A program made the position numbers and the translations under genes. Shown here piece by piece: positions 1 through 64,000 of a DNA stretch of 64,000 nt. The notes below the pieces were generated by a model. The model searched no databases. It worked only from the letters and a program-made list of their open reading frames with translations, and was not told the DNA's origin. Every line of letters begins with the position of its first letter. Position 1 is the first letter of the stretch. This DNA is from Rhodoferax ferrireducens T118. GTDB lineage: Bacteria > Pseudomonadota > Gammaproteobacteria > Burkholderiales > Burkholderiaceae_C. The DNA is taken from NCBI RefSeq assembly GCF_000013605.1, contig NC_007908.1, positions 1,674,001 through 1,738,000 on the forward strand, in the 5' to 3' direction.

Positions 1-1
1 C

Positions 2-1228
2 AATGTGTCGCAGTTCATCGTCGTGCCCGCGGACCTGAAGCTGCGTGAGTCGCTGCGGGTCAAGCTGCCGGCGCTGCTGGCGACCGAGTTCCCCGAGGTG
101 CGCGGGCGGGTCAAGCTCTTGCCCAACGGCCCGCCGGTGCCGTATCCGGTGCAGTTTCGTGTGGTGGGCACGGACCCGCTGCTGCTGCGCGAGCGTGCCG
201 ACGAGGTCAACGCCATCCTGCGTTTGAACCCGAACATGCGCGGTGTCAATGACAACTGGAACGAGTCGGTCAAGGTGATGCGCCTGGAGGTGGACCAGAC
301 CAAGGCCCGCGCGCTGGGCGTGAGCAGCCAGTCCATTGCCCAGGCGTCCAGAGCCATCTTTAGCGGTGCCACGGTCGGCCAGTTCCGTGAAGGTGACCAA
401 TTGATCGACATCGTGCTGCGCCAACCGCTGGCTGAGCGCAACGCCATCAGCGATATCGCCAATGCGTATGTGCCGACGGCCTCCGGCAAATCGATTCCGC
501 TGACGCAGATCGCCAAGCCGGTGTTTGCCTGGGAGCCGGGCGTGATGTGGCGTGAGAACCGCGACTACGCCATCACCGTACAGGGCGACATTGTTGAAGG
601 ACTACAGGGCGCCACGGTGACGGCTCAATTGCTGCCGCAACTCAAAAAGCTGGAAACGCAATGGGCGCAGAGCGGCCACAGTGGCTACCGCATCGAAGTC
701 GCCGGTGCGGTGGAGGAGAGCAGCAAGGGGTCGGCCTCGATCATCGTTGGCATTCCCATCATGCTGTTCATCACTTTCACACTGCTGATGCTGCAGCTGC
801 ACAGCTTCAGCCGCGCGATGCTGGTGTTCCTGACCGGGCCGCTGGGTATTGCGGGCGTGGCGGCGGCGCTGCTGCTGCTGAACCGGCCCTTTGGCTTTGT
901 GGCGCTGCTGGGGGTGATCGCGCTGATGGGCATGATTCAACGCAACTCGGTGATTCTGATCGACCAGATTGAGCAGGACCGCGCCCGCGGCGTGCCGGAT
1001 TGGGAGGCGATTGTGGAGTCGACAGTGCGCCGCCTGCGCCCGATTGTGCTGACCGCAGCGGCGGCCGTGCTGGCCATGATTCCCCTGTCGCGCTCGGTTT
1101 TCTGGGGCCCGATGGCGGTGGCGATCATGGGCGGACTGGTTGTGGCCACGGTTTTGACCTTGCTGGCCTTGCCAGCCATGTATGCGGCCTGGTTCCGGGT
1201 CAGGCGGGAACCGAACGCGGCAAGTTAG
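2..1228 (+). CDS. RND-family efflux permease, C-terminal part (partial)
   Basis: This is the last ~408 residues of an inner-membrane proton-driven RND pump of the AcrB/HAE1 type; the frame is open to the left edge, so the start lies outside the window. The first half is periplasmic porter/docking domain. From about residue 245 there are hydrophobic membrane segments, including a GLIG-like run and an IVLTAAAAVLAMIPL stretch typical of the last transmembrane bundle. A full RND protein has about 1030 residues, so roughly 40% is visible. Substrate cannot be deduced. The gene ends 58 bases before tRNA-Leu. Confidence 0.9.
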   Translation, partial: NVSQFIVVPADLKLRESLRVKLPALLATEFPEVRGRVKLLPNGPPVPYPVQFRVVGTDPLLLRERADEVNAILRLNPNMRGVNDNWNESVKVMRLEVDQTKARALGVSSQSIAQASRAIFSGATVGQFREGDQLIDIVLRQPLAERNAISDIANAYVPTASGKSIPLTQIAKPVFAWEPGVMWRENRDYAITVQGDIVEGLQGATVTAQLLPQLKKLETQWAQSGHSGYRIEVAGAVEESSKGSASIIVGIPIMLFITFTLLMLQLHSFSRAMLVFLTGPLGIAGVAAALLLLNRPFGFVALLGVIALMGMIQRNSVILIDQIEQDRARGVPDWEAIVESTVRRLRPIVLTAAAAVLAMIPLSRSVFWGPMAVAIMGGLVVATVLTLLALPAMYAAWFRVRREPNAAS

Positions 1229-1286
1229 AATTCCAGGTTGACCGATTTCCCGGGGCTGGTCTTGCAGGCCGGCCTCTTTGTTTTTT

Positions 1287-1373
1287 GCGCGGGTGGCGAA
1301 ATTGGTAGACGCACCAGGTTTAGGTCCTGACGCTGGAAACAGTGTGGGGGTTCGAGTCCCCCCCCGCGCACCA
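1287..1373 (+). tRNA. tRNA-Leu (anticodon TAG)
   Basis: An 87-nt class II tRNA with acceptor GCGCGGG paired to CCCGCGC, discriminator A and encoded CCA. The long variable arm and the anticodon loop TTTAGGT identify tRNA-Leu(UAG). The first anticodon-stem pair is C-A rather than Watson-Crick. Confidence 0.95.
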
Positions 1374-1386
1374 CTTGGATATTTGC

Positions 1387-1424
1387 GGGACAGTCCGCAG
1401 TCGCGTAGCGACCAGTTCTGTCCC
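1387..1424 (+). other. Structured leader between tRNA-Leu and tig
   Basis: GGGACAG (1387-1393) can pair with CTGTCCC (1418-1424), and inside it TCGC-gta-GCGA forms a second short stem. There is no T tract, so it is not an intrinsic terminator. It could be a processing or leader structure if tig is partly transcribed through from the tRNA. Confidence 0.3.
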
Positions 1425-1453
1425 TCCCATTGTTTGTATTTAGGAGAATCACC

Positions 1454-2764
1454 ATGGCCGTTACCGTTGAAACGCTGGAAAAGCTGGAACGCAAGATGAC
1501 GCTGACCTTACCCGTTGGTATTGTCGAATCTGAAGTGCAATCGCGTTTGAAAAAGCTCGCACGCACCATCAAGATGGACGGATTCCGTCCAGGCAAGGTG
1601 CCCATGAACGTGGTGTCACAGCGCTATGGTTACTCGGTGCATTATGAGGTGATGAACGACAAGGTCGGCGAGGCCTTCTTTAACGCCGCCAATGAAGCCA
1701 AGCTGCGCGTGGCTGGCCAGCCACGCATCTCTGAATCAGAAGCGTCACCGGAAGGCGAAATGGCGTTTGACGCGGTGTTCGAAGTCTATCCAGACGTGAA
1801 AATTGGTGATCTGAGCACTGCGGAGGTGGAAAAAATATCCGCTGAAGTCACTGACAGCGCCATCGACAAGACGGTTGATATCCTGCGCAAGCAGCGTCGG
1901 ACCTTTTCCCAGCGCCCGCATGACGCTGCCGCGCAAGACGGCGACCGTGTGACGGTTGATTTTGAAGGCAAGATTGACGGCGAGGTGTTCGCCGGCGGCA
2001 AGGCGGAAGATTTTCAGTTCATCGTCGGCGACGGCCAGATGCTCAAAGAGTTTGAAGAAGCCACCCGCGGCATGAAATCAGGCGAAAGCAAGACCTTTCA
2101 GATGGCTTTCCCGGCTGACTACCACGGCAAGGACGTGGCAGGCAAGACCGCAGACTTCATGGTGACGCTCAAGAAAATTGAAGCCGCCCATCTGCCGGAC
2201 GTGGACGGGGCGCTGGCCAAGTCACTGGGCATTGAAGACGCTACCGTGGAAGGCTTGCGCGCAGACATCAAGAAAAACCTGGCGCGTGAAGTCAAGGCCC
2301 GCCTGCTGGCCCGCAACAAACAGGCTGTCATGGATGCACTGGTGGGCAAGGCCGAACTGGATCTGCCGAACGCGAGCGTGCAAGCGGAAGTCAATCGCTT
2401 GATGGAAGGTGCGCGCGCTGATCTCAAGCAACGTGGAATCAAGGACGCGGACAAGGCGCCGATGCCTGAGGATATTTTCCGTCCCCAAGCTGAACGTCGT
2501 GTGCGTTTGGGCCTGGTGGTGGCTGAGTTGGTTCGCTCCAACAATCTGCAAGCCACTCCCGAGCAAGTCAAGGCGCACATTGAGGAATTGGCGGCCAGCT
2601 ACGAAAAGCCGGCCGATGTGATGCGCTGGTATTACAGCGACAACAACCGTTTGGCCGAGGTCGAGGCGATCGTGATTGAAAACAATGTTACCAACTTTGT
2701 GTTGGCGCAAGCCAAAGTCAGCGACAAGGCCCTGTCCTTTGACGAACTGATGGCTCAAAACTGA
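1454..2764 (+). CDS. tig: Trigger factor (ribosome-associated chaperone, PPIase)
   Basis: The 436-residue product matches trigger factor (E. coli 432). It docks at the ribosome exit tunnel and shields nascent chains. The N-terminal ribosome-binding domain carries the GFRPGKVP signature near residue 44. An FKBP-type peptidyl-prolyl isomerase domain follows (about 150-245, with DRVTVDFEG), then the helical C-terminal arms. The ATG at 1454 is chosen because TAGGAG lies 8 bases upstream and MAVTVE matches the family start; an earlier in-frame codon has no ribosome-binding site. It heads the tig-clpP-clpX-lon cluster, as in many Proteobacteria. Confidence 0.97.
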   Translation: MAVTVETLEKLERKMTLTLPVGIVESEVQSRLKKLARTIKMDGFRPGKVPMNVVSQRYGYSVHYEVMNDKVGEAFFNAANEAKLRVAGQPRISESEASPEGEMAFDAVFEVYPDVKIGDLSTAEVEKISAEVTDSAIDKTVDILRKQRRTFSQRPHDAAAQDGDRVTVDFEGKIDGEVFAGGKAEDFQFIVGDGQMLKEFEEATRGMKSGESKTFQMAFPADYHGKDVAGKTADFMVTLKKIEAAHLPDVDGALAKSLGIEDATVEGLRADIKKNLAREVKARLLARNKQAVMDALVGKAELDLPNASVQAEVNRLMEGARADLKQRGIKDADKAPMPEDIFRPQAERRVRLGLVVAELVRSNNLQATPEQVKAHIEELAASYEKPADVMRWYYSDNNRLAEVEAIVIENNVTNFVLAQAKVSDKALSFDELMAQN

Positions 2765-2789
2765 TAAATAGCTGTTCCCTGGCAGCTGC

Positions 2790-2840
2790 AATGGGGCTTG
2801 GGCCGGGCTTGTAGTCTGGCCTGCAGGCCCCATTTCTTTT
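2790..2840 (+). terminator. Probable rho-independent terminator after tig
   Basis: AATGGGGC (2790-2797) pairs with GCCCCATT (2827-2834), with an inner GGCC/GGCC pairing, followed by TCTTTT. The large loop makes it only moderately strong, so read-through into clpP is possible. The stretch just before it (2765-2790, AAATAGCTG...) weakly resembles the dispersed element described elsewhere in the window. Confidence 0.5.
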
Positions 2841-2887
2841 GGGACAAATATTTTTCGCTACAGTACAGTTAATTTTTTGGAGTCAAG

Positions 2888-3517
2888 ATGAGTCTGCCGA
2901 ACATGATGATGGGTGCAATGCAAACGCAAGCTTTGGGCATGGTGCCCATGGTGATTGAGCAGTCAGGGCGCGGCGAGCGGTCTTACGACATTTACTCGCG
3001 GCTACTGAAGGAGCGTGTCATTTTTTTGGTCGGTCCAGTCAACGACTATGTGGCCAATCTGGTGGTGGCGCAATTGCTGTTCCTGGAAAGCGACAACCCG
3101 GATAAGGATATATCGTTCTATATCAACTCGCCGGGCGGCTCGGTCAGCGCTGGCATGGCGATTTTTGACACAATGAACTTTGTCAAGCCCGATGTATCTA
3201 CCTTGTGTACAGGTATGGCCGCCAGCATGGGTGCATTTTTGCTGGCTGCCGGGGCCAAAGGCAAACGTTTCTCACTGCCTAACTCCAAGGTCATGATTCA
3301 TCAACCCTCGGGCGGCAGTCAGGGGCAGGCGACGGAGATCGAAATTCAGGCGCGCGAGATTTTGAAAACCCGCGAGCAACTGAATAAGATTCTGGCCGAG
3401 CGCACCGGCCAGCCGTTGGCGCGTATTGAGCGCGACACCGAGCGCGACTATTACATGTCGGCGGACGAGTGCAAAGAATATGGCCTGATTGACCAGGTCA
3501 TCTCGAAAAGGGCATAG
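2888..3517 (+). CDS. clpP: ATP-dependent Clp protease proteolytic subunit ClpP
   Basis: The 209-residue product is the serine-peptidase subunit that forms the double heptameric chamber used with ClpX or ClpA. The catalytic triad is visible: Ser113 in GMAASMGA, His138 in MIHQP and Asp187 in RDTERDYYM, matching E. coli Ser111/His136/Asp185. A short propeptide precedes the mature core. GGAG lies 5 bases before the ATG. The stop is 5 bases upstream of clpX, so the two are cotranscribed. Confidence 0.98.
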
Positions 3518-3522
3518 TTGTC

Positions 3523-4788
3523 ATGGCTGAAAAAAAAGGCTCCTCCGGCGAGAAAACGCTTTATTGTTCTTTTTGCGGCAAAAGCCAGCATGAAGTCAAG
3601 AAGCTGATCGCGGGCCCGTCGGTATTTGTTTGCGACGAGTGCATTGACCTTTGCAACGAAATCATTCGCGATGAGTTGCCGCCCAGCACTGAAGCGCGAG
3701 GTGACAGCAGTGAGCTGCCAACGCCGCTGGAGATCAAGACCAACCTTGACAATTACGTGATTGGCCAGGAGCCGGCCAAGCGGACGCTGGCGGTGGCGGT
3801 TTACAACCACTACAAGCGCTTGCGGCACCAGGAAAAGGCCAAAAAAGATGACGTGGAGCTGGCCAAAAGCAATATTTTGCTGATCGGCCCGACCGGTTCC
3901 GGCAAAACGCTGTTGGCGCAAACGCTGGCCCGCATGCTCGACGTGCCTTTTGTCATGGCTGATGCCACCACACTGACCGAGGCGGGTTATGTGGGTGAGG
4001 ACGTTGAGAACATTGTGCTCAAGCTTCTGCAAAGCTGCAATTACGAAGTGGAGCGCGCCCAGCGCGGCATTGTCTATATTGATGAAATCGACAAAATTTC
4101 CCGCAAGTCGGACAACCCTTCCATTACCCGTGATGTCTCGGGGGAAGGCGTGCAGCAAGCGCTGCTTAAGCTGATTGAAGGCACCATGGCCAGCGTGCCA
4201 CCGCAAGGCGGGCGCAAACATCCGAATCAGGATTTTGTGCAAGTCGATACCACCAATATCCTGTTCATCTGCGGTGGCGCATTTTCCGGTCTGGAGAAAG
4301 TGATCGACAACCGCACCCAATCGTCCGGCATGGGTTTTGGGGCCACGGTCAAAAGCAAAGAGCAGCGCAGTCTGACTGAGGTTTTCAAGGAAGTCGAGCC
4401 CGAGGACTTGATCAAATTTGGTCTGATTCCTGAATTGGTGGGCCGGATGCCGGTGCTGGCAACGCTGGCTGAACTCAGTGAAGATGCCTTGGTACAGATT
4501 TTGACTGAGCCCAAAAACGCGCTGGTCAAGCAGTACAGCAAGCTGCTGGCGATGGAGGGCGTTGATCTTGAAATTCGTCCTTCGGCCTTGAAAGCGATTG
4601 CCAAAAAAGCACTGGCCCGCAAGACGGGAGCGCGTGGCTTGCGCTCGATTCTTGAACAATCATTGATTGACACCATGTTCGACTTACCCAATACGTCTAA
4701 CGTTGACAAGGTCGTCGTGGATGAATCGACCATTGATGAGAATAAGCCGCCTTTGTTGGTGTACCGCGAGGTTGCCAAGAAGGCCTGA
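3523..4788 (+). CDS. clpX: ClpX unfoldase, AAA+ ATPase of ClpXP
   Basis: The 421-residue product recognises tagged substrates, unfolds them and feeds them to ClpP. The N-terminal zinc-binding domain has Cys15, Cys18, Cys37 and Cys40. Walker A is GPTGSGKT at 122-129, followed by a Walker [10 protein letters not shown] and sensor/arginine-finger regions. The pore loop GYVGEDVE is present. The length is standard (E. coli 424). It lies directly downstream of clpP. Confidence 0.98.
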
Positions 4789-4856
4789 TTTGCTTGGTGT
4801 TTGTGCGCGTTTATTCAAGTTTGAGACTCGCGCGGCTGCTTAACAATGGGGTTCGG

Positions 4857-4884
4857 GTTGAAAACCTGAACTTCTGACTCATAT
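4857..4884 (+). promoter_or_regulatory. Candidate heat-shock (sigma32-type) promoter of lon
   Basis: GTTGAAA (4857-4863), a 13-base spacer and ACTCATAT (4877-4884) resemble the sigma32 consensus CTTGAAA-N11-16-CCCCATNT, with the TTGAAA core intact and 6 of 8 positions in the -10. It lies 26 bases before the lon ATG. Lon is a classical heat-shock gene, which supports the reading, but no transcript start is known here. Confidence 0.4.
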
Positions 4885-4910
4885 TTAACAGGTAACGAGA
4901 GGGACTTTTC

Positions 4911-7352
4911 ATGTCTGGTCATACCCATTTGCCTGCTACTCCTTTGGATTTGCCATTGCTGCCACTGCGTGACGTGGTCGTGTTTCCGCACATGGTGATT
5001 CCACTTTTTGTCGGTCGGCCCAAGAGCATCAAGGCGCTGGAAGCAGCCATGGAGTCTGAGCGCCGGATTATGCTGGTGGCCCAAAAAACGGCTGCCAAGG
5101 ACGATCCGCTGGTCACCGACATGTTTGATGTCGGCTGTGTCTCTACCATCCTGCAAATGCTCAAGCTGCCCGACGGCACGGTCAAGGTGCTGGTTGAAGG
5201 CCAGCAGCGCGCACGTGTCAACAAAATTGAAGATGGTGAGTTGCATTTTTCAGCCAACGTCACGCCGATTGAAGTGCTGATTGAGCCCGACACCAAATCA
5301 CGTGGCAAAGCCAGTGAAATCGAGGCTTTGCGCCGTGCCGTGATGCAGCAGTTTGATCAGTACGTCAAGCTCAACAAGAAGATCCCACCTGAGATTCTGA
5401 CCTCTATTTCAAGCATTGATGATGCAGGCCGCATGGCCGATACCATCGCCGCGCATTTGCCGCTCAAGCTCGACAGCAAGCAAGCTGTATTGGGTCTCTC
5501 GGGTGTCAAAGAACGTCTGGAAAATCTGTTTGAGCAGATCGAGCGTGAAGTTGACATCTTGAATGTTGATAAAAAAATCCGGGGCCGCGTCAAGCGGCAG
5601 ATGGAGAAGAATCAGCGCGATTTCTACCTGAATGAACAGGTGAAAGCGATTCAGAAAGAACTGGGTGAAGGTGAAGATGGCGCCGACATCGACGAAATTG
5701 AGAAAAAAATCAAGTCGGCCAAAATGCCCAAAGAAGCGCTGAAAAAGGCGGAAGGTGAACTGAAAAAGCTGAAATTGATGTCGCCCATGTCGGCAGAAGC
5801 GGCCGTTGTGCGTAATTACATTGATGTATTGACCGGCTTGCCGTGGGCCAGCAAAACCAAGATCAAACATGATCTTGGCAATGCAGAAAAGGTGCTCGAC
5901 GAAGACCACTACGGGCTGGACAAGGTGAAAGACCGCATTGTTGAGTATCTGGCGGTGCAGCAACGGGTTGAAAAAGTCAAGGCGCCCATTTTGTGTCTGG
6001 TCGGACCGCCGGGTGTTGGCAAGACGTCATTGGGGCAGTCCATTGCCAAGGCGACCGGGCGCAAGTATGTACGGGTGGCCTTGGGCGGCATGCGCGACGA
6101 GGCGGAAATTCGCGGCCACCGCCGCACTTATATCGGCGCCATGCCGGGCAAGGTGATGCAGAGCCTGGCGAAGGTTGGCACGCGCAACCCACTGTTTTTG
6201 CTGGACGAGATTGACAAGCTGGGAACCGACTTTCGCGGTGATCCATCGAGCGCCTTGTTGGAGGTGCTGGACCCGGAGCAAAACCACAAGTTTGGTGACC
6301 ATTACGTCGAGGTTGATTTTGATTTGAGCGACGTCATGTTCGTGGCCACGTCCAACTCCATGAATATTCCGTCGGCCCTGCTCGATCGCATGGAAGTGAT
6401 TCGCCTGTCTGGGTATACCGAAGACGAAAAAACCAACATCGCCCTCAAGTACCTGTTGCCCAAGCAGCTCAAGAACAATGGTGTCAAGGAAGAAGAGTTG
6501 TTGGTTGGCGAAGATGCCGTGCGTGACATCGTTCGCTACTACACCCGTGAGGCTGGTGTACGTTCGCTGGAGCGTGAGCTCTCGAAAATCTGCCGCAAGG
6601 TGGTGAAGGGCCTGTTGCTCAAGAAGATGACGCCAAAGGTGACGGTGAATGCCGACAACCTCAATGATTTTCTGGGCGTTCGCAAGTACGACTATGGTCG
6701 CGCTGAGCAAAAGAATCAGGTCGGCCAGGTGGTGGGATTGGCTTGGACAGAGGTCGGCGGCGATTTGCTGACGATCGAGGCTGCCATGATGCCCGGCAAG
6801 GGTGTCATCACGCGCACGGGTTCACTGGGCGACGTGATGAAGGAGTCGGTTGAGGCTGCACGCACGGTGGTGCGCAGCCGCTCGCGCCGATTGGGCATCA
6901 AGGACGAGTTTTTCGAAAAGAAAGATATCCATATTCACGTGCCTGACGGTGCTACGCCCAAAGACGGCCCGAGTGCTGGTGCCGCGATGACGACAGCCTT
7001 TGTTTCTGCCATGACGGGTATTCCGGTGCGTGGTGATGTGGCCATGACGGGTGAAATAACCTTGCGCGGGGAAGTAACTGCCATTGGGGGTCTGAAGGAG
7101 AAGTTGTTGGCGGCTTTGCGAGGGGGTATCAAGACTGTTCTGATTCCCGAGGAGAACGCTAAAGACCTGCAGGATATTCCCGAGAACGTAAAAAACGGGT
7201 TAGAGATTGTGCCCGTGCGCTGGATCGACAAGGTGCTCGAAGTGGCATTGGAGAGAATGCCGACGCCCCTGTCTGACGAGGACTTGGCGGTGGCCGCCGC
7301 TGCACCAGTCGTGGTGCCGGTGCCTGAGTCGGGAGTGTCCATCAAGCATTGA
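4911..7352 (+). CDS. lon: ATP-dependent protease Lon (La)
   Basis: This 813-residue LonA-type protease degrades misfolded and regulatory proteins in the cytoplasm. The N-terminal substrate-binding domain (about 12-210) is followed by a coiled helical region and an AAA+ module with Walker A GPPGVGKT at 365-372. The C-terminal peptidase domain carries the Ser-Lys dyad: Ser688 in GPSAGAA and Lys731 in GGLKEK, equivalent to E. coli Ser679 and Lys722. The C-terminus has a short Ala/Val/Pro-rich tail. The gene is separated from clpX by 122 bases with its own candidate promoter. Confidence 0.98.
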   Translation: MSGHTHLPATPLDLPLLPLRDVVVFPHMVIPLFVGRPKSIKALEAAMESERRIMLVAQKTAAKDDPLVTDMFDVGCVSTILQMLKLPDGTVKVLVEGQQRARVNKIEDGELHFSANVTPIEVLIEPDTKSRGKASEIEALRRAVMQQFDQYVKLNKKIPPEILTSISSIDDAGRMADTIAAHLPLKLDSKQAVLGLSGVKERLENLFEQIEREVDILNVDKKIRGRVKRQMEKNQRDFYLNEQVKAIQKELGEGEDGADIDEIEKKIKSAKMPKEALKKAEGELKKLKLMSPMSAEAAVVRNYIDVLTGLPWASKTKIKHDLGNAEKVLDEDHYGLDKVKDRIVEYLAVQQRVEKVKAPILCLVGPPGVGKTSLGQSIAKATGRKYVRVALGGMRDEAEIRGHRRTYIGAMPGKVMQSLAKVGTRNPLFLLDEIDKLGTDFRGDPSSALLEVLDPEQNHKFGDHYVEVDFDLSDVMFVATSNSMNIPSALLDRMEVIRLSGYTEDEKTNIALKYLLPKQLKNNGVKEEELLVGEDAVRDIVRYYTREAGVRSLERELSKICRKVVKGLLLKKMTPKVTVNADNLNDFLGVRKYDYGRAEQKNQVGQVVGLAWTEVGGDLLTIEAAMMPGKGVITRTGSLGDVMKESVEAARTVVRSRSRRLGIKDEFFEKKDIHIHVPDGATPKDGPSAGAAMTTAFVSAMTGIPVRGDVAMTGEITLRGEVTAIGGLKEKLLAALRGGIKTVLIPEENAKDLQDIPENVKNGLEIVPVRWIDKVLEVALERMPTPLSDEDLAVAAAAPVVVPVPESGVSIKH

Positions 7353-7403
7353 TTGACAGGGAGAAATTTTTTTCTGGTTTATCAAAGATGTGAGAAATTA
7401 CGC

Positions 7404-7409
7404 TATAAT
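7404..7409 (+). promoter_or_regulatory. -10 element (TATAAT) of tRNA-Gly
   Basis: A perfect TATAAT lies 14 bases before the 5' end of tRNA-Gly. The AT-rich stretch upstream has only a weak -35. The position fits a stable-RNA promoter. Confidence 0.55.
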
Positions 7410-7423
7410 TTGAGGCTTGAAAC

Positions 7424-7499
7424 GCGGGAATAGCTCAGTTGGTAGAGCGCAACCTTGCCAAGGTTGAGGTCGAGAGTTCGAGTCTCTTTTCCCGCTCCA
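7424..7499 (+). tRNA. tRNA-Gly (anticodon GCC)
   Basis: A 76-nt tRNA with acceptor GCGGGAA paired to TTCCCGC, discriminator T and encoded CCA. The anticodon loop TTGCCAA gives GCC. Confidence 0.96.
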
Positions 7500-7510
7500 A
7501 ATTGCAACAA

Positions 7511-7538
7511 AAAGGGGAAGCTGATGCTTCCCTTTTTT
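7511..7538 (+). terminator. Intrinsic terminator inside the tRNA cluster
   Basis: GGGAAGC (7515-7521), loop TGAT and GCTTCCC (7526-7532), followed by TTTTTT, form a classic rho-independent hairpin. It starts 12 bases after tRNA-Gly and ends 14 bases before tRNA-Cys, so it probably separates or attenuates the downstream tRNAs. Confidence 0.75.
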
Positions 7539-7551
7539 GTAAGGAAAATTT

Positions 7552-7625
7552 GGCGCGATAGCAAATCGGTTATGCAACGGATTGCAAATCCGTCTAGCCC
7601 AGTTCGACTCTGGGTCGCGCCTCCA
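7552..7625 (+). tRNA. tRNA-Cys (anticodon GCA)
   Basis: A 74-nt tRNA with acceptor GGCGCGA paired to TCGCGCC, discriminator T (U73, the usual CysRS identity base) and encoded CCA. The anticodon is GCA. Confidence 0.96.
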
Positions 7626-7637
7626 CTTCCAGCCCAT

Positions 7638-7730
7638 GCCCGAGTGGTGAAATAGGTAGACACATCGGACTTAAAATCCGCCGCTTCGTGAATAACGGGC
7701 GTACCGGTTCGATTCCGGTCTCGGGCACCA
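7638..7730 (+). tRNA. tRNA-Leu (anticodon TAA)
   Basis: A 93-nt class II tRNA with acceptor GCCCGAG paired to CTCGGGC, discriminator A and encoded CCA. It has a long variable arm, and the loop CTTAAAA gives anticodon TAA. It lies 12 bases after tRNA-Cys. Confidence 0.96.
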
Positions 7731-7790
7731 GAATTGAATAGTTTGCTACAAATAAAGTAGTAAATCAAATCCGACAACTTGCTTATGTGG

Positions 7791-7919
7791 CTACCGGGTT
7801 TTGTACCGTGTGGCCATCATTGCCATCACGTCAAACAAACCCAGCGCAGCAGCCATGTCCTCGCGGGTGCCGTCCGCCTGGGTCAGGGACAACAACACCA
7901 GACGAAAGAAAACCCGCAC
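7791..7919 (-). other. Short unrecognised reading frame, possible gene remnant
   Basis: On the minus strand a 42-codon frame beginning at a GTG (7919) has protein-like composition, with the segments VFFRLVLLSL and REDMAAALGLF, and ends at TAG (7791-7793). The frame stays open a little further upstream, to a TAG at 7941-7943, but there is no ribosome-binding site or ATG. It lies between tRNA-Leu and the ElyC-like gene, and the rest of the 7731-7973 gap holds nothing I recognise. It may be the decayed end of a gene lost beside the tRNA cluster. Confidence 0.25.
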
Positions 7920-7973
7920 GCGGCGGGCAGTGTGGTGGCGCTATTTGATTAGGCTAGCACCCCGAATGCTGTC

Positions 7974-8723
7974 TCAAAGTATCGCTCTGAGCGCGTAATA
8001 ACCGCGCCCCAACAACTCACGCACGGCAATGTCCGTCCGCTCCAATGCGCTCGCCTCGGGGAGGTAGTCCATCGGTGTGGTTCCTCGCACCGTCACACGG
8101 AAGTCCACCGGGTAGGGGGTCACAACAAAGCCCGCCTGCTCGAACAACCTCTGTGCGCGTGGCATGTGAAAAGCTGAGGTAACCAGCACGATACGCCGCA
8201 CACCCGGCCCCAACAACTGCCTCACTGCGGCCGACTCCTGCTCGGTGTTCTGTGCTGGGCCGCTGACCACCACGGCGTTGGCCGGCACGCCAAAGCGCAG
8301 AGCCATGCGCCGCAGCACTTGGCCCTCTGGCTCTTGTTCGCCCTGCCAAGGGAGTAGCCCGCCGGTGAATACCAGTCGGGGCGCCTTGCCGGCAGCGTAC
8401 AGTTCCATGCCGCCAAAGAAACGGTCGACCGCATCCCCCCATTCGGGAGCGCCCCCTTGCTTACCGGGAATGTTGACCATCATGCCACTCAACACCACCA
8501 CAGCCTGCGCTGGCGCGACCGCTTCAGGTATTAATCTCAATTGCTGTTGCTCCACTGCTCGGAACAAGGGGTCTGACAGCACTGGCACGCTGGCCGCATA
8601 AAGTAACACTACGGCCAGCAGAGCTGCAACGCGCGAACGCCTGTACGCTGCCCACGCCATCAGCAACAGAATCAGCGCGATAGGCGACAGTGCCAGCGGT
8701 AGCAGTCGGTGCAGGTAAATCAT
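7974..8723 (-). CDS. ElyC/YdcF family (DUF218) membrane protein
   Basis: The 249-residue product has two N-terminal membrane segments (about 8-25 and 33-50) and then a DUF218 domain with the strand-loop motifs AVVVLSGMM, RLVFTGGL, NTEQES and IVLVTSAFHMPRA. The last three are the conserved nucleotide-like binding features of the family. E. coli ElyC, of the same architecture, acts in peptidoglycan and lipid-carrier metabolism. The domain would face the periplasm. It stands alone, downstream of rpoD in the same direction with about 190 bases between. The precise substrate is unknown. Confidence 0.85.
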   Translation of the reverse strand: MIYLHRLLPLALSPIALILLLMAWAAYRRSRVAALLAVVLLYAASVPVLSDPLFRAVEQQQLRLIPEAVAPAQAVVVLSGMMVNIPGKQGGAPEWGDAVDRFFGGMELYAAGKAPRLVFTGGLLPWQGEQEPEGQVLRRMALRFGVPANAVVVSGPAQNTEQESAAVRQLLGPGVRRIVLVTSAFHMPRAQRLFEQAGFVVTPYPVDFRVTVRGTTPMDYLPEASALERTDIAVRELLGRGYYALRAIL

Positions 8724-8913
8724 CCAGCAAGTTTGGCGGCGGTAGTGTCAACGGCTGCGGCGGCAGTCACAAATTGGCACATCGTAACCTCCCACAACTT
8801 TAAATTTCCCCGGCTCGCTGGCGCTGTCGAACAGCGCCCCGGCCTGCTCCAAAATCACACTTCTATTTTTTCGTGGTGCACGCGCAGCAGGTGAAGCGGC
8901 CTTACCTGATGCT

Positions 8914-11265
<2,352 letters not shown>

Positions 11266-11693
11266 CTAAAACCTCGAAATTTCAAAAGAAAAGACAGAAC
11301 GGATAGGCGCCCATATTGGCCGGCGCAGTTCGTTGGAAAGGAGAAAATTTCCAAAGGCAAGATGTGAGGGCGAACATTTGGAGTGCAGTCCTTGCGGTAA
11401 GGTGGCCGGTCGTGAACGTTGTCATCGTTTGGCTTGACCCGGAGGTGCTGCTGTCGCTCTTGCGGAAAATCAAGCTTTGGATTATACCGCGAATAAACTT
11501 CCAGGTGAGATCAAGGATTTGACGCGGGGTCAATACATTTTTCTCATGTGTTCTTATCTGGCCACCTTGTGGGAACGGAAAGATCGACTCTCTGCTGTGC
11601 GCTTATTTGGGCCAGTCAAATCGACTCTTTTTGCGTGGGTGACTTGAGCCGCTTCATATTTTTTATGCATAACATTGCTCTAGCCCTCATGCA
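11266..11693 (-). other. rpoD leader and intergenic region to crcB
   Basis: This 428-base stretch holds no convincing gene. On the minus strand a perfect TATAAT (11481-11486 on the plus strand as ATTATA) preceded by CGCGG is the best candidate -10 for rpoD, although the -35 at 17-base spacing is poor. It would leave a leader of about 210 bases. The left end of the crcB-side dispersed element lies at 11677. Confidence 0.5.
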
Positions 11694-11724
11694 TCAAGTG
11701 TTAAATGCTATTAAAAATGTAGCA
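11677..11724. repeat. Dispersed Comamonadaceae-type element, copy A
   Basis: It starts GCTCTAGCCCTC and ends AAATGCTATT-AAAAATGTAGC, matching the other copies listed at 20050, 23979, 30745, 36192, 43881 and 51184. It overlaps the 3' end of crcB, so about ten C-terminal CrcB residues and its stop codon lie within the element. Confidence 0.65.
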
Positions 11725-12077
11725 GTCTTGATGCCCGCCAGTGTCAGTAGCAGTGAGCCAAACAGATGCAGCCCAGCCGTACCGAATCCGAGTGCATAGC
11801 GCTGTTGCCCCAGCATGCCGACCACTTCAGCCGAGAAACTCGAAAACGTGGTAAGTCCGCCCAAAAAACCGGTGATCAGGGCCAGGCGCCAGACCGGGTC
11901 CAAATTCGGCAAGGCCTGAAACACGGCCACGCAGATGCCAATGAGATAGCCGCCGATCAGGTTGGCCGCCAGCGTGCCCAGTGGCAGCACTGCGCCCGGG
12001 TTGAGCCACAGCCCCAAACGCCAGCGGGCCAGGGCGCCAAGGCTGGCGCCGATGCAAATTGCGAGGACAGAAATCAT
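11694..12077 (-). CDS. crcB: Fluoride channel CrcB/Fluc
   Basis: The product (127 residues from the chosen start) is a small four-helix membrane protein that exports fluoride as a dual-topology dimer. It shows GASLGALARW near the N-terminus, GTLAANLIGGYLIG and the family signature TGFLGGLTTFSSFS with its Phe-box. I chose the ATG at 12077 (MISVLAICIGA) because it fits the usual ~125-residue length; in-frame ATGs at 12086 and 12089 are also possible, and none has a good ribosome-binding site. No fluoride riboswitch was recognised upstream. The last residues lie in a dispersed repeat. Confidence 0.9.
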   Translation of the reverse strand: MISVLAICIGASLGALARWRLGLWLNPGAVLPLGTLAANLIGGYLIGICVAVFQALPNLDPVWRLALITGFLGGLTTFSSFSAEVVGMLGQQRYALGFGTAGLHLFGSLLLTLAGIKTATFLIAFNT

Positions 12078-12265
12078 GAGCCGCATCATAGAACGTTGCG
12101 GGTCACTGATTGACTCCACCAATTGATCTTCCATCCCCCATTTGGGGGATGGACGCTGACAGGGTTGCTCGTCAAAATGCGCTGCTATCAGACCGATGTG
12201 TCCTCAACGCATGGGGGTGATTCAGCCGCCTGAGTTGTTGCACGTTCTGATGTTTGGAGAACACC

Positions 12266-13132
12266 ATGTCCTGGATTGAGGAACAACACCTGAGCAGTTC
12301 CAATCGACATCAGCGTTGGTGGCTGGGGCTCAGTATCGCGCTGTTGTCGGGCTTGGTCATTTTTGTCTCGACCATTGTTGCGGTGACCGGACAACCGATG
12401 GCGGCGCTGCTGACCGTTTGTTCGATGGTGCTGATCGGGATTTCTTTTGTGTTGTACCGCCGGTTGCACTTGGCACGGTTGCAGCGTGAGGAGGTGCTGG
12501 CCTTGTTGAGCAGAAAACAATGGCCGACGTGCGAGGGACTGTGTCACCTGGAGTCCAGCCTGGCCAAGTGTGCAGCGCGCCGGATACAGGTGCTGCAAGC
12601 CGAGATTGCCGACCTGCAAGACAGAGAGCAACGACTGAAAGTGCAAGCCCATCATGATGGTTTGACTGGTCTGGCCAACCGGTTCCTCCTGACGGACCGT
12701 TTTCAGTTCACCGTGGAGCGGGCCAAGCGCAGTGGCCAATCCTTTGCTCTTTTAATGGTTGACTTGAATGACTTCAAGGCCATCAATGATCACCATGGTC
12801 ATGTCGCCGGAGACGAGGTCTTGGTCGTCACAGCGCAGCGCTTGTCGAGTGCGGTACGCGCGTCCGATACAGTGGCCCGGATTGGCGGCGACGAGTTTGT
12901 GTTGATTATTGAATCAATCGAAGATCCGCAAGAGATGTTGCATATCGGAGAGAAACTGTTTGATATGCTGACCGACCCAATCACCCTGAACACGGGCGTG
13001 GTTGCGAAACTGGGGGCAAGTATCGGCTTGGCTTTGTACCCGGATGATGGGGCTAGCCTGAATGACTTGCTGAATGTCGCCGATCAAGCCATGTACGAGT
13101 GTAAATCGACCGGTTCCATGAGCCTCCAGTAA
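12266..13132 (+). CDS. Membrane-anchored diguanylate cyclase (GGDEF)
   Basis: The 288-residue product makes cyclic di-GMP from two GTP. Two membrane helices (about 22-42 and 46-65) anchor a short coiled linker and a C-terminal GGDEF domain. The active-site GGDEF is intact (ARIGGDEFVLI). The inhibitory I-site RASD sits exactly five residues before it, so product feedback inhibition is expected. There is no EAL domain and no recognisable sensor domain. TTGGAG precedes the ATG at 12266. The gene stands alone and converges on hldD. Confidence 0.92.
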   Translation: MSWIEEQHLSSSNRHQRWWLGLSIALLSGLVIFVSTIVAVTGQPMAALLTVCSMVLIGISFVLYRRLHLARLQREEVLALLSRKQWPTCEGLCHLESSLAKCAARRIQVLQAEIADLQDREQRLKVQAHHDGLTGLANRFLLTDRFQFTVERAKRSGQSFALLMVDLNDFKAINDHHGHVAGDEVLVVTAQRLSSAVRASDTVARIGGDEFVLIIESIEDPQEMLHIGEKLFDMLTDPITLNTGVVAKLGASIGLALYPDDGASLNDLLNVADQAMYECKSTGSMSLQ

Positions 13133-13196
13133 CGGTGCGCCTATAAAAAAACCGTCGCGCCCCGCACTGTAATTGGCCAGGCCTTTGTTGCGTTCG

Positions 13197-14219
13197 TCAA
13201 GAATCCTGCTGGGCCAGCCATTGCACATAGTTCGACACACCGGTCTGCACATCGGCGAATGGGTGGTCGCAGCCGGTGGCACGCAAGGCGCTCAAATCGG
13301 CCTGGGTGTAGCTTTGGTACTTGCCACGCAGGGCGTCCGGGAAGGGGATGTACTCAATCAAACCGGCTTCAGTGAGGGCTTCAAGCCCGAGTGCGGTTTG
13401 GCCTGAGAGGCCACGCAATGCATTGACAACCGAGCTGGCCACGTCATTGAAGGGCTGCGCCCGGCCTGTGCCCAGATTGAAAATGCCGGACACGCCGGGG
13501 TGGTCAAAGAACCACAGGTTCACCGCTACCACGTCGTCAATAAAGATGAAGTCACGCATCTGTGCTCCTGCGGCATAGCCGCCGTAGTCAGCAAACAGCT
13601 TGACCTTGCCCTCAGCCTGAAACTGGTGAAACTGATGAAAGGCGACGCTGGCCATGCGGCCTTTGTGTTGCTCGTGCGGCCCATAGACATTGAAGTAGCG
13701 AAAACCCACTACCTGGCCCGTCTTGCCGGCAACCGAGCGCCGAAAGTCGTTGCCGCACTCACGTCGCATACGCTGATCAAACAGCAGCTTGGAATAGCCA
13801 TATACATTCAGAGGACGCTCAAAGGCTGGGTCTTCCCGGAACGTGTCCGAGCCACCGTACGTAGCGGCGCTCGATGCATACAGCAAGCGCGCTCCGCGCT
13901 TCTGGCAGGCCTGGAACAAGTTCACAGAGGTCGCATAGTTGTTGTCCATCATGTACTTGCCATTGCTTTCCATGGTGTCGCTGCAGGCGCCCTCATGAAA
14001 CACGGCCTCGATCTGGCCATAGGCGCCGTTGGCAAACAGATCGTAGAACACGCTCGCGTCTACATAGTCTGAAATCTTGAGATGGGCGAGGTTGCGAAAC
14101 TTGTCGCCTTGCGTCAGGTCGTCGATGGCGATGATGTCATTCAAACCGCGGGCGTTGAGCCCCTGAATGATGTTGCTGCCAATAAAACCGGCAGCTCCGG
14201 TCACGACGATACGGGTCAT
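13197..14219 (-). CDS. hldD: ADP-L-glycero-D-manno-heptose 6-epimerase
   Basis: The 340-residue short-chain dehydrogenase-type epimerase inverts C6 of ADP-heptose, the last step in making the heptose donor for the LPS inner core. It starts with the nucleotide-binding GAAGFIGSN motif (8-16). Further along it carries the YGYSK catalytic Tyr-Lys pair. Its ATG overlaps the rfaE1 stop as ATGA (14216-14219), so it is translationally coupled to the preceding pathway gene. It is the last gene of the long minus-strand run. Confidence 0.96.
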
Positions 14220-15166
14220 GCGAACAACTCCTCATAAGAAACCGTGGCGGTGCCAAATTTTCCGACTACCAGGCCAGCGGCCCGGTTCGCCAGTGGCAGG
14301 GCGTCCCGCATAGTCATGCCAGCGGCGATCAGCGCTGCCATGGTGGCAATCACCGTGTCGCCGGCGCCGGTGACGTCAAACACTTCACGAGCCATGGCCG
14401 TCACGCTGAGTTGGCCCTGGTCGTCAAACAGCGTCATGCCTTCTTCGCTGCGGGTCAACAGCACCGCCTGCAGTCCGAGCTGCTGGCGCAGGTTCTGCAC
14501 TTTGGTTTGCAGCTCGGACTCGTCCAGCCAGGGGCCAATCACCTGTTGCAACTCGGTCCGGTTGGGTGTGATGATGCTCGCGTTTTTGTAGCGTGAGTAG
14601 TCGACTCCCTTGGGGTCGATCAGGATCGGCTTGCCCGCAGCCACTGCGCGCGCGATCATGTCGCTGACATGGGCCAGGCCACCCTTGCCGTAGTCTGAAA
14701 ACAGCACCGCGGCATGTCCGGGCAGCAGTTGGGCAAAGGTGGCGGTCTGCGAGGCCAGTACTTCAGTCTTGGGTGTGTTTTCAAAATCCAGGCGCAGCAG
14801 TTGTTGCTGCCGGCCAATCACCCGCAGTTTGACGGTGGTCTTGAGGTCGGTGTCGCGGCCAAAGTAGGTGCGGATGCCGGTGTCGGCGACCAGCGCTTCG
14901 AGTTTGTGGCTTGCTTCGTCATTGCCCACGACGGTCAGCAGTGAGGCCTGGGCACCCAGTGTGACCACGTTGTACGCCACGTTGGCCGCACCGCCACTGC
15001 GCTCTTCTTCGCGCGTGACGCGCACCACTGGCACGGGCGCCTCGGGGGATATGCGGTCGACGGCGCCAAACCAATAGCGGTCCAGCATCACATCGCCGAC
15101 CACCAGCACACTGGCGTTCGACAGTATGTCTCTGGAAATTGTTTTGGTGTTGAATGGTTCCGTCAT
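14216..15166 (-). CDS. rfaE1: D-glycero-beta-D-manno-heptose-7-phosphate kinase (RfaE domain I)
   Basis: The 316-residue PfkB-family kinase phosphorylates heptose-7-phosphate at C1. It has the N-terminal [11 protein letters not shown] signature and the C-terminal catalytic [10 protein letters not shown]. coli HldE is bifunctional (477 residues); here only the kinase half is present, so the ADP-transferase (rfaE2/hldC) must be elsewhere. The ATG at 15166 is chosen because it overlaps the lapB stop as ATGA (15163-15166) and MTEPFN precedes the conserved core; an upstream in-frame codon would lengthen it by 32 unlike residues. Confidence 0.95.
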
Positions 15167-16320
15167 AGCTCCTCGATTCTTCGGGCCGGATAACTGTCCC
15201 ACGCCTGGCAGCCGGGACATTGCCAGAAGTGTTGCTTGGCCTCGAAGCCGCAAGCAGCACAACGGTAACGCATGAGCGGCTTGATGGCCTGTTCCAGTGC
15301 GCGTTGAACCTGCGGATGAAATTGCTCGTGTTCGAGTTTTTCACCAGCAAGCCACTTGGCGGCAGCGACCAGCGACGGCTCGCGCTCCAGATGCTGCACA
15401 TACCAGTCACGTGCAGTGGGCGTGGGCCCGCCGTGGCCGGCCTCCAGCAGGACGATGGCATCGAGCACGTCCAGCGAGGGGGAATGCGCGTAAGAGGTCT
15501 TGAGCAAGGTCAGGGCTTCAGGGGCGCGCCCGCAAGCGATGGCGTAGTCGGTCAGTGGTGCTGCGATCAGGGGGGTGGCCGCAGGCGCAGACTGCAAAGA
15601 TCTTTTGAGCAGCAAATAGGCTTCTTCGGGTTGGCCCTGGCGCGCCAACAACTGGGCCAGGTCAATCGGGGGTCGTGCCGCGTCTGGCGCCGTGCTCAGA
15701 GCTTGTTGCAACAAAGAATTGGCTTGTTCAGGCTCTTGGGCAGTGAGGGATTCAGCCGCCTGCTCACACAGGTAATGCGCCAGACGGCCCTGAAAGCTTC
15801 CCTGGTTGGCGTGTTCCAGTTTTTGCGCGATCTGCGCGGCGCGCAGCCAGTCGCGGCTGCGCTCGTAGTTGGCCAGCAGGGCGAGGCGCGCCTGCGCCTC
15901 GAACGGGGTTCCTTCGAGCTTGAGCAAGGCCTCTTCAGAACGGTCGATCAGGCCAGCTTTGAGATAGTCCAGTGCCAATGCGTGCTGCGCACGCTGGCGA
16001 TCAAGCAGGTTCAAGTCGCCACGCGACAACAGATGTTCATGCACGCGCACCGCACGTTCATATTCGCCACGGCGTCGAAACAGGTTGCCCAGCGCAAAGT
16101 GCAGCTCGGACGTGTCAGGGTCGCTTTGGACGGCCTCGATGAAGGCATCAATCGCCTGGTCCTGTTGCTCATTGAGCAAAAAGTTCAAACCCCTGAAGTA
16201 AGCTTTTGGGGCCTGATGGTTTTCAATGCGCAGTTGGCGCAGATCCAGGCGCGAGGCGACCCAGCCCAACACAAAGGCCAGCGGCAGGCCCAGCAGTATC
16301 CAACTCAGGTCAAAGTCCAT
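15163..16320 (-). CDS. lapB: LPS assembly/regulatory protein LapB (YciM)
   Basis: The 385-residue inner-membrane protein regulates LpxC turnover and coordinates LPS assembly. One N-terminal helix (about 7-22) anchors a series of TPR repeats (about 40-310). A C-terminal rubredoxin-like knuckle has the pairs CAAC and CPGC. The length equals E. coli LapB (389). It overlaps lapA by 11 bases and rfaE1 by ATGA, placing LPS quality control and heptose synthesis in one operon. Confidence 0.95.
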   Translation of the reverse strand: MDFDLSWILLGLPLAFVLGWVASRLDLRQLRIENHQAPKAYFRGLNFLLNEQQDQAIDAFIEAVQSDPDTSELHFALGNLFRRRGEYERAVRVHEHLLSRGDLNLLDRQRAQHALALDYLKAGLIDRSEEALLKLEGTPFEAQARLALLANYERSRDWLRAAQIAQKLEHANQGSFQGRLAHYLCEQAAESLTAQEPEQANSLLQQALSTAPDAARPPIDLAQLLARQGQPEEAYLLLKRSLQSAPAATPLIAAPLTDYAIACGRAPEALTLLKTSYAHSPSLDVLDAIVLLEAGHGGPTPTARDWYVQHLEREPSLVAAAKWLAGEKLEHEQFHPQVQRALEQAIKPLMRYRCAACGFEAKQHFWQCPGCQAWDSYPARRIEEL

Positions 16321-16615
16321 GTGGGACGGCCGATGGCGTGGTTTGCGACCTGTCTGATTCAGCCGAAATGGCCGTTAGCGTCACCTGGTTGACGGCGCGA
16401 CGATGTCTCCACCAACGCGGCACCATGCCCAGTGCGCCCACCACAACGCCGAGTGCAAAAGCCGTCAACACGACCAGCACCTGCGGCGCACGCCACTGGG
16501 TGCCGAAGAAGAAGTGCACGGTGGTGTCTTGCTGATTGTTCAGCGCGAAGGCAAACAGGGTAAAAAAAATGGCTGCTTTAAGTATCCACTTAAGCAACCA
16601 CAGGATTTGTTTCAT
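16310..16615 (-). CDS. lapA: LapA-domain (DUF1049) inner-membrane protein
   Basis: The 101-residue product has two hydrophobic helices (about 6-25 and 45-65) joined by a loop with NNQQDTTVHFFFG, the DUF1049/LapA signature. The C-terminal cytoplasmic tail is short and polar. LapA is the usual partner of LapB and is encoded just upstream of it here, overlapping by 11 bases. Its exact biochemical role is not settled. Confidence 0.88.
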   Translation of the reverse strand: MKQILWLLKWILKAAIFFTLFAFALNNQQDTTVHFFFGTQWRAPQVLVVLTAFALGVVVGALGMVPRWWRHRRAVNQVTLTAISAESDRSQTTPSAVPHGL

Positions 16616-16645
16616 CTAGTCTCCCGGTGACGGGCCAATTCTAAG

Positions 16646-16957
16646 TCAGGCCTTGTGCTGGCTTGCAGCCTCCGCCGTACGTTGATCTACTGCTTCGCGC
16701 AAGGCTTTTCCGGGCTTGAAGTGCAGCACCCGTTTTTCAGGTATGGCGACGCTTTCACCATTGCGTGGATTGCGTCCAATACGCGGCGGTCGGTGGTTAA
16801 TGGCAAAGCTGCCAAAGCCCCGAATTTCGATCCGGTGTCCGCGCACCAGTGCATCATTGATGGCGTCAAGAATGGCCTTGACGGCAAATTCGGCATCGCG
16901 ACGGGTAAGTTGACCAAAGCGGGCGGCCAGTTCTTCAATCAGGTCAGAGCGAGTCAT
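16646..16957 (-). CDS. ihfB: Integration host factor beta subunit
   Basis: The 103-residue DNA-bending protein pairs with IHF-alpha. The HU/IHF fold is clear: [11 protein letters not shown] at the start, the beta-arm region [10 protein letters not shown] with the intercalating Pro, and the FKPGKALRE end. A poly-polar tail adds about ten residues to the E. coli length. It follows rpsA, as in E. coli. No Shine-Dalgarno sequence is seen; instead a perfect 13-bp hairpin ends 8 bases before the ATG, which could limit ribosome access. Confidence 0.97.
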
Positions 16958-16965
16958 TTTTGGAA

Positions 16966-16994
16966 GTTGTCATGCCGGATCAAATCCGGCATGA
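16966..16994. repeat. Perfect 13-bp hairpin between rpsA and ihfB
   Basis: TGTCATGCCGGAT, loop CAA and its exact complement form a palindrome in the 48-base gap. There is no T tract on the minus strand, so it is not a standard terminator. It may stabilise or process the rpsA transcript, or act on ihfB translation. Confidence 0.8.
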
Positions 16995-17005
16995 CAGTTC
17001 GCTTC

Positions 17006-18691
17006 TTACTTTTCGGTGTTGTCCAGCTTGGCGCGCAGCAAAGCACCCAGACTGGTCGTGCCAGCGTTTTCGCGGGCAGAGGACTGGCTCAAAGTGGCCA
17101 TGGCTTCGTTTTGATCAGCCGCATCCTTGGCCTTGATGGACAGCTGGATGTTGCGGGTCTTGCGATCCACATTGACCACAACAGCCGTGACTTCGTCGCC
17201 TTCCTTGAGCACGTTGCGAGCATCTTCCACGCGGTCGCGGGAGATTTCGCTGGCGCGCAGGTAGCCGATGATGTCGTCGCCGAGATCGATTTCAGCGCCC
17301 TTGGCATCCACCGTCTTGACCTTGCCGGTGACCACTTGACCCTTGTCGTTGATGGTGGCGAAAGTGGTGAACGGATCGGAATCGAGCTGCTTGATACCCA
17401 GCGAGATGCGCTCACGGTCCACATCCACGGCCAGCACCAGGGCTTCGACTTCCTGGCCCTTTTTGTATTCGCGCACAGCGGCTTCGCCGGTTTCGTTCCA
17501 GGACAGGTCAGACAAATGCACCAGACCGTCGATGCCAGCGGCCAGGCCGACAAACACGCCGAAGTCGGTGATCGACTTGATCGGGCCCTTGACGCGATCG
17601 CCGCGTTTGGTATTTTGAGCAAACTCTTGCCAAGGGTTGGCCTTGCATTGCTTCATGCCCAGGGAGATACGACGCTTGTCTTCGTCGATTTCCAACACCA
17701 TGACTTCGACTTCATCACCCAGGGCCACGATCTTGGCGGGTGCAATGTTCTTGTTGGTCCAGTCCATCTCGGACACGTGCACCAGGCCTTCGATGCCGGG
17801 TTCGAGTTCCACAAACGCGCCGTAGTCGGCGATGTTGGTGATCTTGCCGAACATGCGGGTGCCTTGCGGGTAGCGGCGGTTGACGCCCATCCAGGGGTCG
17901 TCGCCCAGCTGCTTGAGACCCAGCGACACGCGGTTCTTCTCGGTGTCGAACTTGAGGATCTTGGCCGTGATTTCCTGGCCGGCGGTTACCACTTCGCTCG
18001 GGTGACGCACACGACGCCATGCCATGTCGGTGATATGCAGCAGACCGTCAATGCCGCCCAGATCCACAAACGCACCGTATTCGGTGATGTTCTTGACCAC
18101 GCCTTGCACAATGGCGCCTTCCTTCAGGGTGTTCATCAGCTTGGCGCGTTCTTCGCCCATGCTGGCTTCCACCACGGCACGGCGTGACAGCACGACGTTG
18201 TTGCGCTTGCGGTCGAGCTTGATGACCTTGAATTCGAGGGTCTTGTTTTCGTACGGTGACAGGTCTTTGGTGGGACGGGTGTCAACCAGTGAGCCGGGCA
18301 GGAAGGCGCGAATGCCGTTGACCAGCACGGTCAAGCCACCCTTGACTTTGCCGCTGGTGGTGCCGGTGACAAATTCGCCGGTTTCCAGGGCTTTTTCCAG
18401 GCTCATCCACGAAGCCAGACGCTTGGCGGTGTCGCGCGACAGAATGGTGTCGCCGTAGCCGTTTTCGATGGAGCCAATGGCCACCGACACGAAGTCGCCG
18501 ACCTGGACTTCGATTTCGCCCTTGTCATTCTTGAACTCTTCGAGCGGCACGTAGGCTTCAGACTTGAGGCCAGCGTTGACAACCACAAAGCTGTGCTCGA
18601 TACGAACCACTTCAGCAGTGATGACTTCGCCCGGACGCATTTCGGTGCGTTGTAGGGACTCTTCAAATAGGGCGGCAAAAGATTCTGACAT
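17006..18691 (-). CDS. rpsA: 30S ribosomal protein S1
   Basis: The 561-residue product contains six S1 RNA-binding repeats and helps the 30S subunit bind mRNA. Repeated signatures such as [20 protein letters not shown] and GFVGL/GAFVEL variants mark the later repeats. I start at the ATG at 18691 ([13 protein letters not shown]), the family start; an in-frame extension upstream is not conserved. There is no Shine-Dalgarno sequence, but TGCGG/CCGCA can fold just before the start, consistent with the autogenous control known for S1. It follows aroA-cmk, as cmk-rpsA does in E. coli. Confidence 0.97.
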
Positions 18692-18801
18692 TTTTGGGTG
18701 CGGCATGAACCGCAGGTTAATTTGCGGTTTTATCCGCGGGTTAGTTTGTTGAACCACACCGGCAGTGCGCTTGAGCAGCGCGAGAAGGCTGGTGTGGACC
18801 G

Positions 18802-18826
18802 GTGCAAAATCCAGTGGATTTTGCAC
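18802..18826. repeat. Perfect 11-bp hairpin between cmk and rpsA
   Basis: GTGCAAAATCC, loop AGT and GGATTTTGCAC form an exact palindrome 9 bases after the cmk stop. There is no T tract. Together with the hairpin at 16966 it brackets rpsA. Confidence 0.8.
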
Positions 18827-18835
18827 ATGTGCCTC

Positions 18836-20845
18836 TCAGATTGCTCTGAAAGGCTGTTTGCTTTGCCACCAGTCCAACACCAGATTGACCGATTCTTCAA
18901 CCGTTAAATCCGAGTTATCAAGCAGCTGGGCATCTTGTGCTGGCTTGAGAGGCGCGACGCTGCGGGAGGTGTCCCGTGCATCGCGTGCTTCCAAGTCCGC
19001 GCGAAGACCCGAGAGTGTAGCCGAAATACCCTTTGAAATCAATTGTTTATAACGCCTCTGCGCTCTCTTTTCGGCGCTGGCAGTCAAAAACACCTTGAGC
19101 GCGGCCTCAGGGAAGATGATGGTTCCCATGTCGCGGCCGTCAGCAACCAGCCCGGGCAATTGGCGAAAACTGTGCTGCAAGGCGATGAGAGCCAGGCGCA
19201 CCTTGGGCAGTGCCGAGACTCTGGAAGCATTCATGCCGGCCTCTTCGGTGCGAATAGCTTCGCTGACGTCAACACCGTTCAAAAACACCTGGTCCTGGCT
19301 GAACCGGATGGAGAGACCTGGAATCAAGTCCGCGATCGCCTGCTCATGGGCGAACTCCAGCGCCAGGCCAGCCTGCAACGCCGCCAAAGCCGTGATCCGG
19401 TACAGCGAGCCGGAATCGAGCAAATGGTAGCCCAGCGCCTGGGCCACTGCGCCCGCCAAGGTGCCCTTGCCGGACGCGGTTGGGCCATCGACACAAATCA
19501 CGGGAATGGCCTGGGCTGAGGTCTGCGCGAGCGAGAACAGCGCTTCAAAATAATCGGGAAAGGTCTTGGCCACGCATTTGGGGTCAACAATCCGCACCGG
19601 CAGACCGGCCGGGTTGAAGGCGGCGAGTGAAAAACACATCGCCATGCGGTGGTCGTCATAGGTGTGGATGCTGGCCGCGCGCCAGTCGGCGGCAACGGCT
19701 GGCGGTGTCACGCGAATGAAGTCCGCGCCTTCTTCGACCGTGGCGCCGAGCTTGCGCAACTCACACGCCATGGCCGCGATGCGGTCAGTTTCCTTGACGC
19801 GCCAGCTGGCGATGTTGCGCAGCGTGGTGCTGCCCTGGGCGTACAAAGCCATCATGGCAAGTGTCATGGCGGCGTCCGGGATGTGGTTGCAGTCCAGGTC
19901 AATGGCTTTGAGTGGCCAGCAGCCTCTGGATACTTCCAGCCAATTCGGGCCGCTCTGCACCTGCGCGCCCATCATCTGCGCGGCTTCGATGAAACGGATG
20001 TCGCCCTGGATGGAGTCTGCGCCCACGCCTTCAATCCTTAAGCCTTTTTGACCTCCAGCCCCCGTTGCTATTGCGCCGGCAGCTATGAAATAGCTAGCAG
20101 ACGAGGCGTCAGCTTCAACAAACAAAGTGCCAGGAGAGCGGAACTGGCTGGCGGCGGGAATGGTGAAGCGCTGCCAGCCATCGCGGACCACCCGCACGTT
20201 AAAGCGCGCCAGCAGGTTGAGTGTGATTTCAATGTAAGGGCGCGAAATCAGCTCTCCGACCACCTCAATGACAATATCGCGGGTCGCTGCGACCAAGGGC
20301 AGCGCCATCAGCAGTGCGGTCAGAAACTGGCTGGACACATCGCCCCGCACGCGAATCGGCGTGTCCAGCTTCAGGCTGGGTCGGCCAATGTGCAGCGGCG
20401 GAAAGCCGTCCTGTCCCAGGTAATCGATGTGGCAGCCGATTTGGCGCAGTGCATCTACCAGGTCGCCAATCGGGCGTTCGTGCATGCGCGGCACACCGCG
20501 CAGTTCAAAGTCGCCGCCCAAAACGGCCAGCGCGGCGGTGAGCGGACGAATCGCGGTGCCGGCGTTGCCCATGAACAGCGCCGCCTGCCTGTGCCCGAGT
20601 TGGCCACCCAGACCCTCAATCTCGACGGTGCTGCCCGATTGCCGCACACCACACCCCAGCGCGCGCAAGGCCTCAAACATGACGCGGGTGTCGTCGGAGT
20701 CGAGCAGGTCAATCAGCGTGGTGCGGCCGGCGCTCAGGGCCGACAGCAGCAACACGCGGTTGGAGATGCTCTTGGAGCCGGGTAATACAACTGTCCCGCT
20801 CACTCCCGTGAGCGGTGGAATATCAAGAAACGCGGTGGAAAACAT
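18836..20845 (-). CDS. aroA-cmk: Fused EPSP synthase and cytidylate kinase
   Basis: The 669-residue product joins two enzymes. Residues about 1-440 are 3-phosphoshikimate 1-carboxyvinyltransferase (shikimate pathway), with [21 protein letters not shown], and KETDRI near the end. About 445-669 is cytidylate kinase, with the P-loop [11 protein letters not shown] and GRDMGT. In E. coli these are separate genes. The ATG at 20845 overlaps the tyrA stop (TAATG). Within the EPSPS half, the segment around [12 protein letters not shown] coincides with a dispersed repeat and is longer than in E. coli. It feeds chorismate to pheA and tyrA upstream. Confidence 0.95.
20050..20100. repeat. Dispersed element, copy B, inside aroA
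   Basis: The sequence runs CTCCAGCCCCCGTTGCTATT ... GCAGCTATGAAATAGCTAGC and matches the element core in the same order as copy C. It is in frame within the EPSPS coding sequence and encodes a Gly/Ala-rich loop between the SYFIA and GLRIEG segments. Confidence 0.6.
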
Positions 20846-21717
20846 TATTTCTGTTGTTGCGCCATGCGCCAATGGGCGCGGGTGAGGCTGGCTTGTTCAA
20901 TCAGGCCCTCCAGGGCCTCGCCGTTGCCGCTGGAGATCATGAGTTCGAGGGCTTGCAGGTTGCGCTGGAAAATTTTGGTTTGCGCCAGCAGTTCTTCACG
21001 ATTGGAGATCATGATGTCGCGCCACACTTTGGCGTCACTGGCGGCAATACGCGTGAAGTCGCGAAAGCCCGGCCCCGCCAGCGACAGGTAGTCCTTGCCT
21101 TGCGGCTGGCCCGAGATGGCGTTCATGAGGGCAAATGAAATCAGGTGCGGCAAATGGCTGACGGCGGCAAACGCCGCATCATGCGACTCGGGCGACATCT
21201 GGACCACGCGGCAGCCCAGCGCGGACCAGACATCGACTGCCTTTTGCAACTGGATGGTCAGGGTGCGTTCAATCGGCGTCAGGATGACCTGGCGGCCGCT
21301 GTACAGGTCGGCATCGGCGTGTTCCACGCCCGAGACTTCTTTGCCTGCGATGGGGTGGGCCGGCACAAAAGAGCCGATTTGCTCGCGCAGGGCACGCCTG
21401 CCGGCATCAACCACGTCGCGCTTGGTGGAACCAACGTCCATGATCAGCATCTGCGGCGTGACCAAGTGTTTGATCGATTTGAAAGTGGCCTCGCTGGCCG
21501 CCACCGGTACGGCGATCAGCACAATGTCGGCACCCGACACCGCCAGCAAGGCAGAAGGGGCTTCCACATCAATCACGCCCATCTGGTAGGCCCGTTCCGT
21601 GGTGGAGGGCGATTTGCTGTAGCCCACCACGCGTTTCACCAGTCCGGCCCGTTTGAGCGCCAGCGCAAAGGAGCCGCCCATCAGACCGCAGCCAATCAGG
21701 CCAAGTTGTTCAAACAT
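20845..21717 (-). CDS. tyrA: Prephenate dehydrogenase
   Basis: The 290-residue NAD-dependent enzyme converts prephenate to 4-hydroxyphenylpyruvate for tyrosine. The N-terminal Rossmann motif is [13 protein letters not shown]; conserved GSTKRDVV and HPIAGKE segments follow. There is no chorismate mutase domain; that activity is on PheA. Its ATG directly abuts the pheA stop, and its stop overlaps the aroA-cmk start. Confidence 0.96.
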
Positions 21718-22800
21718 TCATTCACCTACAGGATATGTGCCCAGCACTTTGCAGAAGGCACAAAGACTCTGCAGTTCTTTGAGTGCCGCAGCCACATGCG
21801 GCTGCGAGGGGTGACCTTGCAGGTCGATGTAAAAATAGTATTCCCACTGACCGGAGCGTGCCGGGCGCGACTCAAAGCGCGTCATGGAGACGCCATGCTT
21901 CTTGAGCGGTACCAGCAGGTCATGCACGGCACCGGGCCGGTTCGGCACCGAAACGATCAGGCTCACGCAGTCATTGCCGGTGGCCAGCGGCGCCGCCAGT
22001 GTTTGCGGCAGGCAGACCACGGCAAAGCGGGTGCGATTGAAGGCGTCGTCCTGAATGGCGTGTGAGGCGACATGCAGACCAAATTCGCTGGCGGCGCGCT
22101 CACTGGCAATCGCGGCCCAGGCCGGGTTGGTGGCCGCCAGTCGGGCGCCCTCGGCGTTGCTGGCAGCAGCGCGCCGCTCGGCCTGCGGCAAATGCGTGCT
22201 GAGCCAGTCCTGGCACTGGGCCAAGGCTTGTGGGTGGGCATAAACGACTTCGATGTCGGCCAGCGTGGGCTTGAGTCGCAGCAGGTTGTGGCGCACCAGA
22301 AAACTGGTTTCACCGATGATGTGCAGCGGCGAGTTCAGCAGCAAATCGAGCGAGCGCGAGATCACGCCCTCGGACGAGTTTTCAATCGGCACCACACCAA
22401 ACTCGGCGCTGCCCGCCGCCGTGGCGCGGAACACTTCATCGATGCTGGCGCACAGGACGCGCTCGATGCTGGCACCAAAGAACTGCAGTGCGGCCTGTTC
22501 GCTGAAGGTGCCGGCCGGACCCAGGTAGGCGACCCGCTGCGCCGCTTCCAGTGCGCGGCAGGCGGACATGATTTCGCGCCAGATCACGGCCAGACTGGCG
22601 TTTTTGAGCGGGCCGGGGTTGGCCGCCTGCAGGCTGCTGATGACCTGGGTCTCGCGCTCGGGGCGAAACACGGCCGAGCCATCCGCGCGTTTGATTTCTC
22701 CCACTTCATGGGCCAGCGACGCACGCTGGTTCAGCAGTGCCAGCAGTTCCAGATCAAGCGCGTCGATCTGGGTGCGCAGTTCAGGGAGAGTTTTCGCCAT
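21718..22800 (-). CDS. pheA: Bifunctional chorismate mutase / prephenate dehydratase
   Basis: The 360-residue P-protein makes phenylpyruvate from chorismate. Residues about 1-90 are an AroQ-type mutase (LRTQIDALDLELLALLNQR). Residues about 95-275 are the dehydratase, with YLGPAGTFSEQA and a TRFAVV segment. The C-terminal ACT domain carries ESRPAR, where phenylalanine feedback is expected. It lies between serC and tyrA in the operon. Confidence 0.97.
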   Translation of the reverse strand: MAKTLPELRTQIDALDLELLALLNQRASLAHEVGEIKRADGSAVFRPERETQVISSLQAANPGPLKNASLAVIWREIMSACRALEAAQRVAYLGPAGTFSEQAALQFFGASIERVLCASIDEVFRATAAGSAEFGVVPIENSSEGVISRSLDLLLNSPLHIIGETSFLVRHNLLRLKPTLADIEVVYAHPQALAQCQDWLSTHLPQAERRAAASNAEGARLAATNPAWAAIASERAASEFGLHVASHAIQDDAFNRTRFAVVCLPQTLAAPLATGNDCVSLIVSVPNRPGAVHDLLVPLKKHGVSMTRFESRPARSGQWEYYFYIDLQGHPSQPHVAAALKELQSLCAFCKVLGTYPVGE

Positions 22801-22846
22801 TGCTAAGACTTGAATTTTGCAGACGTGGTTCGGAACCGCCGGTTTT

Positions 22847-23959
22847 TCAGCTGCGGCGCTTTTGAAATTCGTGCAGGTAGTTCACCAGCGCCTGCACGCC
22901 CTCCATCGGCATGGCGTTGTAAATGCTGGCGCGCATGCCGCCGACCGACTTGTGTCCCTTGAGCTGCAACAGACCGTGCTCGCGTGCTCCGGCCAAAAAT
23001 GCGTCGTTGAGACTTTCATCACGCAAGAAAAAAGGCACATTCATGCGTGAGCGGCAGTTGGGCGCCACTTTGTTGTAGTAGAGCTGCGAGTTGTCAATCG
23101 CGTCGTACAGCAGGGCTGCCTTGGCCTGGTTGCGCGCTTCCATCGCGGCGATGCCGCCTTGGCGCTTGAGCCACTGGAACACCAGGCCCGCGATGTAAAT
23201 GGCGTAGGTGGGCGGGGTATTGAACATCGACTGGTTGTCCGCCACCGTCTTGTAGTTGAAGGCGCTGGGGCATACCGCCAGCGCATGGCCGAGCAGGTCT
23301 TCGCGCACCACCACCAGCGTCAGACCGGCAGGCCCCAGGTTTTTCTGCGCACCCGCAAAGGCCAGTCCGACCCGCGACCAATCGATCGGGCGCGATGCCA
23401 CGTGGGAGGAACAGTCGACCACCAGCGCGGCCTCACTGCCCAGCGCCTGCAGGTCGGGCAGCGTGTGGTATTCAACGCCGTGAATGGTCTCGTTGCTGCA
23501 GATGTGCACGTAGCTGGCGCCGTGACTGAGCTGCCAGCTGGCAGGTCCAGGCAGCGTGGTGTGGCCGTCCGACTCGTTGCTGGCAGCGATGTTGACGGTG
23601 CAGTACTTGCGTGCTTCCTGTTGCGACTTCAGGCTCCAGCCGCCGGTGACCACAAAGTCCGCGCTGCCAGCGGCACCGGCCGGCGACACCCGGGCCGACA
23701 GGTTGAGCGGGACAATCGCGTTTTCGGCCAGGCCGCCGCCCTGCATGAACAGGATTTTGAAGCTGTCCGGAACCGCGAGCAGCTCGCGCAGATCCAAGTG
23801 CGCCTGCTCGTAAATGGAGACGAACTCCCGGCCGCGATGGCTCATTTCCATGACGCTCATGCCGCTGCCGTGCCAGTCGAGCATTTCGGCCGCCGCTTCG
23901 GTCAGAACTTCCTGCGGCATGGCCGCGGGTCCGGCGGAGAAGTTATAGGGTCGATTCAT
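22847..23959 (-). CDS. serC: Phosphoserine aminotransferase
   Basis: The 370-residue class V aminotransferase converts 3-phosphohydroxypyruvate to phosphoserine and also serves pyridoxal phosphate synthesis. [10 protein letters not shown] at the start and the PLP lysine in [10 protein letters not shown] are diagnostic. The ATG at 23959 is preferred over one 15 bases upstream because [11 protein letters not shown] matches the family. No Shine-Dalgarno is evident; a TATAAA-like sequence and dispersed element copy C lie immediately upstream, so it may have its own promoter within the operon. Confidence 0.96.
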
Positions 23960-23978
23960 CAGAAATTTATACAAAATC

Positions 23979-24028
23979 GGGCTCTAGCCCCCGTTTATTA
24001 TGGGTAAGCAGCTATTTAAATAGTAGCA
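23979..24028. repeat. Dispersed element, copy C, between gyrA and serC
   Basis: GGGCTCTAGCCCCCGTTTAT followed by AGCAGCTATTT-AAATAGTAGC is the best-preserved copy. The right half contains an inverted repeat (GCTATTT/AAATAGT). It fills most of the 70-base gap and abuts the gyrA stop codon. Confidence 0.75.
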
Positions 24029-24029
24029 A

Positions 24030-26672
24030 TTAGTCGGTGCTGCTGGTGTCGTCCTGATCGTCACCGGGGGTTTCATCAGCCACCGGGTTGGCGTCATTTT
24101 CGACAATCCGCTGCAGTCCGCTCAATTTGGAGCCTTCGTCGAGCCCAATCAGCGTCACGCCCTGCGTGGCGCGGCCCAGTTCGCGAATTTCGGAGACACG
24201 GGTGCGCACCAGTACGCCCTTGTCGGTGATCAGCATGATTTCGTCGTCGGCATGCACCAGGGTGGCGGCCACCACTTTGCCATTGCGTTCGGACTGGGTG
24301 ATGGCAATCATGCCCTTGGTACCGCGGCCATGGCGGGTGTACTCGGTGATGCTGGTGCGCTTGCCATAGCCGTTGACGGTCGCGGTCAGCACGCTTTGCA
24401 ACTCATCCTCGGCCACCAGCATGGCGATCACGCCCTGGCCGTCTTCCAGCATCATGCCGCGCACGCCTCGGGCATTGCGGCCCATCGGGCGCACATCGTT
24501 CTCGTCAAAGCGCACCGCCTTGCCACCATCGCTGAACAACATCACGTCGTGCTTGCCGTCGGTCAGCGCGGCGCCGATCAGGTAGTCGCCCTCATCCAGG
24601 CCGACGGCGATGATGCCGCCCTTGCGCGGGTTGCTGAATTCGTCCAGCGGTGTTTTCTTGACGGTGCCCATGGAGGTGGCCATGAACACGTACTGGTCAG
24701 CGGGGAAGCTGCGCTTCTCGCCGGTCAGTGCCAGCACCACATTGATCTTTTCACCCTCTTGCAGCGGAAACATGTTGACGATCGGGCGCCCGCGTGAACC
24801 GCGCGAGCCCTGGGGCACTTCCCAAACCTTGAGCCAGTAGAGACGACCCCGGTTGCTGAAACACAGGATGTAATCGTGCGTGTTGGCAATGAAGAGCTGG
24901 TCGACCCAGTCGTCTTCTTTGGTGGCGGTGGCTTGCTTGCCGCGCCCGCCGCGCTTTTGCGCCCGGTATTCACTCAGCGGCTGGCTCTTGATGTAGCCGC
25001 TGTGCGAGAGCGTCACCACCATGTCGGTGGGCGTGATCAGGTCTTCCGTGCTCAAGTCAAACGAGCTGTGCTCCACCAGGCTGCGCCGCGCGCCCAGTTT
25101 GGTTTGGCCAAACTCGGTCTTGATGGCGGTGAGTTCTTCGTAAATGATGGTGGAGACCCGTTCGGACTTGGCAAGAATGTCGAGCAAGTCTTCGATCTCG
25201 CCCATCACCTCTTTGTATTCGGCGACGATTTTGTCCTGCTCCAGGCCGGTCAGGCGCTGCAAACGCATCTGCAGAATTTCCTGCGCCTGCGTGTCGGACA
25301 GGCGGTACAGGCCATCGCTGCCCATGCCGTACATCTTCTCCAGGCCGTCGGGGCGGTAGTCGTCGGCGTTGATCACGCCGCCGTCGGCGCGGGTGCGGGT
25401 CAGCATTTCGCGCACCAATTTACTGTCCCAGGGCTTGGCCATCAGTTCGACCTTGGCCACCGGTGGTGTGGGGGCGTTGCGGATGATGGCGATGAATTCG
25501 TCGATATTGGCCAGCGCAACGGCCAGGCCTTCGAGCACGTGGCCGCGCTCGCGCGCCTTGCGCAGATTGAACACTGTGCGACGGGTCACCACCTCGCGGC
25601 GGTGCTGCAAAAACACTTTAATCAGGTCTTTGAGGTTGCACAGCTTGGGCTGGCCGTCGATCAGCGCCACCATGTTCATGCCAAAGGTGTCCTGCAGCTG
25701 CGTTTGCTTGTACAGGTTGTTGAGCACCACCTCGGGCACCTCGCCGCGCTTGAGTTCAATCACCAGCCGCATGCCGGATTTGTCGGATTCGTCCTGGATG
25801 TGGCTGATGCCCTCGATTTTCTTCTCGTGCACCAGTTCGGCCATGCGCTCTTGCAGTGTCTTTTTGTTGACCTGGTAGGGCAGCTCGTCGACGATGATGG
25901 ACTGGCGCTGGCCTTTGTCGATGTCTTCGAAATGCACCTTGGCGCGCATCACCACCCGACCCCGACCGGTGCGATAGCCGTCCTTGACACCCTGGATGCC
26001 GTAAATGATGCCGGCGGTGGGGAAATCGGGCGCCGGAATGATCTCCATCAGTTCGTCAATCGAGGCCTCCGGGTTGCGCAGCAGGTGCAGGCAGGCATCC
26101 ACCACTTCATTCAGGTTGTGCGGCGGGATGTTGGTGGCCATACCCACGGCAATGCCACCGGAGCCGTTGACCAGCAGGTTGGGCAGGCGGGTTGGCAGCA
26201 CCAGCGGTTCTTTTTCGGAACCGTCGTAATTGGGGCCGAAATCAACGGTCTCCTTGTCCAGATCAGCCAGCAGCTCGTGGGCGATCTTGGACAGGCGGAT
26301 TTCGGTGTAACGCATGGCCGCTGCGTTGTCGCCGTCGACCGAGCCAAAGTTGCCTTGCCCGTCGACCAGCATGTGGCGCATGGAAAAATCCTGCGCCATC
26401 CGCACGATGGTGTCGTAGACAGACTGGTCACCGTGCGGGTGGTACTTGCCAATCACGTCGCCGACGATACGTGCCGATTTCTTATACGGCCGGTTCCAGT
26501 CGTTATTGAGTTCGTGCATCGCAAACAGCACACGGCGATGCACTGGTTTCAAACCGTCCCGCGCATCGGGCAGGGCACGGCCCACAATCACGCTCATGGC
26601 GTAATCGAGGTAACTGCGCCGCATTTCCTCTTCAAGGCTGACGGGCAGGGTTTCTTTGGCGAATTGGGTCAT
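24030..26672 (-). CDS. gyrA: DNA gyrase subunit A
   Basis: The 880-residue subunit breaks and rejoins DNA in negative supercoiling. Numbering is collinear with E. coli at the N-terminus: the active-site Tyr is Tyr122 in AMRYTE. The quinolone-resistance region reads [10 protein letters not shown], so position 83 is Gln and position 84 Ser, with Asp87 retained. The C-terminal domain holds beta-pinwheel repeats with the GyrA box near residue 560 (QKRGGRG). An acidic tail follows. It heads the gyrA-serC-pheA-tyrA-aroA run. Confidence 0.98.
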
Positions 26673-26934
26673 GGGACGCTCATGGCTATGGCAAGATCAA
26701 AGGCAGCCTGCCATTCTAATGGGCCTCTGATTGGCTCGCCTTGTGGCTTCCCGGCAACGGCGATGTATGTTAATGCTGTTTTCTATGTAGGAGAGAATGC
26801 CGTGGCCCTGTTTCGAGTTCCAGGCCGAATAGCGCTGTGGCACAATCCTTATAACGATTTGGGTGATTGGCATCCAAAGCGTCTTATAAATATTCGCAGC
26901 GCTGCTGCGGCTTTTTTCCCCAAAAGGAGAACAC

Positions 26935-27573
26935 ATGAAGAAATTAAATAAAGTGGCAATGCTGGTTGCTGCCGCAGCATTCGCAACTGTCTCTGGTGCC
27001 CAAACAGTTGATAACTGGGTCAGCTCCAATGGTATTACCTGGAAAAATGGCACCAATGAACTGTGCTGGCGTGATGCCAACTGGACACCTGCGACGGCAG
27101 CCGTTGGTTGCGATGGCGCCATCGTTGCCGCCAAAGCAGAACCAGCGCCCGCACCGGTAGCTGCTCCTGCTCCGGCAGTGGTTGCACCCGCACCCGCACC
27201 GGCGCCTCAGCCCGTCGCAGCAACCAAAGTGACTTACGCCGCTGACGCCTTCTTTGACTTCGACAAGTCGGTACTGAAGCCTGAAGGCAAGGCCAAACTG
27301 GACGATTTGGTTGGTAAAGTCAAAGACATCAATCTGGAAGTCATCATTGCTGTTGGCCACACCGACTCCGTCGGCTCCAATGCTTACAACCAAAAATTGT
27401 CGGTTCGCCGTTCTGAGGCTGTGAAAGCTTATTTGGTGTCCAAGGGCATCGAGAAAAACCGTGTTTACACTGAAGGCAAGGGCGAATTGCAACCGGTTGC
27501 TGACAACAAGACGAAAGAAGGCCGTGCTAAAAACCGTCGCGTAGAAATCGAAGTGGTTGGTACGCGCAAGTAA
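26935..27573 (+). CDS. OmpA-family outer-membrane protein
   Basis: The 212-residue product has a signal peptide (cleavage near VSGAQ at about 22), a short N-terminal region with two Cys (CW and GCD), a Pro/Ala-rich hinge (about 66-95) and a C-terminal OmpA/MotB domain (about 100-205) with TDSVGSNAYNQKLSVRRSE and the NRRVEIEV end. This domain binds peptidoglycan. There is no eight-strand barrel, so it is probably anchored otherwise. AAAGGAG precedes the ATG. The 26673-26934 gap holds its promoter region and that of gyrA, but I cannot fix either. Confidence 0.92.
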   Translation: MKKLNKVAMLVAAAAFATVSGAQTVDNWVSSNGITWKNGTNELCWRDANWTPATAAVGCDGAIVAAKAEPAPAPVAAPAPAVVAPAPAPAPQPVAATKVTYAADAFFDFDKSVLKPEGKAKLDDLVGKVKDINLEVIIAVGHTDSVGSNAYNQKLSVRRSEAVKAYLVSKGIEKNRVYTEGKGELQPVADNKTKEGRAKNRRVEIEVVGTRK

Positions 27574-27612
27574 TCAGAACTTGCACCAAGAATCAGCTTT
27601 CGGGCTGGTTTC

Positions 27613-27643
27613 AAAAAAACCCCGCAACAGCGGGGTTTTTTTT
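27613..27643 (+). terminator. Intrinsic terminator of the OmpA-like gene
   Basis: CCCCGC (27620-27625), loop AACA and GCGGGG (27630-27635), followed by eight T, form a strong terminator 40 bases after the stop; the A run before it makes it usable in both directions. Confidence 0.9.
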
Positions 27644-27885
27644 GGGGCTCGCCCGGCATGGGCGCACTCGCGGAGGTGGAAATCCTCTACCTATTCGGCA
27701 AGGGGAGGGGTTACGCGACTCCCCGGGAACCCGATTGACCTGATGATGACCATCTCCGATGTGCAGGGGCACGCTGGACGATGACGAGGCCGCAGAGACG
27801 GGCTGATTCTGGTTTATGGCGGTCTCGATGCTGGAATTCGACGCTGCCCACAGATGGCCTGCAAGCAGGCAAAAGCAAATAAAAA
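27644..27885. other. Intergenic stretch without recognisable gene
   Basis: About 240 bases between two terminators. Short open stretches exist (for example around 27660-27720) but have no start, ribosome-binding site or family resemblance that I can identify. Confidence 0.5.
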
Positions 27886-27926
27886 CAAAAAAGCCTGCTA
27901 TTTATTAAATAGCAGGCTTTTCTTTT
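27886..27926 (-). terminator. Terminator downstream of tRNA-Met
   Basis: AGCCTGCTATTT (27892-27903), loop ATT and AAATAGCAGGCT (27907-27918) form a 12-bp perfect stem. On the minus strand it is followed by TTTTTTGTTTTTATTT, a good termination tail for the tRNA gene 18 bases upstream. Confidence 0.85.
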
Positions 27927-27943
27927 CCCGTATGGGCTTTGAC

Positions 27944-28020
27944 TGGTGGCGCTTCACGGATTCGAACCGCGGACCTGTGGATTATGATTCCATCGCTCTA
28001 ACCGACTGAGCTAAAGCGCC
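27944..28020 (-). tRNA. tRNA-Met (anticodon CAT)
   Basis: A 77-nt tRNA with acceptor GGCGCTT paired to AAGCGCC, discriminator A and encoded CCA. The anticodon loop ATCATAA gives CAT. The acceptor starts with a G-C pair, excluding the initiator form. An Ile2 (lysidine-modified) identity cannot be fully excluded from sequence alone, but the overall sequence fits elongator Met. Confidence 0.88.
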
Positions 28021-28070
28021 GAAGCCGCAAATTATAACCAGAAGCCGGGCGCTGATTCGGACTTGCGCAC

Positions 28071-28850
28071 TTATTGGTGCTGGAAATTCGCCTTGCGTTT
28101 GTTCACAAAAGCGTCCATGCCTTCTTTTTGATCGGCGGTGGCAAACAGCGCGTGGAACAGGCGGCGCTCGAAAATGATGCCATCACTCAGCGTGCCCTCA
28201 AATGCCCGGTTGACGGATTCCTTGGCGGCCATGGTGGCAATCTGCGAGTACTCGGCGATCATCAGGGCTGCGCCCAACGCTTCTTCCATCAGTTTGTCCA
28301 GCGGCACCACGCGGCTGACCAGGCCCGCGCGCTCGGCCTCCAGAGCGTCCATCATGCGGCCGGTGAGTATCAGGTCCATCGCCTTGGCCTTGCCGAGCGC
28401 GCGTGGCAGCCGTTGCGTGCCGCCGGCGCCGGGAATGATGCCAAGCTTGATTTCGGGTTGGCCAAACCGGGCATTGTCAGCCGCGATGATGAAGTCGCAC
28501 ATCATGGCAAGCTCGCAGCCACCGCCCAGCGCAAAACCGCTGACCGCCGCAATGACCGGTTTGCGAACACTGCGAATTTGCTCCCAGTTGCGCGTGATGA
28601 AGTCGCTTTTGTAGGCGTCGGCAAAACTGAGTTGGGCCATGGCGCCGATGTCGGCCCCGGCGGCAAAGGCTTTTTCGCTCCCTGTGATGATCATGCAGGC
28701 AATCGCCGGGTCGCTGTCAAAAGCTTTGAGCGCCGCACCCAACTCGGTCATCAACTGGTCGTTCAGCGCGTTGAGTTGCTTCGGTCGATTCAGGGTCAGG
28801 ATGCCAATTTTGTCGGCTTCGGTGCGAATCGTGATCAGTTCGTAATTCAT
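28071..28850 (-). CDS. Enoyl-CoA hydratase (crotonase family)
   Basis: The 259-residue product hydrates 2-enoyl-CoA in fatty-acid or related beta-oxidation. The oxyanion hole region AAGADIG, the first catalytic Glu in [11 protein letters not shown] and the second in [18 protein letters not shown] are all intact. The C-terminal segment KESVNRAFE and [11 protein letters not shown] match the short-chain hydratase group. It is monocistronic or leads from its own promoter; the neighbours give no pathway hint. Confidence 0.94.
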
Positions 28851-28898
28851 CGTGTTCTTTCGGAAGTGGTTGAGAAAATGATACTGGCCGCCGGGTCG

Positions 28899-30725
28899 TC
28901 AAGCGGCATTGAGCCATTGACCGATCAGTTGACTGTCGCGCGCCGTCAGGCGCCAGGTGGTGACCGACTGGGGCAGCGTCAGTGGCAGCTTCAGCAGGCG
29001 CTTGTCGCGCGCGACCAGGGCGCAAATTTTGCTGGCGCTTGCGGCATAGAGCATCAGATCATCAAGCTTGTTGATGCGCCAGGCGCTGGCCGACTTGCCC
29101 GATTCCACTTCAAGGCCCAGCCATTCATCCCCGGCCGCCAAACCCGCTTGTTCTGCCGCACCGCCGCGCAGCACGGTCTTGATCTGCACGCCGGCAGTTT
29201 CGGTCACGCGCAGGCCCAGACGTTGCGCGAGTTGGGCCGGCTCTTCCAGTACCTTGATACCTTGTGCTGTCAGCAGGGATTGCAGCGGCAGGTCGGCAGT
29301 GCCGTGCACCCACTGGGCGACTTCCTGCGCATAGGAGCGCCCCCCCAGGGCTTCCAGCGTCGCCGTCAGGTCGGCCTCGGTCATCGGCCCGCCCTGGCAG
29401 CGCAGCCACAAGGCGCGCATCACGACGTCCAATGACGTCTTGCCCTCTTGCCGCAGTGTCAGGTCCAGACACAGCGCCACCAGAGCACCCTTGGTGTAGT
29501 AACTCACGGTCGCGTTGGGTGTGTTTTCGTCTTGCCTGTAGTACTTGACCCAGGCATCCATACTGGCTTGTGCCACGCTTTGCACGGCTCGTCCAGGCGT
29601 TTGCAGCACCTGGTTGATGGTCTTGGTGAGCAGTTTCAGGTAGGCGAGGTCGTCAATCAGATGAGCGCGGCGCAGCAGCAAATCGTCGTAATAGCTGGTG
29701 AATCCTTCAAAAAACCAGAGCAGCTGCGTGTAGTTTTCGCGCCCATAGTCATAGTCGGTGAACTCGGCCGGGCGCAAGCGCTTGACGTTCCAGGTGTGGA
29801 AGTATTCGTGGCTGATCAGGCCCAGCAGCGTCTTATAGCCTTCGGCTGCTTGGTCCGGCGCAGGATTGGTTCCTTGCGCGCGCGCTGGGTGGCCCAGGCG
29901 TGGCAAGTCCTGGCGCTTGCAGATGAGTGCGGTGGAATTGCGGTGTTCCAAACCGCCATAACCGTCGTCCACGGCATTGAGCAGGAAGCAATAGGTTTTG
30001 TGCGGTGGTTTGGCAGGGGCGCGCTTACTCGACCGGGCGCCATGCCAGAACTGGATTTCTGCTTCGCAAATGCGTTGCGTGTCGGCCAGCAGTTGCTTGC
30101 CATCAAAGGCGGGTGGAGCGCCCGCGACGACAAACCGGTGCGGGATGCCGCCCGCCACGAACGCGCCATGCCAGAACGGACCCATTTCGACCGGACAGTC
30201 CACCAGTTCGCCGTAGTCGCTGGCCAGATAGGTGCCAAAGCCGTTGCGTGTGGTTTTGGTGGGGGGTAGACCGGTTGCCAGTTGCCAGTCGGCCAGGTCC
30301 GGGTGCGCCAATAGCGTCAGTTCATGCGGCAACGCCTCTTGGCCCTCGACCTTCAGAAACAGGCTGGTGCCATTGAAAAACCCGCGCGCGCCGTCCAGCC
30401 ACGCGGTGCGCACCGAGTTGTCAAGCGCGTAAATCTCATACTGCAGAACCAGCGCTTGGTTCGTCTGGCACCGGGCCTGCCAGCTGCATTTGCCGAGCTG
30501 GGTCAAGGCCACGGCGTGGCCGCCTTGGTGGGCCTGCAGGCGCTGCAGGTTCTTGGCAAATTCGCGCACCAGATAGCTGCCCGGAATCCAGACCGGCAGG
30601 CTCACGCGCTGCAAGGCGGCAGGCTTTGCAATGGTCAGCGTGACGGCAAATAGATGAGCAGTCAGGCTCTGCAGGTCGACCCGGTAGTGCACGGCTGCGG
30701 TGGCGTTGGTGGGTCGACGGGTCAT
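28899..30725 (-). CDS. M61-family metallopeptidase with PDZ domain
   Basis: The 608-residue product resembles glycyl-aminopeptidase M61. The zinc site HEYFHTWNVKRLRP is intact, with a downstream Glu in the WFFEGFTSYYD segment as third ligand. A beta-rich N-terminal domain precedes it, and a C-terminal PDZ domain (about 500-570, GGAAEQAGLAAGDEW) may hold peptides. No clear signal peptide is present, so the protein is likely cytoplasmic. Physiological substrates of this family in Proteobacteria are unknown. Confidence 0.9.
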   Translation of the reverse strand: MTRRPTNATAAVHYRVDLQSLTAHLFAVTLTIAKPAALQRVSLPVWIPGSYLVREFAKNLQRLQAHQGGHAVALTQLGKCSWQARCQTNQALVLQYEIYALDNSVRTAWLDGARGFFNGTSLFLKVEGQEALPHELTLLAHPDLADWQLATGLPPTKTTRNGFGTYLASDYGELVDCPVEMGPFWHGAFVAGGIPHRFVVAGAPPAFDGKQLLADTQRICEAEIQFWHGARSSKRAPAKPPHKTYCFLLNAVDDGYGGLEHRNSTALICKRQDLPRLGHPARAQGTNPAPDQAAEGYKTLLGLISHEYFHTWNVKRLRPAEFTDYDYGRENYTQLLWFFEGFTSYYDDLLLRRAHLIDDLAYLKLLTKTINQVLQTPGRAVQSVAQASMDAWVKYYRQDENTPNATVSYYTKGALVALCLDLTLRQEGKTSLDVVMRALWLRCQGGPMTEADLTATLEALGGRSYAQEVAQWVHGTADLPLQSLLTAQGIKVLEEPAQLAQRLGLRVTETAGVQIKTVLRGGAAEQAGLAAGDEWLGLEVESGKSASAWRINKLDDLMLYAASASKICALVARDKRLLKLPLTLPQSVTTWRLTARDSQLIGQWLNAA

Positions 30726-30744
30726 GAGGACATTTTAATAAAAA

Positions 30745-30795
30745 AGGCCGCTAGCCCCTATCCAATAAGTGTAAGCAGCTACAAATAGAGAAGCA
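30745..30795. repeat. Dispersed element, copy D
   Basis: GGCCGCTAGCCCCTATCC followed by GTAAGCAGCTACAAATAG matches copy C with several substitutions. It lies upstream of the M61 peptidase gene and downstream of dsbC. Confidence 0.65.
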
Positions 30796-30868
30796 GATTA
30801 GAGGGGGGGAAGCTGCCGGGTAGGACGCTTCGTCGGCCCCGAGGGATGGAGCCTGTCCATGCCCGATT

Positions 30869-31582
30869 TCAGTTCTTGGCTGTCGTCAGATACTTCTCAA
30901 CGTCCGCTACGCCAATCGCGCCGGGCACCCGCGTGCCGTCGGCGAAGATCAGCGTCGGGGTGCCCGTGATCTTGTATTTGCGCCCAATCTCAACGTTGCG
31001 TGTGATGGCGGCGCTGTCGCAGCTCGCCACTTTGGGCAACTGGTCACGCACCATCCAGTCTTGCCAGGCTTTTCCCTTGTCTTTGGCGCACCAGATGTGT
31101 TTGGATTTCTCGATGGATTCAGCGCTGAGAATCGGGTACAGAAACAGGTGAATTGTCACATTGTCCACGCCTTGCAGTTCGCGCTCAAAGCGTTTGCAGT
31201 AACCGCAGTTGGGGTCTTCAAAGACCGCCAGCTTGCGTTTGCCGTTGCCGCGTACGATGGTGAAGGCGTCCTTGAAAGGCAGCGCGTCAAAACGGATCGC
31301 GGTTAATTTGTCGACGCGCTCTTCCGTCAGATTGCGGCGCTGTTTGGTGTCGATCAAATTGCCCTGAACCAGGTAATTGCCCTCGGCATCGGTGTAATAA
31401 ATTTCCGTGCCGTTGACCCGAATTTCATACAAGCCCGACATCGGGCTCTTGCTGACTTCGTCAATTTTTGCCAGTTGCGGAATTCGCTCCGCCAGATTCT
31501 TGCGAATGGTGGCCTCTTGTGCGCTAACGCCCAAAGCCAACAACACAGTGGCACAGAGCAGTGCGGATTTAGCTAATTTCAT
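30869..31582 (-). CDS. dsbC: Thiol:disulfide interchange protein DsbC
   Basis: The product (237 residues from the ATG at 31582) is a periplasmic disulfide isomerase. A signal peptide (MKLAKSALLCATVLLALGV, cleavage near SAQ) precedes the N-terminal dimerisation domain, and the thioredoxin-fold domain carries the active site CGYC in EDPNCGYCKRF. The cis-Pro loop GTPTL is present. An upstream in-frame ATG at 31612 overlaps the previous gene's stop (TAATG) and would add ten residues; either start gives a plausible signal peptide. Confidence 0.94.
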   Translation of the reverse strand: MKLAKSALLCATVLLALGVSAQEATIRKNLAERIPQLAKIDEVSKSPMSGLYEIRVNGTEIYYTDAEGNYLVQGNLIDTKQRRNLTEERVDKLTAIRFDALPFKDAFTIVRGNGKRKLAVFEDPNCGYCKRFERELQGVDNVTIHLFLYPILSAESIEKSKHIWCAKDKGKAWQDWMVRDQLPKVASCDSAAITRNVEIGRKYKITGTPTLIFADGTRVPGAIGVADVEKYLTTAKN

Positions 31583-31611
31583 CTTGACTTGTCCATTCAT
31601 GCGTTCATTCA

Positions 31612-32739
31612 TTAAAAACCCATCGCCTGGCGCGCCACCCACTGCTTGACGGGGCCGCTGCGCTCAAAGCCATTCATGCCCAAGTTGCGCGCCGCCTGGA
31701 ACACGGCACTGCTGTTTGAAAACAGCCGCTGCAGACCATCCATGGTGGCACCCATGGTCAGCACTTCAGCCTTGCGCGCTCGCTCGTAGCGCCGCAGCAG
31801 CTTCTCATCACCCACACTGCGCCAGTATTCACGCTCGTGTATTGTTTGGGCCAAGGCGGCCACGTCTGACAAACCCAAGTTCAAACCCTGCCCGGCCAGC
31901 GGATGCACGTTATGGGCGGCGTCACCCGCCAAGGCCCAAGCCTTGCCCTCGTGGATTCCCACCCAGCGCTCGGCGCGCGCCGACTGCAGTGGCCAGGCGC
32001 AGCGCTCACTGGTCAACTGGAGTTGGCCCAGGCAACCGTAGCTGGCGACTTGGAGCTGCCGACAAAACTCAACCGGGCTTGCTCCCAATAATGCATCAAC
32101 CCGGCCGTCAAGGACAGACCAGACAATGGCGACAGAGTTCCCCTGTGGACCGTCGATTGGCAAAAAAGCCAGGATTTCACCTTGCGTAAACCACTGGCGT
32201 GCTGTTTGGCCATGTGGCGCTTCGCAAGCCAGGCGTGCTGCAATCGCCGTTTGCGGGTAGCGGGCGACCTCAAATTCAATGCCGAACTCGGCGCGCGTCC
32301 GGCTGGCCTTGCCTTCACAGATCACCGTCAGGCTGGCGGGTTGCGGCGCGTCCAGTAACTCGATTTGCGGCTGAAACCGCACCGCCGCCGCCAGTTGCGC
32401 CTCCAGCACCGGCACATCCACAATCCAAGTCAGTCCCTGGACCTTGAGTTCCTGCGCTGAAAAATTGACTTCGCCGCCGTCATCGCCCAAAACCCGCATG
32501 GCCAGTACTTCGGTCGCGTGCCGGGCATCGGGCCAGCAGCGCAGCGATTCCAGCAGGGCACGGGATTTGGCATTCAAAGCGTAGGCGCGCACGTCCGGGG
32601 CGGTCGTCGCGGCATTCGGGCTCATCGCTGCGGGCCTCGCCACCAGACCCACGCGAAGCCGTTCGCGTGCCAGCAACAGCGCCAGCGTTCGGCCCACAAT
32701 GCCGTCGCCGCGGATGCAAATATCAAAGGGTTGAGTCAT
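31612..32739 (-). CDS. UbiH/UbiF-type FAD-dependent hydroxylase
   Basis: The 375-residue flavin monooxygenase probably hydroxylates the ubiquinone ring. The N-terminal dinucleotide motif is GDGIVGRTLAL (in place of the usual GxGxxG), and the C-terminal FAD-binding signature GDAAHNVHPLAGQGLNLG is typical of the Ubi hydroxylases. Which position it hydroxylates cannot be decided. The ATG at 32739 (MTQPFD) fits the family; its stop is next to, or overlaps, the dsbC start region, so the two genes are cotranscribed. Confidence 0.88.
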   Translation of the reverse strand: MTQPFDICIRGDGIVGRTLALLLARERLRVGLVARPAAMSPNAATTAPDVRAYALNAKSRALLESLRCWPDARHATEVLAMRVLGDDGGEVNFSAQELKVQGLTWIVDVPVLEAQLAAAVRFQPQIELLDAPQPASLTVICEGKASRTRAEFGIEFEVARYPQTAIAARLACEAPHGQTARQWFTQGEILAFLPIDGPQGNSVAIVWSVLDGRVDALLGASPVEFCRQLQVASYGCLGQLQLTSERCAWPLQSARAERWVGIHEGKAWALAGDAAHNVHPLAGQGLNLGLSDVAALAQTIHEREYWRSVGDEKLLRRYERARKAEVLTMGATMDGLQRLFSNSSAVFQAARNLGMNGFERSGPVKQWVARQAMGF

Positions 32740-33211
32740 GGATACATTGTAGAAGGCGGGTATCGAATACAACTGAAGGCCTGTTGTTTAGGGGATTGCG
32801 GAAAGGCCGCCGTGTTGCTGCGCGAACCAGCGCTGTCCCGAACCAAGCAGGCGATTTAAAAAAAGCCAGTGGCTTCAAGGACCTTCGAGTGTTCTTAAAA
32901 ACCAGATCACCAAATCAGGACAAAAAAACCGCTGACAGAATCATTAACGAGTGCAGCTCATCAGAGGAGAGTCAAGGAAAAATTGCGGCACCAGGATAGA
33001 GATTCGCTGGAATCAAATCGTCACGATCTTCAGTTGCGCCTATCGGGGGTTTATACAGCGCAGGATTCAATCGCTCGGACAGTGAGATGTCGCCCCAGTT
33101 TTCCGCAATCCGAAACAGAAAATTACAATTCTTCGACTTCGGATCTGATTGTTATCGTATCCTCGCCCGCTCTTTGTACGTTGACAGCCACTGGCAAACA
33201 AAAGGTGATCT
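32740..33211. other. Intergenic region upstream of the sedolisin gene
   Basis: These 472 bases hold no gene, tRNA or repeat that I can recognise. The right end is AT-richer and supplies the ribosome-binding site AAAGGTGAT for the sedolisin gene. TTGACA occurs at 33180 but has no partner -10, so no promoter is claimed. Confidence 0.5.
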
Positions 33212-34747
33212 ATGAACGCAGACCAGACCAGCTTACACCAACCAAAACGGCTCGTTCTTCCCGCGTTGTGTCTTTGTCTGGTTGCGACACTGTCAGCCTG
33301 TGGCGGCGGCTCTGACATCAGTACGGCCGATGCAGCCCCGACACCGCCGAGTGTGATGCTGGCGGCAGCATCTCATGCCGCCACCGTCGAAGCCCAGCCT
33401 GCTTTCCACCGCATGCCCGTAGCGGCTTCTGAACCGTCGAATACGGATAGCGATGGGCGCGGCATGTCGGCCTACCACGCACCGGACCTTGTGAGAACTC
33501 CGTCGGAGTTTTCCGGTTTGAGTACCCGTGGGTTGACGGACGAGGGGGCGGAAAAATACCGTTCTGAAAGGCGCTCCCAAACCCCATCATCCGGATCGGA
33601 TGGGGTCGCTACGCCGGCGGCGACTGGCACGACATCTGTGGTTTACACGCCTGCTCAGATTCGAGCAGCCTACAACTTACCTTTGACATCCGGAGCCACC
33701 GCCGCCAATTTGGGTGCTGGTCAGACCATCTACATTGTTGATGCCTACAACCATCCCAACGTGGTGAAGGATTTGAATACCTTCAGCACGAAATTTGGCT
33801 TGCCGACCTGCACGCAAGTGGCTATTCCGACTGGCAGCACCAGCCTACCTGCTGCATCAAAGACTTCCTGCGCGATTTCGGTACTGTATTCGACGTCAAG
33901 CGGGGCAATGACAAGTACGGCCCCTGCCTACAACGCCGGTTGGGCAGAAGAAATCGCACTGGACACTCAGTGGGCGCATGCGATAGCGCCTCTGGCGCGT
34001 ATTGTTCTGATTGAGGCGGGCAGCGCCTCTCTGACGGCTTTGGATGGGGCCGTCATATTGGCCAACAGGTTCGGTGCTGGCGCCGTGTCTATGAGCTTCG
34101 CGGCTGCGGAGGGCTCCTGGGTAAATCAGTCGACATATTCCACATCCTTGTTCTCGACCAATGGCATGTCGTACTTTGCGGCAACGGGCGATGCTGGTAC
34201 AGCGGTTAACTGGCCTGCGGTGGTCCCCACCGTGGTGGGTGTTGGGGGTACTTCGCTCAGCTACACGTCATCATCGCGTTCGGAAAAGACTTGGTCTGGC
34301 ACGGGTGGCGGCATCAGCGCATACGTCGCCATGCCGGCCTACCAGACCGGCTTAAGGATTCCAGGTGAGCCCAGCGTGCCGAAGCGTGCGGCTGGTGACG
34401 TGGCGATGGATGCCGACCCCTACACCGGTGTCTATGTGGCGTTTACAGCTCCGGCAACTACGCAGACAAGCTGGTATGCGTTCGGTGGCACAAGTCTGGC
34501 GACTCCCATGTGGGCGGCAGCAGTGACTGTGGCAAACGCCAACCGCGCAGTTTACGGCTATGGCACTCTCAGTGCCCCCCATGCCAGGCTTTACCCTCTT
34601 GTTTCGACTAGCGATTTCTACGACATCACTTTGGGTGCGAACGGTACATGCATCAGCTGTTATGCAAGCGCTGGCTACGACACTCCCACCGGCCTTGGTT
34701 CAATCCTTGCAAGTAACTTGCTTGCGTATCTCAGCAATAACCCTTGA
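33212..34747 (+). CDS. Secreted S53 peptidase (sedolisin), lipoprotein
   Basis: The 511-residue product has a signal peptide with lipobox LSACGGG, a low-complexity region to about 140 and a sedolisin catalytic domain. The acid serine-peptidase residues are visible: Glu247 and Asp251 in EEIALDTQWAHA, the oxyanion Asp327 in ATGDAGT and the nucleophile Ser428 in GGTSLATPMW. The C-terminal YDTPTGLGS segment matches the calcium-binding end of the family. The usual large N-terminal prodomain is absent or much reduced. It would act outside the cell or at the outer membrane. Confidence 0.88.
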   Translation: MNADQTSLHQPKRLVLPALCLCLVATLSACGGGSDISTADAAPTPPSVMLAAASHAATVEAQPAFHRMPVAASEPSNTDSDGRGMSAYHAPDLVRTPSEFSGLSTRGLTDEGAEKYRSERRSQTPSSGSDGVATPAATGTTSVVYTPAQIRAAYNLPLTSGATAANLGAGQTIYIVDAYNHPNVVKDLNTFSTKFGLPTCTQVAIPTGSTSLPAASKTSCAISVLYSTSSGAMTSTAPAYNAGWAEEIALDTQWAHAIAPLARIVLIEAGSASLTALDGAVILANRFGAGAVSMSFAAAEGSWVNQSTYSTSLFSTNGMSYFAATGDAGTAVNWPAVVPTVVGVGGTSLSYTSSSRSEKTWSGTGGGISAYVAMPAYQTGLRIPGEPSVPKRAAGDVAMDADPYTGVYVAFTAPATTQTSWYAFGGTSLATPMWAAAVTVANANRAVYGYGTLSAPHARLYPLVSTSDFYDITLGANGTCISCYASAGYDTPTGLGSILASNLLAYLSNNP

Positions 34748-35083
34748 TGTACGGGAGCAAGACCTGAGGATGTACGTGAAATAGGGTCAACTTCATCTCG
34801 GCCATGGCAGGGTTGATACGCGGCCGCCGCCACCGTCTCAGCACCCGATCCCGCAGGATGCGTCCGTCTAATGCCGTCGCCCTTTGCAGCAGGGATTCGC
34901 TGATCATTACAATCGGCATCAACTTTCCAAAGCTAAACGAGGACAAAGAACTGCAGGCGCCTAGCGCTTGGGGCGGTTCGTTTTGACCTCTCTTTTCCAA
35001 CTGGCCTGCGCATTTCGGGCACGCAGGCGACGCCCACATGGGGGTCGATGGTGCAGTTGGGGTATTGATTTATAAGGATTTTT
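34748..35083. other. Intergenic stretch, possible decayed coding sequence on the minus strand
   Basis: On the minus strand from about 34925 to 34780 a protein-like frame is open (ISESLLQRATALDGRILRD, INPAMAEMKLTLF) but has no good start and no family I recognise. The right end gives the ribosome-binding site AAGGA of ychF. A gene remnant is possible. Confidence 0.3.
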
Positions 35084-36169
35084 ATGAAATGTGGCATCGT
35101 GGGCTTGCCCAACGTCGGTAAATCGACCTTGTTCAACGCCCTGACCAAGGCCGGCATCGCGGCCGAAAACTACCCTTTTTGCACGATTGAGCCCAATGTG
35201 GGCATCGTCGAAGTGCCCGATCCACGGCTTGATGCGTTGTCAGCCATCGTCAAGCCGCAACGGGTGCAACGGGCCATTGTCGAGTTTGTCGATATTGCCG
35301 GTCTGGTGGCCGGCGCCAGCACGGGCGAGGGTCTGGGCAACAAGTTTCTGGCCCACATCCGCGAGACCGACGCCATCATCAACGTGGTGCGCTGTTTTGA
35401 AGACGCCAACGTCATTCACGTCGCTGGCAAGGTGGACCCGATCTCCGATATGGAGGTGATTCAGACCGAGTTGTGCCTGGCGGACCTGCAGGCGGTTGAA
35501 AAAGCCCTGCACCGTGTCACCAAGGTGGCGCGCTCGGGCGACAAGGAGTCGATCAAACTGGTGGCGATTCTGGAGAAGTGCCAGGCCGCCTTGAACGAAG
35601 CCAAACCGGTGCGCACACTGGACTTCAGCAAGGAAGAGTTGCCGCTCCTGAAACAATTTTTCCTGATCACTGCCAAGCCTGCCATGTTTGTGGCCAACGT
35701 GGCCGAAGACGGTTTCGAGAACAATCCCTACCTGGACCGCTTGACGGCTTATGCCACCGCACAAAACGCACCGGTGGTGGCGATTTGCGCCAAGATGGAA
35801 GCCGAGATGGCCGACATGGAGGAGGAGGATAAAAAAATGTTCCTGGCCGAAATCGGTCAGACCGAGCCGGGCCTGAACCGCCTGGTCGTCGCGGCCTACA
35901 AGTTGCTGGGCCTGCAAACCTACTTCACGGCCGGCGTGAAAGAAGTGCGGGCCTGGACCATCCATGTGGGCGACACCGGTCCGCAAGCGGCAGGCGTGAT
36001 CCATACCGATTTTGAGAAGGGCTACATCCGCGCCCAGACCATTGCCTATGAAGACTTCATTGCGTTCAAAGGTGAGCAGGGGGCCAAGGATGCGGGCAAG
36101 ATGCGCAGCGAGGGCAAGGAATACGTCGTCAAGGATGGCGATTTGATGAACTTCCTGTTCAGTTCCTGA
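35084..36169 (+). CDS. ychF: Ribosome-binding ATPase YchF
   Basis: The 361-residue Obg-related P-loop protein hydrolyses ATP and binds the ribosome (E. coli 363). Walker A is GLPNVGKST (7-15), the switch II region has [17 protein letters not shown], and the NxxE motif that shifts specificity to ATP is at NVAE. A C-terminal TGS domain (about 280-361) is present, ending [13 protein letters not shown]. It stands alone. Confidence 0.97.
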
Positions 36170-36191
36170 TGGCGCCCTGATTTATAAGAAA

Positions 36192-36244
36192 TATGGCTCT
36201 AGCCATCGTGGAATATGCTTGATTAGCTATATAAATAGTAGCAT
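36192..36244. repeat. Dispersed element, copy E
   Basis: ATATGGCTCTAGCCATCGTG followed by GATTAGCTATATAAATAGTAGC. It sits between the convergent ychF and yqaA genes and could fold by the AGCTAT/ATAGT half. Confidence 0.7.
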
Positions 36245-36265
36245 CCTGAGTGTGTTGCGGCGGCG

Positions 36266-36736
36266 CTAGGCGCCAAACAGCCCGATGAGTCCCGCCGTCA
36301 TCAGGGTGTAGCGGGCCAGCTTGCCAATGGCCATGTAGGCCACGCAAGGCCAGAAGGGCAACTTGATCCAGCCGGCCACGGCACACAGCGGGTCGCCCAC
36401 CACGGGGAGCCATGCCAGCAGGCAGGCTTTGGGGCCGAGCCGCTGCAACCAGTCCAGCGCGCGCAGGTGGTGGTTGGAGTGCCCGTATTTGTCAACCACC
36501 TGGTGGGACGCCAGCCCCATGGCCCAGGTCACCATACCGCCCAGGGTGTTGCCAACGGTGGCCACGGCAATCGTGGGCCAAAACAGATGGGGAGAAAGTT
36601 GGACCAGCCCAAACACCACCGGTTCGGAGCCCAGCGGCAGCAAGGTGGCAGAAATGAACGACACCACAAACACGGTGCTGAGGCCAAATTGCGGCAGTGC
36701 CAGTAGGGTGATGAGTGTTTCGAGCCAGGCGTGCAT
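36266..36736 (-). CDS. yqaA: YqaA-family (DedA-like) membrane protein
   Basis: The 156-residue product has about four hydrophobic segments and the SNARE-associated/DedA-like signatures LPLGSEPVV, GNTLGGMVTWAMG and LLAWLPVVGDPLC. The family is related to DedA lipid transporters, but its function is not established. The gene is convergent with ychF and divergent from dusB. Confidence 0.85.
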   Translation of the reverse strand: MHAWLETLITLLALPQFGLSTVFVVSFISATLLPLGSEPVVFGLVQLSPHLFWPTIAVATVGNTLGGMVTWAMGLASHQVVDKYGHSNHHLRALDWLQRLGPKACLLAWLPVVGDPLCAVAGWIKLPFWPCVAYMAIGKLARYTLMTAGLIGLFGA

Positions 36737-36884
36737 GGGTGCGTGAGTATAGGTTTGCGTCTGGGCGGCGATTCTGGCTGGCGTTTCAATTGCTGAAATA
36801 TTGGGCAGTTAGAATAAACCAGCGGTGTCCTGCCACCGCAGATTCCAACACCACATTCTTCCCAATCGACTGCAATTTGTTCAG

Positions 36885-37937
36885 ATGAACATTGGCCCGT
36901 ATTTATTGCCCAATCGGTTCTTTGTCGCCCCCATGGCTGGGGTGACAGACCGACCCTTTCGTCAGTTGTGCCGACGGCTGGGGGCGGGCTATGCGGTCAG
37001 CGAGATGCTCACCAGCCGACCCGATTTGTGGCACACGCCGCAAACCGCGCGGCGTGCCAACCATGACGGTGAAGCCGGTCCGATTGCGGTGCAAATCGCC
37101 GGCACAGAAGCCGCCATGATGGCGCAGGCCGCTGCCTACAACATCGACTGCGGCGCCCAGATCATTGACATCAACATGGGTTGCCCGGCCAAAAAAGTCT
37201 GCAGCAAGTGGGCCGGTTCGGCCCTGATGCAAAACGAGCCGCTGGCGCTGTCCATCATTGAGGCCGTGGTAGCAGTCTGCACGCCACGCGGGGTGCCGGT
37301 CACGCTCAAAATGCGCACCGGCTGGTGTCAGTCGCACAAAAACGCGGTGGCGCTGGCGCGCGCGGCTGAGGGCGCCGGTGTGCAGATGATCACGGTGCAC
37401 GGCCGCACGCGGGAACAGGGTTACAGCGGGACGGCCGAGTACGACACCATTGCCGCGGTCAAGGCGGCGATCAAAGTGCCGGTGGTGGCCAATGGCGACA
37501 TTGACTCGCCCGAGCAAGCCCGCCACGTGCTCGCGGTGACCCGGGCCGATGCGGTCATGGTGGGTCGCGCGGCGCAGGGGCGGCCCTGGATCTTTCGGGA
37601 AATGGCGCACTTTTTGGCCACTGGCAGTCATCTCGCGCCGCCTCTGGTGGCCGAGGTCAAGCAACTGCTGATCGACCATTTGTACGACCATTACGCGCTG
37701 TATGGCGACTTTCTCGGTGTGCGCACCGCGCGCAAGCACATTGGCTGGTACGTCAAGAACCTGCCCGGTGGTGATGCGTTTAGGGCGCGCATGAATTTGA
37801 TGGAAGACTGTGGCCAGCAGGCCGCAGCGGTTGCCGATTTTTTTGACGTTTTGAATGCGCGCATGGACCGGCTGCCGGTGAACGTGCCGCCTGGGGTATT
37901 GAAAAAGAATGAAAAACACATGGAGACAACACGATGA
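36885..37937 (+). CDS. dusB: tRNA-dihydrouridine synthase B
   Basis: The 350-residue flavoenzyme reduces uridine to dihydrouridine in tRNA D-loops. The N-terminal FMN-barrel motif APMAGVTDRPFR, the catalytic Cys in NMGCPAKKVC and the phosphate site VMVGRAAQGRPW are intact. The ATG at 36885 is chosen because MNIGPYLL precedes the conserved core; a longer frame has no support. Its stop overlaps the fis start (ATGA, 37934-37937), the classical dusB-fis arrangement. Confidence 0.97.
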   Translation: MNIGPYLLPNRFFVAPMAGVTDRPFRQLCRRLGAGYAVSEMLTSRPDLWHTPQTARRANHDGEAGPIAVQIAGTEAAMMAQAAAYNIDCGAQIIDINMGCPAKKVCSKWAGSALMQNEPLALSIIEAVVAVCTPRGVPVTLKMRTGWCQSHKNAVALARAAEGAGVQMITVHGRTREQGYSGTAEYDTIAAVKAAIKVPVVANGDIDSPEQARHVLAVTRADAVMVGRAAQGRPWIFREMAHFLATGSHLAPPLVAEVKQLLIDHLYDHYALYGDFLGVRTARKHIGWYVKNLPGGDAFRARMNLMEDCGQQAAAVADFFDVLNARMDRLPVNVPPGVLKKNEKHMETTR

Positions 37938-38170
37938 GTCATATGCCTATTGAAGAATGTGTGCGCAGCAACCTGGAGGGTTATCTGCGCGATCTCGGTG
38001 GCACCGAACCCGACGGCATGTACAACATGCTGGTCAATGTGGTGGAGCGACCGCTGCTTGAAGTGGTGATGCGCCATGCGGATCACAACCAGTCCAAAGC
38101 GGCCCAATGGCTGGGCCTGAACCGCAACACGCTACGTAAAAAACTGCTCGATCACAAGCTGATCAAGTAA
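37934..38170 (+). CDS. fis: DNA-binding protein Fis
   Basis: The 78-residue nucleoid protein carries the C-terminal helix-turn-helix with [20 protein letters not shown], nearly identical to E. coli Fis. It is about 20 residues shorter at the N-terminus, where the E. coli beta-hairpin needed for DNA inversion lies, as is usual in Betaproteobacteria. It is translationally coupled to dusB. Confidence 0.96.
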
Positions 38171-38228
38171 GCCATCTGGGGCCGTCCCGCTGGCCCTGAC
38201 CTGTTTCCCACCTTACTTATTAAAACCT

Positions 38229-39827
38229 ATGAACGCACTGATCTCTGTCTCGGACAAAACCGGCATCGTTGAATTCGCCCAAGCCTTGCACGCGCTGGGC
38301 ATCAAGCTCCTGTCCACCGGCGGCACCGCCAAATTGCTGTTTGATGCCGGCCTGCCGGTGACTGAAGTGGCAGAGGTCACCGGCTTCCCGGAGATGCTCG
38401 ACGGTCGGGTCAAAACCCTGCACCCCAAGGTGCATGGCGGCCTGCTGGCGCGGCGCGATGTGCCCGAACATATGGCGGCCCTGAAGGCACATGCGATCGA
38501 CACCATCGACCTGCTGGTGGTCAATCTGTACCCGTTCGAGGCCACAGTAGCCAAGCCTGGCTGCACGCTCGACGATGCGATCGAGAACATCGACATCGGC
38601 GGCCCGGCCATGGTGCGCAGCGCCGCCAAGAACTGGAAAGACGTGGGCGTCCTGACCGATGCCTCGCAGTATGCGCAAGTGCTGGTCGAACTCAAGCTGG
38701 ACGGCAAGCTGACGCAAGCCACCAAGTTTGCCCTGAGCGTGGCGGCGTTCAACCGCGTGGCGCAGTATGACGCCGCCATCAGCGACTACTTGTCTTCCTT
38801 GAATTTCGAAGAGGGCAACAACACGCCACCCCGCAAGCTGTTCCCGGACCAGAGCAACAGCTGCTTCGTCAAGCTGCAAGACCTGCGCTACGGTGAAAAC
38901 CCGCACCAAAGCGCCGCCTTTTACCGCGACTTGCACCCGGCGCCCGGCTCCCTGGTGACCGCTGTGCAATTGCAGGGCAAGGAGCTGAGCTACAACAACA
39001 TCGCCGATGCCGATGCCGCTTGGGAATGCGTCAAGAGCTTTGACGTCGCCAAAGATGGCGCAGCCTGCGTGATCTTGAAGCACGCCAACCCCTGCGGCGT
39101 GGCGGTCGGAGCCGATGCGCTGGAGGCCTACAGCAAGGCGTTTCAGACCGATCCGACCTCGGCGTTTGGCGGCATTATTGCCATCAACTGCACCTTGGAC
39201 GAACGCGCAGCGCTACAGATGTCCAAGCAGTTCATTGAAGTGCTGATGGCCCCTGACTTCACACCTGAAGCGCTGGCGGTGTTCAAGTCGAAGGTCAACG
39301 TGCGCATCTTGAAGATTGCCTTGCCGCCCGGTGGCGTCACCGATTGGGACAATGGCCGCAACGCCGTCGAGTCCAAACGCGTCGGCTCCGGCTTGCTGCT
39401 GCAAAGCGCCGACAACCACGTGCTGACCTTGGCGGACCTGAAAGTCGTTACCAAGGTGCAACCGACACCCGAGCAATTACAAGACCTGCTGTTTGCATGG
39501 ACCGTGGCCAAATTTGTCAAAAGCAACGCCATCGTGTTCTGCAAAGGCGGCATGACCATGGGGGTGGGGGCAGGGCAGATGAGCCGGCTGGACTCGGCGC
39601 GCATTGCCAGCATCAAGGCCGAGCACGCCGGCTTGTCGCTGAGCGGTACGGCCGTGGCCAGTGACGCGTTCTTCCCGTTCCGCGACGGACTGGACGTGGT
39701 GGTTGATGCCGGTGCCACCTGCGTCATCCAGCCGGGTGGCTCGATGCGCGACCAGGAAGTGATTGACGCCGCCGACGAGCGCGGTGTTGCCATGGTGTTC
39801 AGCGGCGTGCGGCATTTCAGGCACTAA
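38229..39827 (+). CDS. purH: Bifunctional AICAR formyltransferase / IMP cyclohydrolase
   Basis: The 532-residue enzyme performs the last two steps of IMP synthesis. The N-terminal cyclohydrolase domain shows [13 protein letters not shown] and STGGTA, and the C-terminal transformylase has KHANPCGVA with the catalytic Lys-His pair. The length is standard (E. coli 529). The gene lies 58 bases after fis with no strong ribosome-binding site visible and ends before a strong terminator. Confidence 0.97.
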
Positions 39828-39848
39828 GCCATCCAGCGTTGAACCCAG

Positions 39849-39885
39849 AAAAAGCCGGGCCACGATTGAGTGGCCCGGCTTTTTT
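39849..39885 (+). terminator. Intrinsic terminator after purH
   Basis: GCCGGGCCAC (39854-39863), loop GATTGA and GTGGCCCGGC (39870-39879) are followed by TTTTTT. The flanking A and T runs make it bidirectional. A second, weaker hairpin (GCAGATC/GATCTGC, 39910-39929) follows on the side of the convergent lipoprotein gene. Confidence 0.92.
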
Positions 39886-40024
39886 GTTGACTCATCAGGG
39901 CTTGTCAACGCAGATCAAACAAGATCTGCTTTGGCATCACCCAGGTGTCTGGCTCACCGACTCAGCAGCCTGCACACAGACAGTCAGACTGACTGCCTGG
40001 CTTCGGCTGCGAGTCCCCTATTCA

Positions 40025-41452
<1,428 letters not shown>

Positions 41453-41508
41453 GGTCAGACTCCAGAGGTGGTTAAAACGAGAAGCAGGCAAAACATTCTT
41501 TTCAATTT

Positions 41509-41588
41509 TGGGAATATTTCCCATTAATTTTATTTGTCTTCATACGCCTGTCAAGCAATCTTAGGATGAATATTTGGGAAAAAACCCC
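41509..41588. promoter_or_regulatory. Inverted repeats in the divergent lipoprotein/DUF6502 intergenic region
   Basis: TGGGAA-TAT-TTCCCA (41509-41523) is a perfect operator-like palindrome. A second site, TTTGGG-AAAAAA-CCCC (41573-41588), shares the direct repeat TTTGGGAA (41507 and 41573, 66 bases apart). The AT-rich 201-base gap separates the two divergent start codons, so these could bind a regulator of both units. Confidence 0.4.
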
Positions 41589-41653
41589 AAAATTTGTATG
41601 TAAATGTTTGTTCGTGCACAATTCGCCCAGTGAGAAAAAAAGTCGCCAGTCCC

Positions 41654-42610
41654 ATGAACAAACTCAGCCCCGCCGCTGCATGCGCTGAGCCGCCCGCTGC
41701 CGGCTTGCCTGAGCCGGCGCTGGCGGCGCAAGCGATGGCGCGGGTGTTGCAGCCACTGGCGCGCTTGATGATTGACCACGGGCTGCAGTTGCCATCGATG
41801 GTGGAATTGCTGAAAAACGAGCTGGTGCAACAGGCAGCGGCGGCGTATGGCCTGGCCGACAAAGGCAGCTCCGATAGCCGCATCGCTTTATTGACGGGCG
41901 TGCACCGCAAGGATGTGAAGCGGCTGCGCGAAGCGCCGGTGAGTCCCAGCACGGCGGTGCCCTTGGTCCCGGTGGCGGCTTCGGTGGTGGCGCGCTGGAT
42001 CAGCGAGCCCCGGTTTTTGAATATCGACCAGACGGCTCGCCCCTTGGCGCGCACGCCCCGACGCCGTGGCGCGGGCGAGCCCGATTTCACCACGCTGGTG
42101 GCCGAAGTCAGTCGTGATGTCGGCGCGCGCGCCGTGCTCGATGAACTGGTGCGTCTGGGGGTGGTGGAACTGCGTGAGGATGGTTATGTGGCCTTGAAGA
42201 CCAGCGGGTTTGTGCCGCACGAGGGTCTGCAAGAGTCATTTCATTTTCTGGCCGCCAACGTGAGCGAACACCTCGCCACGGCGGTGCACAACCTGGCCCC
42301 TGATCGGCAGGGGCCCTTGATGCTGGAGCAAAGCGCGTTTTCGCAGGATCTGTCGGCTGAGCAGGCGGGACAATTGCAGCAGCAGGCGCGGCGTTTGTGG
42401 GCCAGCAGCTTGCGGCAGTTTTTGCAGACCGCCACAGTGGCCGAGCAGCGCAGTCAGGCTGATGCCGGGCCCAAACATAGAATCCGGTTCGGCGTGTATT
42501 TTCATGACGCCTTGCAGGACGCGCAAGGAGCCACGGCCCCCGAAGCGCCGCTTGGCGCCAAGCCCGCAATCAAAGTGGCTCGCAAATACAAGAGGAAACC
42601 TTCGCCATGA
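41654..42610 (+). CDS. DUF6502 family protein
   Basis: The 318-residue cytoplasmic-looking protein has no signal peptide and no membrane segment. The N-terminal half has a winged-helix-like organisation with LLTGVHRKDVKRLRE, typical of DUF6502, and the middle reads ARAVLDELVRLGVVELREDGYVAL. I infer a DNA-binding or regulatory protein. It overlaps the following lipoprotein gene (ATGA, 42607-42610), a pairing I know from other Betaproteobacteria. Function is unknown. The ATG at 41654 is preferred over an upstream codon within AT-rich non-coding sequence. Confidence 0.8.
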   Translation: MNKLSPAAACAEPPAAGLPEPALAAQAMARVLQPLARLMIDHGLQLPSMVELLKNELVQQAAAAYGLADKGSSDSRIALLTGVHRKDVKRLREAPVSPSTAVPLVPVAASVVARWISEPRFLNIDQTARPLARTPRRRGAGEPDFTTLVAEVSRDVGARAVLDELVRLGVVELREDGYVALKTSGFVPHEGLQESFHFLAANVSEHLATAVHNLAPDRQGPLMLEQSAFSQDLSAEQAGQLQQQARRLWASSLRQFLQTATVAEQRSQADAGPKHRIRFGVYFHDALQDAQGATAPEAPLGAKPAIKVARKYKRKPSP

Positions 42611-43824
42611 GCGAACATCAACCACAGGACTCATCTCTGACACGGCGCCACTGGCTGGTGCTGGCAGCGTCGGCCGTGAGCGGATGCGGTGGCGGCAGCA
42701 CCAGCACCACGGCGAGCCTGTCACCAGGCACTGGCGGCACCGGCGTTGTCTATACGCAAGGTTCTATTTCCGGCTTTGGCAGTGTGATCGTGAACGGTAT
42801 CAAGTTTGACGATCTGCAGGCCACGGTACAGATGGACGGTGGACCGGCTGAATCCAGCAATCTGCGCGTGGGCATGGTGGTCGCTGTGCAAGGCACACGC
42901 CTGGCCGACCCCACCCTGGGCACGGCCAGCCACATCGAGGTCTGGTCGATTGCGCAAGGCCCGGTGCTGCAAGGACCGACCGTGACGCAGAATTCCCAGC
43001 GTGCGGATGGCTCCGTCGCCGAGTTTGCCGAGTTCTCCGTGGCGGGCATGACGGTGCAAACCAACCCCGACACCTCGTTTTACGGCGTTGCTCTGGCGTC
43101 GGACCTGCTACCCAACCAGGCGGTGACGGTGTGGGGCCTGCAGGCAGGCGCGGATGGCACCCGCTGGACGGCCACTTATGTCGAGGTGCGCCCGATGGGC
43201 ATGGACATGGTCAGCACCGGCGTGGTCCACGTGGCGGGCTTGCAGCGCTCACTCAACGGCTTGCTGCTCGCGGGTTCGATGGCCGACACGCTGGTTGACG
43301 GATCGTTGGTGCGGGTTCAGGGTGTCTGGTCTGATGCCAGTAACAGTCTGGCGGTGGCGCACGCCAAGTTGCTGGGCTCCGGGCTGCTTGGCCAACTGCC
43401 CGACGAGGCCAAGATCGAGGTCGAAATTGAAGGCTTCGTGACCGACACGCCGACGGCCAGCGGCTTCATGCTGGGCAACATCGTGGTGGACGCCAGCGCC
43501 ATTGCCCCCATCAGTACACAGATCAAAGAGGGAGCTCGGGTGGAGGTGTATGGCACCTGGCAGTCAGGCGTGCTCAAAGCCACCGAAGTCGAACTTGAAA
43601 ACGAGCAGACTCTGCAAACGGTCGAGCTCAAGGGCGTGATCGAGGTATTTACCAGCAAGGCGGAATTTTGGGTGCGGGGGCAGCGCTGTGATGCCTCGGG
43701 TATTGCCAAGGTCGAGCACGGCACGCTGGCTGATCTGAAACAGGGGGTTGAGGTCAAGCTCAAGGGCAGCAAGGCCGGCGACGTGGTGATGGTGACTGAG
43801 CTGGAAATAGTCGTGAACGACTGA
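42607..43824 (+). CDS. DUF5666 repeat lipoprotein
   Basis: The 405-residue product has a twin-arginine-like N-terminus (TRRHWLVLAA) and a lipobox VSGCGGG, so it may be a Tat-exported lipoprotein. The rest consists of repeated beta-rich DUF5666 modules with patterns such as GSISGFGSVIVNGIKFD, LRVGMVVAVQG, and SLVRVQGVW. There are no catalytic residues that I recognise. It is translationally coupled to the DUF6502 gene and lies divergent to the haem lipoprotein, which suggests a common envelope role. Function is unknown. Confidence 0.8.
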   Translation: MSEHQPQDSSLTRRHWLVLAASAVSGCGGGSTSTTASLSPGTGGTGVVYTQGSISGFGSVIVNGIKFDDLQATVQMDGGPAESSNLRVGMVVAVQGTRLADPTLGTASHIEVWSIAQGPVLQGPTVTQNSQRADGSVAEFAEFSVAGMTVQTNPDTSFYGVALASDLLPNQAVTVWGLQAGADGTRWTATYVEVRPMGMDMVSTGVVHVAGLQRSLNGLLLAGSMADTLVDGSLVRVQGVWSDASNSLAVAHAKLLGSGLLGQLPDEAKIEVEIEGFVTDTPTASGFMLGNIVVDASAIAPISTQIKEGARVEVYGTWQSGVLKATEVELENEQTLQTVELKGVIEVFTSKAEFWVRGQRCDASGIAKVEHGTLADLKQGVEVKLKGSKAGDVVMVTELEIVVND

Positions 43825-43880
43825 TGGCAGCAGGCAGGGGGAAAGCGGTCGCCAGGCCGTTTTGGATTTTCTATGCAATA

Positions 43881-43938
43881 AAACAGGCTGTAGCCCCCGT
43901 CATTATTGCCTTATTCGCTATCGTTTATATAGCAATTA
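43881..43938. repeat. Dispersed element, copy F
   Basis: AACAGGCTGTAGCCCCCGTC followed by TTATTCGCTATCGTTTATATAGC. It lies between convergent genes, and its right end covers the stop codon of the TauE/SafE gene. Confidence 0.7.
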
Positions 43939-44691
43939 ATGCAGCGCATCCCATACCAACTTGGTGCCGGTCAGGAGCATGCCCAGGTAGACCAGGCGGT
44001 AAAACAGCACCGGGTTGATGCGCCTGGCCAGATGTACGCCGATCCACACGCCGATCGGGGCGATCGGCAGCAACACCAATGAGGTCGCCATGTTGCGCAC
44101 GTCAAGCAAGCCCAGCCAGGCATAGGGCACCCATTTGGCCAGGTTGATCACAAAGAAAAAGTAGGCCATGGTGGCGGTGAACCTCAAAGGCGACAAGCGC
44201 AGCGGAATCACATAAGCATTGATCGGCGGGCCACCCGCGTGGGCAATAAAACTGGTAAAACCCGCCGTGGCTGACAGCAGGGCGCCCAGCCACTTCGGCG
44301 GCGGCGCACTGTCGGGCCGAGGTGGAAACAGCAGGCGCTGCGCCAGAAACCCCAAGGTGAACAGACCCACGATGCCGGCCACGGTATGGGGGTCAAGCAG
44401 CTTGAACAAAAGCGCCCCGATCACAATGCCGACCAGGCCGCAGGGGATCAGAAACTTCAACAGCTTCAAATCAAAGTCTTTGCGAAAGGCGGCCATGCCC
44501 AGAATGTCCATCAGCAGCAGCACCGGCATCAGAATGGCAGCCGCTTGCGGCACGCTCACGGCCAGCGCCATGATGGGCACGGCCAGCGAACCAAAGCCCG
44601 CGCCAAAACCGCTCTTGCTGACACCCAGCAAGAGCACAGCCGGGACGGTGACCGCGTAGAAATAGGGGTCGGTGATGATGGGGAATGTCAT
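43936..44691 (-). CDS. TauE/SafE (DUF81) family membrane transporter
   Basis: The 251-residue product has about seven to eight membrane helices in two repeated halves, with GFGAGFGSLAVPIMAL in the first and GFTSFIAHAGGPPINAY in the second, the signatures of the family. Members export or import sulfonates, sulfite or other anions; the substrate here is unknown. The last codon and stop fall in dispersed element copy F. Confidence 0.9.
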   Translation of the reverse strand: MTFPIITDPYFYAVTVPAVLLLGVSKSGFGAGFGSLAVPIMALAVSVPQAAAILMPVLLLMDILGMAAFRKDFDLKLLKFLIPCGLVGIVIGALLFKLLDPHTVAGIVGLFTLGFLAQRLLFPPRPDSAPPPKWLGALLSATAGFTSFIAHAGGPPINAYVIPLRLSPLRFTATMAYFFFVINLAKWVPYAWLGLLDVRNMATSLVLLPIAPIGVWIGVHLARRINPVLFYRLVYLGMLLTGTKLVWDALH

Positions 44692-44718
44692 CGAGTGAGA
44701 CAGTTGTTCGGCGTCAAA

Positions 44719-44750
44719 GAGGGCCTAAGCCCCCGTGGGTATTGCCTGAG
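44719..44750. repeat. Partial dispersed element, copy G
   Basis: GAGGGCCTAAGCCCCCGTGG keeps the core half of the element; the AGCTAT half is missing or diverged. It is upstream of the DUF1841 gene. Confidence 0.4.
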
Positions 44751-44854
44751 GGCTTGGCGCGTGGCAGGGATACTGGGCAAAGACCTGCATTTTCACGCGA
44801 CACCGTTGCAGGCGGCTGCAAAGCAGGCGGCAGGGCGCGACAATACCAATCATT

Positions 44855-45289
44855 ATGTTTTCACCTTCGCAAGCGGATGTCCGCCAATTTTTTTGTACTA
44901 TTTATGCCAAGGCCCAGGCAGGTCAAGCGCTGGAAGCTATTGAAACAATAGCAAGCCTGTGGATTGACGAGCACCCCGAATACCACGCCGAGTTGGCCGA
45001 TGTGGACGCTGCCCTGGGCAGCATGCAGGATACCGAGGCCGGCCAGAACAATCCGTTTCTGCACTTGTCCATGCACCTGTCCATCAGCGAGCAGTGCAGC
45101 ATTGACCAGCCGCGCGGCATTCGCCAGGCGGTGGAGTTGCTCACGCACCGGCGCGATTCCTTGCACCTGGCGCATCATGAGGTCATGGACTGTTTGGGCC
45201 GGATGATTTGGGAGAGCCAGCGCGCCGGTCGTCCGCCCGACGGCGCCTCCTACATTGCCTGCGTGCAACAGCGCGCCACGCGCGACTGA
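44855..45289 (+). CDS. DUF1841 family protein
   Basis: The 144-residue helical, soluble protein matches DUF1841 by the sequence WIDEHPEYHAEL and the highly conserved NPFLHLSMHLSISEQ followed by QPRGIR, and DCLGRMIWE. It has no signal peptide and no known function. His and Glu residues are conserved, so a metal-binding role is possible. It ends before a bidirectional terminator shared with the convergent cytochrome gene. Confidence 0.88.
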   Translation: MFSPSQADVRQFFCTIYAKAQAGQALEAIETIASLWIDEHPEYHAELADVDAALGSMQDTEAGQNNPFLHLSMHLSISEQCSIDQPRGIRQAVELLTHRRDSLHLAHHEVMDCLGRMIWESQRAGRPPDGASYIACVQQRATRD

Positions 45290-45300
45290 CCGCAGCCCAA

Positions 45301-45331
45301 AAAAAGCCGCTTGTGAACCAAGCGGCTTTTT
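45301..45331. terminator. Bidirectional intrinsic terminator
   Basis: AAAAAGCCGCTTG, loop TGAAC and CAAGCGGCTTTTT form a symmetrical hairpin between convergent genes, with A and T runs on both sides. Confidence 0.92.
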
Positions 45332-45346
45332 GACGCGAGCGGGGCT

Positions 45347-46012
45347 TTACTTGAACTTGGCCTGCGGCAGGGTTTGGAGCACACCCGGCAGCGAGCTGAC
45401 GTAGTTGGCGAGTTCTTTCAGTTCCGCATTGGAGAATTGCTTGGCTACGCCACCCATGATGGGGTTGCCACGACCCCATAGCGCCTTGCCTTCGGTCTTG
45501 TAGGATTTGAGCGCCACAAACAGATAATCGCCGTGCTGGCCGGCAATCTTGGGATAGGTGGGGTCAATCGGTTGGCTGAAATTGACGCCATGGCAAGACA
45601 CGCAGTTGCCTTTTTGCAGCAGCGCTGCGACTGGGGCCGAGCCTGCGGCGGCTGGGCCCGGGGTCGGCGCCGCTGGCATCTTGTTCTGCGCTTCATAATA
45701 GGCCGCGACATCGGCGATGTCCTGATCACTCAGGCCAGCGGCAATGCCGCGCATGGTGGGATGCTTGCGATCGCCCTTTTTGTAGGCACTGAGAGCCGAC
45801 GCAATGTACTTGGCGCCCTGGCCCGAAATCATGGGAACCTTGTAGACCTCTGGAAAACTCGATTGGTAACCCTTAATGCCGTGGCAGCCGACGCACATGG
45901 CGATTTTTTTCTCGCCCGCTTTATCATCTCCCTTGATTTCCTGTGCGTAAGAAGAAGTAGCCGTGATACAAGCGAGCAACAAGACAGACATTGGCGACAG
46001 GAATTTATTCAT
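45347..46012 (-). CDS. Dihaem cytochrome c (c4-type)
   Basis: The 221-residue periplasmic protein has a signal peptide (MNKFLSP..., cleavage near SSYAQ) and two cytochrome c domains with haem sites CVGCH (40-44) and CVSCH (137-141). Candidate axial Met residues lie in the PTMRGIA and PIMGGVA segments. An Ala/Pro-rich linker joins the halves. Such c4 proteins carry electrons to terminal oxidases. The ATG at 46012 fits the signal peptide. Confidence 0.93.
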   Translation of the reverse strand: MNKFLSPMSVLLLACITATSSYAQEIKGDDKAGEKKIAMCVGCHGIKGYQSSFPEVYKVPMISGQGAKYIASALSAYKKGDRKHPTMRGIAAGLSDQDIADVAAYYEAQNKMPAAPTPGPAAAGSAPVAALLQKGNCVSCHGVNFSQPIDPTYPKIAGQHGDYLFVALKSYKTEGKALWGRGNPIMGGVAKQFSNAELKELANYVSSLPGVLQTLPQAKFK

Positions 46013-46114
46013 TTTGTTGGGACAATCAACCAAAGTTTGAGATAGATCAGAGAATTATTATATCGGTCAACTTTCTTCTACGACACTGCTGTTTCCCCCA
46101 ATCAAATCACCACC

Positions 46115-46969
46115 ATGAAATTCCACGGAACCAAAAACTACGTCGCCACCCCGGATCTGATGCTGTCGGTCAATGCGGCCATCACGCTCAAGCGGCCACT
46201 GCTGGTCAAGGGTGAGCCCGGCACCGGCAAAACCATGCTGGCCGAGGAGGTGGCAGGCGCCTTGAACATGCCGCTGCTGCAGTGGCATATCAAGTCGACC
46301 ACCAAGGCGCAGCAGGGCCTGTATGAATACGACGCGGTCAGCCGCCTGCGCGACTCTCAGCTGTCCAGCCTGGACGGCGGTGAGCGGGTCAAGAACATCC
46401 ACAACTACATCCTCAAGGGTGTGTTGTGGCAGGCCTTTACCGCCGACGAGCCGGTGGCCTTGCTGATTGATGAAATTGACAAGGCGGACATTGAATTTCC
46501 GAACGACTTGCTGCGCGAAATTGATCGCATGGAGTTCTATTGCTACGAAACCCGTGAGTTGATCCAGGCCAAAAACCGGCCGCTGGTGTTCATCACCTCC
46601 AACAACGAAAAAGAGCTGCCGGATGCCTTTTTGCGCCGCTGCTTCTTTCACTACATCAAGTTTCCCGACGCCGACACCATGCGCAACATTGTCGACGTGC
46701 ACTTTCCGGGCCTGAAAAAAGAACTTTTGAGTGCCGCCATGAAGACGTTTTACGACGTGCGCAACCTGCCGGGCCTGAAAAAGAAGCCTTCCACCAGCGA
46801 GTTGCTGGATTGGCTCAAGCTGCTGCTGGCCGAAGACATTCCCCTCGATGTGCTACAAACTCCGGTCGACAAAGTGGCGGTGCCGCCGCTGGTGGGCGCA
46901 CTGCTGAAGAACGAGCAGGATGTGAGTTTGTTTGAAAAACTGGTGTTTATGCAACGGCACAACCGCTGA
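46115..46969 (+). CDS. MoxR-family AAA+ ATPase
   Basis: The 284-residue product is a chaperone-like ATPase. Walker A is GEPGTGKT (33-40), Walker B is ALLIDEIDKAD, and sensor I is ITSNNEKELPDAFLRRC. MoxR proteins act with von Willebrand factor A partners to load cofactors or mature complexes; a VWA gene follows after one intervening acetyltransferase. It starts the run that ends with tamB. Confidence 0.93.
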   Translation: MKFHGTKNYVATPDLMLSVNAAITLKRPLLVKGEPGTGKTMLAEEVAGALNMPLLQWHIKSTTKAQQGLYEYDAVSRLRDSQLSSLDGGERVKNIHNYILKGVLWQAFTADEPVALLIDEIDKADIEFPNDLLREIDRMEFYCYETRELIQAKNRPLVFITSNNEKELPDAFLRRCFFHYIKFPDADTMRNIVDVHFPGLKKELLSAAMKTFYDVRNLPGLKKKPSTSELLDWLKLLLAEDIPLDVLQTPVDKVAVPPLVGALLKNEQDVSLFEKLVFMQRHNR

Positions 46970-46995
46970 AGCACAAGCCCAAAAACCAGAGATTG

Positions 46996-47598
46996 ATGAA
47001 TATGGCATTCGTTGAACCTGTCACCCTGGCGGCACGCGGTGTCAAGCTGGTGCCGATGGCACTGAGCCATGAAAGCGGCTTGCGCGCCGCCGCCGCGGAT
47101 GGCGCGCTGTGGCAGTTGCGCGTTACTTCCGTGCCCGAGCCGGAACAAACCCGGTCCTATATTGAGAACGCGCTGGCCATGCGTGAGGCGGGTAACCATT
47201 TTCCCTTCTGTGTGCAGAACGGCGCCACTGGCAAAGTGCTGGGTACTACCCGCTACCACGACATCGTGCCCGCCGTTAAGCGCGTGGAGATTGGCTGGAC
47301 CTGGTATTCAAAAAGCAGCCAGCGCACCCATGTCAACACCACCTGCAAGTTGCTCCTGTTGACGCACGCGTTTGAGACCTTGGGCTGCCAGGTGGTGGGC
47401 TGGCGCACCGACAACTTCAACTTTGCCTCGCAAGCCGCCATTGAGCGCCTGGGCGCCAGAAAAGATGGCGTCATTCGCGGCCACGCGTTGCGCCGCGACG
47501 GCACTATCCGCGACACGGTGATGTACAGCCTGCGCAGTGGTGAATGGCCTGAGGTCAAGGCGCAGTTGCTGTATTTGCTGGATAAACCGCGAGTTTGA
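46996..47598 (+). CDS. GNAT-family N-acetyltransferase
   Basis: The 200-residue product resembles RimJ/RimL-type acetyltransferases. The beta-bulge region VEIGWTWYSKSSQRTHVNT replaces the usual acetyl-CoA R/QxxG/A loop by a polar version of the family, and later DNFNFASQAAIERLGARKDG is the diagnostic C-terminal half. The substrate is unknown. ATGs at 46996 and 47002 are both possible. It sits between MoxR and VWA genes in the same direction, 26 bases from the former and 31 from the latter. Confidence 0.88.
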   Translation: MNMAFVEPVTLAARGVKLVPMALSHESGLRAAAADGALWQLRVTSVPEPEQTRSYIENALAMREAGNHFPFCVQNGATGKVLGTTRYHDIVPAVKRVEIGWTWYSKSSQRTHVNTTCKLLLLTHAFETLGCQVVGWRTDNFNFASQAAIERLGARKDGVIRGHALRRDGTIRDTVMYSLRSGEWPEVKAQLLYLLDKPRV

Positions 47599-47629
47599 GG
47601 CCTGTGGAACACGCACGCTTCAAGACACC

Positions 47630-48841
47630 ATGCTGATTGACTTCTTCTACACCCTGCGTTCGGCCAAATTGCCGGTCTCCGTCAAGGAATTCCTCACCTT
47701 GCTCGAAGCGCTTAAAGAGGGCGTGGTCGGCCCCAATGCGCCCGGGCCGCAGAGCGATGCGGAGCCCAGTGGCTACAAGATTGAAGACTTTTATTACCTG
47801 AGCCGCGCCACCCTGGTGAAGGACGAAAAGCATTACGACAAGTTCGACCGCGCCTTTGCCGCCTACTTCAAAGGCGTGGAGCAGTTGGCCGATTTCACCA
47901 AAGAAGTGCCATTGGACTGGCTGCGCCAAACGCTGGAACTCAACTTAAGTCCCGAAGAAAAAGCCGCCATCGAAAAAATGGGTTGGGACGAGCTGATGGA
48001 GACTTTGAAGAAGCGTTTTGAAGAGCAGAAAGAACGTCACGAAGGCGGCAGCAAGTGGATCGGCACCGGTGGCACCAGCCCGTTTGGGCATGGCGGTTAC
48101 AACCCACAGGGCATCCGTATTGGTGGCGCGGGCAAAAACAAGAGTGCCGTGAAGGTCTGGGATCAGCGCGCTTACAAGGACTACGACGACACGCAGGAAC
48201 TGGGCACGCGCAACATCAAGGTGGCGCTGCGTCGCCTGCGCAAGTTTGCCCGCGAAGGCCACGAAGAAGAGCTGGACCTGAACGACACCATCAAGTCCAC
48301 GGCAGCGAACGCCGGCTACCTGGACATCAAGATGGTGCCCGAGCGCCACAACAACGTCAAAGTGCTGCTGCTGATGGACGTTGGCGGCACCATGGACGAG
48401 CACATTGCACGGGTGGAAGAACTGTTCAGTGCCAGCAAAACCGAGTTCAAGCACCTGGAGTTTTACTACTTTCACAATTGCGTCTACGACTTCATGTGGA
48501 AGAACAACCGGCGCCGCTTCAGCGAAAAATTTGCCACCTGGGACATCATCCGCAAGTACAACAAGGACTACAAACTGATCTTCATCGGTGACGCCACCAT
48601 GAGCCCGTATGAGATTTTGCAGCCCGGTGGCAGCGTGGAATACAACAACGAAGAGGCCGGGGTCGAATGGCTGGGGCGACTGACCAGCGCCTTTCCCAAA
48701 TTTGCCTGGATCAACCCGGAGCCGCAAGGCGTGTGGCAATACCGCCAGAGCATCAGCGTGGTCCAGCAGCTCATGAACCAGCGCATGTTCCCGCTCACCC
48801 TCAAGGGGCTGGAAGACACGATGCGACTGCTGACCAAATGA
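47630..48841 (+). CDS. VWA-domain protein (CoxE-like)
   Basis: The 403-residue cytoplasmic protein has an N-terminal helical region (MLIDFFYTLRSAKLPVSVKE) and a C-terminal von Willebrand A-like domain. The metal site motif reads DVGGTMDEH rather than the canonical DxSxS, as is common in this CoxE-like family. With MoxR ATPases it forms maturation machines. Its stop overlaps the tamA ATG (ATGA, 48838-48841), so it is translationally coupled to an outer-membrane assembly factor. The ATG at 47630 is chosen over a long upstream extension within the GNAT gene. Confidence 0.9.
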   Translation: MLIDFFYTLRSAKLPVSVKEFLTLLEALKEGVVGPNAPGPQSDAEPSGYKIEDFYYLSRATLVKDEKHYDKFDRAFAAYFKGVEQLADFTKEVPLDWLRQTLELNLSPEEKAAIEKMGWDELMETLKKRFEEQKERHEGGSKWIGTGGTSPFGHGGYNPQGIRIGGAGKNKSAVKVWDQRAYKDYDDTQELGTRNIKVALRRLRKFAREGHEEELDLNDTIKSTAANAGYLDIKMVPERHNNVKVLLLMDVGGTMDEHIARVEELFSASKTEFKHLEFYYFHNCVYDFMWKNNRRRFSEKFATWDIIRKYNKDYKLIFIGDATMSPYEILQPGGSVEYNNEEAGVEWLGRLTSAFPKFAWINPEPQGVWQYRQSISVVQQLMNQRMFPLTLKGLEDTMRLLTK

Positions 48842-50703
48842 AATGGGCGCTGACCAGTCTGCTTGCAACCATGATGCTGGCGCTTGCCCCCGCGCAGCTG
48901 CGGGCGCAAGAGCTGGCAGCCGGCCCGACAGTTGCTGCGTCAGCCGCCGCTGTGCCGGCGGCGCCGGCGCAGGCGGCGTTCGAACTCACCATCGAGGCGC
49001 CCGATGAAATTCGCGAGCTGTTGCAGCGCCATCTTGAACTGTTGCGCTACCGGGAACTGACGGACCTGAGCGACAGCGAACTGGCGCGCTTGCTGACAGC
49101 GGCCGAACAAAACACGCAGGAGCTGGTGGCCACGCTGGGCTATTTCTCGCCTGACATCCGGTTCGAGCAGCAAGCCCCCGGCAACGGCGCCTCGACGCGC
49201 TTGTTGAAACTGCGCGTCGTGCCCGGCGAGCCCACCGTGGTGGGTGAAGTGAAGGTTGAACTCAAAGGCCCGATCGCCACCGACCCGGCGGCGTCCCGGC
49301 AACGCCAGCAGATTGAAGACGATTGGTTGTTGCGATCCGGCATGCGCTTTACCCAGGCCCGCTGGACCGCGGCCAAGCAGCAGGCGCTGCGCCAGCTCAC
49401 CAGCCGGCGCTACCCCACAGGACAACTCAGCGCCACCCTGGCGGACATTGATCCGGTCACCCGCCGCGCACGTTTGGACATCACGCTGGACTCAGGCCCG
49501 GCTTACCAGCTCGGTGGCCTGGTGATCAGCGGACTGGAGCGTTTTGATGCTGCTCTGGTGGCGCGGCTGGCGCGCCTGACGCCCGGCGCCAGCTACGACC
49601 AGGTGCAGCTGGTGGCTGCACAGCAGCGCCTGGCGGACAGCGGATTTTTCGACTCGGCCTATGTCTCGCTCGACACCTCGGGCGACCCGTCCGCCACGCC
49701 GGTGTTGGTGCAGCTGCGCGAGGCGTGCCTGCAAAAGCTGGTACTCGGTATAGGCGCCAGTACCGACGGCGGCGCCCGCCTGTCGGTCGAACACACGCAC
49801 CACAAAGTCCCGGGTATCGGCTGGCGCGCCGTCAGCAAGCTGATGCTGGACCGCGAGACGCGCGCGATTGGCAGCGAGCTGACCTCGCCGCCCGACGCGG
49901 ACAACTGGCGCTGGGTCACGGCAGTCCAGGTGCAGAAGCAGCGGCTTGGCAGCTTCGATGTCAACAGCCAAAGCCTGCGCGGCGGGCGCAGCCAGAGCGG
50001 GGACCGGATTGACCGCAACTACTACCTGCAATACGACCGGGCCGACAGCGCCACCAGCGATGCCAGCGCACCCGCCACGGCCGCAGCGCTGAGCGCCAAC
50101 TACGCCTTCACCCTGCGAAACTTTGACAGCCTGCCCTTTCCCAACAGCGGCTGGGGTTTCGGCGTGGAGGTGGGCGGCGGCACCACGCTGGGCAGTCAGC
50201 GTGACCCGTACGGCCGCACTCTGGCGCGCGCGCTGGGCTATTGGCCGTTGGGGCGCAGCGCCGATGGTGCATCAAGCGCCCTGCGTGCCGGCCGCCTGGC
50301 ACTGCGCGCCGAGGCGGGCGCGGTAGTCGCCAAAGATGGCATCAACTTGCCCAGCACCCAACTGTTTCTGACCGGGGGCGACAAGACGGTGCGCGGCTAT
50401 GGCTACCGCGACCTCGGCGTCACGCTGCCAGACGGGCAAACCACGGCAGGGCGTTACCTGGCGGTGGGCAGTCTGGAGTGGCAGCGCCCCATCGTCAAGG
50501 ATGGTCGTTTGACCGACTGGGAAAGCACCGTCTTCATGGATGCCGGGGCCGTGGCCGACAAGCCGGCCGAGCTGCGCGCCAAGGTTGGCGTGGGTGTCGG
50601 CGCGCGCTGGAAGAGCCCGGTCGGGCCGCTGCAGATTGACCTGGCCTACGGCGTGGCGGTTAAACGCTTTCGCTTGCACCTGAATGTGGGGTTCAGCTTT
50701 TAA
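48838..50703 (+). CDS. tamA: Translocation and assembly module subunit TamA
   Basis: The 621-residue Omp85-family outer-membrane protein has a signal peptide (cleavage near LRAQE), three POTRA domains (about 45-300) and a C-terminal 16-strand barrel. The barrel contains the conserved GGDKTVRGYGYRD (the VRGF/Y lid-lock motif) and ends with Phe, as expected for BAM recognition. It works with TamB in moving proteins or lipids to the outer membrane. It overlaps the VWA gene and tamB. Confidence 0.93.
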   Translation: MKWALTSLLATMMLALAPAQLRAQELAAGPTVAASAAAVPAAPAQAAFELTIEAPDEIRELLQRHLELLRYRELTDLSDSELARLLTAAEQNTQELVATLGYFSPDIRFEQQAPGNGASTRLLKLRVVPGEPTVVGEVKVELKGPIATDPAASRQRQQIEDDWLLRSGMRFTQARWTAAKQQALRQLTSRRYPTGQLSATLADIDPVTRRARLDITLDSGPAYQLGGLVISGLERFDAALVARLARLTPGASYDQVQLVAAQQRLADSGFFDSAYVSLDTSGDPSATPVLVQLREACLQKLVLGIGASTDGGARLSVEHTHHKVPGIGWRAVSKLMLDRETRAIGSELTSPPDADNWRWVTAVQVQKQRLGSFDVNSQSLRGGRSQSGDRIDRNYYLQYDRADSATSDASAPATAAALSANYAFTLRNFDSLPFPNSGWGFGVEVGGGTTLGSQRDPYGRTLARALGYWPLGRSADGASSALRAGRLALRAEAGAVVAKDGINLPSTQLFLTGGDKTVRGYGYRDLGVTLPDGQTTAGRYLAVGSLEWQRPIVKDGRLTDWESTVFMDAGAVADKPAELRAKVGVGVGARWKSPVGPLQIDLAYGVAVKRFRLHLNVGFSF

Positions 50704-53700
50704 TGAGGGCGCTGCGCATCACGCTTTATCTGCTCGCCGCCACGCTGCTGGGTGTGCTGGCCCTGGCGGGCGCGCTGTGGTTCTGGAGCGGCAGCGGCAC
50801 CTCGCTGGCCACCTCGCTGGGTCAACTGGCGCGCTACCTGCCTGCAGGCCAGGCGCTGGAGGCCAAGGACGTCACCGGCTCGCTGCGCGGCGGCGGCAGC
50901 ATCGGCTGGCTGCGCTGGCAGCAGGGTGAGCTTGGCGTCGAGCTGCACGACGTAACGATTGCCTGGTCGCTGCGGCCGCTGCTGGGCGGCGAGCTGCGGC
51001 TGGGCAAGGTGTCGGCCCGGAACCTGCGCATCGAAGACCGTCGCCCGGCCTCGGAGCCCGCCACCCGCACACCACCCACCGACCTGCGCCTGCCGTTGCG
51101 CGTGGACGTGCCGTTTACCGTGGACAGCGTGGAATGGGTGGGCGCGGGCGGCACGTCGCGGCAAGCCACCGGGCTGGCGGGACACTATAGTTTTGATAGC
51201 TATTCGCACAGACTGGACGGGGGCAAGGTGCATATTTCATCTGGAGACTACCAGATCAGTGCCAGCGTGCAGGCAGCCTCGCCAATGGCGTTGGCGCTCC
51301 AGCTGGACGGCAGCGTGCAAACGACCGTGCCGTCGCGCCCGCAGCCGGTGAGTGTGCAGGCCCATGCCAGCGTCACCGGAGCGCTGGCGGGGCGTGACGC
51401 CGTGCTGGCGCTGCAAGCCGAGCTGGTGCCGACGCTCGACGCGAGGCCCACGGTGAAACAGCAGGTGATGCAGGCCAACATCAAAGCAAATATCCAGCCC
51501 TGGCAGTTGCAACCGGTCGCCAGCCTTGAGGCGCGCTGGCAGGCGCTGGACCTGGCCGCGCTGTGGCCACAGGCACCGCAGACGCGCCTGGGTGGCACTG
51601 CAGCCGTCACCCCGGCTGGCCCGGGCTGGCAAGCGGGCCTACAACTGACCAACACGCTCAGCGGTCCATGGGACCAGCAGCGCCTGCCGCTGGAGCGGCT
51701 CGACGCCAAGGTCGAATTCGTGGCTGGGCAGTGGGCGATCAAGTCGCTGCAGGCCACCGGCGCCGGTGGCCGCATCGAAGGCAAAGGGCAATTCACCAAA
51801 GCCGTGACTCCTTCCCATCCAGCCCAATGGCAGGGCAGCGCCAGCGTGTACGGCATTAATACCGCGGCACTGGACTCCCGGCTGGCAGCCGCCCTGCTGG
51901 ACGGCCAGTTGACCGCGCAGCAGACACCGGCCGGCATCGCCTTCGAGGCGCGCCTGCAAGCCGCCAAAGGCAAGATGGCTGCCCCCAAGATCGCTTCGCC
52001 CAAGACTGACGCCACGCTCAAGCGCACGCTGGAAGGCCTGCGGCTGAAGATGGTTCATGCCCAAGGCCTGTGGGCCGCGCCCACGTTGACGCTGACCACA
52101 CTGGCAGTGCAGACTGATGATGCACAGCTGCAAGGCAAGCTGACATTTCATACTGTCAGTCAGGCGGCCGAGGGCCAGCTCACGTTGGGCTTGCCGGGCG
52201 CCCAGGCGGCGCTGGCCGGGCATATGGCCAGCAGCCGAGGCCAGGGCGAGTTGAGCGCGCACATCACTGACGCTGGACTCGCGGCGCGCTGGGTCGCCCG
52301 CCTGCCAGGCGCACCAAAGTCTTTAAGCCAGACGTCAATTCAGGGCGCGGTCGAGCTCACCGGGCGCTGGCAAGGGGGCTGGCAACAACAAGGGCAGGGC
52401 CTGCAGATTGAAGCGAGCCTGCGCGCGCCCAAGCTTGACCTGCAGGGTGCGGGGCAGCCCGTGGCGCAGGCCTGGCGTGTGCGCGACTGGCAGGCTGACC
52501 TGTCAGGCAGGCTGCGCGCCCTGAGCCTGTCGACGCGGGGCCAGATCGAGACCGGGACGCAGCGCCTAAAGCTGCAGGCGCAGGCGCATGGTGGACGGAT
52601 CAACGATGGCCTGTGGCAGGCGCGACTCGACACGGCTCAACTCAGCGCACAGGACAGCCTGAAACCGGGCCTCTGGACGCTGCAGTTGAGCGACAGCGTC
52701 AGCGTCACCTGGAAGCAAAGCGGCACGACCCGCACGCTGGAGGCCGCGGCCGGCGCGGCTCGCCTGACCGGCCCGGTCCCCGGCGCCGCCACGCTGAGTT
52801 GGCAGCCGGTGCACTGGTCGCAGCAAACGGCTGGCACGACAGCACGCACCGAATGGCGCACCCAGGGACGCCTCAATGACTTGCCGTTGGCTTGGCTGGA
52901 CCTGCTCGGCCAGACCCAGATGGCCAATCTCGGCCTGCGCGGCGATCTGCTGTTCGGCGGCCAGTGGGACGCCAGCAGCGCTGAGACGCTGCGCCTGCGC
53001 GCCACGCTGGAGCGCACCAGCGGCGACTTGCTGCTGCAGACCGAAGGCGCTGCAGCCACCCCCTTGCGCGCTGGCGTGCGCGCGGCGCAACTTCTGGTCA
53101 CGACCGAAGGCGACCGGCTCGCCGCCAGCCTGAACTGGGACAGCGAGCGCGCCGGTCAGGCCCGCGCTGATTTCAGCACCCGTTTGCAGCGTCAGGACGG
53201 CACATGGACCTGGCCCCAGGATGCCGCGCTGGCGGGCACCCTCAAGGTACAGCTGCCGCCGGTGGGCGCCTGGTCGCTGCTGGCGCCGCCGGGCTGGCGT
53301 CTGCGCGGCACGTTAGAGGCCGACGCCGTGCTGTCGGGTACACGCGGTGCGCCGCTTTGGCGCGGCAACCTGGCGGCGCAGGACCTGGCGGTGCGCTCGG
53401 TGGTCGATGGCATTGATTTCAGCAACGGAAGGCTGCGCGCCAGCCTGCAAGGTCAACGATTGGTCATTGATGAATTCACCCTGCAGGGGGCAGGCGGCGC
53501 CAGCGGCGGTCAGCTCTCAATCACCGGCTCGGTGTTGTGGCTGCCACCGACCGGGCCGGATGCCAAGGTGGCAGCACGCTTGCGTATGGAGCTCGATGCC
53601 ACGCTTGCGGCCTTGCGCGTCAGCGCGCGCGCCGACCGGCGGCTGGTGGTATCGGGCCAGCTGTCCGCGCGCCTGAATGAGAGCAAGCTGGCCCTTCGCG

Positions 53701-54581
53701 GCACCCTCAAGGCCGATTCGGCCCTGTTCATCCTGCCGGAAGATACGGCGCCGCAACTGGGCGGTGATGTGCTGGTGCGAAGACCGGGCCCAAGCCAGGC
53801 AGGTACAGCAGCGCCAACGGCGCCAACGGCGTCAACTGCCGCGGCACAGGAGCGCGTGACGCCAGACGTGGCAATCACGCTTGATCTCGGCCCGGACTTT
53901 CAGGTTCGCGGGCGTGGCCTGGCCACCCGGCTGGAAGGCAGCCTGGAGCTGCGCAGCGCCGGGCGTTCCCTGACACCGAGCCTCACCGGCTCGCTGCGCA
54001 CGGTGCGCGGCACTTACCGGGCCTATGGCCAGCAGCTCGCCATTGAGCAAGGCGTGTTGCGGTTCTTTGGCTCGTATGACAACCCGGCGCTCGACATCCT
54101 GGCCCTGCGCCCCAACCTGCAGCAACGCGTCGGCGTGCAAATCAGCGGCACGGCGCTGTCCCCCGTGGTGCGGCTGTATGCCGAGCCGGACCTGCCCGAG
54201 TCCGAAAAACTGGCGTGGCTGGTGCTCGGGCGTTCGGGCGCCAGCGGTGGCGCCGAAACGGCGATGCTGCAGCAGGCCGCGCTGGCGCTGCTCGGGGGCA
54301 ACGAGAAAGGCATCTCCAGCGGTCTGGCACAGGCCTTGCGGCTGGACGAACTGTCGGTTAGCGGCGGCGCCAGCAGCACCAATGGCAGCAGCACAGGCGG
54401 TGCCACGGTGACGCTGGGCAAGCGCTTGTCGCAGGATTTCTACGTCACCTATGAGCGCAGTCTGGCGGGCACCCTGGGCGCTCTCTCTATCTTCTATGAC
54501 CTGTCGCGCCGCTTTACCTTGCGCGCGCAGACCGGGGAGAAAAGCGCCGTGGACCTGATCTTCACCCTGCGCTACGACTGA
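50703..54581 (+). CDS. tamB: Translocation and assembly module subunit TamB
   Basis: The 1292-residue AsmA-like protein spans the periplasm. One N-terminal membrane helix (about 5-28) is followed by a very long beta-rich taco-shaped body, and the C-terminal ~330 residues form the DUF490 domain with GTYRAYGQQLAIEQG and the final FYVTYERS repeats. TamB is linked to phospholipid and protein transport towards the outer membrane. The start overlaps the tamA stop (TAATG). A dispersed element is inserted in frame near residues 161-179. Confidence 0.95.
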   Translation: MRALRITLYLLAATLLGVLALAGALWFWSGSGTSLATSLGQLARYLPAGQALEAKDVTGSLRGGGSIGWLRWQQGELGVELHDVTIAWSLRPLLGGELRLGKVSARNLRIEDRRPASEPATRTPPTDLRLPLRVDVPFTVDSVEWVGAGGTSRQATGLAGHYSFDSYSHRLDGGKVHISSGDYQISASVQAASPMALALQLDGSVQTTVPSRPQPVSVQAHASVTGALAGRDAVLALQAELVPTLDARPTVKQQVMQANIKANIQPWQLQPVASLEARWQALDLAALWPQAPQTRLGGTAAVTPAGPGWQAGLQLTNTLSGPWDQQRLPLERLDAKVEFVAGQWAIKSLQATGAGGRIEGKGQFTKAVTPSHPAQWQGSASVYGINTAALDSRLAAALLDGQLTAQQTPAGIAFEARLQAAKGKMAAPKIASPKTDATLKRTLEGLRLKMVHAQGLWAAPTLTLTTLAVQTDDAQLQGKLTFHTVSQAAEGQLTLGLPGAQAALAGHMASSRGQGELSAHITDAGLAARWVARLPGAPKSLSQTSIQGAVELTGRWQGGWQQQGQGLQIEASLRAPKLDLQGAGQPVAQAWRVRDWQADLSGRLRALSLSTRGQIETGTQRLKLQAQAHGGRINDGLWQARLDTAQLSAQDSLKPGLWTLQLSDSVSVTWKQSGTTRTLEAAAGAARLTGPVPGAATLSWQPVHWSQQTAGTTARTEWRTQGRLNDLPLAWLDLLGQTQMANLGLRGDLLFGGQWDASSAETLRLRATLERTSGDLLLQTEGAAATPLRAGVRAAQLLVTTEGDRLAASLNWDSERAGQARADFSTRLQRQDGTWTWPQDAALAGTLKVQLPPVGAWSLLAPPGWRLRGTLEADAVLSGTRGAPLWRGNLAAQDLAVRSVVDGIDFSNGRLRASLQGQRLVIDEFTLQGAGGASGGQLSITGSVLWLPPTGPDAKVAARLRMELDATLAALRVSARADRRLVVSGQLSARLNESKLALRGTLKADSALFILPEDTAPQLGGDVLVRRPGPSQAGTAAPTAPTASTAAAQERVTPDVAITLDLGPDFQVRGRGLATRLEGSLELRSAGRSLTPSLTGSLRTVRGTYRAYGQQLAIEQGVLRFFGSYDNPALDILALRPNLQQRVGVQISGTALSPVVRLYAEPDLPESEKLAWLVLGRSGASGGAETAMLQQAALALLGGNEKGISSGLAQALRLDELSVSGGASSTNGSSTGGATVTLGKRLSQDFYVTYERSLAGTLGALSIFYDLSRRFTLRAQTGEKSAVDLIFTLRYD
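51184..51240. repeat. Dispersed element, copy H, inside tamB (reverse orientation)
   Basis: ACTATAGTTTTGATAGCTAT followed by GACGGGGGCAAGGTGCATAT matches the reverse complement of copy C, order preserved. It encodes the in-frame segment HYSFDSYSHRLDGGKVHIS. Confidence 0.6.
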
Positions 54582-54611
54582 ACTGACTGAGCGCTGACCG
54601 ATGCCGCCGCT

Positions 54612-54617
54612 TACAAT
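54612..54617 (+). promoter_or_regulatory. Candidate -10 element (TACAAT) of tRNA-Arg
   Basis: TACAAT lies 10 bases before the tRNA 5' end. No convincing -35 at the right spacing was found. Confidence 0.4.
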
Positions 54618-54627
54618 GCCAAGCTTG

Positions 54628-54702
54628 GCCGTCGTAGTTCAATGGATAGAACGGGGACCTCCTAAGTCTCAGATATGGGTTCGATTCCCGTCGAGGGCGC
54701 CA
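54628..54702 (+). tRNA. tRNA-Arg (anticodon CCT)
   Basis: A 75-nt tRNA whose anticodon loop CTCCTAA gives CCT (codon AGG). The acceptor GCCGTCG against CGAGGGC has a G-G mismatch at the fourth pair (4:69); the other six pairs are normal. Discriminator G and encoded CCA are present. Confidence 0.93.
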
Positions 54703-54722
54703 AATCATTTCCTCACCCTGAC

Positions 54723-56348
54723 TCAATGCGAAGCTGCACGCAGTGTGCGACTCAGCAGCACCACCGGGATCAGCCCCACCAGCACCAATGCCAGCGATGG
54801 CAGTGCGGCCTCGCCCAGGCGCTCGTCGCGTGCCAGCTGGTAGGCCACCACGGCCAGCGTGTCGCTATTGAAAGGGCGCAGCACCAGGGTGGCGGGCAGC
54901 TCCTTCATCACGTCCACAAACACCAGCAGGGCCGCCGCCGCCGTGGAGCGCTTGAGCAGCGGCCAATGCACCAGGCGCAGCAGACCCATGTCACCCGTTC
55001 CCAGGATGCGGGCCGAGTCGTCAAAGCTGCTTGGGATTCTGGCGTAGCCGCTTTGCACCGACTGCAGCGCCACGGCGCAAAAGCGCACCAGGTAAGCCCA
55101 AACCAGTCCGAACGAAGTCGCGGTTAAAACAAAGCCCACGCTGCTTTGCGGCGCCAGCGTCTGCAGCCAGCCCACCGGCAGCAACAGCCCCACCACCAGC
55201 ACCGCACCAGGCACGGCATAACCCAGGCCTGCCAGCTGCACCGCCACACGCGCGGGCAGATCCGGGCGACGGCGCAGGTTGAAGGCCAGGAACAAGGCTA
55301 GGGCGACGGCCAGCACGGCGCTGATGGCACCGAGCCGCAAGCTGTTCAGGGCCCAGCCGAGGAACAGTGGCCATGACAGAGCTTGCCAGTCGGCCACGAG
55401 CGGGCGCAGCATGAACAGCACCGGCAAGACAAAACCAATCAGCACCGGCACACTGCACAGCCCCCAGGCCAGCCATTTCTGACGACCTCGCAACAGCAAA
55501 GGTCGCGCGTCCATGGCGTTTGCGCGCCCCCCCCGGGTGGTCACAAACCGAAGGCGCTTTTGCGACCGGTGTTCCAGCCACAACAACAGGGCCACCAGCG
55601 CCAGCAGCATGGTGGCCAACTGCGCAGCCGCAATGCGGTTGTCCATGGACAGCCAGGCCTTGTAAATGCCCGCCGTGAACGTCTGGATGCCGAAGTAGCT
55701 CGACACGCCAAAGTCCGCCAGCGTTTCCATCAAGGCCAGGGCGGCGCCGGCGGCGACCGCCGGACGGGCCAGAGGCAAAGCGACCTCAAGGACGCGCCGG
55801 CGCATCGATGCCCCCATCAGGCGCGCGGCTTCCATCAGGTGCGTGGCGCTTTCGCCCAAAGCGGTGCGTGCCAGCAAGTACACATAGGGGTAAAGCGAAA
55901 AGATGAACACCCAGGCGGCGCCGCCCAGACTGCGGATCTCGGGCAGCACGCGTCCCTGCAGCCCGAAGCTGCTGCGCAGAAAGGTCTGCAAGGGGCCGCT
56001 GTACTGAAGAAAGTCCGTATAGGCATAGGCCACGACGTAGGCCGGCATGGCCAGGGGCAACAGCAGAGCCCACTCAAAAACCCGTCGACCCGGAAAATCA
56101 AAAAGCGTGACCGTGACGGCGGCAGACAAGCCCACCAGAATCACACCGGCGCCCACCATGGCACACAGACGCACCGTGGTCCAGATGTAGTCGGGTAACA
56201 CCGTGCGGCTCATCTCGCGCAGAATTTGCGCGGCCGCCAGGCCCGAGTCTCCCCACGGCAACCAGGAGGCCAATACCGTCAGCACGGGCAGCATGAACGC
56301 CAGCGTCAGGGCCAGTAGCAGTAATTGTCGGACGCGTCGAAACAGCAT
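54723..56348 (-). CDS. fbpB: Fbp-type iron ABC transporter permease
   Basis: The 541-residue permease has two fused BPD-type halves with about 12 membrane helices. EAA-type loops are visible as EAARLMGASMRRRVLEVALPLARPA in the first half and DDSARILGTG in the second. This is the FbpB/SfuB family for ferric ions. The ATG at 56348 is selected over an upstream TTG. It is divergent from the ATPase gene; no periplasmic binding protein gene is adjacent. Iron as substrate is inferred from the family and the nearby Fur-like site. Confidence 0.88.
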   Translation of the reverse strand: MLFRRVRQLLLLALTLAFMLPVLTVLASWLPWGDSGLAAAQILREMSRTVLPDYIWTTVRLCAMVGAGVILVGLSAAVTVTLFDFPGRRVFEWALLLPLAMPAYVVAYAYTDFLQYSGPLQTFLRSSFGLQGRVLPEIRSLGGAAWVFIFSLYPYVYLLARTALGESATHLMEAARLMGASMRRRVLEVALPLARPAVAAGAALALMETLADFGVSSYFGIQTFTAGIYKAWLSMDNRIAAAQLATMLLALVALLLWLEHRSQKRLRFVTTRGGRANAMDARPLLLRGRQKWLAWGLCSVPVLIGFVLPVLFMLRPLVADWQALSWPLFLGWALNSLRLGAISAVLAVALALFLAFNLRRRPDLPARVAVQLAGLGYAVPGAVLVVGLLLPVGWLQTLAPQSSVGFVLTATSFGLVWAYLVRFCAVALQSVQSGYARIPSSFDDSARILGTGDMGLLRLVHWPLLKRSTAAAALLVFVDVMKELPATLVLRPFNSDTLAVVAYQLARDERLGEAALPSLALVLVGLIPVVLLSRTLRAASH

Positions 56349-56371
56349 GAAGGCGATCAATTGGCGTTGTG

Positions 56372-56392
56372 CAAATGAGAATTGTATGCATC
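56372..56392. promoter_or_regulatory. Candidate Fur box in the fbpB-fbpC divergent promoter
   Basis: CAAATGAGAATTGTATGCAT contains a perfect left half (AAATGAGAAT) of the betaproteobacterial Fur palindrome, while the right half is degenerate. It lies in the 57-base gap between divergent transporter genes, and TAGAAT (56393-56398) could be the -10 of fbpC, giving an almost leaderless transcript. Confidence 0.45.
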
Positions 56393-56405
56393 TAGAATGT
56401 AAGCT

Positions 56406-57491
56406 ATGTTTTTGGAAGTCTCACAACTCAGCGTGGCTTATGCGGGCGCCAGCCAGGCCGCGGTGCGCGAGGTCTCGTTTGGCCTGCATGCCGGCGACAT
56501 CGGTGTGCTGATCGGGCCATCAGGCTGTGGCAAAACCACCTTGCTGCGGGCAGTGGCCGGGCTGGAACCCGTGGCGGGTGGCAGCATCAAGCTCGCCACC
56601 CGCTTGGTGAGCAGTGCCAGCGTCAACGTGGCGCCGCAGGCGCGCCAGGTTGGCATGGTGTTTCAGGACTACGCCTTGTTCCCGCATTTGAATATCGGTC
56701 GCAATGTTGATTTTGGCATTCGTCATCTGCCCCCCAAGGCGCGTGCGCAGCGTGTGGAGGAGGTACTGCAACTGGTCGGGTTGGCGGGCTTTGAGGCGCG
56801 CTTTGCGCATGAGCTCTCGGGGGGGCAGCAGCAGCGTGTGGCACTCGCACGAGCCCTGGCACCCAAGCCGCGCCTGCTGCTGCTCGATGAGCCCTTTTCC
56901 AATCTGGATGTGGACTTGCGCGAGCGCCTGGCGCATGAGGTGCGCACCATCCTGAAGACGGCCAACACCACGGCGCTGTTTGTGACCCACGACCAACTGG
57001 AGGCTTTTGCCATTGGCGACATCATCGGCGTCATGCATGAGGGCCAACTGCACCAATGGGACGACGCCTATACGCTGTATCACCGCCCCGCGTCCCGGTT
57101 TGTAGCCGAGTTCATTGGTCATGGCGTGTTCACGCCGGCCACGCTGCGCGAAGTGAACCAGCAGGTCGTCGTCCACACCGCGCTGGGTGATTTGACGGAC
57201 GTGGCCGAATGCCCGCTACCGAGTGCCTTTGTGGATGGCGCGTGTGATGTGTTGCTGCGCGCCGATGACATCGTGCATGACGACGATGCCCCGGTGAAGG
57301 CAGAAATCATGCGCAAGGCGTTTCGCGGCTCCGAGTTCTTGTACACCCTGCGGCTGGCCAGCGGTGACACCGTCATGGCCCTGGTGCCCAGCCATCACGA
57401 CCATAAGGTGGGTGAGTGGATCGGCATTCGCGTCCAGGTGGAGCACGTGGTCACGTTTCCAAGAAATAAGGATTTGACCGCGACGGCATAA
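56406..57491 (+). CDS. fbpC: Fbp-type iron ABC transporter ATP-binding protein
   Basis: The 361-residue ATPase drives the permease encoded divergently. Walker A is GPSGCGKT (37-44), the signature LSGGQQQR is at 137-144 and Walker B LLLLDEP at 157-163; the H-loop FVTHDQLEA is present. The C-terminal part (about 240-361) is a TOBE-like domain typical of the CUT1/FbpC group. The Q-loop and D-loop (SNLD) are intact. Confidence 0.92.
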   Translation: MFLEVSQLSVAYAGASQAAVREVSFGLHAGDIGVLIGPSGCGKTTLLRAVAGLEPVAGGSIKLATRLVSSASVNVAPQARQVGMVFQDYALFPHLNIGRNVDFGIRHLPPKARAQRVEEVLQLVGLAGFEARFAHELSGGQQQRVALARALAPKPRLLLLDEPFSNLDVDLRERLAHEVRTILKTANTTALFVTHDQLEAFAIGDIIGVMHEGQLHQWDDAYTLYHRPASRFVAEFIGHGVFTPATLREVNQQVVVHTALGDLTDVAECPLPSAFVDGACDVLLRADDIVHDDDAPVKAEIMRKAFRGSEFLYTLRLASGDTVMALVPSHHDHKVGEWIGIRVQVEHVVTFPRNKDLTATA

Positions 57492-57582
57492 TTTTCAAGT
57501 TACACCCTTTACACAAACTCCATAGCATCTGCCAAGGTGCCGGCCTAGAATTTATTTTCTTTCATATCAACAGGAATGCCCC

Positions 57583-58044
57583 GTGAAAATCAGTAAATCA
57601 TCTTTAGCCAAGTGCTTGTTTTCGGCTGCCATGCTGTCTGGACTTGGTGTCATGGCTCAGACCACGGCTGCGCCAACTCCCGCGACGCAGACGGCCCCCA
57701 AGCAAGACTTCGCTACTGACTTGGCAAAGGCAGACCTTGCCAAGCAAGGCATCACCAACCCGACCAGCAGCCAGCTTGCCAGCGCTGTCAAAAGCATTCA
57801 AGACCAACGCGCCAGTGGCCTGGGTTGGGGGCAGATTGCCAATTCCCTGGGCTTGAAGCTGGGTGATGTTGTCAGTGCAGTCAATCGTTCAGGCATGGCT
57901 GAAAGTGCTGGCAAGCCCAGTGCCGCTGGGACTGGCAAAGCCGGCGGTGCCGGTATGTCTGGAAGTGCAGGTGCCTCTGGAAGTGCGGGCGGCATGGGCG
58001 CCGGTCATGGTGGCATGGGTGGCGGTGCTGGGGGCAAGAAGTAA
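57583..58044 (+). CDS. Small secreted Gly/Ala-rich protein
   Basis: The 153-residue product starts at a GTG and has a signal peptide (cleavage near VMAQT). The middle is a helical region with a repeated-looking segment GLGWGQIANSLGLKLGDVVSAV; the C-terminal 50 residues are almost only Gly, Ala, Ser and Met (GSAGGMGAGHGGMGGGAGG). I do not recognise a characterised family, although proteins with the GWGQIA/LGLKLG pattern occur in Betaproteobacteria. It stands alone next to the sigma-factor locus, without the shared promoter motif. Confidence 0.75.
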   Translation: MKISKSSLAKCLFSAAMLSGLGVMAQTTAAPTPATQTAPKQDFATDLAKADLAKQGITNPTSSQLASAVKSIQDQRASGLGWGQIANSLGLKLGDVVSAVNRSGMAESAGKPSAAGTGKAGGAGMSGSAGASGSAGGMGAGHGGMGGGAGGKK

Positions 58045-58176
58045 GCTCTCGTACACGATTTATTGTCTGAGGGCGTTGTCGGCCATGCGCAAGAACCCAG
58101 CCTCGGTGCTGGGTGGAGCGATCAAGTGCCTGCGCGTCGGGGCAGGTTCACTGGACGGCTGTTTCAGGCCGTGTTG

Positions 58177-58911
58177 TCAAATTCCTACGGTCAAATTGAC
58201 CCACGCGTCCGGAAGCCACAGCAGGATTTGAGTCTCCATCCATTTGTCACCGCCCGTCAGAATCGCGACTCCCAGGGCACCGAGCAGTAGTGCGAAGCCG
58301 TGTCGTACCCGTTCAATGCGTGCGAGTACCCAATCTCGTACACGCATGAAGCCACTGCGGGAAGCATAGGCCACCGCCACCAGTGGAATGGCTGCGCCCA
58401 AACCAAAAATGCCGAGCACCAAGCCACCGCGCGCCACCCCACCCTCACTCGCTACCAGCGTCAGGGCTGAGCCCAACAACGGCCCGGAACAGGGACTCCA
58501 CACCAGGCCGAGCACACTTCCCAACAGCAGTGCACCCAACAGCGAGCCACCATCAAGTTGGGTAGATGCCGCGTTGGCCGAACTGGCAATCGGCAACATC
58601 CATTGCGTGAACCGTTCGCCCAAGGCCGGTACCAGCATCACCAGCGCGAAGGCGATCAGCATGACGGCGCCACCCGTGCGCACGGTGTCGCCGTCAATAC
58701 CCAGTGCCGGCCCCAACGCCCCAAGCACTATGCCTATCAGGGCGAATGAGGTCGTCATCCCCACACCCATGGCCACCGGTGCGAAGCGGTTTCCCTGCAA
58801 GGCGCCACCCAATACCAAAGGTAAGAGTGGAAAGACGCAGGGCGACAGAGTGGTCAAACTACCGGCAAACAGGCTCAAGACAACTTGCGGCACGGACAAT
58901 GCGATGGACAT
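58177..58911 (-). CDS. CcdA/DsbD-type transmembrane electron carrier
   Basis: The 244-residue membrane protein has about six to seven helices. The pair of helix-start motifs TTLSPCVFPLLP and WSPCSGPLL each hold one Cys, the arrangement used by CcdA and the DsbD core to pass electrons from cytoplasmic thioredoxin to the periplasm. It follows the thioredoxin-like gene by 12 bases. Together they would form a split DsbD. It is the last gene of the leftward unit that starts with the Cys-rich peptide. Confidence 0.88.
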   Translation of the reverse strand: MSIALSVPQVVLSLFAGSLTTLSPCVFPLLPLVLGGALQGNRFAPVAMGVGMTTSFALIGIVLGALGPALGIDGDTVRTGGAVMLIAFALVMLVPALGERFTQWMLPIASSANAASTQLDGGSLLGALLLGSVLGLVWSPCSGPLLGSALTLVASEGGVARGGLVLGIFGLGAAIPLVAVAYASRSGFMRVRDWVLARIERVRHGFALLLGALGVAILTGGDKWMETQILLWLPDAWVNLTVGI

Positions 58912-58923
58912 GGTTGCGCCTGT

Positions 58924-59304
58924 TCAAAGTGCCGACTTCAACGCAGCGCGAATGCCACCTGGTGAGGTATCGCCGACTACGCGGTAAGTCTCTTTCTCAC
59001 CGTGCAGCACCACCAGTGTGGACTGGGCGCGCACGTTGAAGCGGCGCTTCAGGTCTTTCTCGGTGTCGTAGCTGGCCACCAGTACCGTCAAATCCAGACC
59101 TGCTTCGGATTTCAGGCCTTGCAATACTTTCTCTTGAGCGCGACAAGTCGGGCACCAGTCCGCATGGAAATGCAAAGCCACAGGCTTGCCTGCTTTCTGC
59201 GCCTCTGCCAGCGCAGCCGCAGAGTACGGTTTGACTTCGAGGGCGTGTGACACCATCGCACCGAAGACAAGGAGCGTCGAGAGGACAACTTTTCCTATAG
59301 TCAT
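58924..59304 (-). CDS. Periplasmic thioredoxin-like protein
   Basis: The 126-residue product has a signal peptide (cleavage near SHALE) and a thioredoxin fold with active site CPTC in HADWCPTCRAQE; the strand-turn STLVVLHGEKE follows, without the usual cis-Pro (QS-TL). Its likely partner is the CcdA-like carrier 12 bases downstream, so it probably reduces periplasmic cysteines, possibly those of the peptide encoded at 60138. Confidence 0.87.
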   Translation of the reverse strand: MTIGKVVLSTLLVFGAMVSHALEVKPYSAAALAEAQKAGKPVALHFHADWCPTCRAQEKVLQGLKSEAGLDLTVLVASYDTEKDLKRRFNVRAQSTLVVLHGEKETYRVVGDTSPGGIRAALKSAL

Positions 59305-59357
59305 AAGAACCTTTCAAAAACGTATTTCACAGTCAAATGGCGGCTGGACTTTTTGGG

Positions 59358-60080
59358 TTAACCACGCTGCCGGGTTAACTGCCGCCGAACAGACTCTGCC
59401 TCCAAGGCATCCGTGTCGGCAATCCAGTCGATGGGTATCAAACTCAGCACTTCCAGATCCCGGTCCTGCAAGGCCTGCGCCAGGTTGGATCGCCGCGCCA
59501 GACGTTTGTCGCGTTGGACGAGCAGCTCATGGATCAAGGGGCGATACAAGCGAACAAAGCCCGTCAACCAGCGGCATGATTGTTCATGCCCTTCGATCTC
59601 GCCCATCGCGAACCGATCAACACAAGCCATGGTGGTGGCTGCATCAAGCCAGTGGCCATCAGTGACCCATTGGTTCACCGTGAACAGCCCAACTGGCAGG
59701 CCACGCGCGTCAAGCGAGATGGCAAACAGATGAGTCGGCTCGGTGCGATTCCACCTGGGCTTGCCTGGCTTCAAGTACCGTCTGCGCCCGGTCGCCGTGC
59801 CATGCCAAAACAAGTGCAGATGCCCGTGTTCCTGGTCGCCGTCCCGATGAGAATGGTAGTAAAACTGGGAGCCACGTTGGGTGTCAACCAGGTCGTCCGG
59901 TGGGTAGTGCTCAAACTCAAGCACTTCGCGATTCGCGATCCAGCTTTGGATCAGGGAACCACGCTCCGCTGTCACTGTGACGAACGCCAAGACACTGGCG
60001 CGCGCGCTGCGTAGCACCCTGGCGATCTGCGTGTCGGAAGCAGCGCGCCAATTTCGCCGGAGATGTGTTGAAGCGGTCAT
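59358..60080 (-). CDS. His-rich protein of uncertain family (DUF6969-like)
   Basis: The 240-residue product has no signal peptide or membrane segment. A central motif rich in His and aromatic residues reads FYYHSHRDGDQEHGHLHLFW, which looks like a metal site. THLFAISLDARGLPVGLFTVN and WVTDGHWLD follow. The pattern reminds me of DUF6969, but I cannot confirm it. The ATG at 60080 is one choice; another lies 27 bases upstream. The gene lies 57 bases after the Cys-rich peptide and 53 before the thioredoxin gene, so it probably belongs to that operon. Confidence 0.7.
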   Translation of the reverse strand: MTASTHLRRNWRAASDTQIARVLRSARASVLAFVTVTAERGSLIQSWIANREVLEFEHYPPDDLVDTQRGSQFYYHSHRDGDQEHGHLHLFWHGTATGRRRYLKPGKPRWNRTEPTHLFAISLDARGLPVGLFTVNQWVTDGHWLDAATTMACVDRFAMGEIEGHEQSCRWLTGFVRLYRPLIHELLVQRDKRLARRSNLAQALQDRDLEVLSLIPIDWIADTDALEAESVRRQLTRQRG

Positions 60081-60137
60081 GCTCAAGAATGCAGCGCCGG
60101 TGACCAAGCAGCCACCGGGGAGCGTACGTGAAGAAAA

Positions 60138-60395
60138 CTATGACTTGGCAGCGCAGGCGCCGCATTTGGCTTTCATCTTTTTGGCTTTGGCTTTTGCCGC
60201 ATGTGCCTTGCTGGCCGCGCATTGGGGCTTGGCTGCACCACACTTGGCCTTGCAGGCGCCGCATTTGGCCATGTTGGTCTTGGGGCCGCACTTTGCGCCG
60301 GCGCAACCTGCAGCCATGACATTGCCAGACAGCGCAGCGGCAGTGACCACGGCAGAGGCGATCGTCTTGGCGATTGTGGAGGAGAGATGGTTCAT
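60138..60395 (-). CDS. Secreted Cys-rich peptide (bufferin/HvfA-like candidate)
   Basis: The 85-residue product has a signal peptide (cleavage near VMAAG, about 28-29). The mature ~57 residues hold eight Cys (31, 36, 45, 48, 52, 59, 78, 81), mostly followed by Gly (KCG repeated four times), and abundant Lys and Ala. It resembles the small Cys-rich precursors of metal-binding RiPP systems (bufferins, HvfA), though their typical EGKCG repeat is not exact. CAAGGAC gives a ribosome-binding site. It leads the leftward operon and has the shared promoter motif upstream. Alternatively it is an unmodified metallothionein-like protein. Confidence 0.75.
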   Translation of the reverse strand: MNHLSSTIAKTIASAVVTAAALSGNVMAAGCAGAKCGPKTNMAKCGACKAKCGAAKPQCAASKAHAAKAKAKKMKAKCGACAAKS

Positions 60396-60474
60396 AAAGA
60401 AGTCCTTGAATGGGTGAAGGGTGACATTGGCGAAAAACTCGGAAAGTCAAGTGGAAACGCGACTTTCATGGACA

Positions 60475-60503
60475 TAGTCGTTTGAGTCTTGACAATGCTT
60501 ACA
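60475..60503 (-). promoter_or_regulatory. Predicted ECF-type promoter, leftward (TGTAA-N18-CGACTA)
   Basis: On the minus strand TGTAA (60499-60503), 18 bases, and CGACTA (60475-60480) form a bipartite promoter with about 80 bases to the peptide ATG. The same arrangement occurs in the rightward promoter. The weak match to sigma70 and the presence of an extracytoplasmic-function (ECF-like) sigma gene nearby suggest an alternative-sigma promoter. Confidence 0.65.
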
Positions 60504-60582
60504 CGGTCATCCGGAAATTTGTGAGCGTGCGCGATGGCGGACTCCAACAACGACGTGTTCACGCCAAATTGTCCCGGCGGTG

Positions 60583-60611
60583 TGTAATAAATCCGGTGGT
60601 CGTGGCGACTA
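60583..60611 (+). promoter_or_regulatory. Predicted ECF-type promoter, rightward (TGTAA-N18-CGACTA)
   Basis: TGTAA (60583-60587), 18 bases, and CGACTA (60606-60611) lie 31 bases before the ATG at 60643. The two half-sites and the exact spacing are identical to those of the divergent copy, while the 18 intervening bases differ. Confidence 0.65.
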
Positions 60612-60642
60612 AACCGCATGTCATCAATACAAAAAGAATCCA

Positions 60643-61098
60643 ATGTCCAAAACTGTTCTTATTGCACGCCCGCACACTTTTATCGTCGCCGTCATGAAAC
60701 CTTTCCTGGAGGAAAACGGTTATGCCACCAACAAACTGGAGCACATCAGTGGTCTGCAAAGTCAGTCTGCGGGTGCCGCTGGCGCCGTCATTTCTCTTGC
60801 CTTGTCGTCTTCGATCATTGAGTCTGCAGAAGAGGTATTTCTGAAATTGAAGAGCATGGCGCCTCGGACACCCGTCCTGTTTGCCGCCATGCTGTCGCTG
60901 GAGCAGGCACGTCCTGCGCTGGAGCGCATCGCGAAACACGCAGGGCTCCAGGCCAACATCCTTGGCGTGGAGGCAACATCTGCCGCCGCCGCTCAATTGG
61001 GGCGCCAGGAGACGTTTCTGTATCTCAGCAAAGATGACCTGACATTGCCCGAGCGCCGTGCCACCGCCGCACGTCTGATACAGCGCCATTTCCGGTAG
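60643..61098 (+). CDS. Receiver-like protein of unknown function
   Basis: The 151-residue product has alternating strands and helices like a response-regulator receiver (KTVLIARPHTFIVAVMKPFL at the start, PRTPVLFAAM later), but the acidic pocket and phospho-accepting Asp are not evident; the position usually carrying it lies in GAVISLALSSS. It may be a pseudo-receiver. It has no signal peptide. It is the first gene of the rightward operon, 8 bases before the FAD oxidoreductase. Confidence 0.7.
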   Translation: MSKTVLIARPHTFIVAVMKPFLEENGYATNKLEHISGLQSQSAGAAGAVISLALSSSIIESAEEVFLKLKSMAPRTPVLFAAMLSLEQARPALERIAKHAGLQANILGVEATSAAAAQLGRQETFLYLSKDDLTLPERRATAARLIQRHFR

Positions 61099-61106
61099 GA
61101 ACATTT

Positions 61107-62252
61107 GTGACCAAGAGACTTGTTCTGGTAGGGGGTGGCCACGCGCACTTGTCGGTGCTGCGTGCCCTGGCGAAAAAGCGGCCCGCAGGAATAGATGTTG
61201 TCCTGATCACGCCTTCAAAACATCAGAACTATTCAGGCATGTTGCCCGGCTGGGTTGCCGGGCATTACAGCCAAGCCCAGTGTCGTGTTGACCTCGATCC
61301 GCTGGTTCGGGCGGCCGGTGTCCACCTGGTTCTCGAGCAGATTGTCGGTATGGACGCAGCGCGTCGGTGTGTTGGATTGAGCAATGGTCAGCACCTTGAG
61401 TACGACTTGTTGTCACTCGACGTTGGCAGCGAAACCGACACCTCCTGGCTGGAAACCCTGGGGGACAAGCTTTTGCCAGTGAAGCCGCTGGACAATTTCT
61501 TTGCACGTTGGCCGCACGTTCTTGCGGCAGCCAAGGCTTCGAGGGGCTACAGACTGGTGGTGGTCGGCGGTGGTGCCGCCGGGGTCGAGATGGCTCTGGC
61601 GGTGCAACATGCGTTCACAAGTGCTGGTGTTGACGGCCACGTTGACCTTGTCGCATCCGAGTCCGGGTTGCTACCGGGACACGCCAAGCGTGTTCAGGAT
61701 CGGGTGACGCGGTTCGCCCGGCAGGCCGGGTTGGGCCTGCATTTCTTTCGCGGTGTTGGGTCTGAAGAAGGTGTTCTTTTGTCAGATGGCCGATTGCTGC
61801 GAGCTGACCGCGTCATTGCCGCCACGGGTGCACGAGCACCGGTCTGGCTGGGCATGTCCAGATTGACGTTGGACGAGCATGGCTGCATCCTCGTGGATAA
61901 GTACCATCGCAGTGTGTCGCATCCGAATGTTCTTGCCGCTGGCGACGTTTGCGCCCGCACCGATGCCGTGATGTCACGCTCGGGTGTGCATGCGGTTCGT
62001 GCCGGTCCCATCTTGGGTGACAACCTGATGGCCATACTGAACGGCATTTCATTGCAGTCGTATGTGCCCACGCGCCACTCCCTGTATTGGCTGGCTTGTG
62101 GACCACGCTGTGCTGTGGCCTCCTGGGGCCGGTGGTCGGCTGAAGGACAATGGGTCTGGCGCTGGAAAGACTGGATCGATCGTCGATTCGTCCGGAAATT
62201 TTCTGAAACCACACCCGGTGAGGCGACGCCGATGTTGGAGAACACACCATGA
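61107..62252 (+). CDS. FAD-dependent NDH-2/SelD-N-terminal-type oxidoreductase
   Basis: The 381-residue flavoprotein starts at GTG with TAGGAA just before it. The FAD-binding motif is VGGGHAHLSVLR (8-19) with YSGMLPGWVAGHY; the NAD(P)H Rossmann motif is VVVGGGAAGVEMAL. The second FAD contact reads NVLAAGDVCAR. The N-terminal GGGHAH and ITPSKHQNYSGMLPG match the group of pyridine nucleotide-disulfide oxidoreductases that is often fused to selenophosphate synthetase; here there is no SelD. Its electron acceptor is unknown. The stop overlaps the next ORF by ATGA. Confidence 0.85.
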   Translation: MTKRLVLVGGGHAHLSVLRALAKKRPAGIDVVLITPSKHQNYSGMLPGWVAGHYSQAQCRVDLDPLVRAAGVHLVLEQIVGMDAARRCVGLSNGQHLEYDLLSLDVGSETDTSWLETLGDKLLPVKPLDNFFARWPHVLAAAKASRGYRLVVVGGGAAGVEMALAVQHAFTSAGVDGHVDLVASESGLLPGHAKRVQDRVTRFARQAGLGLHFFRGVGSEEGVLLSDGRLLRADRVIAATGARAPVWLGMSRLTLDEHGCILVDKYHRSVSHPNVLAAGDVCARTDAVMSRSGVHAVRAGPILGDNLMAILNGISLQSYVPTRHSLYWLACGPRCAVASWGRWSAEGQWVWRWKDWIDRRFVRKFSETTPGEATPMLENTP

Positions 62253-62386
62253 CATGGTTCAAACAAGCCGGCAATTGGCTTGGAAACGCACAGCCTGTTT
62301 CGGTCGAGGCAACGTCCCGGCATCTGCTGGCGAGCCTGCTGGCGAGCCTGCTGGCGACTGCAGTCTCACCCCATCGGAGCCATTGA
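62249..62386 (+). CDS. Possible 45-residue ORF in the sigma-factor operon
   Basis: The ATG at 62249 overlaps the FAD oxidoreductase stop (ATGA), and the TGA at 62384-62386 overlaps the next start (TGATG), which would fit translational coupling on both sides. The product begins MTWFKQAGNWLG and has a hydrophobic Leu/Ala run from a tandem repeat (LLASLLASLLA), perhaps a small membrane peptide. No relatives are known to me; it could also be just a coupling spacer. Confidence 0.4.
   Translation: MTWFKQAGNWLGNAQPVSVEATSRHLLASLLASLLATAVSPHRSH
62324..62359. repeat. 12-bp tandem repeat, three units
   Basis: CTGCTGGCGAGC occurs twice exactly and a third time with the last two bases changed. In frame it encodes the LLAS repeats of the 45-residue ORF. 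Confidence 0.9.
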
Positions 62387-62610
62387 TGAGGTCGCTCTTC
62401 CAATTCGCCTGCTCTGGCAAGATTGTCAAAAATTCGCTGCGGATCGCCGTGGTGGTGGGCAGCATTCTCAACCTTGTCAACCAGGGCAGTGCCATCCTGG
62501 CGGGCACAGGCATTTCGTGGGTTCACGTGTCGTTGAATTACTTGGTGCCCTACTGCGTGGCAAGTTACAGCGCAGCCAGAAACGAAATGACGCCACGAGG
62601 AAATCAATAA
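62386..62610 (+). CDS. NrtS-like small membrane protein (nitrate/nitrite transporter family)
   Basis: The 74-residue protein begins MRSLFQFACSGKIVKNSLRI and has two hydrophobic segments (about 18-43 and 45-63) with ILNLVNQGSAIL and VSLNYLVPYCVASYSA. These match the NrtS family, first described as a nitrate transporter of marine cyanobacteria. The ATG overlaps the preceding stop (TGATG) and the TAA overlaps the sigma-factor start (TAATG). Whether it moves nitrate here is unknown; the operon context suggests stress rather than nutrition. Confidence 0.75.
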   Translation: MRSLFQFACSGKIVKNSLRIAVVVGSILNLVNQGSAILAGTGISWVHVSLNYLVPYCVASYSAARNEMTPRGNQ

Positions 62611-63236
62611 TGGACGCTTTGACAAACGAAGGCATGAAATCAGATGCGTCCGAAGCATCGATCTTGTCTGACACGGCATTTTTGAATGACTTGCGCCGTC
62701 AGATGGTGAAGTTTGCGACGCTGCAGCTCTCCAATAGCCACGCTGCAGAGGATGCGGTGCAGGAGGCACTCATCGGAGCGTTGAAAAATGCCCAGTCTTT
62801 CGCCGGGCGAGCCGCATTGAAAACCTGGGTATTTGCCATTTTGCGTAACAAGATTGCCGATGTCTTGCGGCAGAAAAAACGCATGGTCGAGGCCAGCAGT
62901 TTGCTCCGGGAAGACGAAGAGGGTGAGGACTTCTCTGAATTGTTTGATAAAAAAGGCTTTTGGCAATCCGATGAAAAGCCAGCCTCATGGGGCAATCCGC
63001 AAGATTCCTTGCATCAGAACCAGTTCTGGAAAGTGTTCGAGATTTGTTTGGAGGGCTTGCCCGGCAACCAGGCCAGGGTGTTCATGATGAAAGAATTCGT
63101 CGAATTGGAGGCCAATGAAATTTGCACTGCCGTCGGAATCACCACCACCAACCTGAATGTGATGCTGCACCGCTCCCGCCTGCGTCTGCGCGAGTGTCTT
63201 GAAAACAATTGGTTTCTGAAGGGAGAACACGCATGA
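62610..63236 (+). CDS. ECF-like sigma-70 family factor (Sig70_famx1-type)
   Basis: The 208-residue sigma factor has regions 2 and 4 only. Region 2 covers about 20-100 (AEDAVQEALIGALKN and RAALKTWVFAILRNKIADVLR). Region 4 ends with VGITTTNLNVMLHRSRLRLRE as helix-turn-helix. The linker holds a DKKGFWQSDEKP segment typical of the TIGR02943 group (my recollection of the family; not checked). The ATG overlaps the NrtS-like stop, and the stop overlaps the anti-sigma-like gene. It probably recognises the TGTAA-N18-CGACTA motif upstream of its own operon. Confidence 0.88.
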   Translation: MDALTNEGMKSDASEASILSDTAFLNDLRRQMVKFATLQLSNSHAAEDAVQEALIGALKNAQSFAGRAALKTWVFAILRNKIADVLRQKKRMVEASSLLREDEEGEDFSELFDKKGFWQSDEKPASWGNPQDSLHQNQFWKVFEICLEGLPGNQARVFMMKEFVELEANEICTAVGITTTNLNVMLHRSRLRLRECLENNWFLKGEHA

Positions 63237-63430
63237 TGAACTGTCAGCAGGCCACAATGCTGATCTCGGAATCGCAGGAGCGAGCCTTATCTTTGCCGGA
63301 AAAAATGAACTTGAAGCTGCACGTGATGATGTGCTCGGGTTGCAGGAACTTCAGCTTGCAAGTGCCGTTTCTCGGCAAGGCCATGCGTGCCTATGCCAGC
63401 GGGAAAGACGAGGAATCCAAGAAAAAATGA
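63233..63430 (+). CDS. Zinc-finger (zf-HC2-like) anti-sigma-like protein
   Basis: The 65-residue product has an N-terminal Cys4 (NCQQ) and the motif LKLHVMMCSGC, the His-x3-Cys-x2-Cys zinc site of zf-HC2/ZAS proteins. There is no membrane segment, so it is a minimal cytoplasmic sensor likely to bind and hold the sigma factor. It overlaps the sigma gene (ATGA, 63233-63236). Confidence 0.85.
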   Translation: MMNCQQATMLISESQERALSLPEKMNLKLHVMMCSGCRNFSLQVPFLGKAMRAYASGKDEESKKK

Positions 63431-63493
63431 ACCCTGGATTCAACCGGTCGATGCGATTGCCTGGGGGCTGACTCCAAACAACTGCTCGATGTG

Positions 63494-64000
63494 TTACTCG
63501 CAACGCCGGGCGATCCAGTGATCCAATGACAGCTTGCCAGGTCCGCGCACCATCAGGTACAGCAGCACGGCGGCCCAGGTGCCGTGGGTGGGGTAGGCAT
63601 CGGGATAGACAAACAACTGAATGGTCATTGTCATGCCCAGCAGCGCCAACGCCGACAGGCGGGTGGCCAAGCCGAGCAGGATCAGAACAGGGAAAAGGTG
63701 CTCTGCTGTCGCCGCCAGGGTGGCCGCAATTTCAGGCGGAACTAGCGGCAAATGGTATTCATCCCTGAAAAGGTCTACCACCGAGTCCGACAGGCGCGGC
63801 CAGCCCAGGGTGAACTCCCGATTGACGATGTCTACGGCAAAGCCCTGTATCTTGGTCTCGCCAGACTTCCAGAACACCGCGGCGATGGAGAAACGCGCCA
63901 CGAACGCCAGCAGTGTGTTGGGGATGTGGGTGCAGATGCTGATAAACCGGCGAATCAGGCCGGCGATCAGCCCGGCGTCGGCAGGCGCGGATGCGCTCAA
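63494..64000 (-). CDS. DoxX-family membrane protein (5' end at or beyond window edge)
   Basis: The visible 168 residues have about four helices, with the family pattern FVARFSIAAVFWKSGETKI near the start and ATAEHLFPVLILLGLATRLSALALLGM later. A possible TTG start lies at the very edge, but the true start may be beyond it. DoxX proteins end many bufferin/Gig-type loci (there called BufD/GigD or HvfD). The gene converges on the anti-sigma gene, so the rest of its operon would lie to the right of the window. Confidence 0.87.
   Translation of the reverse strand: MSASAPADAGLIAGLIRRFISICTHIPNTLLAFVARFSIAAVFWKSGETKIQGFAVDIVNREFTLGWPRLSDSVVDLFRDEYHLPLVPPEIAATLAATAEHLFPVLILLGLATRLSALALLGMTMTIQLFVYPDAYPTHGTWAAVLLYLMVRGPGKLSLDHWIARRCE

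Follow-up and report, generated by a model that had tools for sequence, protein, structure and literature searches.

The closest described counterparts of the locus reported here are ECF sigma factors of Neisseria, Haemophilus and Caulobacter; statements on them, here and below, follow the accessible parts of the cited articles. Neisseria meningitidis sigma-E recognizes the consensus GTMAGBWTT / CGTCTAAH with a 12-13 nt spacer and controls its own operon, and both the ZAS cysteines and Cys4 are essential for the activity of its anti-sigma (PMC2893595). The ZAS motif is defined as C/H-X23-26-H-X3-C-X2-C (PMC7907618). Haemophilus RpoE2 is reported to respond to HOCl and to control msrAB and a DoxX operon (PMC7907618). 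Oxidative stimuli left the expression of neisserial sigma-E unchanged (PMC2893595) while H2O2 is cited as a Neisseria inducer (PMC7907618), so that the two articles differ on the inducing signal even for Neisseria. For Caulobacter SigF and other ECF16 sigmas the promoter is given as GTAACC-N16-CGAA (PMC3511200) or (T/C)GTAAC-N17-CGAA (PMC8315932). Buf1 clusters contain sigma factor genes (PMC12452194), and some classes of peptide precursor are described as having Lys-Cys repeats or multiple Cys-Lys motifs (PMC13097082).

Two divergent sites and the operons that they face

The window is the whole stretch of DNA analysed (64 kb, C2:1674001-1738000, from a genome of 4.97 Mb). Its features of interest are the following, with transcription units as suggested by gene order and spacing:

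58177..58911, minus strand: DsbD-type transmembrane electron carrier (Pfam PF02683)
58924..59304, minus strand: thioredoxin-like protein (Pfam PF00085)
59358..60107, minus strand: DUF6969 protein (Pfam PF22308, 203 bits), assigned to the Cys-rich peptide operon by spacing
60138..60395, minus strand: 85-aa Cys-rich peptide, by eye with several KCG motifs and a start resembling a signal peptide
60475..60503, minus strand: putative promoter site of the Cys-rich peptide operon, TGTAA-N18-CGACTA (-35 at 60499-60503, -10 at 60475-60480)
60583..60611, plus strand: putative promoter site of the sigma-factor operon, TGTAA-N18-CGACTA (-35 at 60583-60587, -10 at 60606-60611)
60643..61098, plus strand: 151-aa protein (p151), first gene of the sigma operon, from a family without a name
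61107..62252, plus strand: FAD pyridine-nucleotide oxidoreductase (TIGR03169, 346.3 bits, cut-off 310)
62386..62610, plus strand: NrtS-like small protein (NF038050, 41.7 bits, cut-off 25)
62610..63236, plus strand: ECF sigma factor (PRK12544, 356 bits, cut-off 287; TIGR02943, 247.7 bits, cut-off 162.2)
63233..63430, plus strand: 65-aa zinc-finger (ZAS) anti-sigma (NF052368, 73.3 bits, cut-off 50; Pfam zf-HC2)
63494..64000, minus strand: DoxX protein (HvfX-like), 3' end of a bufferin operon (Pfam DoxX; NF050144, 49.4 bits, below the cut-off of 80)

TGTAA-N18-CGACTA is found letter for letter twice in the window and nowhere else in it, both copies facing outwards from the gap between the divergent operons. 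The preliminary description had singled out this identical pair of half-sites, with unrelated spacers and at a plausible distance before the first gene of each operon, and the analysis agrees on all these points. The mean count per window expected by chance is 0.01, with a maximum of 1 in 100 dinucleotide shuffles and no shuffle with two; the spacers are identical at 3 of 18 positions; and the end of CGACTA is spaced by 79 nt from the ATG of the Cys-rich peptide (60395) on the left and by 31 nt from that of p151 (60643) on the right. Sigma-70 promoters number 2 (1.7 in shuffles) and terminators 10 (6.0 in shuffles), counts that carry no information. A search of positions 57000-64000 returned no Rfam match.

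The sigma factor carries Sigma70_r2 and Sigma70_r4_2 and its scores place it above the cut-offs of the ECF families TIGR02943 and PRK12544. The 65-aa protein encoded next to it displays the ZAS motif as C4-X25-H30-X3-C34-X2-C37. We consider it about 85% probable that RNA polymerase carrying this sigma factor reads the two sites as divergent promoters; the sigma factor would be held by the ZAS anti-sigma and released under stress. The assignment is built on what can be read from the DNA: the sites, their positions and conservation, the protein families and the anti-sigma motif.

Neither the Cys-rich peptide nor p151 has a match in Pfam or NCBIfam. The former has 52 relatives at E <= 0.001 (its own sequence included), few of them named and those as "hypothetical", and the latter 114, one of which matches PF03709. 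The family of the flavoprotein (61107..62252) is found elsewhere fused to SelD. The start codon of the DUF6969 gene is uncertain (an alternative ATG is at 60080), and a short plus-strand frame (62249-62388) overlaps, by eye, the flavoprotein stop codon and extends to the start of the NrtS-like gene. The remainder of the bufferin operon (MNIO, DUF2063, DUF2282 and an N17 site) lies just past the window at C2:1738005-1740206.

Exact sites across the genome

An exact search of the whole genome for TGTAA-N(16-19)-CGACTA yielded six sites, with spacers of 17 or 18 nt exclusively. All six lie between 1734475 and 1753075, a span of 18.6 kb, outside assigned genes and 31-162 nt 5' of a start codon. 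Their targets, with the spacer and the gap to the start codon, are:

(a) Cys-rich peptide, DUF6969, thioredoxin, DsbD: N18, 79 nt
(b) 151-aa protein, TIGR03169 flavoprotein, NrtS, sigma, anti-sigma: N18, 31 nt
(c) DUF2282 bufferin, MNIO, DUF2063, DoxX (bufferin/MNIO RiPP operon): N17, 85 nt
(d) ArsS (TIGR04167, 451 bits) and ArsM-like methyltransferase: N17, 162 nt
(e) SenB (TIGR04348, 470 bits) and flavoprotein-SelD fusion (TIGR00476, 297 bits): N18, 41 nt
(f) VTT-domain (TVP38-type)/FAD oxidoreductase fusion (PF09335 and PF07992): N18, 57 nt

The best NCBIfam score of the ArsM-like methyltransferase in (d) is under the cut-off. The preliminary description had further suggested that the local sigma factor drives both window operons as one regulon. 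That link is supported by the conserved sites, and the regulon suggested by this search is larger than the two operons then proposed.

All six sites are oriented the same way with respect to the start of their gene. A bipartite motif taken alone would probably not distinguish a promoter from the operator of a DNA-binding repressor or activator, and on that reading the half-sites would not be -35/-10 elements. The common orientation speaks against an operator, and so do the half-sites themselves, neither of which repeats the other. Furthermore, spacing and most letters fit the consensus deduced from sigma-E-dependent genes in the accessible account (PMC2893595): rewritten, the neisserial consensus becomes TGTAA-N(17-18)-CGTCTA, which matches the sites here in spacing and -35 core and differs by one -10 letter (CGTCTA instead of CGACTA). 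An operator is a very improbable alternative to promoters read by the sigma factor. The CGTCTA variant of the site is absent from this genome.

Chance resemblance would find some support in raw numbers. The genome count is not enriched (six exact sites versus 10 for the backward pattern), one-mismatch counts are far under those of the backward control (12 versus 91 and 18 versus 115), and a sample of the class holds exact matches in 145 of 274 genomes. Among the 24 one-mismatch sites of the genome (8 N18, 16 N17), 20 fall inside a frame longer than 100 codons on either strand; at C2:878232, outside such frames, a clear target was not seen by eye. Set against these counts are the clustering of the six exact sites, for which six random points in so short a span give p ~4e-12 as a post hoc figure, and the conservation upstream of orthologues described in the next section. 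Because of clustering and conservation taken together, chance was rejected and its residual probability is close to negligible.

Just right of the window end, a selenium/arsenic island (C2:1738005-1757005; L006, L007) encodes SenA, SenB, the SelD fusion, EgtD, ArsS, the ArsM-like methyltransferase and the VTT-FAD oxidoreductase, together with a putative selenate ABC transporter (TIGR04553), a family-2 glycosyltransferase and a DUF2064 protein. A 158-aa frame directly 5' of EgtD (L006:3305-3781, plus strand) corresponds to the C-terminal part of glutathione reductase only and looks like a remnant. The stretch L006:15458-16060 holds a gene for a MerR-family regulator and, between this gene and the VTT-FAD gene, a frame that may be a MerC remnant; the N18 site overlaps the end of this frame.

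Conservation of the sites in relatives

The sigma protein scan gave 99 relatives, from which 80 loci belonging to named genomes were kept. The best relatives are mostly from Rhodoferax and other Comamonadaceae/Burkholderiales, followed by Oxalobacteraceae, Pseudogulbenkiania and Microbulbifer. When spacings of 12-24 were tried on the 19 best, Rhodoferax-type loci (L016-L034), exact matches appeared at N17 (7) and N18 (19) and at no other spacing. The next 12 loci hold 25 exact matches, all N18 (15 distinct, as three loci share one map), 27 further loci hold 7 N17, 5 N18 and 1 N20, and the 22 most distant hold 1 N17. The rigid N18 spacing of the preliminary description is accordingly amended to 17 or 18; a strict N18 is ruled out, N17 serving the same BUF gene in other species. 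Three Pseudogulbenkiania subflava contigs (L044, L045, L046) carry one gene map with the same sites over 20 kb, perhaps by duplication in the assembly.

The 250 nt upstream of genes were compared at 56 loci (L016-L073 without L045 and L046, repeats of L044; the distant sigmas of L074-L095 were left out), taking one best gene copy per locus; the set includes near relatives and two loci from one MAG. The preliminary description had named lack of conservation upstream of orthologous operons as an observation that would speak against it, and no such lack was found. With at most one mismatch, the site precedes every one of the 17 sigma operons in which p151 or the flavoprotein comes first (7 exact), 17 of 18 BUF genes (12 exact) and each of the 12 Cys-rich peptide genes (10 exact), two of which (L070, L073) are just 30-37% identical. 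None of 126 operon-internal control genes has it (0/17, 0/20, 0/11, 0/56, 0/22), and 60 letter-permuted patterns gave a mean of 0-0.23 matches per set. In a dyad count made without supplying the motif, TGTAA-18-CGAC came out on top (34 of 47 regions). CGAC forms the core of the -10 element, the two last letters varying among TA, TG, TC, TT, CA and AG.

Conservation is weaker for ArsS (2/8), ArsM (2/5) and the VTT/FAD genes (2/8), at most one mismatch being allowed. Sigma genes for which no p151 or flavoprotein leader with a complete start was found have the site (at most one mismatch) in 8 of 39 cases and lack it within 250 nt in 31 of 39; some of these loci show TGTAA-N18-CGAC with a diverged end, e.g., CGACAG. 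In an alignment of six divergent gaps the half-sites are invariant, but those loci were chosen for having two exact sites and the invariance is not evidence.

The association between sigma factor and site was examined in 100 genomes, each searched both for the sigma and for exact N17/N18 matches, 60 from the genus (own included) and 40 from other families of the order. In the genus, a close sigma (E < 1e-60) occurs in 16 genomes, 15 of which have an exact site, against 10 of the remaining 44 (Fisher p 8e-7, a value that ignores relatedness and incomplete assemblies and uses a sigma threshold set post hoc). Those 10 genomes bear on the alternative that the sites are promoters of another or of several ECF sigma factors, the local one being just one reader: exact sites occur in 6 of 12 genus genomes whose only such sigma is 43-48% identical and in 4 of 32 with neither. 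We regard this alternative as unlikely, given that 15 of the 16 genus genomes encoding the close sigma also have the site and that the window's genome has a single close sigma of this type (self E 1.3e-137, next hit 1.9e-8). Outside the genus, since 27 of the 40 order genomes have an exact N17/N18 match and just one has a sigma below E 1e-60, the bare pattern is not specific and is either background or read by related sigmas. One trap for motif scans is an exact match inside a sigma gene (L171:4541-4568), where it probably represents codons for conserved residues; coordinates suggest similar matches in G087 and G091.

Other genes behind sites were found in relatives at loci fetched for holding a site or a sigma, a selection that provides no denominator. 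They include VTT/FAD oxidoreductases, arsS, an arsM/arsS-relative cluster, thioredoxin-DsbD genes, msrP (NF003767, 479.7 bits in L114; L125, L130, L151 and L161 alike by first residues) and the gene of an ABC-transporter binding protein (in L136, with 550.5 bits to NF008633; by eye also in L117 and L132). In L040 the site precedes an MTA-phosphorylase-like gene that is partial and under family cut-offs. In three related genomes a conserved N18 site (L018:17558-17586, L021:20373-20401, L124:3293-3321) is located 26 nt before a 3-hydroxybutyrate dehydrogenase gene (family TIGR01963, tested for L018 only). L018 also encodes a protein in which many NPCAAK repeats surround a cytochrome-c domain (15529-16209, minus strand; SoxA/TsdA type, PF21342), with a similar gene in L021; it belongs to no NCBIfam family and has TGTAA-N18-CGTCTA upstream.

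SenB scored over the cut-off in 28 genomes, of which 27 were examined (own and 26 fetched loci; G011 was left out, its match being at a contig edge), and at least one of the fetched loci (L198) stops at the gene, with the promoter outside view. The exact site is present at 2 of the 27 senB loci, those of the window's genome and of G050, and SenB was rejected as a conserved regulon member. In G050 the site is 66 nt before an egtD-like gene leading to senB. In G097 a selD-like gene follows a site with one mismatch. In G042 (L182) a sigma/anti-sigma pair directly adjoins egtD-senA-senB-selD; the sigma gene has a one-mismatch site upstream, senB none.

A proposed regulon and its relation to described systems

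In the mechanism that we propose, the 65-aa zinc-binding anti-sigma (63233-63430) would sequester the sigma factor at rest. An oxidant or a thiophilic metal would oxidise its zinc-thiol centre or displace the zinc, releasing the sigma factor. The freed sigma would then act, presumably by direct binding, on its own operon (plus-strand site), on the Cys-rich peptide/DUF6969/thioredoxin/DsbD operon (minus-strand site) and, in the same 18.6 kb, on the bufferin RiPP operon, arsS-arsM, senB-selD and the VTT-domain/FAD oxidoreductase. The inducing signal is probably oxidants or soft metals acting through the thiol/zinc switch, and protection of the cell envelope may be the joint role of the regulon.

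A wider and tentative reading, with odds somewhat against it, is that one ECF switch commands three soft-metal/metalloid chemistries: bufferin and Cys-rich peptide, arsenosugar (ArsS/ArsM) and selenium sugar/selenoneine (SenB/SelD). The Cys-rich peptide might then be a precursor of a new kind that binds metal and has its gene away from that of its MNIO; it would be a second, unlinked peptide (with KCG repeats) in addition to the copper-binding bufferin RiPP, served by the thioredoxin-DsbD relay. Selenoneine might be produced when needed, as a product of envelope stress.

The sigma class, anti-sigma class, promoter architecture and control of a DoxX/DUF2063 operon are of kinds already known. 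What appears new is the extension of the targets to the Cys-rich peptide, to arsenosugar genes and, in this genome, to selenoneine genes, the senB link being poorly conserved; no report of the Cys-rich peptide/DsbD operon, arsenosugar or selenoneine genes as sigma targets was found among the open-access literature matches listed. With this work a little-studied sigma family, which here extends over Burkholderiales and marine gammaproteobacteria, gains a regulon that can be tested. The regulon would tie four proteins without an assigned function (DUF6969, the Cys-rich peptide, the 151-aa protein and the TIGR03169 flavoprotein) to a soft-metal/oxidant response, and it offers a hypothesis for when arsenosugar genes switch on and, for one species at least, selenoneine genes as well. 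The same switch before genes for a copper-binding peptide, an arsenic sugar and a selenium compound suggests one common stress signal.

A regulon of the Neisseria sigma-E/H. influenzae RpoE2 type (own operon plus a DUF2063/DoxX bufferin-type operon) is recovered here as conserved sites only; the Neisseria operon has a DUF692 gene. The Neisseria and Haemophilus sigmas were compared by published descriptions.

By eye, the Cys-rich peptide resembles the Lys-Cys-repeat/Cys-Lys precursor classes as outlined in the accessible text of PMC13097082. Caulobacter SigF/ECF16 shares with the present system a response to metals or oxidants, proposed here, and a GTAAC-type -35 resembling the site. However, in the portion of PMC8315932 available ECF16 has a CGAA -10 element and a six-helix DUF1109 membrane anti-sigma, unlike the CGACTA and the small zinc finger found here. 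Assignment to ECF16 was rejected, the anti-sigma being a 65-aa zf-HC2 protein and the -10 CGACTA.

Neisseria meningitidis sigma-E (NMB2144) is followed directly by the small ZAS anti-sigma MseR (NMB2145), an arrangement like the one here, and the essential Cys at position 4 of the neisserial protein (PMC2893595) has its equivalent in Cys4 of the 65-aa protein. The sigma-E regulon is reported as small (own operon, msrA/msrB and few more), and in the accessible part of that account neither arsenosugar nor selenoneine genes nor a Cys-rich peptide/DsbD operon are among its targets (PMC2893595). For H. influenzae RpoE2 the available text reports very limited autoregulation, gives no promoter consensus and names other targets different from those here (PMC7907618). 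RpoE2 is an ECF group 13 factor whose short ZAS anti-sigma HrsE (67 aa) is of the kind encoded here, and it controls a DoxX/DUF operon together with methionine sulfoxide reductases (PMC7907618), to which the site before msrP in one relative of the present system (L114) corresponds.
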